Source: Mycoplasmataceae bacterium
GTDB taxonomy: Bacteria > Bacillota_I > Bacilli_A > Mycoplasmatales > Mycoplasmoidaceae
Length of the DNA: 64,000 nucleotides
Assembly: GCA_031290395.1 (NCBI GenBank)
Contig: JAITNN010000019.1
Span: 1-64,000 of the forward strand
Direction: 5' to 3'
Positions 1 through 64,000 of the stretch are shown one piece after another. The position numbers and the translations under genes are program-made. Positions within the stretch are counted from its first letter, which is position 1, and every line of letters begins with the position of its first letter. The notes under the pieces were generated by a model. The model saw only the letters and a program-made list of their open reading frames with translations. It did no database searches and had not been told where the DNA came from.

Positions 1-273
1 CATTTATTATCAGATTTAAGGGACTCTGGAGCGATTGAACAAGATGCGGATATTGTAAGTTTTATCTACAAACCGACTCCTGAAGAAACAGATGGAATTG
101 AAAATACTTCTAAAGATACGCCAACTATTGAGGTAAAATATGATATTGCCAAAAACCGTAATGGTTCGACTGGCGATGTGGATTTAGAATTCCACAGAAA
201 CTATAGTCGTTTTGAAGAAAGAAAGTATAGCAACATACAAAAGAGCGTTAATGAAAAAAAAGAATTACATTAA
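1..273 (+). CDS. dnaB: Replicative DNA helicase DnaB, C-terminal end (partial)
   Basis: The gene enters the window at base 1 in frame and stops at TAA 271-273, leaving 90 residues. The text SDLRDSGAIEQDADIVSF near the start and IAKNRNGSTG later are the RecA-fold motifs (H3/H4 region and arginine-finger segment) of hexameric DnaB helicases, which unwind DNA at the replication fork. The last 23 nt overlap the start of the next gene, a lipoprotein in another frame. The upstream part lies outside the window. Confidence 0.95.
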   Translation, partial: HLLSDLRDSGAIEQDADIVSFIYKPTPEETDGIENTSKDTPTIEVKYDIAKNRNGSTGDVDLEFHRNYSRFEERKYSNIQKSVNEKKELH

Positions 274-2491
274 ATTTAGCATCCTCGGTCTATTATCAGT
301 TGCCGCCGTTACACCAACTGTTGTTTTAACATCATGTTCTACAACTTCTCAGTGAAATTTACCAATTATGATTGGTGGTGTTGGCAAAGATAGTCCCTGA
401 TATTTGCTGCGTAATGATACTGCATCAAGCGGCGGCGCAGTTGCTTTAAACGGGTATGATAATTCAAGTACATATGTAATACCAGGTGACGTTACTTCAG
501 ACAATCCTGACCATAATTATTATTCTCCAGCTGAGCAATTTAATAATTATTTACCAGATTCTTCTATTTCATATACCGACCCAAAAAGTGGCACTACCAA
601 TTATGCCTATGCAACTGCATATAATGATACCAATTGAAAAGCGACTGACGACAAAAAAAACACATCAGCTAATTATCAATCTGCATGGTTAGATCCAACT
701 GATAAGAAACTTAATTTTGCGGAATCTTACGATATTAAAAAAGCTAATAATACTGATCTTTTAAGAACACAACAAATAGCTACATCAATGCGAAATTTTA
801 ATATCCTAAATGCCTTGGGATTAAATTCAATAGCCTCAGTAGCTAATTTATACAATTCTGGGCTAATACAGTTTATGTCTCAAACTGGAGTCTTAAATGG
901 ACAACATACCGATGATTGATACAATGCTTTATTTGGTAATCTAAATGCAGGTAACACAGGCGGATTTACTCATGGGACTAAAACCGAACAATCAAATAAG
1001 GATTTTTTTGAATTCTTATATGATTCTTTAAATGTATTAAATGAAGGCAACTTTGCTGCTAAATTTGGTGAATCAACCGTTAATTACCAATTAGCTAGTT
1101 ATACATATGGTCCTGGCCCATACATTAGTTATGAAAACGCTGGTGCATTTGGCAATACGAATACTGTGATACAGCCAAACACTTGATACACTGGAGATGC
1201 TAGTGAACGTAATTTTGATTTTTCAATAGATAGTGCTGTATCTGTCCCATTGCTTAATAAACCAGTAGATACAGACGATGCTTGATCAATTAATCCAAGT
1301 TTTGTTAGGAATGGTGATGCAAGCTTGACAAACCATATCGCTTCTCCAGTAGGCGCATATGTTTCTTTTAGCGATTATTATGCAGATAATGCTAAATATA
1401 ATTTTGATAATTTACAACCTAACACTTTCTATCCAGCTGGTATTGGCTCTAGCGAATCAACAGTTAGTATTCCATTCTTAATTACACCAGGCGATACTTC
1501 ATTTGCTTACTATAACCCAACTAAAGCACATAGTTATCAACAAAAAGATTATTTAATTAATGATATTTCCATAGTTCAAAAACAAGTTGAAAAATCTAAT
1601 GCTTGGAATTCATTTCCCAACCACGTAGATAGTACTACTTTTAAAAAAGGCTCATGAGCAGAATCTTTAAAATGAAACGTGTCTACTAAAAACGCAAGTG
1701 AAGACATAGCAGACAATAATTTCGCGCCTTTTGACAAAGCTGGATCAGATTTGTATAGTGCACTTGATACCGCATTAGGCAACAAGGCGTCTTGAATAGA
1801 TCCTAGTATTGATAATATTTTTTCTGCCACGCGTCAAACTGTGAAAAATAAAATTGGACCAAATGATTTCGTCGGGTTTGCAACATATTCTTTTTTACCT
1901 TTTCCACATGCACAAGCTAATACTGATAACCCTACTGATATAAAATATGATTATTTGCCTGTCTTCCAAGGAATCCAAACAAACACTGCTGGCACACTTC
2001 CAGCTATTTTCCCTGTTTCTATGCTGTACAACTATAACGATGACACAATGGATACTTCTTTGTTTAAAGCACAAATGTTACCAGAAGCTAATGCTATTTA
2101 TAACTATAAGGGTTATGATAGTTCAAAAGGCTATGGTGCTGGTTCTGATGTTTTTGGAAATGATACCATTAAGGCCAACTTTAAAAATAATCCTGCCAAC
2201 AATATGTATTATTTTGATATGGATAAATTATTCGAAAAAGAAACAAAGATTCTGAATGTGATTGACTGCAATAGATTGAAATCGGACAAAACTCCTAAAG
2301 ATTTTGTTGATAATGGTTTCACATATAAAAACACTGCTAATAATCAAGACATTGTATTAACCTCAGGTGATATCAAGGAAGCTTTATATGTGCTCCAACA
2401 TTTATATGGGAACTGGACTACTGCAGATTATGGTGCCAATTGGGCATTAGATCCACTTTCATCAACTGATTTCATCAAACCATTAGAATAA
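251..2491 (+). CDS. Large surface lipoprotein, function unknown
   Basis: 746 codons, open only with UGA read as Trp (for example at 353-355 and 401-403). The start ATG lies inside the dnaB end. Residues 1-29 are a lipoprotein signal: lysines, a hydrophobic stretch and lipobox VVLTSC with Cys29 as the predicted lipidated residue. The rest is Asn/Thr/Asp-rich and hydrophilic, without a domain I recognise, so it is probably a surface-exposed anchored protein. It shares the last base of its stop codon with the ung start, so it sits in a dnaB-lipoprotein-ung unit. The boundaries are sure; the role is not. Confidence 0.85.
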
Positions 2492-3144
2492 TGAAAATCA
2501 ACATTGAAACTGATTGAATTAGTTTTATTGAATCTCAAAAAAGTAAATCTTATTGACCGCAATTAGAAATGATCGTTGATCAATCTTATAAAAGTCAAAT
2601 CGTTCTTCCCAACGAGGAAAATATTTTTCGTTGTTTTAACTATTTTAATGTTGATAACCTTGAGGTAGTCATAATTGGGCAAGACCCTTACCCAAACCAA
2701 GGAGATGCTTGTGGATTAGCATTTAGTGTTGAAAGAAATTACAACTTACCACATTCATTACAAAATATTTTTAAAGAATTAAAAAATGATTTAGGAATAA
2801 AAAGAACTAATGGTGATTTAAGTGATTGGTCTAACCAAGGTGTATTATTACTAAATGCAGCGCTAACATTTTCTAAAAGTCAACCAGACTTCTTAAAACT
2901 TTGAGCACCATTTATAGAAGCTGTTATTGAATATATTGATGACAACACCAAAGGTGTAGTTTTTATTTTATGAGGTAATTTTGCCAAGAAATTTATTCCA
3001 TTAATAAAAAATAATGCTTCTTACATTATTGCTTTAGGTCATCCATCATTTGCTTTAATGCATAAACAATTTTTTAATACTAAACCATTTAGCAAAACAA
3101 ATCGTGCATTACAACAATTAAATAAGCAAATCATTAAATGATAA
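2491..3144 (+). CDS. ung: Uracil-DNA glycosylase
   Basis: 217 residues, normal size for family 1 UDG, which removes uracil from DNA at the first step of base excision repair. The water-activating motif is at residues 63-68 (GQDPYP, Asp65; most family members have GQDPYH), followed by ACGLAFSV. The second motif, GHPSFALMHKQFF then KPFSKTN, keeps the active-site His. Several UGA codons are Trp. ATG overlaps the preceding TAA by one base (ATAATG), indicating translational coupling. The H-to-P change in motif A is unusual but the rest is standard. Confidence 0.93.
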
Positions 3145-3179
3145 TGATATCTTCTATTGAGCATCTATAATTATCCAAC

Positions 3180-4346
3180 ATGTTACGCGATGATCCAGCA
3201 CCGTTAAGTGATGCCTTAAGTGCACTCCTAGTGTTCTTAGGTTTTTTTGCAACGGTTATTGTGATTTTAGTCTTAAAGAAAATCTACATGCGATTGCGAT
3301 TCAAGAAACGTTATTACATTTTTCCACGTACTAATGTTAAAGGGATCGCCAACATTGCCATGGTTATTTCTATTGCTGTAGCAACATTATTGTTATTGAC
3401 TGTTTTATCTGCAGGAATCTTGGGTGTACTTTTTAGGGCATATCCAGGATGACGTGTAAATATTGAGGGCATACTCATTAAAATTGGTGGTTTATTGTTT
3501 GGACCCATCATTGGAATGTTCATTGGCGCAGTTACCGACTTATTAAGCATTGCATTAACAGCTGGAATGTTTCACTATGGATATTTCATTGCTTGCATTT
3601 TATTTGGATTATTATCAGGATTAGTACGAGTTTTACTAAACTCCACTAAAGGTAAGCAAGTCAATTTTGCAATTATGTCATCGTTGGCTATCGGTGCAAT
3701 TGCTGTTGTTAGTATCGTTTATGTGATGTTATTACCAGAAGATCCTATTTCCATTACTTTTGGTGTAAAATTTTCAATTCATCTTTGACAATTAAGTTTA
3801 ATCATTGGCGGTATTTATGGACTAGGATTAATAGTTTTATGAATCTGTATGTTCATATATTACAAACCAATGATTGTTTATCAATGAGCTAGTATGTCGT
3901 ATTGATTTCGATACAAGTTCAAGATGAATCGATTTCGAAAAGGATTAATTAGTGGTAATGATACCCAAGAAGTATCTGATCGTCAATTAGTGTGATGGCA
4001 ACAAAATGGCAACGGTGCTACGCAAATGTCTTTTGGTTTGCAAGAAAAACGAAACACGATCGATAAAACTAATGTTCGTGGCCGCATGTTTTATTTTGTA
4101 CCAGTTCTTGTGACGATCTTAATTGGTGAAACACTTGTTTCTACATTCATTCTGCCAGAGATCGATGCGACATTTACACCAGGATATTACATGTGATTAG
4201 GAACAAGAATTCTTTTATTATCTATCATGATTCCATTAAATATCGCAGTGATCTATCCAGTTTATCGTATTGTTTGTCCTGCAATGAAGTATAACTATGT
4301 AGATGACTCTTTAGAGAGTATTAAAATTCCTTTCATGGTGGACTAA
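3180..4346 (+). CDS. Polytopic membrane protein, possibly ECF transporter S component
   Basis: 388 residues with about six to eight hydrophobic segments. The stretch GGLLFGPIIGMFIGAVTDLL around residue 107 resembles the central helices of ECF-type vitamin-uptake S components (a small-molecule binding membrane subunit that works with an ECF ATPase module). The protein is longer than typical S components (about 180-200 residues), with a basic linker in the middle and a second hydrophobic half. The ATG at 3144 is followed by an in-frame TAA at once, so 3180 is the first usable ATG. It is followed 3 nt later by gatC. The transport assignment is an inference. Confidence 0.55.
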
Positions 4347-4349
4347 ATT

Positions 4350-4628
4350 ATGAAAATCAATAAAGAAGAACTTAAAAATTTAGCTCTTTCTCTTCACTTT
4401 CAACTTGATGATGAACAGCTTGAAAAACTTTATGAAGAATCTGATGTGCTGTTAACTTCATTAGAAAAACTTAGTGATTTTAATGTGGATAATTTAGAAC
4501 CAATGTATTATCCAATTAATCATACACATCATACGTTAAGAGAAGACAAACCGATCGCAGTTCAAAATCCTGATTCGTATTTAAGTGGCGCTCAAAATCG
4601 TAAAGGTAAATACGTGGTTGTTAAATAA
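4350..4628 (+). CDS. gatC: Asp-tRNA(Asn)/Glu-tRNA(Gln) amidotransferase subunit C
   Basis: 92 residues, the normal length. GatC is the small belt subunit that holds GatA and GatB together. The segment LEKLSDFNVDNLEPMYYPIN followed by LREDKP is the family signature (usually ..VdvdgvePtyhp...LReD). The gene overlaps gatA by one base and forms the classical gatCAB order, so the three subunits are made together. The complex amidates Glu-tRNA(Gln), which implies that glutaminyl-tRNA is made indirectly here. Confidence 0.93.
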   Translation: MKINKEELKNLALSLHFQLDDEQLEKLYEESDVLLTSLEKLSDFNVDNLEPMYYPINHTHHTLREDKPIAVQNPDSYLSGAQNRKGKYVVVK

Positions 4629-6064
4629 TGAAATCTATAATTTTACAAATGCATGAACAATTAATTAATGGTGAAAAGACCCCCATTGATTTTGTGAACG
4701 ATAGTATCGAAAAAATTAATGCAATTAAGCATACTAATTCTGTAGTTTTAGACACATTTAGTTTTGCTAAAACTAATGCAGAACTATTGAATAAAGAGAT
4801 AAACAACAATAAAGACAATTTATTATTTGGCATTCCTTATGCAATGAAAGATAGTATTTGCACGAAAGGTATAGTAACTACTGGTGGGTCAATGTTCTTA
4901 AAAGACTTTATTCCGCCATATAGTGCCACTATTTTTTCTTTGTTAAATGATTCTAAAACCATTATGATGTGTAAATCAAACCTTGATGAATTTGGTATGG
5001 GTGGCACAGGCTTATATTCAGCATTTGGTCATGTGAAGAATTTTCACAACTTAAAATCAATCGTTGGTGGTTCGTCTTCTGGTTCAACTAACCTAGTTGC
5101 TGCTAGTGCAGTTCCGTTTGCAATCGGTACAGATACTGGTGATTCAGCAAGGCGACCACCATCATTTGCTGGTGTTGTTGGTTTTAAACCGACATATGGC
5201 TTGATCTCTCGCTACGGTGTTTTACCATATGCACCGTCTTTAGATCATGTTGGTATTATTACAAGAACTGTTGCTGATGCGGCTATTGTTAGTGAACACT
5301 TGATTAAATATGACGAGAAAGATTTTACTTCTCAAAAAATAGCTGATACACAGTTTTTTAAAAATATTAAGATTAAAAATAAATTAACGGTTGGTGTAGT
5401 CAAACACATTGAAAATTATTTATCTGCAGATGTATTAAAGGTTTATTTGGAAGCCATTGACTTGATAAAAGCCAACGGACACACGATAAAATACGTTTCG
5501 TTTGATGAAAAATTATTACAAGCAGTACATGCGATTTATTATGCTATCACTTATTCTGAAGCCAATAGTTGTTGAGCTAATTTAACTGGAATTACATTTG
5601 GTAGTAACTTTGGTGGTCAAAATTTTGATGATATCATTGAAAAAGCTAGAACGAAAAATTTAGGAAACCAAATTAAGAGACGATACACCATTGGTCAATA
5701 CATTACTAAGAAAGAAAACTTCGAAACTATTTTTTTACATTCTCAGAAAATGCGTCGTTTGCTAGCAAACCAATGAAACAATGATTTAGCATCTGTTGAT
5801 ACAATTATGTGTGCTGGTGCTTCTAGCACGGCTCCATTAATTGAAGATGTGTTGGCTGGTAAACCTTCGTCAACATATGCAGATGACTTATTGTGCGTTG
5901 CCAACTTCACTGGTACACCATCCATTGCTATTCCGTGCTGCAAAATTCATGGTATGCCAGTTGGTTTAAATTTTAATTGTAGACAATTTGAGGATCAGAA
6001 AGCATTTGATATTGCTCTAACTTTTGAAGAACTCTTTGAAAAGAAATGAGGTAGTAATGAATAA
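4628..6064 (+). CDS. gatA: Glutamyl-tRNA(Gln) amidotransferase subunit A
   Basis: 478 residues; an amidase-signature protein that frees ammonia from glutamine or asparagine for GatB. The catalytic lysine is in GIPYAMKDSI, the cis-Ser in GGSSSGST, and the nucleophilic Ser in TDTGDSARRPP. The last motif is slightly unusual because most homologues read TGGSIRQPA. A UGA at 5573-5575 and another near the end are Trp. The stop is TAA 6062-6064, so the gene overlaps the gatB start by 8 nt. Confidence 0.95.
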
Positions 6065-7466
6065 TTTTAAAGCTATCATTGGAATTGAAGTACATACAGA
6101 ACTTAACACAAGATCTAAAATGTTTTCTTCTTCACCTGTTTCTTCATATGACGAAGTGAATACTAACATTAATGAAATTGATTTGGGACTTCCAGGCATA
6201 TTGCCGAGCCCTAATAAAGAGGCGGTCATTAAAGGAATTCAATTAGCCACTGCTCTTGGAATGAAAATTGATACTAATTTATGTTTTGATCGGAAGAACT
6301 ATTTTTACCAAGATTTACCTAAAGGGTTTCAAATCACCCAACAATATCATCCTATTGGTAGAGATGGACAAGTTATTATTAATGACAAAAAAATTAATAT
6401 TGAACGAATTCATTTGGAAGAAGATACTGCCAAACAAATAGTTATTGATGGTGATTTATGCTTGGATTACAATCGTTGTGGTGTGCCTTTAATTGAAATC
6501 GTATCTCAACCAGATATAGACACACCTAAACAGGCAGTTGGCTATTTAATGGAATTAAAAAGAAATTTAATTTTCTTAAATATTTCCGATGGCAAAATGG
6601 AAGATGGTTCATTTCGAGTTGATGTAAATATTTCCGTAGCACCGATTGGCTCAAAAACACTCGGAACAAAAGTAGAAATTAAAAATATTAATTCGTTTGT
6701 AAGCGTTTCAAGAGCAATTGAATACGAATTTGATCGTCAAGTGAGACAATTATTAAAAGGTGAATTTGTCGCACAAGAAACTCGTCGATGAGATGATGCT
6801 AAATGTCAAACTGTTTTCATGCGTTCCAAATCGGACGCTATTGACTATCGCTATTTTAGAGAGCCTAACATTGTTGAAATGGATATTAGCCATTTAGTAC
6901 CAGAAGCACAAAAAAACATGAATGAACTTCCGTCAGTGATTCGTAATAACTTAATTCACAATGGTGTTGCTGACAATGTTGTGAATCAATTGTTAGATGA
7001 TTATGCTGCTTATAAAGCGTTTAAATATGTAAATAGTAAATTAAATAATCCTGGTGTTGTTATTACTTGAATATTAGTAGAGTTACCTTCTTTGCTAAGA
7101 TCTAATACTAAAACTTATGAAAGTCTATCTTATGAATTTTTAGACCGTGCCATTGCAATGCTTAGATTATTAATCAATCAAGAAATTAATGGTAAACAAG
7201 CTAAAACGATTTTTGAAAAAATGTATAACTCATCAAAAGATGCTTCTTCTTTAATTAAAGAACTTGGTTTTGAGCAGATTAAAGATCCTACTCTAATTGA
7301 GAATTATTTAACAAAATATCTAGAGTTAAATAAAGAGATGGTTGCTCAATATAAAGAACGCCCTGAACGTGTGGAAAAATTCTTTATTGGGTTATTAATG
7401 CGCGATACCAAGGGACAAGCCAATCCAAATGTCGCAATCGAACTACTGAAAAAACTTTTACATTAA
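6057..7466 (+). CDS. gatB: Aspartyl/glutamyl-tRNA amidotransferase subunit B
   Basis: 469 residues. GatB binds the misacylated tRNA and carries the kinase and transamidation site. The N terminus IGIEVHTELNTRSKMFSSSP and the later LEEDTAK and DYNRCGVPLIEIVS blocks are GatB hallmarks; the C-terminal YqeY-like tail is present (NGKQAKTIFEKM). The start at 6057 is preceded by GAGGTAGT, a Shine-Dalgarno within the gatA end, and fits homologue starts better than the upstream in-frame ATG at 6024. Internal UGA codons at about 6789 and 7069 are Trp. Confidence 0.96.
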
Positions 7467-7627
7467 AAATAAATAAAAATATAGATAGTTTGTCATATAC
7501 AGATACAAGATGAATTTTCTACAAGAAATAGAATTTGAAGAGGAACGATTATCATAGATATTTTTGTAAAATTACATTTTTGACTATGACCACATCTACC
7601 GCTCAATTATTAATATAATTAACGAAC
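7467..7627. other. Intergenic region with plsY promoter box
   Basis: 161 nt between gatB and plsY. It contains TATAAT at 7614-7619, eight bases before the plsY ATG, and no Shine-Dalgarno, so the plsY message is probably leaderless. A TTGACT at 7580-7585 is too far from this box to be its -35. I see no RNA gene here. Confidence 0.5.
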
Positions 7628-8383
7628 ATGACACCACTTTGAATATCATTAGTTGCAATTTCTTTCGCCATCATTGGCTATCTTTTTGGTAATGTATTAT
7701 TTGGTAGTTTAATTAGTAAGTTATACAAAAAGAATATCAGGGAAGTTGGATCGCAAAACGTTGGTGCAACCAATGTTTCCAGAGCGATGGGAAAACCAAT
7801 GGGGTTATTAGTGGCAGTGTTAGATACACTAAAAGCTTATCTTGCTGTAATCGTGTGTTGGGTTATTTATAGATATTCTATTTTTCAATGAGAACCGACC
7901 AATTATGAAATATTTAGTTTAGTTTATATTAGTGGTGTTTTTGCGGTCATAGGGCATTGCTTTCCGATTATTTACATCGTAAAACTATTTAAGACGAAAT
8001 TTAATTTTGCTGAATCTAAAAGCAAATCTGGAGGTAAAGGCGTAGCCACTACTGGTGGAGTTATTTTAGCTATTTCACCATGGATTGGATTAATTGGTTT
8101 TGGTCTATGAGTTCTTTTAATTGCAATTACTAGATATGTTTCCATTGCTTCCATGGTGACAATGTTTGTTTGTGCCTTCTTAATTTTTGTGCCCCATCTC
8201 GATTTTATTTATTTGTTTCAACATAGCTTGCTGTTCCCAAATGTGAATGCTACGGAATATCCATTAATTTTAGGGAAATGTATTTTAATGTTAGTAATGT
8301 TATGTAACTCATTTATCATTATTGCTCGTCATTCACAAAATATTGCTCGTCTGATGAAACATGAAGAAAAGAGGTTTTTCTAA
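7628..8383 (+). CDS. plsY: Glycerol-3-phosphate acyltransferase PlsY
   Basis: 251 residues, multi-spanning membrane enzyme that moves an acyl group from acyl phosphate to glycerol 3-phosphate, the first step of phospholipid synthesis. Family motifs: GSLISKLY near residue 27, VGSQNVGATNVSRAMG (glycerol-phosphate site, usually GSGNxGATNV) and SGGKGVATTGG. It is about 50 residues longer than typical PlsY, with the extra length mainly in the C-terminal third. UGA at codon 5 is Trp. ATG of the next gene overlaps the stop by one base. Confidence 0.9.
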
Positions 8384-9447
8384 TGATTAAGTTTAAATTT
8401 GATCCAAGAATTAAGAACGGATACTATTCCGCTTCTTATTTCAATAAATCTACACATATCGTAAAAAAATACAAACCTAATGAAAATGTTTGTTTGCAAT
8501 TTGTACACTTTACCAATAAACTAGTCAAGGTTTGTGGTATTAGCGAGAGTGTCCAAATGCTACAGGCGATGCTTACGAAACAAGAATTAAAGCAAATTCA
8601 AGTGTACGGTGTAACTGACGGTGATTTAGTGAACGGTAGGAAACCAGTTTTATTAATTATTGGTCCATATCAATTGTTTGGAAAATATGAAAATGTTATT
8701 GATGGCATTTTAGCAAGACGTTCATCTGTTGCTAATAATTGTTATCAAATGCTAAGACTTATTAAATCCAGTCAACTCGTTTATATGGCCGATCGGACTG
8801 ATGATTATTTATTACAACCATATGATGGGTATGCTGCCTATATTGGTGGTGTGCGTAATTTTGTAACTGATGCTTCAGTTGAGTTAATCAAACATTATAA
8901 AAATATTTCAGTCACTGGTACAATTCCCCATGCTTTAATTCAAGAATTTGATGGCGATTTGAACGGAACAATGCGAGCTTATATTAATGAATTTGGAAGT
9001 TCTAAATCAATTGCTTTAATTGATTATCATAACGATGTTGTTTCTGAAATTAAAAAATTATCACTTGATTTTAAGAATCTTTTTGCAGTTCGAGTTGACA
9101 CGTCTAATAACTTAATCGATAAAGGATTATTAGCAAAGTATCGTAATGTGAAGTCAGCATATGGTGTTAGTCCACAATTAATTGAACTCACCCGAAAAAC
9201 ACTAGACAATTGTGGGATGAAAAATACAAAAGTTGTTGCTTCAAGTGGCATTGATAATGAAAAAATATTGAATTTCCAGAAACATAAATCCCCGATTGAT
9301 TATTACGGCGTAGGCAGTAGCTTGATAACTCGAAATGTACACTTTACAGCTGACTTAGTATTAAAGAATGGTCACCATGAGGCAAAATACGGTAGAGAAC
9401 TATTTATTAATATAAATAGAATAAAAACTCTTAAAAAATACATTTAA
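8383..9447 (+). CDS. pncB: Nicotinate phosphoribosyltransferase
   Basis: 354 residues; makes nicotinate mononucleotide from nicotinate and PRPP for NAD salvage. The N-terminal YYSASYFNKSTHIV, the central GVRNFVTDASVEL and TGTIPHALIQ (catalytic His region), and the C-terminal VVASSGIDNEKI and DYYGVGSSL follow the type II phosphoribosyltransferase barrel of this family. It is translationally coupled to plsY (one-base overlap). With NAD kinase at about 60 kb, it suggests the cell salvages rather than makes NAD from scratch. Confidence 0.88.
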   Translation: MIKFKFDPRIKNGYYSASYFNKSTHIVKKYKPNENVCLQFVHFTNKLVKVCGISESVQMLQAMLTKQELKQIQVYGVTDGDLVNGRKPVLLIIGPYQLFGKYENVIDGILARRSSVANNCYQMLRLIKSSQLVYMADRTDDYLLQPYDGYAAYIGGVRNFVTDASVELIKHYKNISVTGTIPHALIQEFDGDLNGTMRAYINEFGSSKSIALIDYHNDVVSEIKKLSLDFKNLFAVRVDTSNNLIDKGLLAKYRNVKSAYGVSPQLIELTRKTLDNCGMKNTKVVASSGIDNEKILNFQKHKSPIDYYGVGSSLITRNVHFTADLVLKNGHHEAKYGRELFININRIKTLKKYI

Positions 9448-9469
9448 TTATTGTATATATAATCATATT

Positions 9470-10456
9470 ATGGAAGAGTTAAAAACTGAAACAGTTGTAG
9501 TGAATGGGACTAACAAGGTTCAGTTTTCCAATCCTAAACCAACTATTCAATTAACGGCTCATCAAACAAAATCTATTCAGCTTGAAGATCAACCTGATGT
9601 TATTAAAACCGTAAAACAACGTTGAGCAGAAATCAAAGAAGAGGCTAGCGACACACGCAAAGTAACTCACATTAATCCTTACGCCTCTTACTTTCCTGAA
9701 TTTTATAAAAAAGAAATCCGTAATGCACTCTCTATGTTTGTTATGTGAACAATTATTTTATTTATTGGATTGGGTGGCATTGCAGTTGCGATTTACTTTA
9801 TTTTACAAGATAGTGGTGTGCTCGTTAATGGTAAAGTTACAGGTGTTAGTCCATACATTTCACTACTATTAGCCCCAGTTTTAGTTTTGATTGTGTCTCT
9901 TTGGATTGTATATCTTAATAAGTATTATTGTTTTAGAGGTGAAGCTAAGACAATTAACTTTAAAGATGAAAAGACATTATCCATTAATGTGGTGAAGTTA
10001 TATAAGAGATTAAAAACAGGCCACATTAATGTTAATTGAATGTCATTAACTTCATATGCTGTATTCTTATTAGTTATTTTAATTAATTTCATTGTTGCCA
10101 AAGCAATGTATCCAAATTATGGTTTTGGTAGAATTAATTTGAATGGCGTACAAGATCAAGATATGAGTGTCTATGTTGCATTTATTTCTGTGTTTTGAGC
10201 ATCGGTTGGTGTCTTGCTTGGTACAATCATTATGCAAGCAAGTTTATTAGTGGGTAACTACATTCGTGTGGCTAGAATTGAAAATTTTTATAATTTCATG
10301 ATCGTACCACAAGAGGAAATTGATTTAATTAAGAAACAAAAAAATCGTCGAGACCTCGTTATCTTTTTATGTTCTATTGCCTTAATTGGTTTAATTGGCT
10401 ATTTAATTTATCGATTAGTAAAACGTAATCGTGCAGCTAAAATCGTAGTTAGTTAA
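9470..10456 (+). CDS. Mollicute-type multi-spanning membrane protein, unknown function
   Basis: 328 residues. The N-terminal 85 are hydrophilic and end in NPYASYFPEFYKKEIRNALS, followed by four or five membrane helices and a basic tail (KRNRAAK). The layout resembles the MSC_0882-like family of Mollicute membrane proteins, but I could not confirm this. TATAAT at 9458-9463 lies six bases before ATG with no Shine-Dalgarno, so it is probably leaderless. Three UGA codons are Trp. A strong terminator follows. Confidence 0.8.
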
Positions 10457-10481
10457 TAATTTTTATGCAAATTATTAATAT

Positions 10482-10511
10482 GTCAAGTGAAGATATTCGC
10501 TTGACTTTTTT
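10482..10511 (+). terminator. Rho-independent terminator
   Basis: A 10-bp stem GTCAAGTGAA/TTCGCTTGAC (one G-U pair) with a 4-nt GATA loop at 10482-10505, followed by six or seven T. It ends the 9470 membrane-protein transcript. The 3' arm TTGACT is also the likely -35 box of the next promoter. Confidence 0.85.
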
Positions 10512-10530
10512 CCATTGGGGGGGGTATAAT
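10501..10530 (+). promoter_or_regulatory. Promoter with a G8 tract in the spacer
   Basis: TTGACT at 10501-10506 and TATAAT at 10525-10530 are 18 bp apart, and the spacer ends in eight consecutive G (10517-10524). Such a G run is very rare in this AT-rich window. Slippage in a -35/-10 spacer would change spacing and thus promoter strength, the classical basis of phase variation. It drives the small membrane protein at 10562. Confidence 0.7.
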
Positions 10531-10561
10531 TTGTCATATTTAAGTGTGCTGGGGGATATAC

Positions 10562-10837
10562 ATGTATTGGTTTGAATGACTCTTAATAGGATTATTATCG
10601 TGTTTATTAATTGTGATACCTATTTGAGTGTTTTGACATAGAAGCAAATTAATAAAAACTGAAGTACATCTAAGTGGCAACAAAATACTAAGGAAGTGTA
10701 CTGACGAAAAATTTATTGAACAAATCGATCAAGAAATGCTTAAGCGTGGCTTTAAATTTGTTAGTTATTCAAAACGCTACGATTGATCATGATTGACTAA
10801 CGAAGTATCAATCATTTATGAAAAAATACCAAGCTAA
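10562..10837 (+). CDS. Small membrane protein, unknown
   Basis: 91 residues: one membrane helix (about residues 7-25, rich in Leu/Ile) followed by a basic hydrophilic domain of 65 residues. Four UGA codons read as Trp. A GGGGGA sequence at 10551-10556 lies just upstream and may serve as ribosome binding site. Together with the well-formed promoter, this supports a real gene, but I recognise no family. Because the promoter has a G8 spacer, it is a candidate for ON/OFF expression. Confidence 0.65.
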
Positions 10838-10942
10838 TATTTTATCCACATGATCCATTTATTGCTTTTGTCTATCTCAAAATGTATTATTTTCATTACG
10901 ATAAGTAATTATTAATTTTCTCTTTATAATTACTATCACATT

Positions 10943-11509
10943 ATGGCTGATATAGTTTGAGCAAAAGATTTAAGACCAGGGAATACCTTTTTATTTAAAG
11001 GTAATTTGTACCAAGTCATTGAAAACTCATTTAATAAAACTGCGATGCGTGAAGGGATCGTTAAATGTAAAGTAAAAAATTTACGAACTGGTGCCATTAC
11101 GATCGAAGTGTTAACTGGAGAGAAACTTGAGAAGGCTCAAGTTTCTACTGTCAAGATGTTATTTTCATACGACGATGGTGCTAACTTTGTTTTTATGGAT
11201 AATGCAACATATGAAACTATTGAAATTTCACACACTCGATTAGAATGAGAAAAGAAATTTATTGTTGAAGGTACAGAAGTAGCAATCCAAAAATTTGATG
11301 ATGAAATTCTTGGCGTTTCATTACCAGATCAAATTATTGCAGTGATCTCAGATGCTGAGGAAGCTGTACAAGGTAATACAGTAACTTCTGTACAAAAAAA
11401 AGCATGAATTGCAACAGGCCATGAAATTCAAGTGCCACAATTTATTAAAAAAGGTGACAAGGTATTAATAAATACTGCTAATGGTGAATATGTGGGTAGG
11501 ACACACTAA
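10943..11509 (+). CDS. efp: Translation elongation factor P
   Basis: 188 residues, full length, three beta-barrel domains. The start [27 protein letters not shown] matches the KOW-like N domain, with the loop KTAMREG holding the position that is modified in other species. The C-terminal [22 protein letters not shown] is the EF-P signature. EF-P relieves ribosome stalling at polyproline. TATAAT 10925-10930 is 12 nt before ATG. First gene of an efp-asp23-nusB operon. Confidence 0.95.
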
Positions 11510-11799
11510 TGAGTGCAGTTACACAAAATAAAATTGGAACTATCACATTAACCGATGAACTAATTCGACAATCGGTTATGGGATTTGCTAGTGAGAATAA
11601 ACATTACAAGTTAATTGATTTATCAATTCAACAGAATGAAACAAATCGTTTTTCTTTTTACTTAACATATGCAAGCAAAAATAAAAAAACCAATACAATA
11701 GTTTCTGATTTAGATGAATTAGTTAATAACATTAATAAAATGATTGAATCTAATTTACAAATATTTGGATCTATTATTTTAGCTAAAATAGGAAATTAA
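11509..11799 (+). CDS. Asp23/Gls24-like small protein
   Basis: 96 residues, overlapping the efp stop by one base. The N-terminal GTITLTDELIRQSV resembles the start of Asp23/Gls24 proteins (GxIxIsxevI), and the position between efp and nusB is where this family is found in Firmicutes. The protein is shorter and more divergent than usual, so family membership rests largely on context. No membrane segment. Confidence 0.65.
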   Translation: MSAVTQNKIGTITLTDELIRQSVMGFASENKHYKLIDLSIQQNETNRFSFYLTYASKNKKTNTIVSDLDELVNNINKMIESNLQIFGSIILAKIGN

Positions 11800-11801
11800 T
11801 T

Positions 11802-12197
11802 ATGATTGCATCAAAACCACAGTGAAGAAAACGTGTGGATGTTTTTCGCTATATTTATTCAATAAACATGTTTGGTGACATTTCAATAGAAGAGATAAAG
11901 AAGAATGCTTTTGAAGAACATCTTTTTGATGCGGAACAAATGAAAACTATCGAATATTTTGCAGAAAACCGTGGTGCCATTATTGAGCAAATACAAAAAA
12001 ATTTAGCTGAAGGGTGAACTTTGGATCGAATCCCACAAGTGGACAAAGCTATATTGATGGCAGCCTATGCAGAATTTAAATCTTTGAGTGTAGAACGCAA
12101 AGTAGTGATTGATCAAGCGATTGTGACCACCAAGCATTTTGCTGATCCTAATTCAACTAAATACATTAATGCGATTTTAGATAAGATAATTAAGTAA
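11802..12197 (+). CDS. nusB: Transcription antitermination factor NusB
   Basis: 131 residues, normal length, all-helical. RKRVDVFRYIYSINMF at the N terminus and the C-terminal IPQVDKAILMAAYAEFKSL..VVIDQAIVTTKHFADPNSTKYINAILDKI are the two most conserved NusB blocks. NusB with NusE binds boxA in rRNA leaders; TTCTTTGAAA sequences in both rRNA leaders of this window are candidate sites. Two UGA-Trp codons. Confidence 0.93.
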
Positions 12198-12199
12198 CT

Positions 12200-12784
12200 A
12201 TGGAGACTAAACAAACGACAAATTTACCTAAAGAAAAAGCAGTCAATCTTACATGAACTTGATATTTATTTTTGATTGCTAATGTACTATTAATAGTTGG
12301 TATTGCAATTTCTTGAGGACTTTTTGGACACGCGGTTGGTACTGACGGAACATATATCTCAATTGTTACTTGTAATTGTGCCGCAATGATCCTTATTGCC
12401 ATCTTTTATTTCTTTGATGCTAGAGAAATTTATTTAGTAAGACAACATGTTCCAAAGAAAAATTTCATTATTTATTTTGCGGCTGGCTTTGTGTTTATTT
12501 TAAATTTAATTTTTATTATTGTGTATTTGTTATTAATAGATTCCATTATGAGGTTGTTTGATAAGAATGTTCAAATTAATGCCACCTTTGGTATTTGATT
12601 TGGTGTTAGTGCTCTTATTTCATTAATATCGGTTGGTCTATATCGTTATGCCAAGTTCAAAATAGATTTAACATTACTACGACGTCGTCGCGGAGAAACA
12701 CTAACAGAGCAGCAACCAACAGTAGAGTTGCCTAAGGAAGATACACCAACAGCTGGTTTAACAAGCAATGCTGATCAAGAATAA
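12200..12784 (+). CDS. Four-helix membrane protein, unknown
   Basis: 194 residues with four hydrophobic helices between about residues 20 and 150 and a charged C-terminal tail (RRRRGE then Glu/Pro/Thr-rich). It starts 2 nt after nusB and its end overlaps the mtaB start by 17 nt, so it is co-transcribed with both. I recognise no family. Confidence 0.75.
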
Positions 12785-14069
12785 AACATTTTGTATCACT
12801 ACATTAGGTTGCCGTACAAATATTTGCGAATCAAATGACATTAACAACCAATTAATATCGCTTGGAGCTATACATGTGGCGAGCATTGATCAAGCAAGCA
12901 TTTGCCTTATTAACACTTGTTGTGTAACTAATAAAGCCGAGAGCAAGTCGCGTTATTTTATCAACCGTGCCATAAGATCAAAGAACTGCCAACTAATTAT
13001 TATTTTAGGATGTTTGACACAACTTAATCCCAAGATTATTGAGAACAAAAAAATTGGGATTGTGATTGGTTCACAGCACAAACAAGATATTGGCAAATAC
13101 ATTATTAAATATAAAGCTGGTACGAGAATACAACTAGTTAACTCTTTTAAAAAAAATAGTGAGTTTGAAGTTTACGAGACATATGACTTTAAAAACAACA
13201 CACGTGCTTTCATGAAGATTCAAGATGGCTGTAATTTCATGTGTAGCTATTGTGTAATTCCATTTGTGCGTGGTCGGCAACGGTCATTATCACATTTAAT
13301 TATTTTAGAACGTATTAGAAAAATGATTGCTAATGATTGCAAAGAAATAATTTTAACCGGGGTAAACACTGCTGGCTATCGTGATTCTTCAAAATATGGA
13401 TTTTATGAATTATTGGAAGATATTAATGAATTAAAAGGTGATTTTAGAGTTCGCATTTCTTCGCTTGAGCCTTTTCAAATAGACAAAAAAATTATAGATT
13501 TAATTACGAATAACCCAAATCGATGGTGCCAACAATTTCATATTTGTATTCAATCTACCAATGATGAAGTTATTAAGAAAATGAGACGTAAATATTCGTT
13601 GAAAGAATTTATAAATTTATGTAAATATATTAGAATAAAAAATAAATTTGTTTCTATCACTACTGACTATATTGTTGGGTTTCCGACTGAAACATCTGAT
13701 CAATTTATTGATTCATTAAAAAACCTTAATATTCTTAAATTTAGTGACATGCATCTGTTCCCTTTTTCTTCCAGACCATTTACAGTCGCAAGTAAATTAA
13801 AAAATATTGTTAGTGATTCTGAAAAGAAAATGAGATTTATGAAAATTAATAAATTAAACATTCAACTTCAGAATGAATATTTGCGCCAATTTATTGGCAA
13901 GACAGTCAATGTGTTATTTGAAAATTCAAATAAAGAAAATACTCAAAGTGGGCACTCTGAATATTTCTTTATGGTTAATATAAACACGTCTCAAAATTTA
14001 ACTAATAAATTGTTAAAAGTTCTAGTTGTTTCGATGACAGATAATCAATTATTTGGTAGGATTGTCTAA
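12768..14069 (+). CDS. mtaB: tRNA t6A37 methylthiotransferase MtaB
   Basis: 433 residues. Radical-SAM methylthiotransferase that converts t6A37 to ms2t6A in ANN-decoding tRNAs. The N-terminal domain starts with CITTLGCRTNICESN and NTCCVTNKAE (Cys ligands of the auxiliary cluster); the radical-SAM motif is CNFMCSYC followed by IPFVRGRQRS. The GCRTN form rather than GCxMN points to MtaB/YqeV rather than MiaB. A TRAM-like C-terminal region is present. It overlaps the opposite-strand surface gene by 21 nt at its 3' end. Confidence 0.88.
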   Translation: MLIKNKTFCITTLGCRTNICESNDINNQLISLGAIHVASIDQASICLINTCCVTNKAESKSRYFINRAIRSKNCQLIIILGCLTQLNPKIIENKKIGIVIGSQHKQDIGKYIIKYKAGTRIQLVNSFKKNSEFEVYETYDFKNNTRAFMKIQDGCNFMCSYCVIPFVRGRQRSLSHLIILERIRKMIANDCKEIILTGVNTAGYRDSSKYGFYELLEDINELKGDFRVRISSLEPFQIDKKIIDLITNNPNRWCQQFHICIQSTNDEVIKKMRRKYSLKEFINLCKYIRIKNKFVSITTDYIVGFPTETSDQFIDSLKNLNILKFSDMHLFPFSSRPFTVASKLKNIVSDSEKKMRFMKINKLNIQLQNEYLRQFIGKTVNVLFENSNKENTQSGHSEYFFMVNINTSQNLTNKLLKVLVVSMTDNQLFGRIV

Positions 14070-16421
14070 TCTACGTTTATGAAATTTCTTCCATAAAACA
14101 AAACTAACAAGACCAATTGCTATTGCGCTAAAAATACCAATTACTATTCATAGAATGAATGTCGTGTTGTCTTGCATTGTGGAGAATTTATTAAATGTAA
14201 AATCTTGAGACACTATTTTATTATCTTCAGTGTAAGAGACACTAACAGTAAGACTGTGGTCACTGTCGTGAGGGATTGTAGTAATTCTTAAATTGTTTAG
14301 ATTACGATTTTTAAATTCATCACTCATGTCTAGTAATGATGATACACAATCACTAGTTGTAATTTCACTAGGCTTTTTTTGAAGAATCGTTTTATCAATG
14401 TTTTGTTTTTGTCTGATGTAGTATGGAGCAAGTTTATTAATATGAAATATTTGCTTATCATAAATAGATTTTAAACTTTCATCATCGCAATTAACAATTT
14501 GAATTGTGGCGATACCATTAATTTCATCTTCATCAATCACCTTGCATTCTAATTTACATACAATGTAAGGATCAATTTTATTAAGCGCTAATAATTTATG
14601 AATTTCTAAATTATCTAAATCGTTACAAATCAAGTTATATGTATCAATTGATCCGTCAATATCTGGCAATTCCTTTTCGGCTTTTTTAAATCCTACAAAT
14701 GTATTACTAAAAGTGTGCTCGTTAATGCGAATGGTTATTTTAATTGTGCCATTCACCTCGTCGCGTTCAATTGAATATTGTGATTTATCTAATAATGAAA
14801 GATCACCAAGTTCTTGATAATTTGTAACTAAATTTACATATTTCGTAAAAATTTTTTCATCTGTCAAATCGCTAGGAAAGTAATGTTCGTTATAGGATGC
14901 ATCATTACCATTAAAGCGAATATCATTCACGCAAGATTTCGTTAATGAATAAATATTTTTTGTCTCATTGACAATGTTATTAGATGATAAGTAAATTTTA
15001 TCCGTGGATTGATTTTCAACATAGACATCGTCTGTATTTACTTCGTTAGCAGTAATGCAGTCCAAACGGAATTGATATTGATTTTGTTGATTGGGTGTTA
15101 ATGGTATTTCCACGCCGTTAAGCAAACCCTGATATGTCATATGCATTACATTCGGCTGTCATTGGTCGGGCTGCTGCTGGCTACTAATGGCATAACTAAT
15201 GTTGAAATTTAATTTATCTTGCAAATCATTCAACATTATTTTCGGATTATCGTTTTCATTCAATCCAAGTGTTTTGACATATTCACTTTCTTTGGTTGAA
15301 CGATTCGCTTTCAATCAAACATAAGCATCAATAAAATTGAAATCACTCTTGTAAGATTGGCAACGCTTTATGAAATTATCGACGTTATCATCATCTAAGA
15401 AATTTGTATCAATAAGTTCTTGTAAAGTTTGTGCATCGCAAGATTTTAAATTGGCAGTAGCAGTGTTTCATTTATCGATAATTTTATTCTTAACAAGCGC
15501 GTGGTATTCTTCTAACTCGTTAGACGCATTAACAAACTCTTGATTAATACCAAGACGAATCGTTTTATTTTGATAACTGCCACCCTGGATGCTTAACAAA
15601 TTATCAATGTTGTATTTACCAACGAGTGGTTCGCAAGTGTTAGTAATTTCTAAATTTCGAGTTTTTTCATTTACCGTACCACTCGCTGATAGAAAATAGG
15701 CAATGGCTACCGGCACTTTTAAGACCGATAAATGAGTTGATGTATCTTTGAGATAAGTAAACGGTATGCCGGTAATATTTGTTTTTGTATTTTTCATGCC
15801 TGCTTCACCGTAACAATGAAATGTGCATTCACCTGCATTATCAAAAATCGCTTGTGCACCATCGCTATTCGCATAAGCGATTGGTGACGTGATAGACCTT
15901 GCTTGTGTATTTTGCTGTCAAATATTACTGTTGTCTAAAGACAAAGTAGGAATAGAAATGCCTCAATTTATATCGGTATTAGCACCTAAGTGTAAACTAT
16001 TGCTATAACATTTAATCCAATCCTGAATTCGTGTTTTCATATCTACTTCCACTTGTGCGAGACTAGTTAATTCAAAATATCCATAATTAGTTTTAACATC
16101 ATCATATTTTGTAATCTGCTGAGATCTCAATTGTGTTTGTGGATTGATGAGACGGTCGCTGTGACTTAAATAAATTTTCTTTAATTGATTAGCAAATTTA
16201 ATTTCATTAGTTTTTAAATCATAATTATTTATAAAAGTTGAATAAGTACTTTGTAAACATTTCGTTTCCATTACACATCCTTTCAAATAATCTTGGTTTT
16301 CTTCTTTGGTTTGTTTTACATCCATTTCGGTAGTTACATTATTTGTGTGATTAATTGTGCTTGCAACAACAACGACACATAATAAACTACCGAAAATGCA
16401 TGTTCATAGTGATTTTTTCAT
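14049..16421 (-). CDS. Large membrane-anchored surface protein
   Basis: 790 residues. An N-terminal signal/anchor (about residues 5-22, no lipobox Cys at the expected place), a long hydrophilic extracellular region, and a C-terminal membrane helix (WIVIGIFSAIAIGLVSFVLW) followed by a basic tail KKFHKRRL: type I surface topology. The last third has repeated short modules with beta-rich, Thr/Ser-dominated phrases such as GTIKITIRINEH and HSLTVSVSYTEDN, reminiscent of Mollicute variable-lipoprotein domains. Six or more UGA-Trp codons. AAGGAG lies 7 nt before ATG. The function is probably adhesion or surface variation (inference). Confidence 0.85.
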
Positions 16422-16439
16422 GTTTTACTCCTTTTCTAT

Positions 16440-16455
16440 AGTAATATGCCGAAAA
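16440..16455 (-). promoter_or_regulatory. Shared upstream motif TTTTCGGCATATTACT
   Basis: Read on the - strand this 16-nt element lies 18 nt upstream of the surface-protein ATG and next to an AAGGAG site. The same sequence occurs upstream of the - strand gene at 33918, and a close variant at 30158-30173 upstream of the + strand gene at 30194. TATTAC/TATTAA could be the -10 of a promoter class with a conserved TTTTCGG in front. Confidence 0.5.
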
Positions 16456-16544
16456 AAATAAAATTTTTTAAAAGTTGCAAAAAACCGCTTTTTTATCTAA
16501 ATAATTTATTATTTAGATAAAGAAAAATGTTTTTTGAAAAATAT

Positions 16545-16573
16545 TTGACAAATGAAATGTAATGTAATAGTAT
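16545..16573 (+). promoter_or_regulatory. 16S rRNA promoter
   Basis: TTGACA at 16545-16550, a 17-bp spacer, TAGTAT at 16568-16573. It is among the best -35/-10 pairs in the window and lies about 65 bp before the mature 16S start. Confidence 0.8.
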
Positions 16574-16582
16574 TTATATCGC

Positions 16583-16635
16583 TACTCTCTTATAGAGAGT
16601 ATGCAGCAAGTTCTTTGAAAACTAAATAGAATCCG
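16583..16635 (+). other. 16S leader: hairpin, boxA-like site and 5' processing arm
   Basis: A small hairpin TACTCTC/GAGAGTA (16583-16601) is followed by the 5' arm of the 16S processing stem. AGCAAGTTCT at 16605-16614 and AAAACTAAATAGAATCCG at 16618-16635 are exactly complementary to 18256-18265 and 18235-18252 beyond the 16S 3' end: 28 paired bases for RNase III. The TTCTTTGAAA inside is boxA-like and recurs in the 23S leader. Confidence 0.8.
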
Positions 16636-16638
16636 TCA

Positions 16639-18145
<1,507 letters not shown>

Positions 18146-18467
18146 CTTCGGAGTTAATAAAATAACACTGAAAAGTGTACACATCAATTAAATCCTGATT
18201 AACAATATTACCCAAATAACATTGTTAGTTCGGTCGGATTCTATTTAGTTTTGAGAGAACTTGCTAAAAGTAAAAAACACACAAGTTTTTTGTATGTTTA
18301 ATAAGAAACATTTATTCTAAAAGTTATCTATTTGCAACTGAAACGTAAAACAATGTAAGTAATGGAAAAATAGTAAATTTGATGTTTTTCCATTACTTAG
18401 ATAAAAACTCCGCGATTTTTTTGAAAAATTCTTTGATATTTCTAGTATGCATTAATTATTTTTAAGT
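18146..18467 (+). other. 16S downstream spacer without genes
   Basis: 322 nt between 16S and the - strand PIN gene. It holds the 3' processing arm at 18235-18265 (complement of 16605-16635) and a long hairpin at 18357-18398. No tRNA genes are visible. Confidence 0.75.
18357..18398. terminator. 14-bp hairpin between 16S and the convergent PIN gene
   Basis: AAGTAATGGAAAAA at 18357-18370 pairs perfectly with TTTTTCCATTACTT at 18385-18398 around a 14-nt loop. It sits between two convergent units. There is no T run directly after it on either strand, so the terminator role is inferred from position. A TTTTTTT tract lies further along at about 18416. Confidence 0.55.
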
Positions 18468-18872
18468 CTAAATTACATTCATTAATGAAGCCGGATTCAG
18501 AATTGGAATCTTAGCATTCTTTAATGTAAGCAAATCTTTATCACCTGTAAGAAGTACGTCCATTTGATTAGCTAGTGCACTGGAAATAACACGCTCATCC
18601 TTAGCGTCTCTCACATTTCGTGAACACTTTTTGCTTGGGTCGGTAAAAACAAAAGAAACTGATGGTAAATCCATAATGGAATTAATAGTGGAGACATTCT
18701 TTTGAATATCAAAGAATTTTTTTGTTAAAACATCGTTTAATTCATTCATACAATAATCATCAATAAATAATTTATGCCCTTTTTCTATGCACAAATCTAA
18801 TAAATTTTTTATTGATGTTGAATGTAGTGCAAATGTAGAAATTAGAATATTTGTGTCAAGTAAAATTTTCAT
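18468..18872 (-). CDS. PIN-domain toxin
   Basis: 134 residues. The N terminus MKILLDTNILIS is the PIN nuclease start (Asp6), with further acidic residues in MNELNDVL, NVRDAKDERVISSAL and LLTGDKDLL, giving the metal-binding cluster of these ribonucleases. It matches the putative toxin component PIN family (COG1569-type). It shares one base with the upstream antitoxin stop. The pair sits between 16S and 23S on the opposite strand, an unusual location. Confidence 0.88.
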   Translation of the reverse strand: MKILLDTNILISTFALHSTSIKNLLDLCIEKGHKLFIDDYCMNELNDVLTKKFFDIQKNVSTINSIMDLPSVSFVFTDPSKKCSRNVRDAKDERVISSALANQMDVLLTGDKDLLTLKNAKIPILNPASLMNVI

Positions 18873-19198
18873 TATGTAGATTTCTTTCTTCTATCTCTAC
18901 GCATTTGTGTAATCATGCTAGCGATATCTTCATCTGTTTTGATGCCTTGCTTACTTGCCATTTCCTTATAACTAGGCGCATTCTGATTGAATGCGGTTAA
19001 TGTTAAACGTAACCTTTCTCTTTCTTGCAGCTCATTTGTAGCAACCCTTAATTCAAACGGGATTCCGTTTGAATTAATTACCTTATTTACATACATATTA
19101 AGAGCACTAGATATTGATATTCCTAGTTTTTCACATATATCTTCAAATACTTGTTTGTTTTTGGTGTTGATCTTGAAATTAATTACACTTGTTATCAT
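18872..19198 (-). CDS. RelB/DinJ-family antitoxin
   Basis: 108 residues. The segment FKINTKNKQVFEDICEKLGI, SISSALNMYVNKVI, then GIPFEL is the ribbon-helix-helix DinJ/RelB signature. The C-terminal half is charged and probably wraps the toxin. A TATAAT box (- strand, 19207-19212) is eight bases before ATG with no Shine-Dalgarno, so it is probably leaderless. It pairs with a PIN toxin instead of RelE/YafQ. Confidence 0.88.
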   Translation of the reverse strand: MITSVINFKINTKNKQVFEDICEKLGISISSALNMYVNKVINSNGIPFELRVATNELQERERLRLTLTAFNQNAPSYKEMASKQGIKTDEDIASMITQMRRDRRKKST

Positions 19199-19446
19199 AT
19201 TTACATATTATATATAAAATAGATTTTTATATATACTTTTTATATACTAAATAATATTTTCGCGGAGCTATGTTTTGGACTTCAAACGACCAGATTTAAC
19301 AAAAATGTTAATTTTGGTCGTTGAACGACCAAAACGCACATCTAGTATTCGGGTCATGAAATGTTTAAAAATTCATCTATTTTTGTTCGCAAAACCTATC
19401 AATAAAATTACAAAACTTTATGATCGGGAAATATTTACAAAAACTT
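19199..19446 (+). other. Region between antitoxin and 23S promoter
   Basis: About 250 nt of AT-rich sequence holding the antitoxin promoter and two related inverted repeats (see 19312-19334). A 65-codon open frame (19275-19472) runs through the 23S promoter and has no family resemblance; I treat it as chance. Confidence 0.5.
19312..19334. repeat. Perfect 23-bp palindrome, possible operator
   Basis: TTTTGGTCGTT-G-AACGACCAAAA is a perfect inverted repeat (11-bp arms). A degenerate copy (TTTTGGAC..AAACGACCA) lies about 40 bp upstream, starting near 19273. Two related sites between the antitoxin promoter and the 23S promoter suggest a DNA-binding protein, perhaps the RelB/PIN complex, though the distance to the antitoxin -10 is over 60 bp. 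Confidence 0.5.
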
Positions 19447-19475
19447 TTGACAAAATAACAAAGTTATGTTAATAT
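19447..19475 (+). promoter_or_regulatory. Separate 23S rRNA promoter
   Basis: TTGACA at 19447-19452, 17-bp spacer, TAATAT at 19470-19475. It resembles the 16S promoter and lies about 215 bp before 23S. It allows 23S-5S to be transcribed independently of 16S. Confidence 0.8.
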
Positions 19476-19689
19476 TATCGTCCCTGCTTGGTTATCTGAG
19501 TGGGTGATCGTTCTTTGAAAATTTTATAAAATCAACAATCTTTCTAGATTTCCTGTGGGTTAAACCACAGGAAATAGAAAATCAAACCAAGTCCTCTCTA
19601 TGTTAAAGTAGAGGGGCACACAAAAACAAACAACTCGTATGTTGCAAGCAATTGCAATTTACAAAAATAAATAGGACAATCACAAATAA
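19476..19689 (+). other. 23S leader with processing stem and hairpin
   Basis: Contains boxA-like TTCTTTGAAA at 19511-19520 and a segment at 19521-19552 that pairs with 23384-23420 after 23S (for example ATTTTATAAAA with TTTTATAAAAT), forming the 23S processing stem. A perfect hairpin TTTCCTGTGG/CCACAGGAAA lies at 19549-19574. A second small stem CCTCT..AGAGG follows near 19590-19614. Confidence 0.7.
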
Positions 19690-19916
19690 TAAGTTACAAA
19701 GGGCTTATGGTGGATGCCTTGGGACTGATTGACGATGAAGGTCGTGCCAATCTGCGATAAGGCACGGGGAGCCGATAAGGGGCAACAATCCGTGCATGAC
19801 CGAATGAGGAAACTCACATAGTAGAGATACTATGTATCATTAACTGAATTCATAGGTTAATGAAGTGATACCCGCTGAAGTGAAACATCTCAGTAGGCGG
19901 AGGAAAAGAAAACAAC

Positions 19917-19950
<34 letters not shown>

Positions 19951-21583
19951 CAGGCCAAACCATCTTTAGAGGTGGGGTTATAGGGCTACAATGTGGACTT
20001 AGATTGGATAGCAGAACAAGTTGGGAAGCTTGGCAACAAAGGGTGATAGCCCCGTATGCGAAATTCAATTTATACCTAGTAGTACCCTGAGTACATCGAA
20101 ACACGCGAAATTTTGATGGAAATCACCGCGACCATGCGGTAAGCCTAAATACACATCAGTCACCGATAGCGAATAGTACCGTGAGGGAAAGGTGAAAAGA
20201 ACCCAGTGATGGGAGTGAAATAGATTCTGAAACCATAAGCCTACAACGAGTTAGAGCCCATTAATGGGTAATAGCGTGCGTTTTGAAGTATGAGCCGGCG
20301 AGTTATTGTTGCATGCAAGGTTAAGCTGTAGAAGCGGAGCCGTAGCGAAAGCGAGTCTGAATAGGGCATTTAGTATGTAGCAATAGACCCGAAACGGGAT
20401 GATCTAGTTATGAGCAGGTTGAAGGTAGAGTAACATCTATTGGAGGACCGAACCCACTTTCGTTGAAACGACAGGGGATGACTCGTGACTAGTGGTGAAA
20501 TTCCAATCGAATTCCGTGATAGCTGGTTCTCGTCGATATAATTTTAAGATTAGCGTTAGATTATTGATTGCATGGAGGTAAAGCTCTGACTGACTGATGG
20601 CGCCACCTCGGCGTACTGATTTCAATTAAACTCTGAATGCCATGTAATCTATTCTAGCAGTTAGACTGTGGGGGATAAGCTTCATAGTCGTGAGGGAAAG
20701 AGCCCAGATCATTAGCTAAGGTCCCTAAATTACACTAAGTGGAAAAGGATGTTGGAGGTCTCAGACACCAAGGATGTTGGCTTAGAAGCAGCCATCGTTT
20801 AAAGAGTGCGTAACAGCTCACTTGTCGAGATCTCCTGCGCCAAAGATTCAACGGGGCTAAGTGTAATACCGAAGCTATGGGATATATTAATATATCGGTA
20901 GACGAGCGTTGTGTACTGCGATGAAGGTAAATCGTGAGGATTACTGGAGTGTACACAAGTGAGAATGCCGGCGTGAGTAACGAATGAAAGTGAGAATCTT
21001 TCAAGCCGAATTGACTAAGATTTCCAGGACTAGGGTCGTCCTTCCTGGGTTAGTCGGTACCTAAGGCGAGGCCGAGAGGCGTAGCCGATGGAAAGCAAGT
21101 TAATATTCTTGCACCTAGTATACGAATGATGGAGTGACGGAGAAGGTTAATACAGGCCAGTTAATGGATTCTGGTTTAAGTATCAAGTTTTGTGGGTTGG
21201 CAAATCCGCCCACTTTAAGAACAAGATATGAACACTAATGAAAACTTCGGTAAGTAAATAAGCTGTATATATCACGCTTCCAAGAAAAACTTCTAGTGTT
21301 AATCGTATATTAGACCGTATTGAGAACGAACACACGTGGTCAAGGAGAATATCCTAAGGCTAGCGAGTTAACTATTGTTAAGGAACTCTGCAAATTAGCC
21401 CCGTAAGTTAGCGATAAGGGGTGCTCCGCATGGAGCCACAGTAAAGAGCGAGTGGGAACTGTTTATCAAAAACACAGCTTTATGCTAAGTCGTAAGACGA
21501 TGTATATGAGGTGACGCCTGCCCAGTGCTGGAAGGTTAAGGAAGTGGGTTAGCCGTAAGGCAAAGCTCGTAACCGAAGCCCCA

Positions 21584-22376
<793 letters not shown>

Positions 22377-22677
22377 AGCGAAATTCCTTGTCGGGCAAAT
22401 TCCGTCCCGCTTGAATGGCGTAATCATCTCTTGACTGTCTCGACAATAGACTCGGTGAAATCCTGGTGTGGGTGCAGACGCCCACTTGGCGTGATTGGAC
22501 GGAAAGACCCCATGAAGCTTTACTGTAACTTAATATTGAGAAAATATCTTGTATTTAGAGCATAGGCGGGAGACTTTGAAACAGCGGCACAAGTTGCTGC
22601 GGAGTCACCACTGTAATACCGCCATTACAATATGTTTTTTCTAACTTACACCGGTCATCCCGGTGAAGGACAGTGTT

Positions 22678-22714
<37 letters not shown>

Positions 22715-22824
22715 TGTAACGGAGGCGCGCAACGGTACCCTCAGCACGGTTGGAAATCGTGCCTTGAGCGTAATGGTATAAGGGTGCTTGACTGCGAGAC
22801 TTACACGTCGAGCAGGTAAGAAAT

Positions 22825-22881
<57 letters not shown>

Positions 22882-22978
22882 CTACTCTGGGGATAACAGG
22901 CTGATACTATCCAAGAGTTCATATCGACGATAGTGTTTGGCACCTCGATGTCGACTCATCTCATCCTGGGGCTGTAGT

Positions 22979-23012
<34 letters not shown>

Positions 23013-23031
23013 AGATACGTGAGTTGGGTTC

Positions 23032-23063
<32 letters not shown>

Positions 23064-23383
23064 TCATGCCCGTAGGAAGATTGAGAAGAGCTGCTCCTAG
23101 TACGAGAGGATCGGAGTGGAGATACCTCTAATGTTTCAGTTGTCATGCCAATGGCACAGCTGGGTAGTTACGTATCGAACGGATAAACGCTGAAAGCATA
23201 TAAGCGTGAAGCCGCCTTCAAGATAAATCTTCCCTCCCCGCAAGGGGTTAAGAATCGTTGTAGACTACAACGTTGATAGGTTAGAGTTGTAAGCACTGCG
23301 AAGTGTTAAGATGACTAATACTAATAATTCGAGAGACTTAATATTTATTGACTATTTATTTGTTTGAGTTTGGAAATTGAAAT

Positions 23384-23436
23384 TCTAGATTTAGAAAAGA
23401 TCTGTTGGTTTTATAAAATAATCATTGAATGATCGG
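23384..23436 (+). other. 3' arm of the 23S processing stem
   Basis: Complementary to 19505-19552 in the 23S leader, with small bulges; GATC near 23431 also matches the leader's GATC near 19506. The 5S gene starts directly after it, so 23S and 5S share a transcript. Confidence 0.7.
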
Positions 23437-23437
23437 T

Positions 23438-23543
23438 GAAGTGCCGATATTCATAGTGGATACACCTGTTCCCATCCCGAACACAGCAGTTAAGCACTAT
23501 GGAGCCGACGGTAGCAATTTATTGTCAGAATAGGTCGTGCTTC
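23438..23543 (+). rRNA. rrf: 5S ribosomal RNA (copy 1, intact)
   Basis: About 106 nt, as in other Mollicutes. Contains ACACCTGTTCCCATCCCGAA and CAGCAGTTAAGC, the universal 5S core. GAAGUGC at the 5' end pairs with GUGCUUC at the 3' end (helix I). It is followed by a terminator. Degenerate or truncated relatives lie at 24431, 26206 and 27754. Confidence 0.92.
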
Positions 23544-23550
23544 GCAGAAG

Positions 23551-23585
23551 AATCTCATCCCGCAAGGGGTGGGATTTTTCTTTTT
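23551..23585 (+). terminator. rRNA operon terminator
   Basis: AATCTCATCCC / GGGGTGGGATT stem around a GCAA loop, followed by T5-C-T5. An almost identical copy follows 5S copy 4 at 27819-27852. Confidence 0.85.
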
Positions 23586-23589
23586 ACCT

Positions 23590-23683
23590 GCGCGCAAGAT
23601 TGGCATCCATGCACACCCATAATTCTTTATGGAAAGAAAGAATTATGCCACTCTATGTAGATGTGGTATACGAGGAATATTTC
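23590..23683 (+). promoter_or_regulatory. Two-hairpin RNA leader, copy A
   Basis: After CGCAAGATTGG come hairpin 1, CATAATTCTTT/AAAGAATTATG (23618-23628 with 23637-23647), and hairpin 2, CCAC-TCTA-TG-TAGA-T-GTGG (23648-23666), then TATACGAGGA as ribosome site and ATG 23684. Copies B (26311) and C (27855) keep the same fold with different but compensating stem bases. It is a candidate cis-acting RNA. Confidence 0.75.
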
Positions 23684-23899
23684 ATGAATAAAAAAAATTT
23701 TGAAGAATTGAATGATGAGTTAGATATAGAACATCTAAATAGAAAATTATATCTTGAAGAAGTCGCATTATTAACACAGTATGGAGTAACAACATATTTA
23801 AGATTTCTTGGGTTAAAAAATGGGCAGTGCACCACATTTAGAAGTCAAGATGGTCAAATAGAGTCTGCACCAATGGTTTTAATAAACAAAAGAAAATAA
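23684..23899 (+). CDS. Small soluble protein of cassette A
   Basis: 71 residues, start chosen at ATG 23684 because GAGGA precedes it by 8 nt; an upstream in-frame opening runs back through the terminator and is not credible. The first half is acidic and helical, the second half beta-like, with no Trp, no Cys motif and no family I recognise except one Cys. It is followed 2 nt later by a membrane protein, so the two probably act together. Confidence 0.65.
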   Translation: MNKKNFEELNDELDIEHLNRKLYLEEVALLTQYGVTTYLRFLGLKNGQCTTFRSQDGQIESAPMVLINKRK

Positions 23900-23901
23900 T
23901 C

Positions 23902-24417
23902 ATGAATGCATGTATTAAAAAAACAAGGTCGGATATATTATTGATAATTGGAGCAATATTTATATTATTGACAAATTTATTATTTACACCTATCGCAACG
24001 TTGGCATTAGTGTGCAATACTAATAATGGTGGTGTAGCGGAATGGGTACACATTATGATTTTATCTTTTGACATTATTTCACTTGCTTTTGATATCGCAT
24101 GAATAATCTGTTTTAGCATTTGCATATCTTGTGGGAAATGAAACACAACAAGGAATGCTAATAGGAAAGTAATATCAAATATCTGATTGACGATGGGATT
24201 AATATTTATAGTGTTATCGGACCTAATAGTGAAATTATGTGGCGTTGTAAACACCATTGAATTAGTCTACTTAAAAAATTTTCATTGAGGGAATTCATTC
24301 TACATCGCTGCTCAAAGTATTTCGCTCAGTTTTCTTGCGATAGCAATGATTTGTTTTATTATCTTCTTGTTTTCTAAGAAGATAAGCAAAAAATTTAGAA
24401 GAATTTTTGTTGATTAA
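23902..24417 (+). CDS. Four-helix membrane protein of cassette A
   Basis: 171 residues with four hydrophobic helices (about 12-35, 50-75, 93-108, 135-155) and short loops; ends in a basic tail. UGA codons at about 24100 and later are Trp. It follows the 71-residue protein closely. I recognise no family. Only 13 nt separate its stop from the degenerate 5S copy 2. Confidence 0.7.
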
Positions 24418-24430
24418 ATTAGATGTATCG

Positions 24431-24534
24431 CTAATGTGCCAATATTCATAGTGGATACACTTGTTCCAATCCCAAACACATCAGTTAAGCACTACGGAGC
24501 CGACGGTAGCAATTTATTGTCAGAATAAGTAACG
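24431..24534 (+). pseudogene. Degenerate 5S rRNA copy 2
   Basis: About 90% similar to 5S copy 1 over GTGCC..GTCAGAATA, with scattered substitutions (for example ACACTTGTTCCAATCCCAAA in the core). The 3' helix I strand is replaced by AGTAACGCAGTGAGG, so helix I cannot form. It has no terminator and no two-hairpin leader, and is probably not functional. Confidence 0.8.
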
Positions 24535-24561
24535 CAGTGAGGTTTTCCAAGTTATTTACAT

Positions 24562-25707
24562 TTATAAAATATCCTTCAATTTAGTGTAAGACTTTTGTGG
24601 ACTAATATCTAATGTTGTCAAAACTTTATTAATATAAATTCCATTGATAGGATTTATGGTAAATTCGCTATATTTTTTAATTGCATTAATTTTTTCTTCA
24701 ATTTTTTTAATCTCTAATGATTGTCGTTTTAAAGAATACTTTAGCTTACCTTTTTTATTTGTAGCAGTTTTTATTTCATTGATTTCACTTGTAAATTTAA
24801 TGTAATCAATGTAGGAATTGTCCAATATTGTCATTCCATTTGTGTCTAAATTTCCTGGGTGCTTTATTTTACTAAATCTACCACAATGAAATAACCTTGC
24901 ATGAACGTGTTGTTCACACAAAATCATGGAATTAGGGTCAACCATTGAGTATGCTAAAATTTTATCATTATCTGGTAAATCAGAATACTTCTTACCAAGA
25001 AATTTATCTTGAATATATTTTTTATGAATTAAATGGTGAAATTCAAGGTGCTCACAATGTTTCGCCTCACTTAGTTTTATACATTTATCAAAAGATTTTA
25101 TAACTTTACTTCTGCTATAGTTTTGAACTTTTCCGTCTTTTATTTCATGCGATAAATTATTTAAAAATTCAAGTGATTCAAGTCAGCCATATTTTGACTT
25201 TACTTCGGTGTTCTCATCATTAATATTATCATTTTCATTGACGTCACTTGAGAAAAAAATATTTAAAATATCTTCTTTGTTAAAAAGATTGACGATGAAA
25301 AATAAATATTGTTTAATTTCATCGTCATTGCATAAAATTGATGTAGGTTTTATTATGCTTTTTCTATAGTAAGATAATGAATTAAGTAATGGTACATTTT
25401 TTTTAGAATTGTTTATGTATTCGGCTACTTTTTTTTCATCTAAATGTATGTATTTATCGTCGTTATTTTCCGCTTGTAACGCGACATTAATGATGTCATT
25501 CCAAATTTGGTTTATTTTGGTTGGATCGCTTTGCTTTTCACCGTGTTTTTCTTTTTGATATTCCCTCTTTCTAATTGCAGCCGACATTATTGACACATCT
25601 GAATCTCACTTTTTAGCATTAATGTTGTAAAATATTTGGAACTTGCCAGTTATTCTCAAAATTGAGTTGTAATAAGTTCGAAAATTTATTGTAATATTAT
25701 TTATCAT
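24562..25707 (-). CDS. HNH-nuclease-like protein
   Basis: 381 residues using ATG 25707; a GTG at 25596 is an alternative start. The C-terminal part contains CEHLEFHHLIHKKYI, then PNSMILCEQHVHARLFH: an H-H...N...H arrangement like HNH/McrA nucleases. The N-terminal two thirds are Lys/Asn/Asp-rich without a known domain. UGA codons at 25606-25608 and 25183-25185 are Trp. It is alone on the - strand among 5S-associated cassettes and may be a homing-type or defence nuclease. Confidence 0.65.
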
Positions 25708-25834
25708 AATTATTTGAATTCCATTCTTGATTATGACTATTTATTAGTATATGAAAGTAAGAAGTGTGTCATAACAAAATAGGTCATTTTTTCTTTTGTT
25801 ATAATTTAAATAAAAAATAATTGGAGAACGAATA

Positions 25835-25990
25835 ATGAAATTTAAAATTACAGCGACGATCATTACCACTCAAACATTAACAAAAACAGTTAGCGCAAGC
25901 ACATTAACGGAGGCAACTGCTAAAATGTTAATTGAAGCTAAAGGTAATGAATGAAAAGTAGATAAGAAATTAAAGACTACCACTTCTTAG
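25835..25990 (+). CDS. Small protein, paralogue of the one at 33918
   Basis: 51 residues after TATAAT (25800-25805) and GGAGAA with a 6-nt spacing, so expression signals are good. The pattern KFKITATIITTQTLTKTVSASTLTEA..NEWKVDKKLK matches the 55-residue protein at 33751-33918 (KYKVIATMVSKGTIISEVESTSETRA..DDWKLLREVK), suggesting a small beta-beta-alpha-beta family. One UGA-Trp. The function is unknown. Confidence 0.65.
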
Positions 25991-26105
25991 AGTAAAACAT
26001 TTTTTTCACATCATTACTCACAAAAGTTTCTTTACGTGCCTCATTTAAAAAATGATCTGCTCATTCCTCTAGAGTAATCGGTTTAATAGGATGCTTATTG
26101 GTCAT
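25977..26105 (-). CDS. Possible 42-residue protein
   Basis: ATG 26105 to TAG 25977, convergent and overlapping the previous gene by 14 nt. Composition is normal (TLEEWADHFLNEARKETF, amphipathic helix, one UGA-Trp), but there is no clear ribosome site. It may be a small real gene or chance. Confidence 0.3.
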
Positions 26106-26205
26106 AACAATATTATATATTAACTTTATTTTTCAATTGTCATTATCCATCTTGCAAAGATTAAAAACATATTCATCGATATAACACCCCACCACAAAAC
26201 AATAA

Positions 26206-26310
26206 AAGTGCCGATATTCATAGTGGATACACCTGTTCCCATCCCGAACACAGCAGTTAAGCACTATGGAGCCGACGGTAACAATTATTGTCAGAATAGG
26301 TCGCACACGC
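26206..26310 (+). pseudogene. 5S rRNA copy 3, nearly intact
   Basis: Matches copy 1 almost base for base from GTGCCGATATTC to GTCAGAATAGGTCG, with one G-to-A change and one lost T in AGCAATTTATTG. The 3' end differs (GCACACG), though GUGC/GCAC can still pair. It lacks the terminator of copies 1 and 4 and runs straight into the two-hairpin leader. It could be functional; I call it a pseudogene because no rRNA promoter is near. Confidence 0.7.
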
Positions 26311-26400
26311 AAGATTGGTCTATTATCCATCCATAATCTTTCTCTCTAAAGAGAGAAAGATTATGCCACTATGTTCATATGTGGTATACGAGGCGGAAAA
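26311..26400 (+). promoter_or_regulatory. Two-hairpin RNA leader, copy B
   Basis: Hairpin 1 is a 15-bp CATAATCTTTCTCTC/GAGAGAAAGATTATG with a TAAA loop (26332-26365). Hairpin 2 is CCAC-TATG-TT-CATA-T-GTGG (26366-26384). Then TATACGAGGCGG and ATG 26401. Compared with copies A and C, the TCTA/TAGA stem has become TATG/CATA: both sides changed and pairing is kept. Confidence 0.75.
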
Positions 26401-26766
26401 ATGATTTTTTCAATTAAACAAGACAAAGAAAAATATATTGTAGATTTTGTGCAAACTAGGCGTGTCATTGGTTTAACGCATATTTTTGTTTATGAATGAA
26501 TAAACAATAAAGCAATTTACTGTGCTGATAAAAGTGTGTCTTATAACGACAATTTAACAAAAGGATTGTTGGGCAATAGCAGAGTTCATGTTGGAAGTAT
26601 AAAAGTTTTTAAACTTATTAATAACGAATCTAATGTAATTAAATTTATAAATAAATTTAATGGAAGATATTTGATTCAACAATCCACTGGTTGATATGGT
26701 GTTTTTGACGACGAAAGAAACGCAATATTTTCATTTCGATCCACGTACATGTGAGACATAAATTAA
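26401..26766 (+). CDS. Cassette B protein 1, unknown
   Basis: 121 residues, preceded by GAGGCGG at a good distance. Predicted mixed beta/alpha soluble protein rich in aromatic residues; UGA codons (for example in VYEWINN and STGWYGVF) read Trp. I recognise no domain. It is followed 8 nt later by a small lipoprotein. Confidence 0.65.
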
Positions 26767-26774
26767 GAGGTGTT

Positions 26775-27065
26775 ATGAAAATAAACAAAATATGGGCACC
26801 AACAATATTAGGTGTTTGTATATTACCAGCGGTTTTAGTTACAAGTTGTAATGACAAAACTAATGATGTTATAAAGCTTGACGACAGTTATTCTGTAGTA
26901 AAGTCTTCGATTGTCTATATTAACTTTAAATCTTATGCGATTATGGACGAATATTGCATTGCAATCCATTTAATCGGCGTAAGTGTGACTTTAGACAGTG
27001 AACCGAATGTGTCAGGATCTAACTATTTTACCTGAGAGGTAGCTCTACATAATGCAGGGTTTTAA
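26775..27065 (+). CDS. Small lipoprotein of cassette B
   Basis: 96 residues. Signal peptide with lipobox VLVTSC (Cys25), preceded by AAGAGGTG. The mature part is about 70 residues with VVKSSIVYINF and AIHLIGVSVTLDSEP stretches, probably beta-rich. It sits between two unknown proteins under one leader, a pattern that could suit an immunity or surface-receptor function (inference). Confidence 0.7.
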
Positions 27066-27091
27066 ACCAATGAATTGGTAAGCAAAAAATT

Positions 27092-27571
27092 ATGATATTA
27101 AAGAGAAATCAATCATGAAAATTTAAAACGAAGAGGGAATTAGCAAATTTTCTAAATTTGCATGACCTCACGCCCAAAACTGCTCGTATTAATTTGGATA
27201 GTGTAAATCAACTATGGAGAGTTCTAATGATTGATGGTTTACCATCTAAGGATAAGATTAATGAAATTTGTTTAAATTTGGTTAATAAAAATTTCCCCAT
27301 TGGCAACGGTTCTGGTCGATGAATAAATTATTTATCAAACGATGGAGAAAAAATAATTAAATTAGGCGACTGAACAAATGATCATAGTAAATTAAATCCA
27401 ATTGACACACCTAACGAAATTAGATGAGCGTTTAGGAATCTTAATAAGAAAAATGTAGAATTTATTGGTGTATTTAAACTTGCCAAATTCTATCAATATT
27501 CATCTTACCCAAGAATAGGATATGTAGAGTGAAAGCTTATTGAAAAAGAAACATACGAATTTATTTGGTAA
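27092..27571 (+). CDS. Cassette B protein 3, unknown
   Basis: 159 residues, open only with UGA as Trp (five such codons). The N-terminal half is helical (TKRELANFLNLHDLTPKTAR resembles a DNA-binding or packing helix pair); the C-terminal half is mixed. No recognised family. Its 3' end overlaps a RhuM fragment in another frame. Confidence 0.6.
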
Positions 27572-27761
27572 CAAGGAAATTTCTGAAAAAAGCAATGTGC
27601 ATTTTTTGCCCACTGCAAATTCAGACAAACGAGTAAAGTTTTACAATTTAGATATCATTATTGCTGTTGGCTATAAAGTTAATTCAAAGCCAGGCATTGC
27701 TTTTCAAAAATGAGCAAGTAATGTTGTTAAACAATATTTGCTTAATAGCGCGATAGTCAAG
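27552..27761 (+). pseudogene. RhuM-family protein fragment
   Basis: In the third frame the text LFGNKEISEKSNVHF, then FYNLDIIIAVGYKVNSKPG and FQKWASNVVKQYLLN is the conserved core of RhuM/virulence-protein family members (YNLDxIIsVGYRVnSkrGtqFRxWAtxvLxeYl). There is no start or proper end: it runs into the truncated 5S copy 4. It looks like a remnant cut by the rearrangement that placed this 5S copy. Confidence 0.75.
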
Positions 27762-27810
27762 CACCATTGGAGCCGAACGGAGCAATTTATTGTCAGAATA
27801 GGTCGTGCTT
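27754..27810 (+). pseudogene. Truncated 5S rRNA copy 4 (3' half)
   Basis: Begins abruptly at AGTCAAGCACC and then follows copy 1 (GGAGCCGAACGG..GCAATTTATTGTCAGAATAGGTCGTGCTTCGCAG). Only the 3' half remains. The similarity continues through the terminator and the leader, making a direct repeat of about 170 nt between 23500-23673 and 27770-27940. Confidence 0.8.
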
Positions 27811-27818
27811 CGCAGAAG

Positions 27819-27852
27819 AATCTCATCCCGCAAGGGGTGGGATTTTTCTTTT
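27819..27852 (+). terminator. Copy of the rRNA terminator
   Basis: Same stem as at 23551-23585 (AATCTCATCCC / GGGGTGGGATT, GCAA loop, T-rich tail). Confidence 0.8.
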
Positions 27853-27854
27853 TC

Positions 27855-27947
27855 GTACGCGCAAGATTAGTATCCATGCACGCCCATAATTCTTTATGGA
27901 AAGAAAGAATTATACCACTCTATTTAGATGTGGTATACGATGGGAAA
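27855..27947 (+). promoter_or_regulatory. Two-hairpin RNA leader, copy C
   Basis: CGCAAGATTAG, hairpin 1 CATAATTCTTT/AAAGAATTATA (27885-27914), hairpin 2 CCAC-TCTA-TT-TAGA-T-GTGG (27915-27933), TATACGA and ATG 27948. Here the site before ATG is ATGGGAAA, less SD-like than in copies A and B. Confidence 0.75.
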
Positions 27948-28112
27948 ATGACAAAAGAACAACTTATTGATAAATATAAAGAGAAGATTCAAAATTGTGT
28001 AAATTGATTAAGAGATAGTGCATGCGATGAAACTAATGTACATTTATACAAAACGTGCAAGTCCACGTATGAAGAATTTATTAGAGATTTAAATAATTTA
28101 GAGAATGAATAA
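27948..28112 (+). CDS. Small soluble protein of cassette C
   Basis: 54 residues, helical and charged, two Cys (QNCVNW and SACDE) and a third in KTCKST; one UGA-Trp. ATG follows leader copy C. The stop is directly followed by the next ATG. No family recognised. Confidence 0.55.
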
Positions 28113-28427
28113 ATGGACAATACATTGGAAACCAAAAAGAAGTTAGGCATAAAAGGATGAAAAATATTGGCTATAGTAGGTTTTGCTTCTCTTGGAGTTA
28201 CTATAATAACAGCGACTAGCGTCGCTATAGCAAAATCAAATGAGTATGTTAAATTCGGACCATATAGAATAAAAAATTCTGATATTCTTAGCGCGGAACT
28301 GGCACTAGATGATTCAGGTGAATATATTCATATAGTCTTATTGACTGGGAAAAGCATTGATGTCCATTCAAGGTCCCCATATTTTCAAGAGTGTTATGAT
28401 TCACTACATAAATTTGGGTGATTTTAA
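28113..28427 (+). CDS. Single-span membrane protein of cassette C
   Basis: 104 residues. A basic N terminus, one membrane helix (about residues 18-40), then an outer or inner domain KFGPYRIKNSDILSAELA..YIHIVLLTGKSIDVH that looks like a small PH-type beta sandwich (inference). Two UGA-Trp codons. Directly coupled to the 54-residue gene. Confidence 0.6.
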
Positions 28428-28444
28428 ATGTGCTAGGAAGTCCT

Positions 28445-28747
28445 ATGAAACAACCACTAAAACACTTTCAACTAATTATCGAAGGCTCAATTGCTATAGC
28501 ATTCGCTAATTATCCAATTAATGACGACACATTTGTAGATGATTTCTACTGAAGTGGCACCGATCAAAAAAATCGTTATTTTGGACATATTAATTCACGA
28601 GGGATCATTTTTGATCAAAACATGGATGAATATAGTAATAAATTTATTTCAAACGCATTAATGAACACCAAAATAAAAATACAATTTGATACATATGTTC
28701 AGAAATTAAAAGATATCTATTTTCCGATTGCAATGTATTCATCATAA
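28445..28747 (+). CDS. Cassette C protein 3, unknown
   Basis: 100 residues, ATG preceded by AGGAAG. It has hydrophobic stretches (LIIEGSIAIAFANYP) and an acidic middle; one UGA-Trp. It could be an immunity-type or regulatory protein; nothing specific is visible. A bidirectional terminator follows. Confidence 0.55.
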
Positions 28748-28756
28748 TTTTGTACA

Positions 28757-28786
28757 TTATCGGTATTTTTATAGAATTACCGATAA
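28757..28786. terminator. Bidirectional terminator
   Basis: TTATCGGTA / TACCGATAA stem (28757-28765 with 28778-28786) between convergent genes, with a T-rich loop. Confidence 0.7.
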
Positions 28787-28801
28787 ACATAATAAACGCT
28801 T

Positions 28802-29572
28802 TTATTTAACTTCAACAATTAAATTTGGTTTAAAACATTGACCTTCTCCGTGTTTTAAGTAGCCTCTTGGATTACAAATATATTTGCAATTAAATATTTC
28901 ACCACTAAAGCATTCATGTGTATGACCAAAGATCAATAATTTAATGTTGCTATATTTATCAAATAACCAATCTAAATTAGAAGCAAAGAATGCATTTGTG
29001 TCAAGATGTTTATATTTAGGTGCTATTCCTTTAGTGATTGGTACAAAATGTGCAATTAACACACAATGTTTGTCTTTGAATTTTTCTAATGTATTCTCAA
29101 TATATGCAACTGATTCTTTAAATCTTTTGATCATGTCGTTATGATTCATCAATCTAATAGTATTAGATTCAGAATCAATGATATTGTTATAACGAAAATC
29201 TGGTCAATCTTTCGTAAAGAATGCTGCAATACCAGGATCGTTATATAAATTAAAGTCTGTCCATAATGTGCAACCAATGAAAACAATATCATTAATAATC
29301 TTGTAATCATTTTCTAGATAGCTAAAACTATTTTCTTTGGGATATTGCTTCTTAAAGTATTTAACACCAGAATCTACATCTTTTTGATCTCAATAGTCAT
29401 GATTACCAGCTATTCATAAACCATTCTTAATTTGTTTCAAGAATTTTTCTTTATATTCAGGAACTTGTGCAATATCACCAGCGACGATTGTAAAAGTATC
29501 ATCAAACTTTGTTTCTAATTTAAAATCTTCATTATGATCAATGTGCAAATCCGAGATTACTTTTATTTTCAT
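28802..29572 (-). CDS. Calcineurin-like metallophosphoesterase
   Basis: 256 residues with all motifs in order: DLHIDH (residues 8-13), AGDIAQ, GNHDYW, LIAHFVP and FGHTH. These bind the two metals of the phosphoesterase fold. Length and spacing suit small bacterial phosphodiesterases; the substrate cannot be told. UGA codons in GLWIAGNHDYW are Trp. It starts on its own promoter; the gap up to ogt is non-coding. Confidence 0.88.
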
Positions 29573-29827
29573 AAGTAGTATTTTACTTACTAATGTTAGT
29601 TTCTAAAAATATTTGGAGAATATACATTTATTCACTTCAAATGAGTTGTTGCAGAAAATGCAACAGTTCACAAGATATAAATGCCTAATGCTAGATTTCG
29701 CTACGAACATGTGCAATTTATGCATGAATTAGTTTATGTTCACTAATCAAGATTGAGCATGGGCAAAAATGCCCATACTGATTGGTGCTTATAAACTAAT
29801 CGACTTGGAAAGCAATATAATGATTTT
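29573..29827 (+). other. Intergenic region with two hairpins
   Basis: 255 nt without a gene. TGTTGC/GCAACA hairpin at 29649-29667, a 73-nt long hairpin at 29728-29800 and the ogt -10 box TATAAT at 29816-29821. Confidence 0.6.
29728..29800. repeat. 73-nt imperfect hairpin
   Basis: Arms ATTAGTTTAT/ATAAACTAAT, CACTAATCA/TGATTGGTG and ATGGGC/GCCCAT are nested around an AAAAAT loop, with an unpaired AGATTGAG on one side. It is too long and branched for a simple terminator. It may be a structured RNA or a small inverted-repeat element. Confidence 0.6.
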
Positions 29828-30097
29828 ATGATCAAAACCCCAACACCATTCCAAGTTCTTGTTTGAAAAGAAATTGCTAAGATTCCCAAAGGGAAAACGA
29901 TTTCTTACAAACAATTAGCCATTAATATTGGACATCCTAAAGCTTATAGAGCAGTGGCTAATGCCTGTCACATTAACCCTAGACCCATTATTGTGCCGTG
30001 TCATCGCGTGATTAAAAGTGATGGTACAATTGGCGGTTATCGTTTTGGTGTTGCAAAGAAGCGTGCTTTACTTTTAAAAGAAACAGTGAAAATTTAA
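29828..30097 (+). CDS. ogt: Methylguanine-DNA methyltransferase domain protein
   Basis: 89 residues: only the C-terminal catalytic domain of MGMT, which takes the alkyl group from O6-alkylguanine onto a Cys. VPCHRVI holds that Cys; ISYKQLA, the Arg-finger helix HPKAYRAVANACHINP and GTIGGYRFGV are present. The usual N-terminal domain is absent, as in alkyltransferase-like single-domain forms, but the active Cys is kept. Probably leaderless (TATAAT six bases before ATG). Confidence 0.9.
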
Positions 30098-30120
30098 TCT
30101 ATGTATTTCATACATAGATT
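30096..30120 (+). terminator. Terminator after ogt
   Basis: AATCTATGTA / TACATAGATT hairpin with a TTTCA loop, overlapping the ogt stop, followed by ATTTCGATTTATT. Confidence 0.65.
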
Positions 30121-30157
30121 ATTTCGATTTATTGAAAATTAAGGTATAAAAAAAATA

Positions 30158-30173
30158 TTTTCGGTGTATTAAT
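30158..30173 (+). promoter_or_regulatory. Upstream motif TTTTCGGTGTATTAAT
   Basis: Variant of the element at 16440-16455 and 33948-33963; 20 nt before ATG 30194 and followed by AAAGGATAAGG as ribosome site. Confidence 0.45.
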
Positions 30174-30193
30174 AAGTGAAAGGATAAGGAATT

Positions 30194-30454
30194 ATGATTG
30201 ACTATAATAAAACTATGCTAAAGGTAAAACTTGAACGATCAGAACATAATCCTCCAATTGTTGGCGACGACATGATTATTGGAATTTATCAAAAACCTAA
30301 AAAACCAACTACAAGGGATTTAGTTCTACAATTAGTGGACGACATGAAAATTGTAAAAGACACATTAAAAGATCACACTAATCGTTTGGATAAAATTGAT
30401 TTAACTTTGCAAGAACATCAAACTCGTATGGACGAACATTGAGGTCAAGAGTAA
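30194..30454 (+). CDS. Small coiled-coil protein
   Basis: 86 residues with an AAAGGA ribosome site. Residues 44-80 (LVLQLVDDMKIVKDTLKDHT then NRLDKIDLTLQEH) form a heptad-like coiled coil. One UGA-Trp near the end. Such proteins with a variable head and a coiled-coil tail are common in Mollicutes; no function is known. Confidence 0.65.
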
Positions 30455-30470
30455 TTCCATTTAAAGAAAA

Positions 30471-30899
30471 ATGGAAAAACAAAAAATAAAGAAAACATTT
30501 TTAGTTGATACAAGAATTGATTATTCTGTTGTATATGACTTAAAAGAAATAACACAATGATGTAAAGAAGATAAGGAGTGACTTAAAGAGCATGAGATTG
30601 AATCACCAGAGGAAATCTCTAGTGACATCTTAGAAGATTACGCACGTGAATTATTGTGCAACGATGATAACTTCTTTGACTTCGACGATTTTGATTTAGA
30701 GTGAAATGCTGAAACCACAGATGAAGACATTACCATCTGGAGTGAAGCAAACGTAACTTATGAAATAAAAGCGGAAAGTGCCAAAGAAGCTAAGCACGAA
30801 GCGATTTGCTCAATTGAAGAAGAGGTATTAGATGCTGGTGCCAGTGACATTGGTGAAGGTGAAGTATTGTCTTGTAAAGTGGTAAAGACAAAAAAATAG
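30471..30899 (+). CDS. Acidic soluble protein, unknown
   Basis: 142 residues, strongly acidic (long runs such as NDDNFFDFDDFDLEW). Three or more UGA-Trp codons are needed. The C-terminal part IKAESAKEAKHEAICSIEEE suggests a helix. The AAAGAAAA before ATG is a weak ribosome site. It follows the coiled-coil gene by 16 nt and may be co-transcribed. Confidence 0.65.
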
Positions 30900-30977
30900 G
30901 ATAATATCCTACTAAACATTTTGTTGCATTCTCTCTTATGTATGTATAATAACACTCATATTAAAAAGGAAAAGATT

Positions 30978-31238
30978 ATGGCAAAAAGAAAAATTAACCC
31001 CGCTCTTATGAAACCGTTGACACCATCTGCAAAGTTAGCAGAAGTCATTGGTTCTAAACCATTAGCTCGTGCACAAGCAATTAAAAAAACTTGAGCATAC
31101 ATTAAAGCTAAAGGTTTACAAGATAAGAAAAACAAGCGAAACATTAATGCAGATGCTACTTTACTTCCACTATTTGGTGGTAAGAAGCAAATTACAATGT
31201 TCCAACTTGCAAGCGTTATTAGCAAGAACTTAAAGTAA
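30978..31238 (+). CDS. SWIB/MDM2-domain protein
   Basis: 86 residues covering one SWIB domain: NPALMKPLTPSAKLAEVIGS, then RAQAIKKTWAYIKAKGLQD, INADATLLPLFGGKKQITMFQLASVI. This fold is common in eukaryotic chromatin factors and in Chlamydiae and some other bacteria; it binds protein or DNA partners. Seeing it alone in a Mollicute is unusual. AAAGGAAAAG precedes ATG, a TATAAT box is at 30945-30950, and a strong terminator follows, so it is a single-gene unit. Confidence 0.88.
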
Positions 31239-31250
31239 TTAACTCACTTT

Positions 31251-31291
31251 AAAAAAGATTGGACTTCGGTTCAATCTTTTTCTTTTATAAT
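31251..31291 (+). terminator. Terminator fused to the next promoter
   Basis: AAAAAAGATTGGAC-TTCG-GTTCAATCTTTTT hairpin ends the SWIB transcript; its T tract runs straight into TATAAT (31286-31291), the -10 of the next gene. Confidence 0.8.
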
Positions 31292-31297
31292 TTTTTC

Positions 31298-31723
31298 ATG
31301 AAATCAAAACAACTTAGCAACAATGTATATTGTTTAAAAATTGAAAAAGGCGAAGAAGTAATCACAACCATTACTAAATGTTGTAAACAACATAATATTA
31401 CTTCTGGTTACTTTACCGGTATCGGTGGATCTAATAATGTCACTATTGGTATCTTCAATGAAAACACTAAGAAATATAAACCTCATGTTATAAAACAACC
31501 CTTATTAGAAATAACTTCTTTAGTGGGCAATATCTCCACTAAAGGTAATGAAATATATTTACATGCTCATATTAATGTTAGCGATAGTTCGTTAAATGTC
31601 AAAGGTGGTCATTTAATTCAAGCGATGATTTCTATCACTGGTGAAATCTTTATCACTAAATGTAATAAAAAACTTGTTCGTCAATTTGACAAACAAGCTG
31701 GGATTAATTTATTAAAGATTTAA
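31298..31723 (+). CDS. PPC (DUF296) DNA-binding-type protein
   Basis: 141 residues. GYFTGIGGSNNVTIGIFN, LLEITSLVGNIS, YLHAHINVSD, VKGGHLIQA follow the plant-and-prokaryote-conserved domain, a trimeric fold in AT-hook plant proteins and in bacterial homologues of unknown role. ATG 31298 lies six bases after TATAAT, so it is probably leaderless; the upstream in-frame opening runs into the terminator and is rejected. It ends 4 nt into the opposite nif3 gene. Confidence 0.88.
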   Translation: MKSKQLSNNVYCLKIEKGEEVITTITKCCKQHNITSGYFTGIGGSNNVTIGIFNENTKKYKPHVIKQPLLEITSLVGNISTKGNEIYLHAHINVSDSSLNVKGGHLIQAMISITGEIFITKCNKKLVRQFDKQAGINLLKI

Positions 31724-32481
31724 ATTACGATTTTAATTTCTTGTTTATTACTAATCGTTTGAATCTTAATTAATTTGACAGAGTCACTAATTAACTTAGT
31801 GATGACATCAATGAATACATTTTCTAAATCGTGACCTACATCCATAACATTAAGGCCATGAAGTTTGGCAAATTGTCAATCATGTCATTTCACATCACCA
31901 GTAACTAATAGATTAATATCTTTTAATTTGTTAAGGTTCTCTTTAAAAACATCAAAGCCAGCGCCTGAACAAATTGCCACATTCTTTACTAGTTCTTCAC
32001 TAGTATAAATAATTCTTTCAAGGTCAAAAGTGTTTTTCATGGTAGAAGCAAACACCTTTGGTCGATAAGCAAAATTAATTTTGCCAGTCGTGATCCCAGT
32101 ACCAGGAATGACTTTAATTTGGTGCAAACCTAATTGTTTAGCCACATACATGTTTAAACCATTTGGTGAATTGTCCACACTAGTGTGGTAACTAGCAAAG
32201 CTAATTTTGTGATCCTTTAATGATTTCAACATTTCTAATTCATATTTAGTGGGTTTAACTTCTTTGTTTTTCAAAAAGATGGGATGATGACTAATAATGA
32301 AATTGATATCGCTTTTAGCAGCTTCGTCAATAACTTCTTTAGTGAGATCAAGACAAATCATCACTCCAGTAATTTGTGTAATTTTATTCACGAGGTAACG
32401 CATACCTGATTCATCTCAAGATTCTTGATTCTTAAGTGGGTATTTGTCTGTGATGATTTTATCAATTTCAATTATTTTCAT
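31720..32481 (-). CDS. Nif3-like dinuclear metal-centre protein
   Basis: 253 residues. MICLDLTKEVIDEA, FIISHHPIF (metal His pair), SFASYHTSVD and the C-terminal VTGDVKWHDWQFAKLHGLNVMDVGHDLENVF are Nif3/YqfO motifs. The enzyme role is unsettled (GTP cyclohydrolase type 2-like has been proposed). It overlaps trmK by 4 nt, the order known from Bacillus (yqfN-yqfO). UGA-Trp codons lie in ESWDESG and KWHDWQ. Confidence 0.9.
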
Positions 32482-33131
32482 ATTTTGTTCTCTTCTAATA
32501 GATTTAGTTCTGCTTGGATGTGCTTGTTATGGGTGTGTAATGCATTCTTTAATATATGCTGTTTGCGTTGTTGGTGCATTTGTTGAAACGTTTTACTAGG
32601 ATGTTTGAGGTTATATGGACCGTAATAGGAATCAAATTTGTTGTGAATCGTTAATCCTTTAGTCTTGCTAACCACCATCAAAGCGTAATAATAACCCCGT
32701 TCTTCAATAATTTGTTCAAACTTGAACTTGTAGTCGTTCTGCATTAAAAAGTCTCTTAAATCGCCTGCATTGTTGTTTGGTACAAGAATGAACTCTTGAA
32801 TCTTGATTTGTTGATTAGCACGGGTGAGAATATTAATAATATTTTTAGTGCCCATGCCAGCAATCACGCAATATTTAATGGGTTTATCAATCTTGTGAGT
32901 TTGTAATCCATCACCGAGGATGTTAGTCGTTTGGGCTAACAAACCATGAGATTGGAGATTACGCACTGTTGTTTGATACGGTTCTTTATGAACCTCAACA
33001 TTGTACACATGTGTCGCTTGATGCTTTTTTAACAATCTTATTGCTAATTGTGCATGGTCGCTACCCACATCAATCACTCTGCCGCTCGTTTTGATTTGTT
33101 TAATAATAATGTCAATCCGATTATTTTGCAC
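32478..33131 (-). CDS. trmK: tRNA (adenine22-N1)-methyltransferase TrmK
   Basis: 217 residues, SAM-dependent Rossmann fold. RVIDVGSDHAQLAI is the SAM motif I (DxGSDHAyLPi in the family), NVEVHKEPYQTTVRNL motif II, CVIAGMGTKNI and ILVPNNNAGDLRDFL later motifs. It makes m1A22 in tRNAs. Upstream of nif3 in one operon. Confidence 0.9.
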   Translation of the reverse strand: MQNNRIDIIIKQIKTSGRVIDVGSDHAQLAIRLLKKHQATHVYNVEVHKEPYQTTVRNLQSHGLLAQTTNILGDGLQTHKIDKPIKYCVIAGMGTKNIINILTRANQQIKIQEFILVPNNNAGDLRDFLMQNDYKFKFEQIIEERGYYYALMVVSKTKGLTIHNKFDSYYGPYNLKHPSKTFQQMHQQRKQHILKNALHTHNKHIQAELNLLEENKI

Positions 33132-33185
33132 GGCTATTGATTATACGAAATCACTACCTCCAATGTCAAATCTACTGGTAAATAA

Positions 33186-33208
33186 AAATAGTGGCAAAGC
33201 CACTATTT
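33186..33208 (-). terminator. Terminator of the 33470 gene
   Basis: AAATAGTGGC / GCCACTATTT stem with a 3-nt loop; on the - strand it is followed by TTATTTACC. Confidence 0.7.
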
Positions 33209-33212
33209 CTCA

Positions 33213-33470
33213 TTATAAATTCATCATGACAGCAGTTCTAGCTGGGAACGGAGAGACTCGGACATATCCGTTACTACGCTTACTAGCGGAGTAAGAACTT
33301 CGCTTTGTACTTGAACTACCGTTTTGTGAATTACCTGCTTCGCTTGCACTAGTAGCAATGTTACTAACGGTATCAATAGCCATAATGACACCCATGATTA
33401 AGACTCATAGCATCATTGGACCAATGCCACCATTAGTTTGCTTTTTAGCAGTTTGTGACATTTTCTTCAT
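33213..33470 (-). CDS. Small membrane protein with strong ribosome site
   Basis: 85 residues: short basic head, one membrane helix (GIGPMMLWVLIMGVIMAI), then a Ser/Ala-rich tail with basic residues. GGAGGTG, a near-perfect Shine-Dalgarno, is placed 6 nt before ATG, and a terminator follows, so it is probably well expressed as a single gene. One UGA-Trp. No family recognised. Confidence 0.7.
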
Positions 33471-33525
33471 ATTCACCTCCTTTCTACAATTTGTGTGAAA
33501 TCGTTTTTGTTATAATATGTGCGTT

Positions 33526-33723
33526 ATGAACCAAAAACAAACTAAACCAAATACACCTAAAACTTGAGAAGAATGAGGCAAATGATTTGACAGGAAGTCC
33601 ATTGAGAATTCTGGTTGTGACGAAAAAACTCGAAGAGAAGTAGTTGCGGAACTCACAAGACAATGTGGCGCAGAAGAAGTTGCCAAAAGTCTCGCATCGG
33701 TCAAAATTATAAGCCGTAAATAG
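33526..33723 (+). CDS. Small soluble protein, leaderless
   Basis: 65 residues with three UGA-Trp codons in its first 20 (PKTWEEWGKWFDRKS). TATAAT 33511-33516 ends nine bases before ATG, so the message probably starts at or near the ATG. Helical, charged; no family recognised. Confidence 0.6.
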
Positions 33724-33750
33724 TTTTCGGACCAATAGATATATTGATAC

Positions 33751-33918
33751 TTAATTAACTATCTTTGAATCCATTTTAACTTCTCTTAGTAATTTTCAAT
33801 CGTCATCTTTTATTCTGGCTGCGACTGCTGCAATTGCTCTAGTTTCGCTTGTAGATTCTACTTCACTAATGATTGTACCTTTGGATACCATTGTTGCTAT
33901 TACTTTGTATTTATCCAT
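33751..33918 (-). CDS. Small protein, paralogue of the one at 25835
   Basis: 55 residues with GAGGAGGTG 13 nt before ATG and the shared TTTTCGGCATATTACT motif further up. Sequence pattern as described for 25835: two beta strands, an Ala-rich helix (SETRAIAAVAARI), then DDWKLLREVK. Having two members with good signals supports both. The function is unknown. Confidence 0.65.
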
Positions 33919-33947
33919 AATGTTGTTTATACACCTCCTCTCATATA

Positions 33948-33963
33948 AGTAATATGCCGAAAA
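33948..33963 (-). promoter_or_regulatory. Shared upstream motif TTTTCGGCATATTACT
   Basis: Identical on the - strand to 16440-16455; 29 nt before ATG 33918 and directly upstream of the AGGAGG site. Confidence 0.5.
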
Positions 33964-34066
33964 TATTTTTTTTGTAAAAAAACTTTCATTTTTTTATTAG
34001 TAATGACATGAATTTGAACACCTATAATAGTTATTACATAACTATTATTTTTTAGGAGTTTAAATC

Positions 34067-35224
34067 ATGTCATTTTCTTTACAAATCATTCCAAAATATT
34101 ACTTTGGTGAAGCTGTTGTTAACCAACACTTAGTGGAAGAATTAAAACACCATCAGGTAAAAACTGTTCTATTAGCTTATGGTGGAGGTTCAATTAAACG
34201 TAATGGTCTTTATGATGAGATTGTTAAAGCTTGCAAACAAGCTAAGGTTAAGTTAGTTGAGCATAGTGGGATTGAACCGAACCCTAGAGATGTTGGGATC
34301 TACCAAGCAGCCTTAACTTGCCGTAAGTACAAAGTAGACTTAATCATTGCTGCCGGTGGTGGTAGTGTGATTGATGCTGCGAAAGTGATTGGCATCGTGG
34401 CAACTAATCCCCAATACAAAGACGCATGGAGTTATGTAATGGATAGTACTAAAGTTACTAAACCATCTATCCCTTTATTCTCCATCATTACATTAGCAGC
34501 CACAGGCAGTGAAAGTAATGCAGGCAGTGTCATTACTAATGCGAAGAGTCATTACAAGATGCCAACGGGAACACCATCGGCTACACCATTGGTTTGTTTT
34601 GAAGATCCCAAATATACCATGACATTGTCATGATGACAAACTGCTTGTGGGATCTTTGACATCTTTAGTCACTTATTAGAACAATACTATGATAGTAAAC
34701 TATTTAATTGGACGAAAGAGTATCTCCTAGCCAATATGCGAGTATGTCTTGATTGTGGTAAAGCCTTAAAGAAGAACAATCAAGACTACGAGGCAAGAAG
34801 TAATTTATTATGAACCTCATCTTGAGCTTTAAATGGTTTAGGATCTTTTCATGGTAGTTTTGGTGATTGAATGACTCATAAACTAGAGCATGCTGTCAGT
34901 GGTCTATGAGATGTTGAACATGGAGCAGGATTAGCTTTATTAACACCATATTATTTAAAATATATGGTAAAGCATAATAAATTATTTCTTCAACGTTCAT
35001 TAGAGATCGGTAAAGCTATCTTTGGCGTTAAAACCATTAATGAGTTCTTTAAATCATTAGATAACTTTATTAATTTATTAGGATTACCAAAAAAGTTCAC
35101 GGACTTTAAACAAATTAATAAAGTTACTAATGATGATATTAAATGGTTAAATAATCACTTTAATAAAGCGATTAAAGGTAAGGCCGAAATGGCGAAAGCT
35201 GTTTTGGATAGTGTGAAGAGATAG
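34067..35224 (+). CDS. Iron-type alcohol dehydrogenase
   Basis: 385 residues, group III (YqhD/BdhA-like). GGGSIKRNGLYDEI and AGGGSVIDAAKVIG bind NAD(P)H; metal ligands are in FDIFSHLLEQYYD and in HKLEHAVSGLWDVEHGAG (two His). It reduces aldehydes to alcohols or the reverse. UGA Trp-Trp pair at 34631-34636. Ribosome site TAGGAG. With the aldehyde dehydrogenase at 57-58 kb, it could serve redox balance. A single-gene unit. Confidence 0.92.
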
Positions 35225-35437
35225 AAACAAACATTTAAAATATAAGTTTAGTATTTTGTGTTATTTATCAGAAAATGGCATTTAGTTTATACATTTTGTG
35301 GGAGATATATTATACATTTTGAGGATTTTAAGGGAATCATTTCATCATATTTTTCGATGTGTTCTATTTATAAAACAATCAAATATAAACTAAAAAAGAT
35401 AAAACTATTTTAGATGATAGTGCAAGGAGATAGAAAA
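35225..35437 (+). other. Intergenic, nothing recognised
   Basis: 213 nt of AT-rich sequence between convergent genes; no terminator hairpin of note and no open frame with a start signal. Confidence 0.5.
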
Positions 35438-37693
35438 TTATTTTAGCAAACCGTGCTCAAATAATTTTGGTGCTATAAATTTATCATAATAATCTAAAAC
35501 CAATGTTCTTAATATAGACAACTTTGTATTTAGCTCAGGATAGTCATAATATATTTTATCAGTGTCAACATCTTTATATGAAGTATTAAGTTCTTGTGAA
35601 ATTTGATATACGCCATAAACATATTTTTTATTGTAAATTCCAGCACCTATTCTAGGATATCCGTTACAGTGTTTTGACTCTTTTAATACTTCGTTGAATT
35701 GTTTAACTAATATTTCTTCATCAACTGTCAATTTAGGACGAAGTGTATTCAATTTTTTATTCGCTACCGTGTCGCCATCAAAACAAAGTTCATTTTTGTA
35801 AAAGCGATTATCTGTTCCAGTAAAACTTAAACATTTATTAAAATATGACAAACAAGTAAAAATAAAACAAGATTTTAAAAAAAGTAAATCTTTTAAATAT
35901 CCGTTCCCGTTATCTGAACATTTCATTACAATTCCATGCTCTCACCATTTTCGCTCTGATGGGTATTTTCCAACCGCAAAAAGAGGCAATTTCTCAAAGT
36001 AGTTCGTGCCCGTTAAATAAAATCCGTTCCCGTTAAACATCGCACAGCGAGTGAGATTACATGCAAGCCTCGGGTTTTCAAATCCAAAAGATTGTGATAT
36101 TAAATAACCAATAATTTCTTGATTATATAATGGTTTAATTTTTAATTTTCCTTTTACATTTTCGTATCCACTTGTATTACAAACTATGCCTTTTTCGTCA
36201 TTCGTATTGGATTTCCTGATTTCATATAGTTGACTTATATTTCTATGTACTTTTTTGATGTGAATGTTTCTTTTTACATTTACTATGACTCCATCATTTT
36301 GTGATACGTTTCAATTTTCAATATCAAAAGCAGGCGCATCAAATTTATCTTGCTCTATTTCGGGTTGCATTCATCAAATGCAACTAATGGCAGAGGGAGT
36401 TCCTTTTGCATGGAAATATGTTTTATTAAAAATAAATCCTTCCATAAATGTTCTATTAACTAAATTTTGAGATTTAAAATATTTAACAGGGCTAAACAAT
36501 ATATAACTATCCGATGGCAAACGCAAATAGTATTTAAAAGCACTCCAAATAAATAAATTAGCTAATTCGTTTGTTGATTTACCTTTAATGTCTTCTTTCA
36601 TTTTCTTACAAACTAAGCTACTTTTCCAAGGAGCACTTTTATTTTCATCGTCTCTTAAGTCCACAGTTGATTTCGCTCCAGCTTCACTATAAGGTGGATT
36701 CTCAAATAATATTATTGTTACTTTTTTATCTTCAACATATGGTTTAATTTGATCAAGCACTTCATACCCTAAAGCATCAGCTTTTGGTACATGTCCAGCT
36801 ACAAAATCTTCTTCAGATACTGTTGGAGGAATAATGAATCTTACTTTATTACCAGCAAACCTCTCACATAAAACTTTGTACTCGAAATATTCGTATGTGG
36901 AAACAATTACATGAGTAAGCTCATCTGAAGTAAGCGAAGATTCAAGGTTACCAGTTCCCGCACAGCGATCAATGATCACATAGTCATTCCCTTTAGGAAC
37001 TCGCTTAATTGCACTTCTAACTAACTCTGTAGCTTTTCTACAATACGGTAGTGGTGTATAAAAAGCTCCCAATTCTTTTTTATGTAATGGATCGTTTAAA
37101 CAATCCATTAAATATTGAAATCTCTTGTTTGTTTTTTCTTTATAAGGAAAAATGAAGTTTTCAAACATTTTGGGGTTGCGTATCTCTGAAAAAAATTCGC
37201 CCTTGATAGCGTTTTTTCTTATCTTGTAAAATCGTTCAGCCCAACCTACTACACAATCTTCATTGATATGAATTTTTATAAAATTTTTTGATTCATTAAT
37301 TAGTTTTACTAAGTAACCTATGTTTTTTCCAAAATCAATTTTTATAGGTTTAGTTACTACATTGAATTTTTCATTATTTTTACTAGAAGGCCCCGTATAG
37401 ATGGTTTCTATTTCGCTTAAAAAGTCTTGAGAATTAAAAAAATAAGATATTTCTTCATTTAAACTAAGCAAACAAATTGTCGCAGGGATACTTTTGCCTT
37501 CCACACGCATCCTTGACAAATATTTAATTGTTTGAAATAAAACAGAATTGATGTTAGATATTGATAATTTAAATTCAAAAATTACTCCATCAATTACACC
37601 ATCGGTATAATTTTCATAAGTTACTTTTTCGTCCTTGTAGATTTTTTTATAAAAATCTATTTGACCTTCTTTTTCAGATGAATAATGTTGCAT
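35438..37693 (-). CDS. Type IIG-like restriction-modification enzyme
   Basis: 751 residues from ATG 37693; the frame is open further up from TTG codons to about 37774. N-terminal nuclease: Asp35..Glu40-Phe-Lys42 in IDGVIFEFK, a PD-(D/E)XK site. The middle is an N6-adenine methylase: GAFYTPLPYC, SAM motif DRCAGTGNL, catalytic FENPPYSEAG. The last 300 residues should recognise the DNA target. So cutting, methylation and specificity are in one chain. UGA-Trp codons, including a pair at 36371-36376. Divergent from an XRE regulator across palindromic sites. Confidence 0.85.
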
Positions 37694-37772
37694 ATATGCA
37701 ACTAAATATAAGACATAATTGTTTCTTTTAAGCAACAATTTGTTGCATTTAGTCCGTTGATATAAATGCAAC
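37688..37772. promoter_or_regulatory. Operator cluster between R-M gene and XRE regulator
   Basis: Three inverted repeats based on TTGCA/TGCAA: TTGCATATATGCAA at 37688-37701 (covers the R-M ATG), GCAACA..TGTTGC at 37732-37746, and GTTGCATTTA..TAAATGCAAC at 37742-37751/37763-37772. The last overlaps TTGATA (37757-37762), which with GATACT (37780-37785, 17-bp spacer) forms the XRE promoter. The arrangement matches controller-protein operators. Confidence 0.7.
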
Positions 37773-37795
37773 AAAGTTAGATACTAACTAAAGTT

Positions 37796-37999
37796 ATGAA
37801 AGCTAACGCTGTTGGTAAGAGAATAAACGAGCTAAGAAAAGCCAAAAATATGACTCAAGAAGAGTTGGCATTAGAGGCTAATATTGATCGTAGTTATATT
37901 GGTAGATTAATTACTAAAAATATGAACTGCACCGTTAAAAACCTTGAAAAGATATGCGATGCCTTAGGTGTTACTATGGCTCAGTTCTTCGATTGTTAA
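37796..37999 (+). CDS. XRE-family regulator, controller (C) protein-like
   Basis: 67 residues, one helix-turn-helix: GKRINELRKAKNMTQEELAL, EANIDRSYIGRLITKNMNCT, LEKICDALGVTMAQFF. Size and position match C proteins that time expression of restriction enzymes. It lies divergent to the R-M gene and 6 nt upstream of the nuclease-helicase, so it may control both sides. Probably leaderless. Confidence 0.85.
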   Translation: MKANAVGKRINELRKAKNMTQEELALEANIDRSYIGRLITKNMNCTVKNLEKICDALGVTMAQFFDC

Positions 38000-38005
38000 T
38001 TAAAG

Positions 38006-39871
38006 ATGATCATCTACAATAAGCCAATATCTGAATTTATTAATGCTTGCAATTGTTCTAAAATTAGAGATGAAGTTGTTAATGAACTAAAAAATCATGG
38101 CATTAATCATCAAAATGATTCAGAACAAATGTCGTGAGAAAAGTCATTACCATATATGGCTGAAGTTTTGAATTGTGATGAAATCAACAAAGATATTGAT
38201 GTAGCGATTGAATATAAGTTTAATGAATCTAAACATCGCATTGATTTTATCCTATATGGAAAAAACGATAAAAATTCTGTTGTTATGATTTTTGAACTGA
38301 AACAATGAAGTAGTATTTTTGAATCAACAAAGCAGAATTGTGTATTTGCTAATACTCATGGCTCAATAAGAGAAGACAAACTTCATCCATCTTGCCAAGC
38401 CTATTTTTATTCTAAGAGAATAGGTGATATGAATAAATATGTTCAAGATAACCATGTTGACATTAAATCTGCATCATATTTGCACAACCTCGATCAGGGG
38501 TATTTAACCTTAATGAGTAATCAAATCAATTATCCTTTTATTTCTAATTCTCCAGTGTTTTTAAAGGGACACATACAAACAATTAGACAATTTGTTGTTA
38601 ATTATATTAACCAAGAAGATCATGGGTTGCTTTACAATATCGATGCATCATTAATGGTTCCATCCACTGAACTTCGACACCTATTGGATAATTCGCTAAA
38701 AGGCAAAGATTTTTGATCATATGACGATCAACAAGCATTGTCGGTGTATACCATTGTAGATGAAGTAAAAAAATCTAAGGTTACTGGTAAAAGAAAAACA
38801 ATCATTATTAAAGGTGGCCCTGGAACTGGCAAATCAATTGTTGCTATTAATGCGTTAGGAAAATTACTAAATGATATAGTAAAAATGAACGCATGTTATT
38901 GTACGCAAAATGCAACACCTAGGAATTACTTTGGACAAACATTGATTGAAGGTGACTATAAAAAAGAAACAATTAAAGAATTATTTGTCAATCCATCAGT
39001 TTTTGCTAGTCGTTCTGAGAAATATTATGATTGCATATTTGCAGATGAAGCACACAGAATAGCGAAATGGAAATTTGGACTAGGTATTGGGAAAGACGTG
39101 AACATGCTAGACAAATTATTTAACAGTTCATTAGTGAATGTATTTTTCATCGATGAAGACCAAGCAGTTACGGTTCATGATTATGCCACAATTGACGAAA
39201 TAACTAAATTTGCTAAGAAATATAATTCAGAATTGATTATTAGTAATAATTTGGTATTAACTAGTCAATTTAGGTGCTTGGGTGGAGAAGAATACACTCA
39301 ATTTGTTAAATCGTTTCTTAAGTATGATGATAATGTTAATTTTTATATTAAGAATAACAAATATGACTTAAGAATATTTGACGACCCTAATCAAATGAGG
39401 AATGAAATATCGAAGTTAAATGAAAAATATGGCAAATGTCGTTTGGTTTCTGGATATACGCATAATTGAGTTTCACGCAATGATCCAACGGAATATGATT
39501 TTCAATTAGCAAATGGTTTTAAAGCTCAATGAAACTTTAATAATGTAAGTTCGTGAATCCATGATGAGTCAGCTAAAGATTCGATTGGTTGCATACACAC
39601 ATGTCAAGGCATTGATATGCAGTATTGTGGAGTGATAATTGGTAAAGATTTGAGGTGTGATGGCAAGAAAATTATTTTTGATAGAGATGCCAATGCTAAA
39701 ACAGATGCGTCTAGTGGAATACGATCAAAAAAAATAAATGTAATAGAAGCTGATCGATTAATTAGAAACACTTACAATGTACTTCTAACGCGCGGTATGC
39801 GAGGCACTTTTATATATTGCGAAAACCAAAATCTATCCAGATACCTCAAATCGATTATTAAATATATGTAA
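38006..39871 (+). CDS. Nuclease-helicase with DUF2075/Schlafen-3-type ATPase
   Basis: 621 residues. N-terminal 110 residues carry a likely PD-(D/E)XK nuclease (Asp80 in HRIDFILYG; Glu97-Leu-Lys99 in MIFELKQW). The ATPase has Walker A GGPGTGKS (270-277), Walker B CIFADEAHR, and C-terminal CIHTCQGIDMQYCGVIIG and NVLLTRGMRGT helicase motifs, as in DUF2075 proteins. Many are found in defence islands. UGA-Trp codons at 38714, 39467 and others. Co-transcribed with the XRE gene. Confidence 0.87.
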
Positions 39872-39925
39872 ATATATTTTTATATATATAAAAATGTGAT
39901 AATCTTATTATTTAAAGGGGTACTT

Positions 39926-40945
39926 ACGGCTACATATATTGAAATATTAAAAGAATTTAATGAGGAATTAATTAAAGAACGCTCAGCGCCTGTAATTGGT
40001 AGTAATAGGATAATACAATCGCATAATACACATTTAATAGTTTTAAAAAAATTACGAGATAAATACATAACTAATTTAGAAAAAATTACCAATAGAAAAA
40101 CTATTATTTATTACTCAGGATTTTTAAAATTGAATCCCGTGTCATCATCATTTGGTATGTCTAGCCAGAGTAGAACTAATGATATGCATATATCTATTAA
40201 CGATCAAGACATTAATGCTTTTTCGTCAAATATTTTTTCGAAAATTTCAAAAAGTACCCTTAGTACAAACGGTTATGACATTGTGCTACATACGCCAGGT
40301 GGCGCAGCTACATCTTGCGAACAATTAATCCAAACCATAACAGCTTTTTGCGATAATAATTTTAGAACAATTATTCCTCAACAAGCTATGTCGGCAGGAA
40401 CCATGATTGCTTGTGCTTCAAAAGAAATAATAATGGATGATTCAGCAGCTTTAGGGCCTACCGATCCACAAGTCTGAGGAGGTTTGCCAGCGCAAGCCAT
40501 TGTAGACGAAGTTGATTCAATCATTAATGAGGTAAAAAAAGATCAAGTTAAAATATTGGTTTATCGTGAAATTTTAGCTAAATACCCTCCAACATTTATA
40601 GGTCAAAGCAAAGAAGCCATAGCACTAGTGGACGAGCTTCTTAAGAAGTATTTAAAAAGAAATATGCTTGCGAAAAAGTCGGAATCTGATGTTCAGGAAA
40701 TAATACAAAATTTTTTGTCAAGCCATAAGTTTTCAAAACTTCACGGAAGACCTTATTCGCCAGATGTTTGTCTAGAACATGGGTTAAATGTTGTAAAAAC
40801 TAGTTCAGACGCAAATTTAAAACAAGCTATTGAAAGCCTACATAATATTTGCCTTCTTTCAATCGAAATATTAAATATTAGTAAATTAATTGATTCAGTG
40901 GACTGTGACGCATGAATAATCTCGTCAAACCAATTATTGGTTTAA
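39926..40945 (+). CDS. SDH-family Clp-fold serine protease, possible ACG start
   Basis: 339 residues from ACG 39926. IVLHTPGGAATSCEQL and PQQAMSAGTMIAC (nucleophile Ser156), then DDSAALGPTDPQVWGGLP, are the ClpP-like SDH protease signature. The family usually starts M-A/P-T-W/Y..EIL; here the match begins with ACG GCT ACA TAT at a perfect distance from AAAGGGG (39914-39920). The alternative is GTG 39896, which adds ten residues. UGA codons at 40475 and 40913 are Trp. It follows the nuclease-helicase by 54 nt. Confidence 0.82.
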
Positions 40946-40946
40946 A

Positions 40947-41096
40947 TTAGAATTGTCTAAAATTACAATCAATTACGAATCCGTCACTATCATTTAGCGA
41001 ATCACTATTTCCCTTAGAATTAATATTTTCAATATTATATTTCTTATAGAAATCTGTATACTTTTTAATGTTAATGTTTATTTTTTTATTTTTCAT
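40947..41096 (-). CDS. Possible 49-residue protein
   Basis: ATG 41096 to TAA 40947, convergent with the protease gene. Lys/Asn/Ile-rich head and acidic end (SDSLNDSDGFVID). No clear ribosome site; could be chance in AT-rich DNA. Confidence 0.35.
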   Translation of the reverse strand: MKNKKININIKKYTDFYKKYNIENINSKGNSDSLNDSDGFVIDCNFRQF

Positions 41097-41184
41097 ATAG
41101 AGTACTAAATTCTTTCAAATCTAAAATATTATATACAAAAGATATTTTTTTGTACCATATAACTATTTACTATGAAAACATCAT

Positions 41185-41217
41185 AAACCCATTACGTATA
41201 TGTAATGGGTTTATAAT
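41185..41217 (+). promoter_or_regulatory. Hairpin fused to a -10 box
   Basis: AAACCCATTAC / GTAATGGGTTT (11-bp stem, 6-nt loop) whose last T is the first base of TATAAT 41212-41217. ATG 41225 follows seven bases later. It is the same design as at 31251-31291. Confidence 0.65.
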
Positions 41218-41224
41218 TAACTTA

Positions 41225-42379
41225 ATGAAAATTAAGTATCTTAAGTTAATTATTTCACCAATTGTTTGTATGGCAACAGCTTTGGTATTTTCATCATGTG
41301 GGCCAATACCAAGCGCCACTTTACAAATTGAAGACTACCAACTACCGTTTCCTATTGTTGGATACAACGACACAATTACCCATCAATACAAACTTAATCG
41401 AACTTTTACAAGTGACTATAAGGTAAGCTGAACCATAACAGGACTAAACGCCGAAACCATTGAACAAATTACGGCAAGAAATATTGTTTTAACAGACGAT
41501 GGTATATTAATTATTGCACCTGGTGTACCAGGTGCTGGAGATAATATTCCACCTTACTATTTTGCAGTTGGTGCTACAATTTGATATCATCAAAACCAAT
41601 TAAATCGGTTATTCTTACCAGTAATGTTCAATGTTAGTAAACATGCAATACCAACATGAGAAGGGACTTCTCCAAATCGTTCACTGATTGATGGGAATAG
41701 CAATAAATTTGGCGATAGTAATAATGTCGTTAAAGTTATTGATATTTCATCACATCAACCAGACATTGATTGAGATGTTGTGAAAAAGTCATCGGATGTG
41801 GATGCCGTTTTATTAAGGTGTGGCTATTATGACGAAATGGATACCCAATTTGTATATAACGTTGCTAGTCTTAATCGGTTGCGTATACCTTATGGTGTTT
41901 ACTTATATAGTTATGCTGAAAATGAAGGTGATGGTACAATGGAAGCAAATACGGTAGCTAATGCATTAGCAACAGCACATGCACGTTTGTCCTTACCAAT
42001 ATTCTACGATTTAGAAGATTGAGCAACTGCCAGCGGAAATGCTCCCGTAGATCCAATATTTTGAAAAGCTCGCACTCAAGAATTCTATGCTCAATTAAAA
42101 AATCGTGGGTATGATGAAAATAAGATCTTTTGTTATTCTTATCCAAGTTGATTTGACAAGATTTGTGGTGAAGATGACTATCTAAAAGAACATCTAGCGT
42201 GGAGAGCATCTTACAATAGTGTTTTTAATGGCGATGGCACAACATATCCTGATTTTAATTGGGATAATTTTCCTCCAAACAAAATTCATGCTTGGCAATA
42301 CACATCTGAAGGTGTTTTTCCAGGGATTTATTCATCGACAACCGTTGATATTAGTGCAATCTATAATTACAGTTTTTAA
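41225..42379 (+). CDS. GH25 lysozyme-like lipoprotein
   Basis: 384 residues. Lipobox VFSSC (Cys25) anchors it outside. After an extracellular linker, residues 170-380 form a GH25 muramidase: VIDISSHQPDIDW (Asp173), AVLLRCGYY, YGVYLYSYAE, FYDLEDW (Asp262, Glu264 as catalytic pair), HAWQYTSEG and the final VDISAIYNY. It would cut the N-acetylmuramic acid bonds of peptidoglycan. A wall-less host has no peptidoglycan of its own, so the target is probably other bacteria. Several UGA-Trp codons. Confidence 0.9.
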
Positions 42380-42418
42380 AGAAATTTCTACAATATCTAA
42401 AAATGACATTTGCATAAT

Positions 42419-42447
42419 TTGACTAAAATATTTATTTATGGTAATAT
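42419..42447 (+). promoter_or_regulatory. Promoter of a small RNA
   Basis: TTGACT (42419-42424), 17-bp spacer, TAATAT (42442-42447). As good as the rRNA promoters, but no open frame follows. Confidence 0.75.
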
Positions 42448-42453
42448 TTATTC

Positions 42454-42528
42454 GTCAGTAAGGTTATTTCCTTTCTGAGGCGCGATTGTGCGCCGCTTAA
42501 ACCAACGACATGATAAATGTCGTTTTTT
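42454..42528 (+). ncRNA. Independent small RNA, about 75 nt
   Basis: Between the promoter above and an intrinsic terminator (AACGACAT/ATGTCGTT stem 42504-42524, then T6). It contains a GC-rich hairpin GGCGC-GATTGT-GCGCC (42479-42494), striking in an AT-rich genome, and GGTT/AACC that can close around it. No SRP (GGAAG..AGCAGC), 6S or tmRNA signature. The last bases overlap the stop of the convergent MazF-like gene. Confidence 0.65.
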
Positions 42529-42892
42529 ATTCTTCTTTAAATACTTTTTTAACGAAATTTAAGATTGACTCTCTAACGCTTTGTGGCACTTTTTGATTTT
42601 TAAGTTTATTTCTATCGTGTAAATAATATTTATAAACTGTGTGAATTCTATCGGGGAATATATAGCTATCTTTACGATTACCTAGTTTATCGGTATATGA
42701 ATAAAAATAGATACTATTTTCATTAATTTTATTGCTACCAAGTTCGACAATTAAAGCTCTATCCAATAATAATTTGTTGGTGCTAATTACCATAATTGGT
42801 CTGGTTTTATTTAGTTGTATGCCCTTATACGATTTAATGTCGCTTTCTCTTATATAAAATACATCTCATCTTAAACTTTTAAAATTTGCCAT
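42527..42892 (-). CDS. MazF/PemK-like toxin
   Basis: 121 residues. LRWDVFYIRESDIKSYKGIQ, then NKTRPIMVIS and ALIVELGSN follow the PemK/MazF barrel (usually RGDIyyvd..qgkxRPvvVis). The C terminus is less typical. These proteins cut mRNA. No antitoxin gene lies next to it on this strand; the convergent small RNA touches its 3' end. Promoter TTGACA-17-TATGTT on the - strand. One UGA-Trp. A single-gene member or an adapted relative is possible. Confidence 0.72.
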
Positions 42893-42912
42893 TTGCTATA
42901 CCGTTAATGATT

Positions 42913-42941
42913 AACATACCATAAATAATTTTTGTTGTCAA
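42913..42941 (-). promoter_or_regulatory. Promoter of the MazF-like gene
   Basis: TTGACA (42941-42936), 17-bp spacer, TATGTT (42918-42913) on the - strand; ATG 42892 is 20 nt further. Confidence 0.7.
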
Positions 42942-43085
42942 TGAAAATTTTTATTTCTAAAGAACATAAGTCTCTTTCATGCTTCTTGTTGTAGATTCTA
43001 GATGTTTCCATTTTGGAAACTACTGAATCTTTATCTAATCCATTACAATTGTAAAGAAACTTGTGACTTTGGATTTATTCCAATT

Positions 43086-44288
43086 CTAGTGTATGTTACT
43101 TATCCTTGCCATATCATTTTTAGATAAATCTAAAGGTTTATCAAATTTTACTATTAACTTACTCATTGGTTTATTAACTACATCAATTAATAGACCATCT
43201 TTATCTTTAATTTCCAATAGTTTAACATTCTCAATGTGTTTTAAGTTTCTGCCCAATACTTGGAAGTCATTGATAATCCTAAAATAATTACGTGAAGTCA
43301 CTCGGTAAGTTTCATCATCAATTTTTTGATCAATAATAAAAGCAAATAGTTGATTAACTTGTTTAGGTATTTCATGATAAAGCATTTCATCTTTAGACGG
43401 ATTACCATTAAATCAAGCATAGGATACTTCCCGATTGGCCGCCTTTAAAACATCATCAACATATTCTGACAATGATTGCTTTTTATCATAGATGGAATCA
43501 ATGATTTTACGGTAAGCATTAACAACTGTAGCGATGTAATGCTCAGATTTCATCCGTCCTTCAATTTTTAAAGCACTAACACGACAATCGATTATGTCTT
43601 TAACATAGTTAATTAAGCACATATCTTTCGCTGACATACTAAATGTTTTAGATAGTGATCGATTGTCTTTATATAGTTCATTAACTCAACGACACGATTG
43701 TGCACAACCACCATTATTAGCATCTCTTAAACAAAAGTTGCTACTCAACATACAACGCCCACTATAAGAAATACAAACAGCTCCATGACCAAACATTTCG
43801 ATCTCAATTTGGTCATGGACATTATTAATCATTAGTTTAATTTCGTTTAGCGATACTTCTCTAGCTGTCACAATTCGCTTAGCACCATTTCTAGCTCAAA
43901 ATAAGGCCGCTTTTGAATTAGTGACAGATTGCTGTGTAGAAACATGGATGATAGCATTGGGATAATGTTTTTGAATCTTCCGGTAAATGCTTGGATCAGT
44001 CACTAAAAATGCATCAGGAGGTGTTTTCATTACCTCATGTAAAAAATCTTCAAAACCATTTAGTAAATGATTGTGGCAAACAATGTTAGTTACTAAGTAA
44101 ACTTTCTTTTGATTCTGATGGGCATAATTAATCATTTCATGCAATTGCTGATTATCAAAATTAGAGGCTCTAGCTCTTAATGAATATTGTTTGCCACCGA
44201 AGTAAATTGCATCAGCACCAAAGTCCAATGCAATTTGGCCACGATTTAAATCTCCTGCAGGGGCCAATAATTCCATATGGTTACTCAT
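43086..44288 (-). CDS. trhP2: U32-family tRNA hydroxylation protein (TrhP2/YrrO-like)
   Basis: 400 residues. ELLAPAGDLNRGQIALDFGADAIYFGG is the U32 start; CISYSGRCMLSSNFCLRDANNGGCAQSCRW carries the four-Cys cluster; ALKIEGRMKSEHYIATVVNAYR follows. In Bacillus, YrrN/YrrO take part in 5-hydroxyuridine formation at tRNA position 34. Three UGA-Trp codons split it otherwise. It follows the shorter partner with an 8-nt overlap. Confidence 0.87.
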
Positions 44289-45192
44289 ATGTATCCTCTT
44301 TGACGAGATAAATCATGTCTTGTTTATTCATGCTATAAAAACCATGTGATAGTTTGTCTTCAATGTTAGTTTCTTGAATTAACTTATCATTGAATGATCC
44401 ATTTTCAAGCGATTTAAGACCGCTTAGATAAAGTTTTGTCATTTTGATAGTTCATTGTTCATCGTGTAAAAAACTATCAATTCTAATGGTGTCTATGTGA
44501 TTTTCATTCAATTCTGATAATTTATCAAACAACATTAATGAATAGTTAGTGAAGACATGAGCGCCATGTTCATCTTCGTAAATAATCATGGGTTCTTTAC
44601 GTGATATTTCACGGATGAGTAATTTTGTCTTCGCTAACTCTTTGTCAATGTGTTGTGTTTCCTGGAAATTAGATACTAGCTTCCAACGTGAGTGCATTAC
44701 ATAGGCATAGCCACTAACTTGCACTTGGAGTTTCATTTGGTTTTTCTTTTGACCAATTTCTTTGATTTCATTAGCGTTTAATTCACGAGCTAATGCTACT
44801 TCGCCAATGTTATTTTCTAAATAAAAAGGGAATTGATCATAGTTAGTGACCAATGTTTCAGGGTTATAAATTAAAGGTATTCTAATTTTCTGTTCATAAC
44901 AGATTTGATTAATAGCAAAGTCCCCAAATATAAAACCATCAATGTCTAGTTTGCTTAATTCCATTAAGTAAGTCGTTAAATTATCTAGTTCAGGATCAAA
45001 ATAAAAACGATTAACCAACACAAGGATTTTGGTATTTTTCTTGTGCTGGGTTAGTGTTTTAATTTCGTCTAAAGTTAAATGACAGTTGTTACGGACACAA
45101 TAGTGGTTATCACCGACGCATAGTTGGTGGACACCAAGATCAATTAGGTCTATAGCATTTGTATAACTTGTAGGGTTAACCAAAAGTTCCAT
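44281..45192 (-). CDS. trhP1: U32-family partner (TrhP1/YrrN-like)
   Basis: 303 residues. MELLVNPTSYTNAIDLIDLGVHQLCVGDNHYCVR and PLIYNPETLVTNYDQFPFYLE, VALARELNANEIKEI are typical for the shorter U32 partner without the Cys cluster. Gene order trhP1-trhP2 is conserved in Firmicutes. One UGA-Trp at 44450-44452. Probably first gene of this two-gene unit. Confidence 0.85.
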
Positions 45193-45304
45193 AGGAGCAA
45201 TGATTATATCTATTTACTTATTGGTAAAATATGCATTTTAAAGTCGCTATACACTTTGTATAAAATACTTAAATATATTGAAGTATTTATTTTATAATGT
45301 AATT

Positions 45305-45880
45305 ATGACTGCAAGTGAGATTTTAAATAAAATAAAACAAGAAATGGGCTTAACTAATTACATGTTGGCTAAAATTTTAAATGTATCTCAGTCTTTAATT
45401 CATTATGTTATTAGTGGAAAATCCAATGTTGCTTTTAACACTATGGTAACTTGAATTTCCGAATTAGGATATTCTATAAAAGGCAATAAGATTGAAATAA
45501 ATCAATTTAAATATGTAAGTTCCCCATTCTATTTAATTAATTTAGTTAATAAACAACCCTATGATGGACAATGGTTAGACATTTCTGTATCGATTAATAA
45601 CATTTTACAAAACTCCCAATTTATGACTAGTAATATCTTTAAGATAAATCTTTCAAAAATGATTATTAATCGCAAATGAAAATCATTTTATTGTGGTGTG
45701 ATTGAATATCTTTTTCAAACAATGTTCAAAAAAACACCACCGAAGTGAACGAACATTAAAGCTTTCAAACTGGATGAACAATGATCACCGCTTGAAAATT
45801 ATGCTAACTCTACAGATTACGATCCTATTTTTAGCAAATACAATATATTGATACCGATAGGAGAATTACAATGCCTCTAG
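45305..45880 (+). CDS. XRE-family protein with C-terminal domain
   Basis: 191 residues. HTH at residues 5-55: ILNKIKQEMGLTNYMLAKIL, VSQSLIHYVISGKSNVAFNT. A 130-residue C-terminal domain (SSPFYLINLVNKQPYDGQWLD etc.) has no family I recognise. TATAAT 45293-45298 is six bases before ATG, so it is leaderless. A second reading frame starts within its last codons. It looks like the regulator of a two-gene, possibly toxin-antitoxin, unit. Confidence 0.75.
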
Positions 45881-46049
45881 ACGAAAAAATAATGAGCAAA
45901 GAATTAGCCACCGAAACAGATTAAAACTCCACGACGCAGACGAAGCGATTGAAATAGTAGAGAAATATTATATTCGCCCTTCCCGCGAACAATTGATGCA
46001 TGCAAATACTGTCGCTGAAAAGGCATTTAAATTGAAGAAAAATATTTAA
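45871..46049 (+). pseudogene. Frameshifted partner gene of the XRE protein
   Basis: ATG 45871 has an AGGAGA site 6 nt upstream and overlaps the XRE stop, as expected for a coupled gene, but the frame ends after 17 codons (TAA). A -1 shift in the A6 run at 45884-45889 gives a coherent 60-residue protein: NNEQRISHRNRLKLH, DADEAIEIVEKYYIRPSR, EQLMHANTVAEKAFKLKKNI. It is either a mutation, a phase-variable run or programmed frameshifting. Confidence 0.55.
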
Positions 46050-46108
46050 GGGAAATACTGAAGTTGATTATCTTAAAGATAATTAATTATCATACAATAT
46101 TACTAACT

Positions 46109-46654
46109 ATGAGATTATACGATTGAACTGAAGTTGAACAAATCGTTTTCGAGTTGAAAAATAATAAAGCTGCTATTGTAGAAACTGATACAGTTATGGG
46201 TATTATTAGCAAGAACCCTACTTTGATTTATAAAATTAAAAAACGTGCTCGTACCAAAAAACTAGTTCGTTTTGTGAGTTCGATTAAAGAGGTTCCAGGT
46301 TTAACGATGGCTGAAAAGCAGGCATTAAATAAATATTGGCCTGGTGGATTAACGATTATTAAAAATGGTATCGGTTATCGAATACCTAATCATGCTAAAT
46401 TATTAGAACTTATTAACAAAGTTAATGGTGTGTATTCGTCTAGCGCTAATATTTCAGGGAAGGCCCCTATTTATGATGATCAAGAAGCGTTAAACACTTT
46501 TAAACATTATCCATTTGATGTTGTCATTGTCAAGGGTCATCAACAAGATGATACATCATCCACCATTGTTGATTTGGATAAGCTAAAAATTTTAAGAGTT
46601 GGTAATGTGGATGGAAGTGCCATTATTAGTGCATTAATGAAGGAGAACAAATAA
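46109..46654 (+). CDS. tsaC: Threonylcarbamoyl-AMP synthase, TsaC/YrdC family
   Basis: 181 residues. IVETDTVMGIISKNP (substrate loop), the Lys/Arg-rich RARTKKLVRFVSS, YWPGGLTII, VYSSSANISGKAP and TIVDLDKLKILRVG are YrdC motifs. It makes the threonylcarbamoyl donor for t6A37 in tRNA, the substrate base that MtaB then thiomethylates. A TACAAT box at 46094-46099 is nine bases before ATG. One UGA-Trp at codon 6. Confidence 0.87.
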
Positions 46655-47091
46655 TGAAAATATATATTGGTAGTGATCATGCTGGATATGAAATGAAGAC
46701 ACAGATTGTGAATTATTTAAAATCACAATCTTATGACTTGTTAGACATGGGAACTATGTCGTTAGACTCCGTAGATTATCCTGACTATGCTTTTAAAGTT
46801 GGTGAGAATGTTGTTCGCGATAGCAATAGCGTTGGTATATTAATTTGCGGCACTGGATTCGGTATGTGCATTGCCGTTAATAAAGTTAAAGGTGTTAGGG
46901 CTACAAGTGTTGTTCGTGCCGACATGGCTCCGTTGGCAAGACAACATAATAATGCAAATGTTTTGTGTTTATCAGCTCGATTTGTTAGTTACAACGAAAA
47001 TGTGAATATTATCAACACATTTTTAAAGACTAATTTTGAAGGTGGGCGTCATCAAAAACGCATTGATAAGATAACAGAGTATGAAAAATAA
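46654..47091 (+). CDS. rpiB: Ribose-5-phosphate isomerase B
   Basis: 145 residues, normal length. IYIGSDHAGYEMK, DMGTMSLDSVDYPDYA, ILICGTGFGMCIAVNKVKGVRA (active-site Cys) and HNNANVLCLSARF are family signatures. It interconverts ribose and ribulose 5-phosphate. It overlaps tsaC by one base and the next gene by 11, so it is in an operon with the nucleoside importer: imported nucleosides yield ribose phosphates. Confidence 0.93.
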   Translation: MKIYIGSDHAGYEMKTQIVNYLKSQSYDLLDMGTMSLDSVDYPDYAFKVGENVVRDSNSVGILICGTGFGMCIAVNKVKGVRATSVVRADMAPLARQHNNANVLCLSARFVSYNENVNIINTFLKTNFEGGRHQKRIDKITEYEK

Positions 47092-48613
47092 GAAACTATT
47101 TTTAAAAATTACTGGAGCATCATCCGCTATTGTGATTAGCTTTGGAGTTGCTTTGGGTCTAGTATTTGCTGGTCGAACCAATCCATACATTGATTTTGAT
47201 GACCCTAGTGACACCATTAGTTATGCTGCAACACCTTTAAAAACGGAATGGAATGTAAGCGACAAGACAGTAGCTAATGCCATCAAATTTCAAAATGCGA
47301 ACGAATTAGATTGACCAGTAAATAAACAAGAATCTACGTTTGATAAATACACATATGCCGCTCTTTGCATTGATGGTGCGGATCATCTAATATTGGACAA
47401 GGGCTTTAATCAATCAGGTTATCAAGGTCTTGTGAATTGAGTCTGAACTAATCATTGATATAGAAATCAACAAACAGTCCCTATTTCTAATCCCCAACCA
47501 ACATACGATCCCGCAAAATCTGGTTCGGCCAATGGCGTTCTACCAACTTCAAATAATAGTAGTGATTTTTGAAAAACATATTCTGATTTAATCCAACATG
47601 GTGCTAAATCTTTAGTATTGCCTGGATATATGCATCAAGATGGTTTATCGAATTTTAAAAACCAACCCAATAGCATTTACTCCGCAGCCGGCTACATTTT
47701 GTTAGATGCTAATACAGCAGACGATTTAAACATCGCTTCCATTGTATTTCGATCTGACGAAGCAGCTTTTATGACTGGAATTGCTACTTGTCAATATTTA
47801 AATGACAATTTTGCCGAATATGGTAAAAATGGGTTATCAGTCGGTACTTTTGGCGGTGTCAATATTCCGACAGTTACCATTTACATGGGGGGGTTTGAGC
47901 AAGGTGTTATTGCTTGGAATAATAATATTGAAAAAATTGCGCAGTACCACCAAGATCAAGGAGAATCTGGTTGAGACAACCCAGAAGCCCACAAAGTTAA
48001 TTTCATTAACTTAGGTAAAACTGATTCTTATTTTAGTAACTCATTTGCCATCGGTGATGGCAAACCACTTGTACAAGCACTTTTGCAAAGAGGAGCTGAT
48101 GCCATTTTGCCAGTAGCTGGTCCACAAACAATCGACACTGTCAAAGAGATTCAAGCTTATGGCTCAAGCTGTATTGTTGTCGGTGTGGATACTGCTCAAG
48201 AATTAGACACTAATACTAACGGTAGGAGTGTATATAAAGATGTAAATGGTGATGCGAATGTAATTAAATTTTCTGCTACCAAAAACATTGCCGGTATTAC
48301 ATCTCAAATTTTATCATTGTCATATGCTGGTTTACCTGATGATAGCACTTTCACAAGCGGTGATCCTAAAGTTGGATCTTATGGATATTTAACTGTTGGT
48401 AATACCGAAAATGATGGTATTGCACCAAGCGAATATTCATATCGCTATATTGAAGAATTTATTACAAGTGTTACTGATGGAGTTACGCCACCAGATGATG
48501 CAATTTATACATGGATTCTTGAAGAACTATCTGGACTTCCACCACCTGATGGTACTCAAGAAAGTTATTTTGATTGGCTTTCCCAACCTGAAAATATGGT
48601 ATTTAAAATTTAA
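47081..48613 (+). CDS. BMP/Med-family nucleoside-binding protein of ABC importer
   Basis: 510 residues. N-terminal hydrophobic anchor (residues 8-30) but no Cys lipobox, so it is held by an uncleaved helix rather than by lipid. YAALCIDGADHLILDKGFNQSGYQGL, KSLVLPGYMHQ, VFRSDEAAFMTGIATCQYL, VGTFGGVNIPTVTIYMGGF, RGADAILPVAGPQT match the basic membrane protein family (nucleoside binding). It lies directly upstream of the ATPase and permeases. Many UGA-Trp codons between 47310 and 47970. Confidence 0.88.
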
Positions 48614-48615
48614 TT

Positions 48616-50244
48616 ATGAAAATTAATAAGTCTATAAATAAAAAATCTTTTGATGCCATTAAAAATATGCATGGCAAAATGCCTTACGCTGTTGAAATGC
48701 AAGGTATCACTAAAACTTTTGCTAATGGTTCTATTATTGCCAACGAGAATTTAGACATCAAAGTAAAAACAAACACTATCCATGCCATCATTGGTGAAAA
48801 CGGCGCAGGCAAATCTACTTTGATGTCAATTTTATTTGGCATTTATAAACCAGATAAGGGCAGCATCAATGTTAACGGGCACGAAGTTAAATTTAAATCT
48901 GCTCAAGATGCTTCTAGTACTGGACTTGGTATGGTCCACCAACATTTTAAGCTTGTGGAGGTGTTCACATTATTAGAGAATATCATTTTAGGTGCAGAGA
49001 TAACTAGACACGGTACACTGGATAGAAAAACCTCTAAAGCATTAATTATGGAACTATCTAAAAAATATAGTTTGCCAGTGGATTTAAATAAAAGAGTTAA
49101 TAAAGCTAGCGTTGGTGAACAACAGCGTGTCGAGATTCTTAAATTGTTATACCGCGACTCCAATATCTTAATTTTTGATGAACCAACAGCCGTCTTGAGC
49201 GATGCAGAAATTCAAGGTTTTCTCAAAATGCTTTTAGAATTTAAGAAACTTGGCAAAACCATAATTATTATTACGCACAAACTAAATGAAGTCAAAGAAG
49301 TTGCTGATCATGCCACCGTCATTCGCTTAGGCAAAAAAGTAGATGATTTTGATGTACATAATACATCAGTAAATGCAATGGCCGAAGCAATGGTTGGCAG
49401 ACATTTAAATCCAATTAAAAATATTATGGCAGATGTTGAAATTAACAAGAATGATGTAATTTTATCGGTTAAAAATTTACATGCTAATAAAATTTCTAGT
49501 AATAAGATTGAAGCATTAAAGGATATTTCGTTCAATGTACACAAAGGTGAAATATTAGGCATTGCTGGTGTGGAAGGTAATGGGCAAACAGAATTAGCAA
49601 TGGCAATTGGTGGGTTAATAAAACCCACCAAAGGGATAATTGAATTGCAAACTAATGGGAAGAATGTGATTGTGAATAATTTGCCGATTAGGAAAATTTA
49701 TGATCATGGCATTTCACATGTTCCAGAAGACCGACATAAATACGGGTTGTTATTAGATGAAACCGTTTCATTTAATGCTGTGGCTCCCGAAATTGACCGA
49801 CAACCTTTTTCTAAATTTGGTTTCTTAAATCGTCATGCTATTAATGAATATGCTCAATTACTTTGTACTAAATTTGATGTTCGAGGTGCCAACGGTGGCC
49901 GATCAATTGCTCGTAGTTTATCTGGGGGCAATCAACAAAAGCTAGTACTGGGTCGTGAGATTAATCGAAAGCATAGTGTGATTGTTTATGTACAACCAAC
50001 AAGAGGTTTGGATCTTGGCGCAATTCAAGATATTCATAAGCACATTATGGATGATGCTAAAAATGGTGCAGCCGTTGTGCTTATCTCATATGAATTAGAT
50101 GAAATATTTGATATTGCTAGCACGATTATGGTCATAGACAATGGACACATTTTGTATCATAATTCTGCTAAGCACACCACAAGAGAAATAGTTGGTCAGC
50201 ACATTTCATCGGCGATTCAAAAGGACGGAGCGGCTCATGTTTAA
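48616..50244 (+). CDS. Nucleoside ABC transporter ATPase (two ATP-binding domains)
   Basis: 542 residues. Domain 1: GENGAGKST, VGEQQR (signature), LIFDEPTAVL. Domain 2: GVEGNGQTE (degenerate Walker A), LSGGNQQK, IVYVQPTRGLD. This tandem form is typical of sugar/nucleoside importers of the YufO/NupA type; the second site is usually inactive. It starts 2 nt after the BMP gene and overlaps the permease by 8 nt. Confidence 0.93.
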   Translation: MKINKSINKKSFDAIKNMHGKMPYAVEMQGITKTFANGSIIANENLDIKVKTNTIHAIIGENGAGKSTLMSILFGIYKPDKGSINVNGHEVKFKSAQDASSTGLGMVHQHFKLVEVFTLLENIILGAEITRHGTLDRKTSKALIMELSKKYSLPVDLNKRVNKASVGEQQRVEILKLLYRDSNILIFDEPTAVLSDAEIQGFLKMLLEFKKLGKTIIIITHKLNEVKEVADHATVIRLGKKVDDFDVHNTSVNAMAEAMVGRHLNPIKNIMADVEINKNDVILSVKNLHANKISSNKIEALKDISFNVHKGEILGIAGVEGNGQTELAMAIGGLIKPTKGIIELQTNGKNVIVNNLPIRKIYDHGISHVPEDRHKYGLLLDETVSFNAVAPEIDRQPFSKFGFLNRHAINEYAQLLCTKFDVRGANGGRSIARSLSGGNQQKLVLGREINRKHSVIVYVQPTRGLDLGAIQDIHKHIMDDAKNGAAVVLISYELDEIFDIASTIMVIDNGHILYHNSAKHTTREIVGQHISSAIQKDGAAHV

Positions 50245-51709
50245 ACACCGCATTCATTATTATTGAGATAAATTTGCTTTTAGTGATAAAAGGAAACATG
50301 GCTTCAAAAGTATTCTAGTCTCAGTGGCTGCCATTGTCGCCTCATTAATTGCGGCCTTGTTGTTGACTTGTGCCATTTATAAAGACACATCTTTGTTTGG
50401 CAAGATTTTAAATGCATTTTTTACAGTGCCATTTACAAAAGGTTATTACGATAGTACCATTAGCCGCATTGCCATTTTTGCAGTCGCAGCTACATCATTC
50501 TTAATTGCTTCTAAATGTGGTTTATTTAACATTGGTATATCTGGCCAAATGTTCTTTGGTGCAGCTGTCGCAACGATCGTGGCACAACACATGATTAATG
50601 TTCCTAATGGTTTAAGCCAAATTATTCTTTTATTAATTAGTGTTGTGTCGGCTATGTTAATTTCTATGATGATTGGTGTATTGAAAGCTTATCTAAATGT
50701 GAATGAAGTAGTCTCTAGTATTATGTTTAATTGAATTATCTATTTCATCGCAACATTTCTATTGGCAAAATATTGTCTTCCAAATTCATCTGGTTTATAT
50801 ACGCTATCTTTAGATATGTTGCAAGTTGGTGGCGATCCAAATCTCGTGTTCAAAATGCCAAACATGACTAGTTGGTTACCATTATTGATTCTAATGGTCG
50901 GTGTTGTTACCTTTGCAATTGTGATGCTTGGGTTTACTACTTTTGGTAAGAAAATTATTAATACCGGTATGTCCATCACAGCTGCTAAGTATGATGGATA
51001 TAATACAAAAATTAACCAAATCAATGCGATGCTCCTTTCAGGGGCGGTAGCTGGAGTTTTGGGTGTTATGGTTTATTTGAGCAATAGTGCAAATATGCCG
51101 ATTAGTGTTGCAGCAAAGACATTACCACAAGAGGGTTATACTGGTATTTCCATTGGCTTAATTGCCATGAGTAATCCAATAGCAGTATTGCCTGTATCTA
51201 TACTATTTGGGATGATTGACGCTTCTAAAGTAGCGCTAATTGGTTTAAACATTCAACCGGCCATGACTGATGCGATATTTGGTATCGTTGTTTATGGTGC
51301 AGCCATCATTAGTTTGTTTTACTTTATTGTACCTTTTAGATGATATTTACGAATATTCAAAGGAAAAGCATACGTCGAACATTATGATAAATATGTTGAT
51401 CACGTAACAACCGAGATTAATGCAGCTGCAAGTGTCATTTATCATTTAAGAAAACTTCGTCGCTCTAAAATGACTTCTGAAGAAAGAGAACAATCAATTG
51501 AAATGACAAAGGATAAATTTGATAAATATAAGGTTAATGTTCATAAAGATATTTCGCATGAAACCCTTGAGGAATATGAAAATAAAATATTTGGTGAATA
51601 TTTAATCTTTAAGGCAAATGCTTCTAAAAAATTTATCATCTTAGTTGCCGAATCAAAGGTGAAGCAACTAGATGAGAAAATAAAAAAGATTCGCGAAGGG
51701 GATAAATAA
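50237..51709 (+). CDS. Nucleoside ABC transporter permease 1
   Basis: 490 residues. IASKCGLFNIGISGQMFFGA and VNEVVSSIMFNW are BPD_transp_2 signatures (YufP/NupB type). About eight to ten membrane helices, then an extra hydrophilic C-terminal tail of about 120 residues rich in Lys/Glu and likely coiled (residues 370-490), not usual in homologues. Three UGA-Trp codons. It shares one base with the next gene. Confidence 0.92.
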
Positions 51710-52635
51710 TGATTGATCTTGGTATTTTAGTTAATTATTTCTTTATGTTTGGGGCTATTCTATTAGCGGCATCTTTAGCTGGCTATTTATCTGAACGTGT
51801 TGGTATTGTCAACATTGGAATTGATGGCATGATGTGCATTGGCGCTTTGTTCTTTGCCATTTATTCATCACCAGTTCTTGGCATGTCGAATCACGGTTTT
51901 GGAATGATGATCTTTCCATTGATTTTAACCATGTTATCAACGATGCTCATGGGTTTATTGCATGGGTTTGCTACCATCAAGTTGAAATCTAATCACATTA
52001 TTTCTGGCACTGCCATTAATATGATTGGTTTAGCATTAGCTACTTTCTTAAATGCTACATTAGCCAACACTTTCTATGATGGCGCTGTAAAATTACAAAC
52101 TGGATTTGCAAGTTTCCTTTCGTTAGGCAATGGCATTTATTTATCTTCAATTATTTTATTTGTGGTAGTGATTTTAATCGCTGTGCTAATTTATTTTGTA
52201 GTTCACAAAACTAGAACCGGATTAAGATTTATTGCAGTTGGTGAAAACCCTAATGCCGTTGATGCTCAAGGAATTAGTGTCAAAAAATATCAATGAATAG
52301 GAGTGCTACTTTCATCAGCATTAGCAGGATTAGCGGGGGCATTGTTCTTGTTTAACACTAGTGTATTCAATGGTAATACGGCTGGATTAGGATTCTTAGC
52401 ATTAGCGATTATGGTAGCAGGTGGATGGATGGTAGAATGAATCTCCGTTATTTCCATTTGTTTTGCCTTATTTACAGCATTATCTAACACCAACATTTTA
52501 ACAAATATGGGTGTGCCCAAAGAAGTGGTGTTTGCGATTCCATACATTATCACAATTGTGGTGTTGTTAGCGTTCTCTAAACGTTCATTAGCGCCTGCTC
52601 ACGATGGTATTCCGTTTGATAAGACCAAGCGGTAG
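51709..52635 (+). CDS. Nucleoside ABC transporter permease 2
   Basis: 308 residues, YufQ/NupC type. SLAGYLSERVGIVNIGIDGMM is the permease signature; LKSNHIISGTAINMIGLALAT and LRFIAVGENPNAVDAQGISV are conserved. It forms the channel with permease 1. The stop is directly followed by the stop of the convergent HAD-like gene. UGA-Trp at 52294 and later. Confidence 0.93.
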
Positions 52636-53580
52636 CTAAACTAGTTTTTTCGTGTTTTTTGCTTCAGCCATGATTTGACTTAAACGCTTTGTGTCAATAA
52701 TCTCTTTGGTGACATAGGTATTATTAGCGTTTTCTTCATCACTAAAGAAAGCTTGACGCATATTCGTAATAATATTATCAATATTTGCTTGGATGTTAAT
52801 TTTGTTGTAGTAAATAGAGCTCAAAGCAACATCTTGATGAATTAAGTGATTTTTAAATGCTTTGATACACAAATCATTAATTGTGTTTAGGGCATAGTAG
52901 TAGATCTTATCCATATTAGAAATGTGCAACATTTCCATAATTTTTAAGATCGCATTGTATTTAGTATTTTCTTTGGCAGTAACTACAAAATAAGAATGCT
53001 GTCCAGCGAGACCATTAAATGACCAATCCTTAGCAACATTATTAAATTCATTAAGTGCTTTCAACATTTCGCTACGATTTTTGTGAAAAATTAAAACGCT
53101 ATGCACTATTGTGGAATTCACAAATTTCGCTAATTTATTGTAGTCATTAGTATATGGCAAAGGTAAATAGTGTCTTTTATTTAAAGATAGGGCATTTAAC
53201 AAATTTAGACTATATGCATATTCACGTTGGCTTCCAGAAACTAATACAAGCGAGTTTTGCATAATGGCATAGTGCAAAATTGCTAAGACGTCTTCTTTAT
53301 CCATTGAATTGTCATAGACGATTTTATCTTGGTGAATGCTATAAATTCTTGAACCATTATCACTTACAACATAGCCATGTTTAATACCAATATCTTTGAT
53401 AACATTTTTTAAAAGTGACATCGTCGAGTGACTAGTAATAATTATGTTTTGATAAAGTGAAGCATTTTTAATGACACGAGCAAAACGTCCGATGACTAAT
53501 TCTTTCGTAATTTCATCATTACCAGGATTAATATCGACTACGAATATTTTATCAAAACCATTTTCTTTTTTTGTAGCCAT
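52636..53580 (-). CDS. HAD/Cof-like protein, probably degenerate
   Basis: 314 residues. ASLYQNIIITSHSTMSLLKN and HGYVVSDNGSRIYS match the Cof-type HAD layout (..visNGaxiy). The catalytic DxDGT is not visible: the N terminus reads FVVDINPGND, with Asp but without the second Asp of DxD. The metal-binding GDxxND near the end is also not found. It may be an inactive homologue or bind rather than hydrolyse. It follows thrS by 2 nt. Confidence 0.6.
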   Translation of the reverse strand: MATKKENGFDKIFVVDINPGNDEITKELVIGRFARVIKNASLYQNIIITSHSTMSLLKNVIKDIGIKHGYVVSDNGSRIYSIHQDKIVYDNSMDKEDVLAILHYAIMQNSLVLVSGSQREYAYSLNLLNALSLNKRHYLPLPYTNDYNKLAKFVNSTIVHSVLIFHKNRSEMLKALNEFNNVAKDWSFNGLAGQHSYFVVTAKENTKYNAILKIMEMLHISNMDKIYYYALNTINDLCIKAFKNHLIHQDVALSSIYYNKINIQANIDNIITNMRQAFFSDEENANNTYVTKEIIDTKRLSQIMAEAKNTKKLV

Positions 53581-53582
53581 AT

Positions 53583-55310
53583 TTATTCTTTACTAGATAT
53601 TTGTTGTTCTAACATACTTTCGAATTCTTTGAAAGATACCTCATGACTGTCTTGCTTGCCATACATACGATAGGACACACTATTATTTTTAATTTCATTA
53701 TCACCAATAACTAATTGATAAGGAATTTTTTGAACTTGAGCATCTCGAATTTTTTTGCCTAATCGCTCATCGCTGTTGTCAAATTCCACACGAATTAATT
53801 TTTGTTCTAGAGCTAGTGTTAATTTTTCACAATAAATACCATGCTTTAAAGGATCCACTGGAATGATGGCCACTTGAACTGGCGACAATCACAATGGGAA
53901 AACACCCTTATTTTGCTCTAACAAGATGGAAACAAAACGTTCTAGTGTGCCAATTACACTAGCGTGTACTAAAACTGGTCTTTGGATTTGCCCGTTTTTA
54001 TCTTTATATTGAAGATCAAATTTCTGAGGTAATAAGAAGTCTAATTGAACGGTGTATGCTGTAATGACGCGACCTAAAGCAGTTTTAACTTGCAAATCAA
54101 TTTTTGGTCCGTAAAATGCAGCTTCACCTACTTCTTCTTTAAAGTCAATTTTTAATTCGTCAAGAACTTTTCGTAAACTGTTTTCAGCGTTCACTCACAT
54201 TTCTTCACCTTTAAAAAATTTGTCAGTTGTATCATTTTTGTCATGTAATGCCAAATCAACTGAATGGATCTTAACACCAAAAGTAGAACTTGCTTCATTA
54301 ATAATTTTGTAGCAACGAGAAACCACATCTTTGATTTGGTTCTCAGCACAAATGATATGCGTATCGATTAATTGCATGCTTCGCACACGTTCTAGGCCTG
54401 TCAATGATCCAGAAGATTCGTAACGGTGTAATATAGCATGTTCAGCGATTCGGAATGGTAATTCACGGTATGAACGTGGTTTTTGTTGGTAAACCAATAA
54501 ATGGTGAGGACATGTCATTGGTCTTAAAACATGAATGTCACCATCAACATCAATGGCTGGGAACATATTGGCGCGATAGTGTGATCAATGTCCGCTAGTT
54601 TCATATAGCATCTTTGAGCCCAATACAGGTGAATTAACAAATTTGTATCCATTACGTTGCAATAAATTATGAATGTAGGCATCAATTTCATATTTAATTG
54701 CTGAACCTTTTGGTAACCAAATCGGTAAGCCTTGACCAGCTAATAAATCAAATGCGAACAATTCAAGGTCATTACCCAATCTACGGTGATCCCTTTCTTT
54801 GCGCTCATTCAATTCTTGTTTAAATTCATCCATGTTAATTTGATTTTCAAAAGCAATACCATTAATGGATGAAAGTTGTTGGTTTTTAGAATTACCTTTT
54901 CAATAAACACCTGCAACATTTGACAAATCAATTACTTTAATTTGTGATAGTTTTTCAATTTTTAATTCCTCACAAATGTCTATAAAATCATAACCAAATT
55001 TAACGATGGCAACTTTATCTAAACCTTGAATTTGTTCTAATTTATATTTTTGCTTTGCAAATAATTCTTTAGCTTTAGCATAAGATATGGATTCGTAAGT
55101 TAACTTATAACCGCGATCAATATTTTTGCGCATTTGTTTTAAGACCTTCGGTAATTCTTTAATAGATATGGGAGTATCAAGTAAAAAACTGTAATGAAAG
55201 CCATCTTCAGTTAGCGAACTTTCTCCTAAAATTCCAGATGGATAAATATCAATAATAGATTTAGCTAACAAGATACTAGCTAATTTATTTAATTCTTGAT
55301 TGAATTGCAT
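53583..55310 (-). CDS. thrS: Threonyl-tRNA synthetase, reduced editing domain
   Basis: 575 residues. Catalytic motifs: ERDHRRLGNDLELF, RPMTCPHH (zinc Cys), HRYESSGSLTGLERVRSMQL, the zinc His in LVHASVIGTLERF, then the anticodon-binding domain. The TGS domain is absent, and the N-terminal region that aligns with the N2 editing domain lacks its HxxxH and CxxxH residues (NQELNKLASILLAK, SNVAGVYWKG). Proofreading of Ser-tRNA(Thr) is therefore probably lost, as reported for Mycoplasma. Four UGA-Trp codons. Confidence 0.93.
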
Positions 55311-55317
55311 AATGTTC

Positions 55318-55599
55318 CTATTCTATCGGTTCAATTTTGTCGACTTCAACTAACATCTTGTGAATGTTAAATTTCTTTACTTTAAAGATTGTCAATGAAC
55401 CAAAAACTCTCACTTTTTTGCCAACAGCAATTTGGTCAATCAAATCTTTTCTTTCAGCATTAATTAATGTTTCAAATAATCTTGTTCTCTCTACACCGCC
55501 GAAGTTTACGATTTGTTTAATCATAACGAAATTAGTACCTCTTTCAGAAGTTCTAATTTCAGCAATTTCACCACTTAGTTCAACTTTATTAGTTTCCAT
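55318..55599 (-). CDS. Small OB-fold protein, SSB-like (second)
   Basis: 93 residues. KVELSGEIAEIRTSERGTNFVMIKQIV, VERTRLFETLI and VGKKVRVFGSLTIFKVKKFN give the five-strand OB pattern of short SSB-like proteins. There is no acidic C-terminal tail. It starts 2 nt after the other OB-fold gene, so the two are co-made; they may form a heteromer on single-stranded DNA or RNA (inference). Confidence 0.65.
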   Translation of the reverse strand: METNKVELSGEIAEIRTSERGTNFVMIKQIVNFGGVERTRLFETLINAERKDLIDQIAVGKKVRVFGSLTIFKVKKFNIHKMLVEVDKIEPIE

Positions 55600-55601
55600 A
55601 A

Positions 55602-55913
55602 CTAAGCAACCTTAGGAGCCTCTTCGTTTTGAATGATTTTTTCTACTTGAATAGAAATCTTTCATTCATTTGTTTTTTTGGAATGGTAAGTTCTTAATTG
55701 GCCTTCCACAGTAATATTAGCACTAGGGTTTTTTTCTACAATGGCTGCAAGATCTTTGGCTAATGGTTGGTTAGCATACAAAGGAAAATAATTTGCTCAT
55801 GTAAATTTGTTTACTTTACGTTCTTGCTTGATAGTCACAAAGAAACCAGCATCCTTAGATTGACCCCATGTACTTCGGACAACTTGTCCTTCAATTAACA
55901 CTTTATTTAACAT
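55602..55913 (-). CDS. Small OB-fold protein, SSB-like (first)
   Basis: 103 residues. MLNKVLIEGQVVRST, then FFVTIKQERK, NYFPLYANQPLAKDLAA and ITVEGQLRTYHSKKTNEWKI follow SSB (..GrLxxd..f...f.v.a.g..Ae....l.kG..v.veG.l) without a long acidic tail. GAGGTT before ATG; TATAAT-like box further up. Two UGA-Trp codons. It may be an accessory SSB or a PriB-like factor. Confidence 0.7.
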
Positions 55914-56022
55914 TTTTAACCTCGAATATTGACATATATTATATAGATTTTGTAATTATTATAATTATGAACGTGTTTTCTTAATGATAATTAGTCTTGC
56001 TAAAATCAAGAAAAAAATAGAC

Positions 56023-56508
56023 TTATTGAATGCTTGTTTGCTCAGCACCAACAATTAAATCAGGCAAAACAGCCACTTTGTCAAGCGTCATTTCAATTGC
56101 AGCGATTCCATACTCTACTTGTGTCCTAAATAAAATAGGCACGAACAGAAATACGATAAAAACTACCAATCCAATTCCGATGATAACTAGCAAGTATAAT
56201 TGTGCCATAACCACTGGTTCGCCACCAATGACCAAATATAAAGTAGTGCCCAACAATAATCAAAAGAACACTCAATCAATAACAATGGATAATCAAATTA
56301 AAATAATTGGCGATGCTAATCCAAAATATCTTTTACTTCGCATAAAACGTCTGGATAAAACACTAATTTTACCCATCATACCAGTGTATTGAATCAAAAG
56401 AAATATATGCCCAATAAAAGGAATAAAAAATGTTCATTTGCATACAAAAGCTTTTAATACATTAGCATCGTTAAGAGAAATTCTTTGAGGAAATTGACTT
56501 ATTCTCAT
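56023..56508 (-). CDS. Membrane protein, unknown
   Basis: 161 residues, three membrane helices (about 22-45, 68-95, 108-128) and an acidic tail. Four UGA-Trp codons. It starts 1 nt after the stop of the next membrane gene upstream, so both are in one operon. No family recognised. Confidence 0.7.
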
Positions 56509-56509
56509 G

Positions 56510-57145
56510 TTATTTAATCCCTTTCTTAGCAATTTTATACTTATGCTTTTCAATTCGCAATTGCTTCTTAACTAAGTTTATTTTCGAATCTCAAGCATTT
56601 TCAACAGAAATCCAATAAATTAAAAAAGTGACCGCAAGCATAAGTGGTATGCCCAAAGCATAATTCATTAGTACTTCTCCTAGCACCAAAATTGGACCAG
56701 GAGGATTTTCTGGGGTTGCTCGATAAAAATGAATTTTAAAGCCGATGTATACAAGAAATGCCAACCCTATTAAAATAATTGCAGAGGCGATTATACGTTT
56801 AAAAATTTTAGATGTTTTTATTAAGAATTTGTCTTGATTAGAATTATGCTTTTTACAATAGATATAAACAATTAAAAAACGCATACCTGCAGTTATCAAA
56901 AAAACAACTCCTAAAATCCACAAATAATTTGCCAACATTGAAAAAAAGCTCAAGGCCCCTTCTGAGAAAGGCGTAGGAAATAGGAATTCGTGTGTAGAAT
57001 CTTCCACTTGTCAGGCGGCAATGTTGCCAGCCAATGTCGTTGTAAAATAATATACGCATCCAATGATGATTAACAATAATCCACCATAGGCATAGTGCAA
57101 TGAGTCTCACTTATTTCTACGAAAATTCTCTGCAGGTTTTATCAT
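56510..57145 (-). CDS. Membrane protein, unknown
   Basis: 211 residues, four hydrophobic helices, a loop PENPPGPILVLGE and a basic tail (KKQLRIEKHKYKIAKK). UGA-Trp in NKWDSLHY, AAWQVEDS and AWDSK. Its layout (short N-terminal helix, outer loop, paired helices) resembles the gene at 62264. No known family. Confidence 0.7.
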
Positions 57146-57230
57146 GTAAAGATTATATATATTATTATTTATATGTTTTTTAATTTCAAAATATTAAACG
57201 AAGATATATTTTCTAGGTCAAAACTATCAA

Positions 57231-58613
57231 CTACAAAACTTTTTTAAGTAATTTAATTTTGTTGTCGGTTCAAGGTGGGTAGAACAAATCTGGATCCAAT
57301 TTAGTGGTGGTATTGACCAACGAACGCGTATGGGAAAAAGAATTAAAACCAAATATTCCGTGATATGAACCCATACCGCTAGAACCAACACCACCAAACG
57401 GTAAATTATAGTTAGTAATGTGCATGATTGTATCGTTGATACAAACATCACCTGATTGTACATTGGTGAGTAAATCATTAATGCACTCTTTGTTCTTAGA
57501 AAATACATAAAGGGCTAGTGGTTTTGGTAGATCTCTAATTTGTTTGATAATACCAGAGAAATCTTTACAAACAATATAAGGTAATATTGGACCGAAGATT
57601 TCCTCATTCATTAATGGATCACTTAAATTTTTAACTTGAACAATTGTTGGTTCTATGGACAATGTTTTTTCATCAAATCTTCCACCATAGAATATTTTGT
57701 TTCTCTTACCAAACAATGCTTTTAAACGATTGAAATGGTCAAGGTTAATAATCTTAGACATACTTTGTATCTTGATAGTATCCTCCCCATAAAATTCAAT
57801 GATGTATTTTTTAAGTAGTTTCAAGAAAACATTTTTTATTGACTCATGAATTAATAAATAATCAGGCGAGACACATGTTTGTCCACTATTCATTCATTTG
57901 CCTCTAGCAATTCTTCTAGCCGCTATTTTTAAATTAGCTGTTTTGGCTACGAAACAAGGGCATTTTCCACCTAATTCTAGAGTTACGGGAATTAAATTTT
58001 CTGAAGCTTGTTTCATTATTATTTTGCCAACACGTAAACTACCTGTAAAAAATACATAGTCATATTTAGGCTGCATGATTTCCTGATAGTTCGCTTGGTT
58101 AAATTCAACCACGGATACATAGTTCAAAGAAAACACTTTATCAATAATGTTTCTAATGATTTTGTTAATAGCAGGAGTGTATGGCGATAAATATAAGATT
58201 ACAGTGTTTCCAGCAGATATGGCATCAATTAAAGGCACAAATGACAATTGGAAAGGATAGTTTCATGGTGACATAATGAGTACAACACCAAAAGGTTCTT
58301 TCACTATTACGGATTTGGATAAAATATTCATTAAATTAGATTTAGCTTTTTTTGGAATTGATCATTTTTTTAAGTTTTTAGTAACGTGAGTAATTTCGTT
58401 TTGTACGACTAAATATTCACTTAAAAATGTTTCACCTGGACTTTTGTTTAAATCAATACGTAAGGCATTACAAATATTGTCATATTGTAAATCTAATTCT
58501 TTTGATAAATTTTTTAGTTTTTGGATACGAAAATCTATAGCTCTTGTATTTTGGGCTAGAAAATATGCTTTTTGTTTGTTGAATAATTTTTCCAAAAATA
58601 GGTTGCGTTTCAT
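57231..58613 (-). CDS. Aldehyde dehydrogenase (class 3-like)
   Basis: 460 residues, the short ALDH form. [26 protein letters not shown] binds NAD(P); FFTGSLRVGKIIM, VTLELGGKCPCFV (Glu) and NSGQTCVSPDY (catalytic Cys) are the active-site blocks; EEIFGPILPYI and INDTIMHITNYNLPFGGVGSSGMG complete the fold. It oxidises aldehydes to acids and may work with the alcohol dehydrogenase at 34 kb. Three internal UGA-Trp codons. Confidence 0.92.
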
Positions 58614-58715
58614 AAAATTAATTATAAACGCTTAATACATTAAGTTGGTAAATCAAAAGTCATAGCGTGCAGAATTAAAAAATAATAGTTATGAACTCCT
58701 ATATAATTAGGGACT

Positions 58716-59612
58716 ATGAAAAAATACTGTGGAATATTAATTGATTCATCTTGTACTTATGATGCCAAATTCATTCAACAACATAATGTTGAAGTGGCAC
58801 CATTATCGTTTTCTGATGATAATAATAAAGTTTATGATGATGATAATAAAGAAATTAATCATGAGGAATTATTAAAACGTTTAGACAATCATGAAATGTT
58901 TAAAACTAGCGCAACACCCATTGGTAAACTAATGGCGAAAGTCGAAGAAATGCTAGAAAGATACGAACATGTAGTTTTCTTACCGATATCGCTCGGTTTA
59001 TCAAGTCAATATGCCCAATCTTTAATCGTACAGCAAGATTATATTGGTAAATTTTTTCCAATTAAATCAACAAGCGGTGCAATCGCTAACGAATTTGTTT
59101 TATATGAAATTGTGAAATTAGTTGAGGCCAAAACCGAACCTAAAGTAATTGTGGAAAAAGCTCAGGAACTATACAAGTACATCTTGACTTATTTTTCATG
59201 TGAAGACCTTGGGGGTATGCAAGCTGGTGGTCGTGTAACTAAAACAATTATGAAAGTTATTAATTTATTCAAACTTAAACCAATTATTCAACTAGATGGT
59301 AAGAATCAATATGGTGGTATTGGGCGTAACTATCAAGTAGTAACTAAAAAAATTATTAACAATATTCGTAGTGATTTTGAAACAGAATTAAAGAAAGAAA
59401 ATATTGAGCAAATCGGTATTTATCTTGGTGGTTATGGCGAAGAAAAAAAATCATTTCTACTTGAATCATTTTCCAAAGCATTTGAATTTGCTAAAGAAAA
59501 AATTATCTTTCGTATGATCCCAACAGTGGTATTAGTGCATACAAGACGTGGCGCTTATGGTATCACCATAAAGACTAATATTTTTCATAAACAAAAAAAA
59601 TACGAAGATTAA
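58716..59612 (+). CDS. DegV-family fatty-acid-binding protein
   Basis: 298 residues. GILIDSSCTYDAKFIQQHNVEVAPLSF, FKTSATPIGKLMAKVEEML, VVFLPISLGLSSQYAQS, GGMQAGGRVTKTIMKVINLFKLKPIIQLDGK are DegV (FakB-like) motifs. These bind fatty acids and present them to a kinase for phospholipid synthesis. TATAAT 58702-58707 is eight bases before ATG; leaderless. The stop overlaps the opposite gene by 4 nt. Confidence 0.92.
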   Translation: MKKYCGILIDSSCTYDAKFIQQHNVEVAPLSFSDDNNKVYDDDNKEINHEELLKRLDNHEMFKTSATPIGKLMAKVEEMLERYEHVVFLPISLGLSSQYAQSLIVQQDYIGKFFPIKSTSGAIANEFVLYEIVKLVEAKTEPKVIVEKAQELYKYILTYFSCEDLGGMQAGGRVTKTIMKVINLFKLKPIIQLDGKNQYGGIGRNYQVVTKKIINNIRSDFETELKKENIEQIGIYLGGYGEEKKSFLLESFSKAFEFAKEKIIFRMIPTVVLVHTRRGAYGITIKTNIFHKQKKYED

Positions 59613-59968
59613 ACTAAACGCTTTTTTAATTCTATATTAATTGCCTGAGAGTTATCGCCAAATACTAAAATAATTTGATTGGTATTTTTCATAAAACCTT
59701 TAATGTTAAAGATCACGAAGCTATCTTTAGAGATTTGTGATGCATCTTTTACATTAATTTTCAATGTAGATATTGTTGCAGAAGTATCAACAATATTTTC
59801 TTTACCACCAAGAACTTTTATTAATTCATCAACATTGAAATCAATCTTAGTAGATGTTTGCAATGTTGTATTGGTACTATTCGCTAACTTCTTCGCTTTA
59901 CTTTTAGCATAAGCATAAGGGATTCCAAGCGTAAATATATTTAATATAATTCATCAAAATTTACGCAT
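59609..59968 (-). CDS. Membrane-anchored PTS EIIB-like domain without active Cys
   Basis: 119 residues: a membrane helix (residues 4-20), a linker, then VDELIKVLGGKENIVDTSATISTLKINVKDASQI, the glucose-type EIIB pattern (..LlxxlGGxxNIxxldaCxTRLRv.vkD...). The phosphorylated Cys position is Thr and the TRLR motif is STLK, so it cannot carry phosphate. Probably a structural or regulatory derivative. Two adjacent UGA-Trp at codons 5-6. It lies just downstream of NAD kinase. Confidence 0.75.
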
Positions 59969-59969
59969 A

Positions 59970-60758
59970 TTACCCCTTTATAAAAGTTTGCTGTAGTTTA
60001 CTAATGTATGATTTGACTTCTCCACTAAAACATAAACTAAATGGAGCATCTTGTTTAGTGATAGTAATTTTGTCTTCTGAATTAATGTGGCGAACTCGCA
60101 TACCGTCAATAATCAAATCACAACGTTGTGACGATTTAAAGTTGTTTAGTTCAATCTTCGCAGAGGAACACAAGATCGCTGGAGCATTAAATGAATGGTG
60201 CTTTGTGTGATTTGTTGGGGATAATTCAACAAATTCGAAAGCATCTACATTAGGGAAAATAATAGCGCCACCATTGGATTTCGCTTGACCAGTTGAACCA
60301 GTTCTCGTAGTCACTAAAACACCGCTACCCATATAGTTTTCATATAAACTACCATTAATGAATACATCCATTTTTACAGTGTTTAGCGATTGAATAACTA
60401 CTTCATTCATGGCATTAAATATGAATTTATCATTAATATTAATTTCCAATAATTGAGGGTGCGTGAAATTATTATCGTCAGTGATGGTAGGAATAAAACT
60501 TTTAATATTCTTACCAATGAACTTTGAATAGAAGCCAACAGTGCCGGTGTTAATACATACTATTTTGGTACGCTTTTCGTAATACTTACGTAAAAATCTT
60601 ACATAAGTACCATCACCGCCGATAATGATTAAGTAATCATGGTTAGTTTTATTAGCTACTCATTTAGATTTAGTTAATAGTTTTTTAATTTGGTTAGAGA
60701 CACTATTGGATAGGTCATGATGATTTGTTTCAATTCAATACGAGTGCTGTTTACTCAT
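59970..60758 (-). CDS. nadK: NAD kinase
   Basis: 262 residues. LIIIGGDGTYVRFLRKY (catalytic GGDGT), NTGTVGFYS (usually NxGxlGFL), TTRTGSTGQAKSNGGAI and a C-terminal RVRHINSEDKITITKQ are NAD kinase motifs. It makes NADP. It overlaps spx by 8 nt. UGA-Trp at codons 8 and near 33. Confidence 0.92.
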
Positions 60759-61197
60759 GCTTTACTCCACATTCCTTGCCACATTGTTTTTCAAAACCAC
60801 AAGATTCTACCTTTTTTGACATATGTGTTGTGTCTGAATTTAAAAAGATTTCAATGTCGCTTGAATTGTAACCGATTAATAATCGGTACGGCTCATTTTT
60901 TAGGTATTGAACAATGAGCGGTCTTGATAAAATTTGGGGGTGTTCAATAATTAATTTAACGATATCTTCCATGACATAATCATCTAATTTTGAACGATGT
61001 TTTTTAAATTCATTACTACGGATTGATAAAATATCATCAAATCCATTTTCAGTCATAGTAAGAATATCCATTAATTCTTGTCGAGTTAAAGGAATTTTTG
61101 TGAAATCTTTTTCAATATATTCTAGGTTATGATCTTTAAAAAATTTAATGGATTGACGACAACCTAAACAACCAGAACTTGTATATATTTTAATCAT
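60751..61197 (-). CDS. spx: Spx/ArsC-family regulator with Cys-rich tail
   Basis: 148 residues. IYTSSGCLGCRQSIKFF (CxxC redox switch), LEYIEKDFTKIPLTRQELMDIL, LSRPLIVQ and YRLLIGYNSSDI follow Spx, which binds RNA polymerase alpha under thiol stress. The C terminus (KKVESCGFEKQCGKECGVKHE) has three extra Cys not seen in ordinary Spx. First gene of an spx-nadK-EIIB-like unit. Confidence 0.87.
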   Translation of the reverse strand: MIKIYTSSGCLGCRQSIKFFKDHNLEYIEKDFTKIPLTRQELMDILTMTENGFDDILSIRSNEFKKHRSKLDDYVMEDIVKLIIEHPQILSRPLIVQYLKNEPYRLLIGYNSSDIEIFLNSDTTHMSKKVESCGFEKQCGKECGVKHE

Positions 61198-61262
61198 GAT
61201 AATACCCGATATTTTTCCTCTATAGTCTTAATTAAATATAATAATACTAATTTATTAGACTT

Positions 61263-62264
61263 ATGAAAACAATAATTAGTGGAATTCAACCAACCAACCG
61301 ATTAACATTAGGTAATTATTTAGGGGCAATCAAGCAATTTGTTGACCTCCAAGATGAATATCAAATGTATATTTTTGTCGCGGATTTACACGCAATTAGT
61401 GTTCCGTATGACAAAAATGTCCTATTTCAAAATAAATTAAACTTGATAGCTAGCTATCAAGCGCTAGGATTAGACTTATCAAAGAACATCGTTTTCAACC
61501 AATGTGATGTACCAGCACATACTGCTCTAAGTTGAGTATTAACTTGCAACACAACAATGGGTGAATTAAGCCGCATGACTCAATTTAAAGATAAATCTGC
61601 CAAGGTTACTTTAGCGAACGGTACAGAAACAATTCCAACTGGTCTTTTTATGTATCCTGTGTTGATGGCTGCAGATATTTTACTATATGATGCTGATTAT
61701 GTCGTGGTTGGCGTTGACCAAAAACAACATGTAGAATTAACGCGCGATCTTGCCATCAAAATGAATAAAAAATATGGAGACATATTTAAAATTTGTGAAC
61801 CCTTAATACCAAAGACTGGTGCCAAGATTATGGATTTATTAAATCCAACTATTAAAATGTCCAAATCTAACACTAATGAAAATGGTACTATTTTTCTATT
61901 AGATTCATCTGAAGTTGCTACTAAAAAAATTATGGGGTCAAAAACTGATTCGCTAAATAAAGTTAACTTTGATGAAAAAAATCAGCCTGGCATTAGCAAT
62001 TTATTAATTATTTATAGTTGCCTTTCTAATGAAAAAATTCCATCTATTGTCAAACGATTTGAAAATAAAAATTACGGTGAATTTAAGAAATCGTTGGTCC
62101 AAATAGTCACTAATTTTTTAATTGATTTTCAAAAAAAATATCAAAAAGCTATTGCTAATCCTGCATCACTTATAAAACAACTTCAAACTAATGCTAAAAA
62201 ATGTCAAGACATTTCTAATAAGAAATTAGCTCAAGTTTATCAAGCAATTGGAATGATAAAATAA
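61263..62264 (+). CDS. trpS: Tryptophanyl-tRNA synthetase
   Basis: 333 residues. SGIQPTNRLTLGNYLGA holds the class I HIGH-like motif (TLGN); KMSKSNTNENGT is the KMSKS loop; GLFMYPVLMAADILLYDADYVVVGVDQKQHVE is typical TrpRS. It charges the tRNA that reads both UGG and UGA here. One internal UGA at 61533-61535. Confidence 0.95.
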
Positions 62265-63031
62265 TGTCACAAGAAGTCTATAAAAATGAAAAATATCAAG
62301 TTTTGTGGATCTTCCTATCAATTTTTGGTGTAACCATAATCTTTATTTGTGCAGCGATTTTATGCACAATGGTTTTATGATTACCGCCAGGTTCTTCACC
62401 ATGATATGGGGCCGGTGACTATAACCAAGCCACTGGACATTGAACCAACCCCGGTGGTGGTCCAACACCTAGTGACTTAAAAGCTTTTTACCCAGAAAGA
62501 TTTGGTCTATATGATGTAAATGTAACGTTTGATCAAGAAGATATTCTCATTAGTCAATTTTGAATCAACAAAGAAGCTATTGTTGCCATTGTGTTTTTAT
62601 CAATTGCTACAATCAACTCTGCTTTTATGATTATTTTCATTAGGCCAAAAATTAAAGCCTGGTTTCGCCTATCAACATTTAATCGTGTCACAATTATTTT
62701 AGAAATAGTTTGTGTGTTATTGTTAGTCATTGGTTTAGTTGGTTCGCCACAGAATGATGTTAATTCCCTAAACGAAGAATGACAAAAAGGCAAGGATGTT
62801 GATTGAGCTAATTTAATTTTTAACCATGACCCTTATATGGATACAACTTGAGGCGCAGCACAAGCTGAAGCCACAGGAAAAATGTATTCATATACCATAG
62901 TTGGATTAATAACTTTAGTATTTGTTTTGATTTTTATTATTTGATGTGTAATTGATACACTGTTTGGCTTTGTTATTACAATCAATCGTTATCGTTCTTG
63001 GAAACGCTACCAAAGAATTGAAGAACTTTAG
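62264..63031 (+). CDS. Four-helix membrane protein, unknown
   Basis: 255 residues with helices at about 14-38, 107-127, 140-160 and 213-238, and a Trp/Gly/Pro-rich outer loop (PPGSSPWYGAGDYN..HWTNPGGGPTP). At least eight UGA-Trp codons. Starts in the trpS stop (1-nt overlap) and overlaps recA's end by 4 nt. No known family; the shape recalls the gene at 56510. Confidence 0.72.
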
Positions 63032-64000
63032 TTCACTAAAGCGACACTTTTGTTTTCTAAAGCTCTATTTTTAATTTTGTCAAACAGATCGATGTTGTTT
63101 AACAAGAAACCTTTTGTTGCATCCTTACCTTGACCAATTTTATCACCTTCAAAGTAATATCAAGCTCCACGCTTTTCAACCACACCTTTTTCTAAAGCAA
63201 AGTCAATAATTTCACCAGTATGGTCAAACCCTTTATCAAAATAAATATCAATCATGGCTTTATAAAGTGGTGGTGCCACTTTATTTTTAACAATCTTGGC
63301 CGCTGTTTTAATGCCAACACAATCATTACCGCTTTTAATTAGTTCGCTACGTCTTAATTCAATTCGTACTGATGAATAGAACTTTAAGGCTCTACCACCA
63401 GTTGTCGTTTCAGGGTTGCCATACATCACACCAATCTTTTCGCGAATTTGGTTAATAAAAATTACTGTAGTGTTATGTTTTGCCATTAACCCCTGAATAA
63501 TTCTCAATCCTTTGGACATCATTCTAGCTTGTAAACCGATGGTTTGATCTTCAAAGTCACCAATTAGTTCAGCATTCGGTACCAAAGCAGCCACAGAATC
63601 AACCACGATTAAATCAATCATGTCTGTCTTAATTAATGCTTCAATCAGAGAAAATGCTTGTTCGCCTGAATCTGGCTGTGCTAATAACAATTTGGATAGA
63701 TCAACACCATTGATCTCACAATACTTCGCATCTAAAGCATGCTCTAAATCAACATAAGCACACTTCCCACCTAATTTTTGACATTGGGATACTGCTTGAA
63801 GGGCCAACGTTGTTTTACCGCTAGATTCATTGCCGTAGATTTCAACAACCCTTCCTTTAGGATATCCGCCTACCCCCAATGCTCTGTCCAATTGCAAACT
63901 ACCAGATGGAATAACTTCCATTGGTTTTTGTTCATCGGTAAAGGTTGCAATACTCCCTTTACCGAATTGTGCCTCAATCTGTTTGATGGCATCATTAAAT
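63028..64000 (-). CDS. recA: Recombinase RecA (5' end outside the window)
   Basis: About 324 residues visible. IKQIEAQFGKGSI, VIPSGSLQLDRALGVGGYPKGR, EIYGNESSGKTTLALQ (Walker A), DLIVVDSVAALVPNAEL (Walker B), FINQIREKIGVMYGNPETTTGGRALKFYSSVR are RecA hallmarks. RecA pairs homologous strands in repair. UGA at 63160-63162 is Trp (KRGAWYYFEG). The C-terminal tail is short and lacks the usual acidic end. The start lies beyond 64000. Confidence 0.96.

Follow-up and report, generated by a model that had tools for sequence, protein, structure and literature searches.

We interpret the four genes at positions 35438-40945 of the window (the whole 64-kb stretch of DNA that was analysed) as a type IIG restriction-modification (R-M) gene under the control of a C protein, joined by two defence-type genes that were acquired independently and ride on the C transcript, the whole forming a small defence island of mobile type. 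We give this interpretation a probability of roughly 0.72. The set looks like a stepwise collection and not like a four-part system because the combination does not recur in other genomes, the helicase and the protease have other partners elsewhere, and every piece has solitary relatives. The window itself is part of an 89-kb contig, in a genome of 1.01 Mb that is assembled into 21 contigs and is 92% complete; the organism behaves as a Mollicute, probably of the Mycoplasmatales kind.

The four genes were confirmed in the order and directions proposed by an earlier, sequence-only reading, under genetic code 4 (TGA = Trp). The standard code (table 11) was rejected, as it breaks three of the four genes whose frames are open under table 4; relatives of these genes in the same order of bacteria also contain many in-frame TGA codons. 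The divergent pair described in that reading, a one-chain R-M enzyme on the minus strand and an XRE controller on the plus strand, is supported as a C-controlled type IIG pair, and the PD-(D/E)XK-DUF2075 helicase and SDH-family Clp-fold protease that it placed in the direction of the regulator are likewise present with their motifs intact. C, helicase, and protease lie on the plus strand with gaps of 6 nt (C to helicase) and 24 nt (helicase to protease), and no plus-strand terminator is predicted between them. Judged by these two features, the three would make up a compact transcription unit, and, as they lie directly behind C, the helicase and protease would probably be transcribed from the C promoter. 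On the same grounds, and counting against our interpretation, keeping the two genes under C control may be selected.

The R-M open reading frame runs from 35438 to 37774 on the minus strand. Intact relatives begin at the alignment column of the ATG at 37693, and we therefore place the gene at 35438-37693 (minus strand), a common start that gives a protein of 751 aa under code 4. This protein has an N-terminal PD-(D/E)XK nuclease with an intact D-x8-E-x-K motif (D31...E40-x-K42), a gamma-class N6-adenine methyltransferase (MTase) core with intact motifs I (DRCAGTGNL) and IV (NPPY), and a C-terminal region that is likely to serve in target recognition. It has no match in Pfam, NCBIfam, or PADLOC, and a phmmer search of PDB sequences gave no useful match. 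An AlphaFold2 model (mean pLDDT 72.7) resembles the gamma-class adenine MTases M.BseCI (Z 14.1) and CamA (Z about 13.5), as well as DrdV (Z 13.9, with 325 residues aligned over R-M residues 1-534 at an rmsd of 13.2) and BsaXI (Z 12.7); the comparison used the whole model, and the resulting list consists mostly of MTases. The high rmsd to DrdV probably means that the domains are placed differently. The fold matches to DrdV and BsaXI, taken together with the N-terminal motif, support a type IIG arrangement, and a domain content of nuclease plus MTase in one chain supports calling the product a putative type IIG enzyme. It shares this N-terminal nuclease and gamma-class MTase with DrdV and BsaXI (type IIG/IIL), but is shorter and lacks a PDB match at the sequence level.

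Relatives of the R-M protein with 33-46% identity are found in genomes of one family (f7) of the same order, in one Bacilli-type genome, and on Limosilactobacillus plasmids. All of those examined are solitary, none adjoining a close C homologue, the helicase, or SDH, and several are fragmented (loci L021, L243, and L236). Viral contigs add six distant R-M-like loci.

The C gene (37796-37999, plus strand) encodes a 67-aa XRE/HTH_3 protein, recognised by profile and PDB matches. As a short HTH_3 protein akin to known C proteins and adjoining an R-M gene, it can be classed with them; its best PDB matches are C.Esp1396I, C.AhdI, and C.BclI (E 7e-9 to 7e-7). Five GTTGC/GCAAC half-sites fall within 86 bp (37687-37772) of the R-M/C intergenic region, the densest such cluster in the window; when 64 kb were simulated 300 times with a first-order Markov model, a cluster of five arose in two runs. 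Directly over the R-M start codon lies a perfect 16-bp palindrome, GTTGCATATATGCAAC (37687-37702). It is the sole exact GTTGC-N6-GCAAC in the genome and is predicted to be the operator at which C acts on R-M. The predicted autoregulatory operator is a 35-bp dyad, TTGTTGC...GCAACAA (37740-37774), around the -35 box of C, and a 15-bp palindrome (37732-37746) overlaps it. Half-site spacings are 11 bp on the R-M side and 26 bp before C. The symmetric predicted C boxes overlap the predicted C promoter (TTGATA-17-GATACT, 37757-37785, plus strand), which is a consensus match only; its end is separated by 10 nt from the start codon of C, so that the C mRNA would be nearly leaderless. No half-site cluster precedes the helicase or the protease. 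The earlier suggestion of shared TTGCA operators thus stands for the R-M/C intergenic region and falls for the other two genes, which could share these sites only via one transcript.

The direction of regulation can be argued by analogy. In Kpn2I, the M and C genes are transcribed away from each other, with C inhibiting the M promoter (PMC6237814); similarly, in Esp1396I, C represses M by binding at the M promoter (PMC4041747). The window resembles Kpn2I in that a methylase-bearing gene and C diverge over a short intergenic region, with predicted C repression of the methylase gene. It differs in that R and M form one chain, in that the sites for C are found ahead of the C gene and across the start codon of R-M and not inside C, and in that helicase and protease genes come after C. 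Similarly, while the 35-bp dyad region before C has the length of the OL+OR operator of Esp1396I (PMC4041747), the half-site differs from those of C.Esp1396I, C.AhdI, and C.BclI in being GTTGC, and there is no separate R gene behind C. By this analogy, C would bind the dyad over the R-M start codon and repress the R-M gene, and would bind the dyad around its own -35 box for autoregulation. Upon entry into a new cell, the circuit would allow a burst of R-M enzyme, which would then be lowered as C accumulates.

Classically, C control would not be expected with a one-chain enzyme, whose R and M activities cannot be separated in time, and this counts against our interpretation. The locus is a clean test case, in which a C controller accompanies a one-chain R-M enzyme although its customary rationale does not apply. 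It should be borne in mind that this combination of genes may already be in REBASE.

The strongest evidence for a controller circuit in the window comes from a second genome of the same genus (G197). Its locus L273 has a C-like gene, 37% identical to that of the window, from which two N6/N4 MTase genes and a gene of 417 aa diverge. The half-sites of this locus, GTTAG/CTAAC, are spaced by 11 bp close to the start of the MTase and by 26 bp before C, the same spacings as in the window. The half-site differs (GTTAG versus GTTGC) but the geometry is kept, which is what would be expected of a working switch with altered protein-DNA contacts. In the stretch covered, no same-strand gene was seen behind this second C gene, and so C with a divergent R-M appears complete alone. 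That R-M and C are a true unit is well supported.

The setting is that of an accessory island. Positions 35225-43085 form a 7.9-kb accessory insertion, delimited by same-genus comparison, between an Fe-ADH gene (34067-35224) and a pair of U32 peptidase genes (43086-45192). In one genome of the genus (G173, locus L319), the Fe-ADH gene converges with the peptidase pair and a mere 3 nt separate them; in a further genome (G455, locus L320) two small ORFs occupy the spot. We therefore regard the set as an accessory insertion, and its site as a variable one. Besides the R-M, C, helicase, and SDH genes, the insertion carries a GH25 lipoprotein gene and a weakly PemK-like gene. No target-site duplications were found at the island ends. 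The defence-island setting suggested in the sequence-only reading is supported. Against our interpretation, the SDH protease is, to our knowledge, no established defence gene.

The helicase (38006-39871, plus strand) is a 621-aa SLFN-g3/DUF2075 SF1 protein that matches PF09848 above the gathering score (E=7e-78) and has an N-terminal PD-(D/E)XK-type nuclease domain. Its nuclease-type motif (E69/D80/E97-x-K99, within the conserved E...RxD...ELKQW) is intact, as are Walker A (GGPGTGKS) and Walker B (DEAH). A phmmer search of PDB sequences gave no useful match; the model (pLDDT 83) resembles in fold RecD, SLFN11, and other SF1 helicases. Relatives match the PADLOC models for Nhi (E about 5e-14 to 5e-15), AbiO (about 2e-15 to 2e-14), and PDC-S41, whereas the window protein, though of the same PF09848 type, matched only PDC-S41, with no Nhi or AbiO match at E 0.01. 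Given these matches among relatives, a single-gene anti-phage role is likely, and the helicase would act alone as a nucleic-acid-degrading defence. A literature search on DUF2075 with an anti-phage role, or on MazG-helicase islands, found nothing relevant.

The helicase is common (76 of the 392 phylum-wide genomes), and its usual neighbour is a MazG-like pyrophosphohydrolase, which lies nearby and mostly adjacent in 20 of 50 loci (PF12643 in L241). No MazG-like gene lies beside the window helicase, and a search of its genome, run without a positive control, gave no MazG match. Some copies on plasmids are surrounded by R-M genes, of type I and of other types; no relatives on viral contigs were confirmed.

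The SDH-type Clp-fold serine protease (39896-40945, plus strand) scores 71.4 bits against PF01972 (cut-off 31.3) and 82 bits against the NCBIfam equivalog NF047768, below its cut-off of 250. The residues S166, H132, and D190 and the other invariant residues are intact, and the family motifs HTPGG, MSAGTM, and GPxDPQ are present; a phmmer search of PDB sequences gave no useful match. Unlike its relatives, the window gene lacks the usual small upstream partner: a short same-strand ORF lies immediately upstream of SDH in 107 of 162 loci, and no short protein gene does so here. SDH is rarer than the helicase (8 of the 392 phylum-wide genomes), and its relatives are scattered over phages, prophages, plasmids, and chromosomes of both bacteria and archaea, with solitary copies in two related genomes. 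In a lambdoid Escherichia coli prophage, the gene, which 17 of 5,426 E. coli genomes contain, comes after a CI-type repressor, and in a Bacilli-type locus after an S24-type repressor. Searched with Pfam and PADLOC, 90 larger neighbours proved to be a mixture of housekeeping and mobile genes with a few R-M genes, and there was no constant large partner among them. In our interpretation the protease would also act alone, on a protein target; a literature search on SDH protease in defence found nothing relevant.

These features also bear on the alternative that the helicase gene and the protease gene are passengers in decay and retain little function, which we think unlikely. The start Met of other full-length SDH members aligns with an ACG at 39926, 5 nt behind AAAGGGG; the small SDH partner is missing, as is any MazG match in the genome (in the search without positive control); and a 70%-identical helicase of the same genus (G197) is a truncated fragment beside a SufB-like gene. 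Nevertheless, both genes keep long open frames and every invariant residue, an in-frame GTG at 39896, 30 nt upstream of the ACG though without an AAAGGGG-like site, could serve SDH, and many helicases of one family of the same order (f5) also do without MazG.

The sequence-only reading had gone further and proposed that the four genes form a single composite system. Here we searched 198 genomes of the order Mycoplasmatales and 392 from the whole phylum, one genome per species, with loci extending 1.5 kb beyond the match, for co-occurrence of DUF2075, SDH, and C-controlled R-M, and found no recurrence. An HMM search, run with positive controls, found neither the helicase nor an R-M gene of the window type in any of 173 SDH loci, in a scan that took 80 of the 518 chromosomal relatives and 80 of the 187 viral ones. 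Beyond the window, 49 helicase loci were compared, and none contains SDH, a close C homologue, or the R-M gene. Partners were identified by BLAST or HMM with the window proteins as reference, by which a distant replacement could be missed. Nor did any second gene of the set lie beside another among the R-M relatives examined. Judged by the refuting condition that the sequence-only reading had itself set, the proposal fails, and its idea of a second layer for failed restriction is unsupported.

A true composite would have C coordinate early R-M expression with a later helicase-protease operon standing in the place of R, the two acting jointly against phage that escape restriction. The close packing of C, helicase, and SDH on one strand with no predicted plus-strand terminator, the two operator dyads flanking the shared intergenic region, and the intact motifs of helicase, SDH, and R-M all agree with it. 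Against it stand the absence of such a combination from all other genomes and loci examined, the other habitual partners of helicase and SDH, and the relatives of each gene that occur alone, and we consider it quite improbable. We are just as doubtful that C has been rewired, such that the helicase and protease now occupy the operon in which the restriction gene would normally lie, in a timed, two-layer defence with R-M first and the other two following after C has built up. That C is instead the autoregulator of a helicase-protease operon, with the R-M gene an unrelated divergent neighbour, is very unlikely: C is positioned for co-transcription with the helicase, SDH also lies behind CI/LexA-type repressors in prophages (L050 and L063), and R-M relatives elsewhere lack a C gene, but the same-genus C gene is divergent to R-M with the same operator geometry and without helicase or SDH, one dyad covers the R-M start codon, and an XRE neighbour like that of the window is found in none of the 49 loci of helicase relatives.

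We thus return to a C-controlled R-M pair, directly behind which an Nhi/AbiO-like helicase and an SDH protease would have been placed in separate acquisitions. Read in this manner, the locus shows how C operons can gather passenger defence genes. The conserved pairings of helicase with MazG-like protein and of small protein with SDH are more promising as working systems than the four-gene set of the window.

On the SDH pairing, one further observation can be added. HMMs built from half of the largest group of short proteins were run against 2,807 ORFs, and at E<=1e-3 all their matches lay immediately upstream of SDH (15/15, 15/15, and 12/12). The SDH protease and its small upstream partner form a widespread, unannotated two-gene module. 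If this pair serves in defence or in phage maintenance, it would represent a new kind of module based on a protease.

Genes for SDH-type Clp-fold proteases are preceded by a conserved short partner gene (comparison loci L064-L223; for example, L068, L082, L084, L110, and L160), whose product is mostly 55-80 aa long and whose reading frame often overlaps that of SDH. The partner carries the motif FxxLGLxTExxRExF, and its C-terminus is frequently NAKLE or SNSTxPI. With HMMs trained on half of the largest partner group, matches at E<=1e-3 were confined to the ORF position upstream of SDH, and a Pfam search with one partner protein returned zero matches. SDH and its short upstream partner form an unannotated two-gene module, hosted by bacteria, archaea, and phages.

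SDH genes also directly follow CI/LexA-type or S24-type repressors, as in a lambdoid E. coli prophage (L063:5038-6708) and a Bacilli-type locus (L050). In the prophage, the SDH gene, which is present in 17 of 5,426 E. coli genomes, occupies the position of rex, where genes for superinfection exclusion are typically located.

The SLFN-g3/DUF2075 helicase (comparison loci L276-L305, L038, L044, L239, and L241) is likely to form a two-gene defence unit with a MazG-like nucleotide pyrophosphohydrolase, which lies near helicases of the window subfamily, usually directly adjoining them, at 20 of 50 loci. In the same-genus genome G197, contig 25 (L272) holds a truncated helicase, an N-terminal fragment with 70% identity to that of the window, adjoining a SufB-like gene; this fragment suggests that in this genus the helicase follows its own, independent course of movement and decay.

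The controller operators of two R-M/C loci in this genus (window 37680-37800 and, in G197, L273:5520-5660) share a common geometry of 11 and 26 bp, whereas their predicted half-sites differ (GTTGC and GTTAG, respectively), making the pair a natural experiment in controller specificity. In several genomes (L021, L243, and L236), stop codons or frame breaks interrupt the relatives of the type IIG gene, which may reflect decay or phase variation.

The 7.9-kb insertion also contains a GH25 lysozyme-like lipoprotein (window 41150-42379) and a weak PemK/MazF-like match, under the Pfam cut-off, at 42527-42892.
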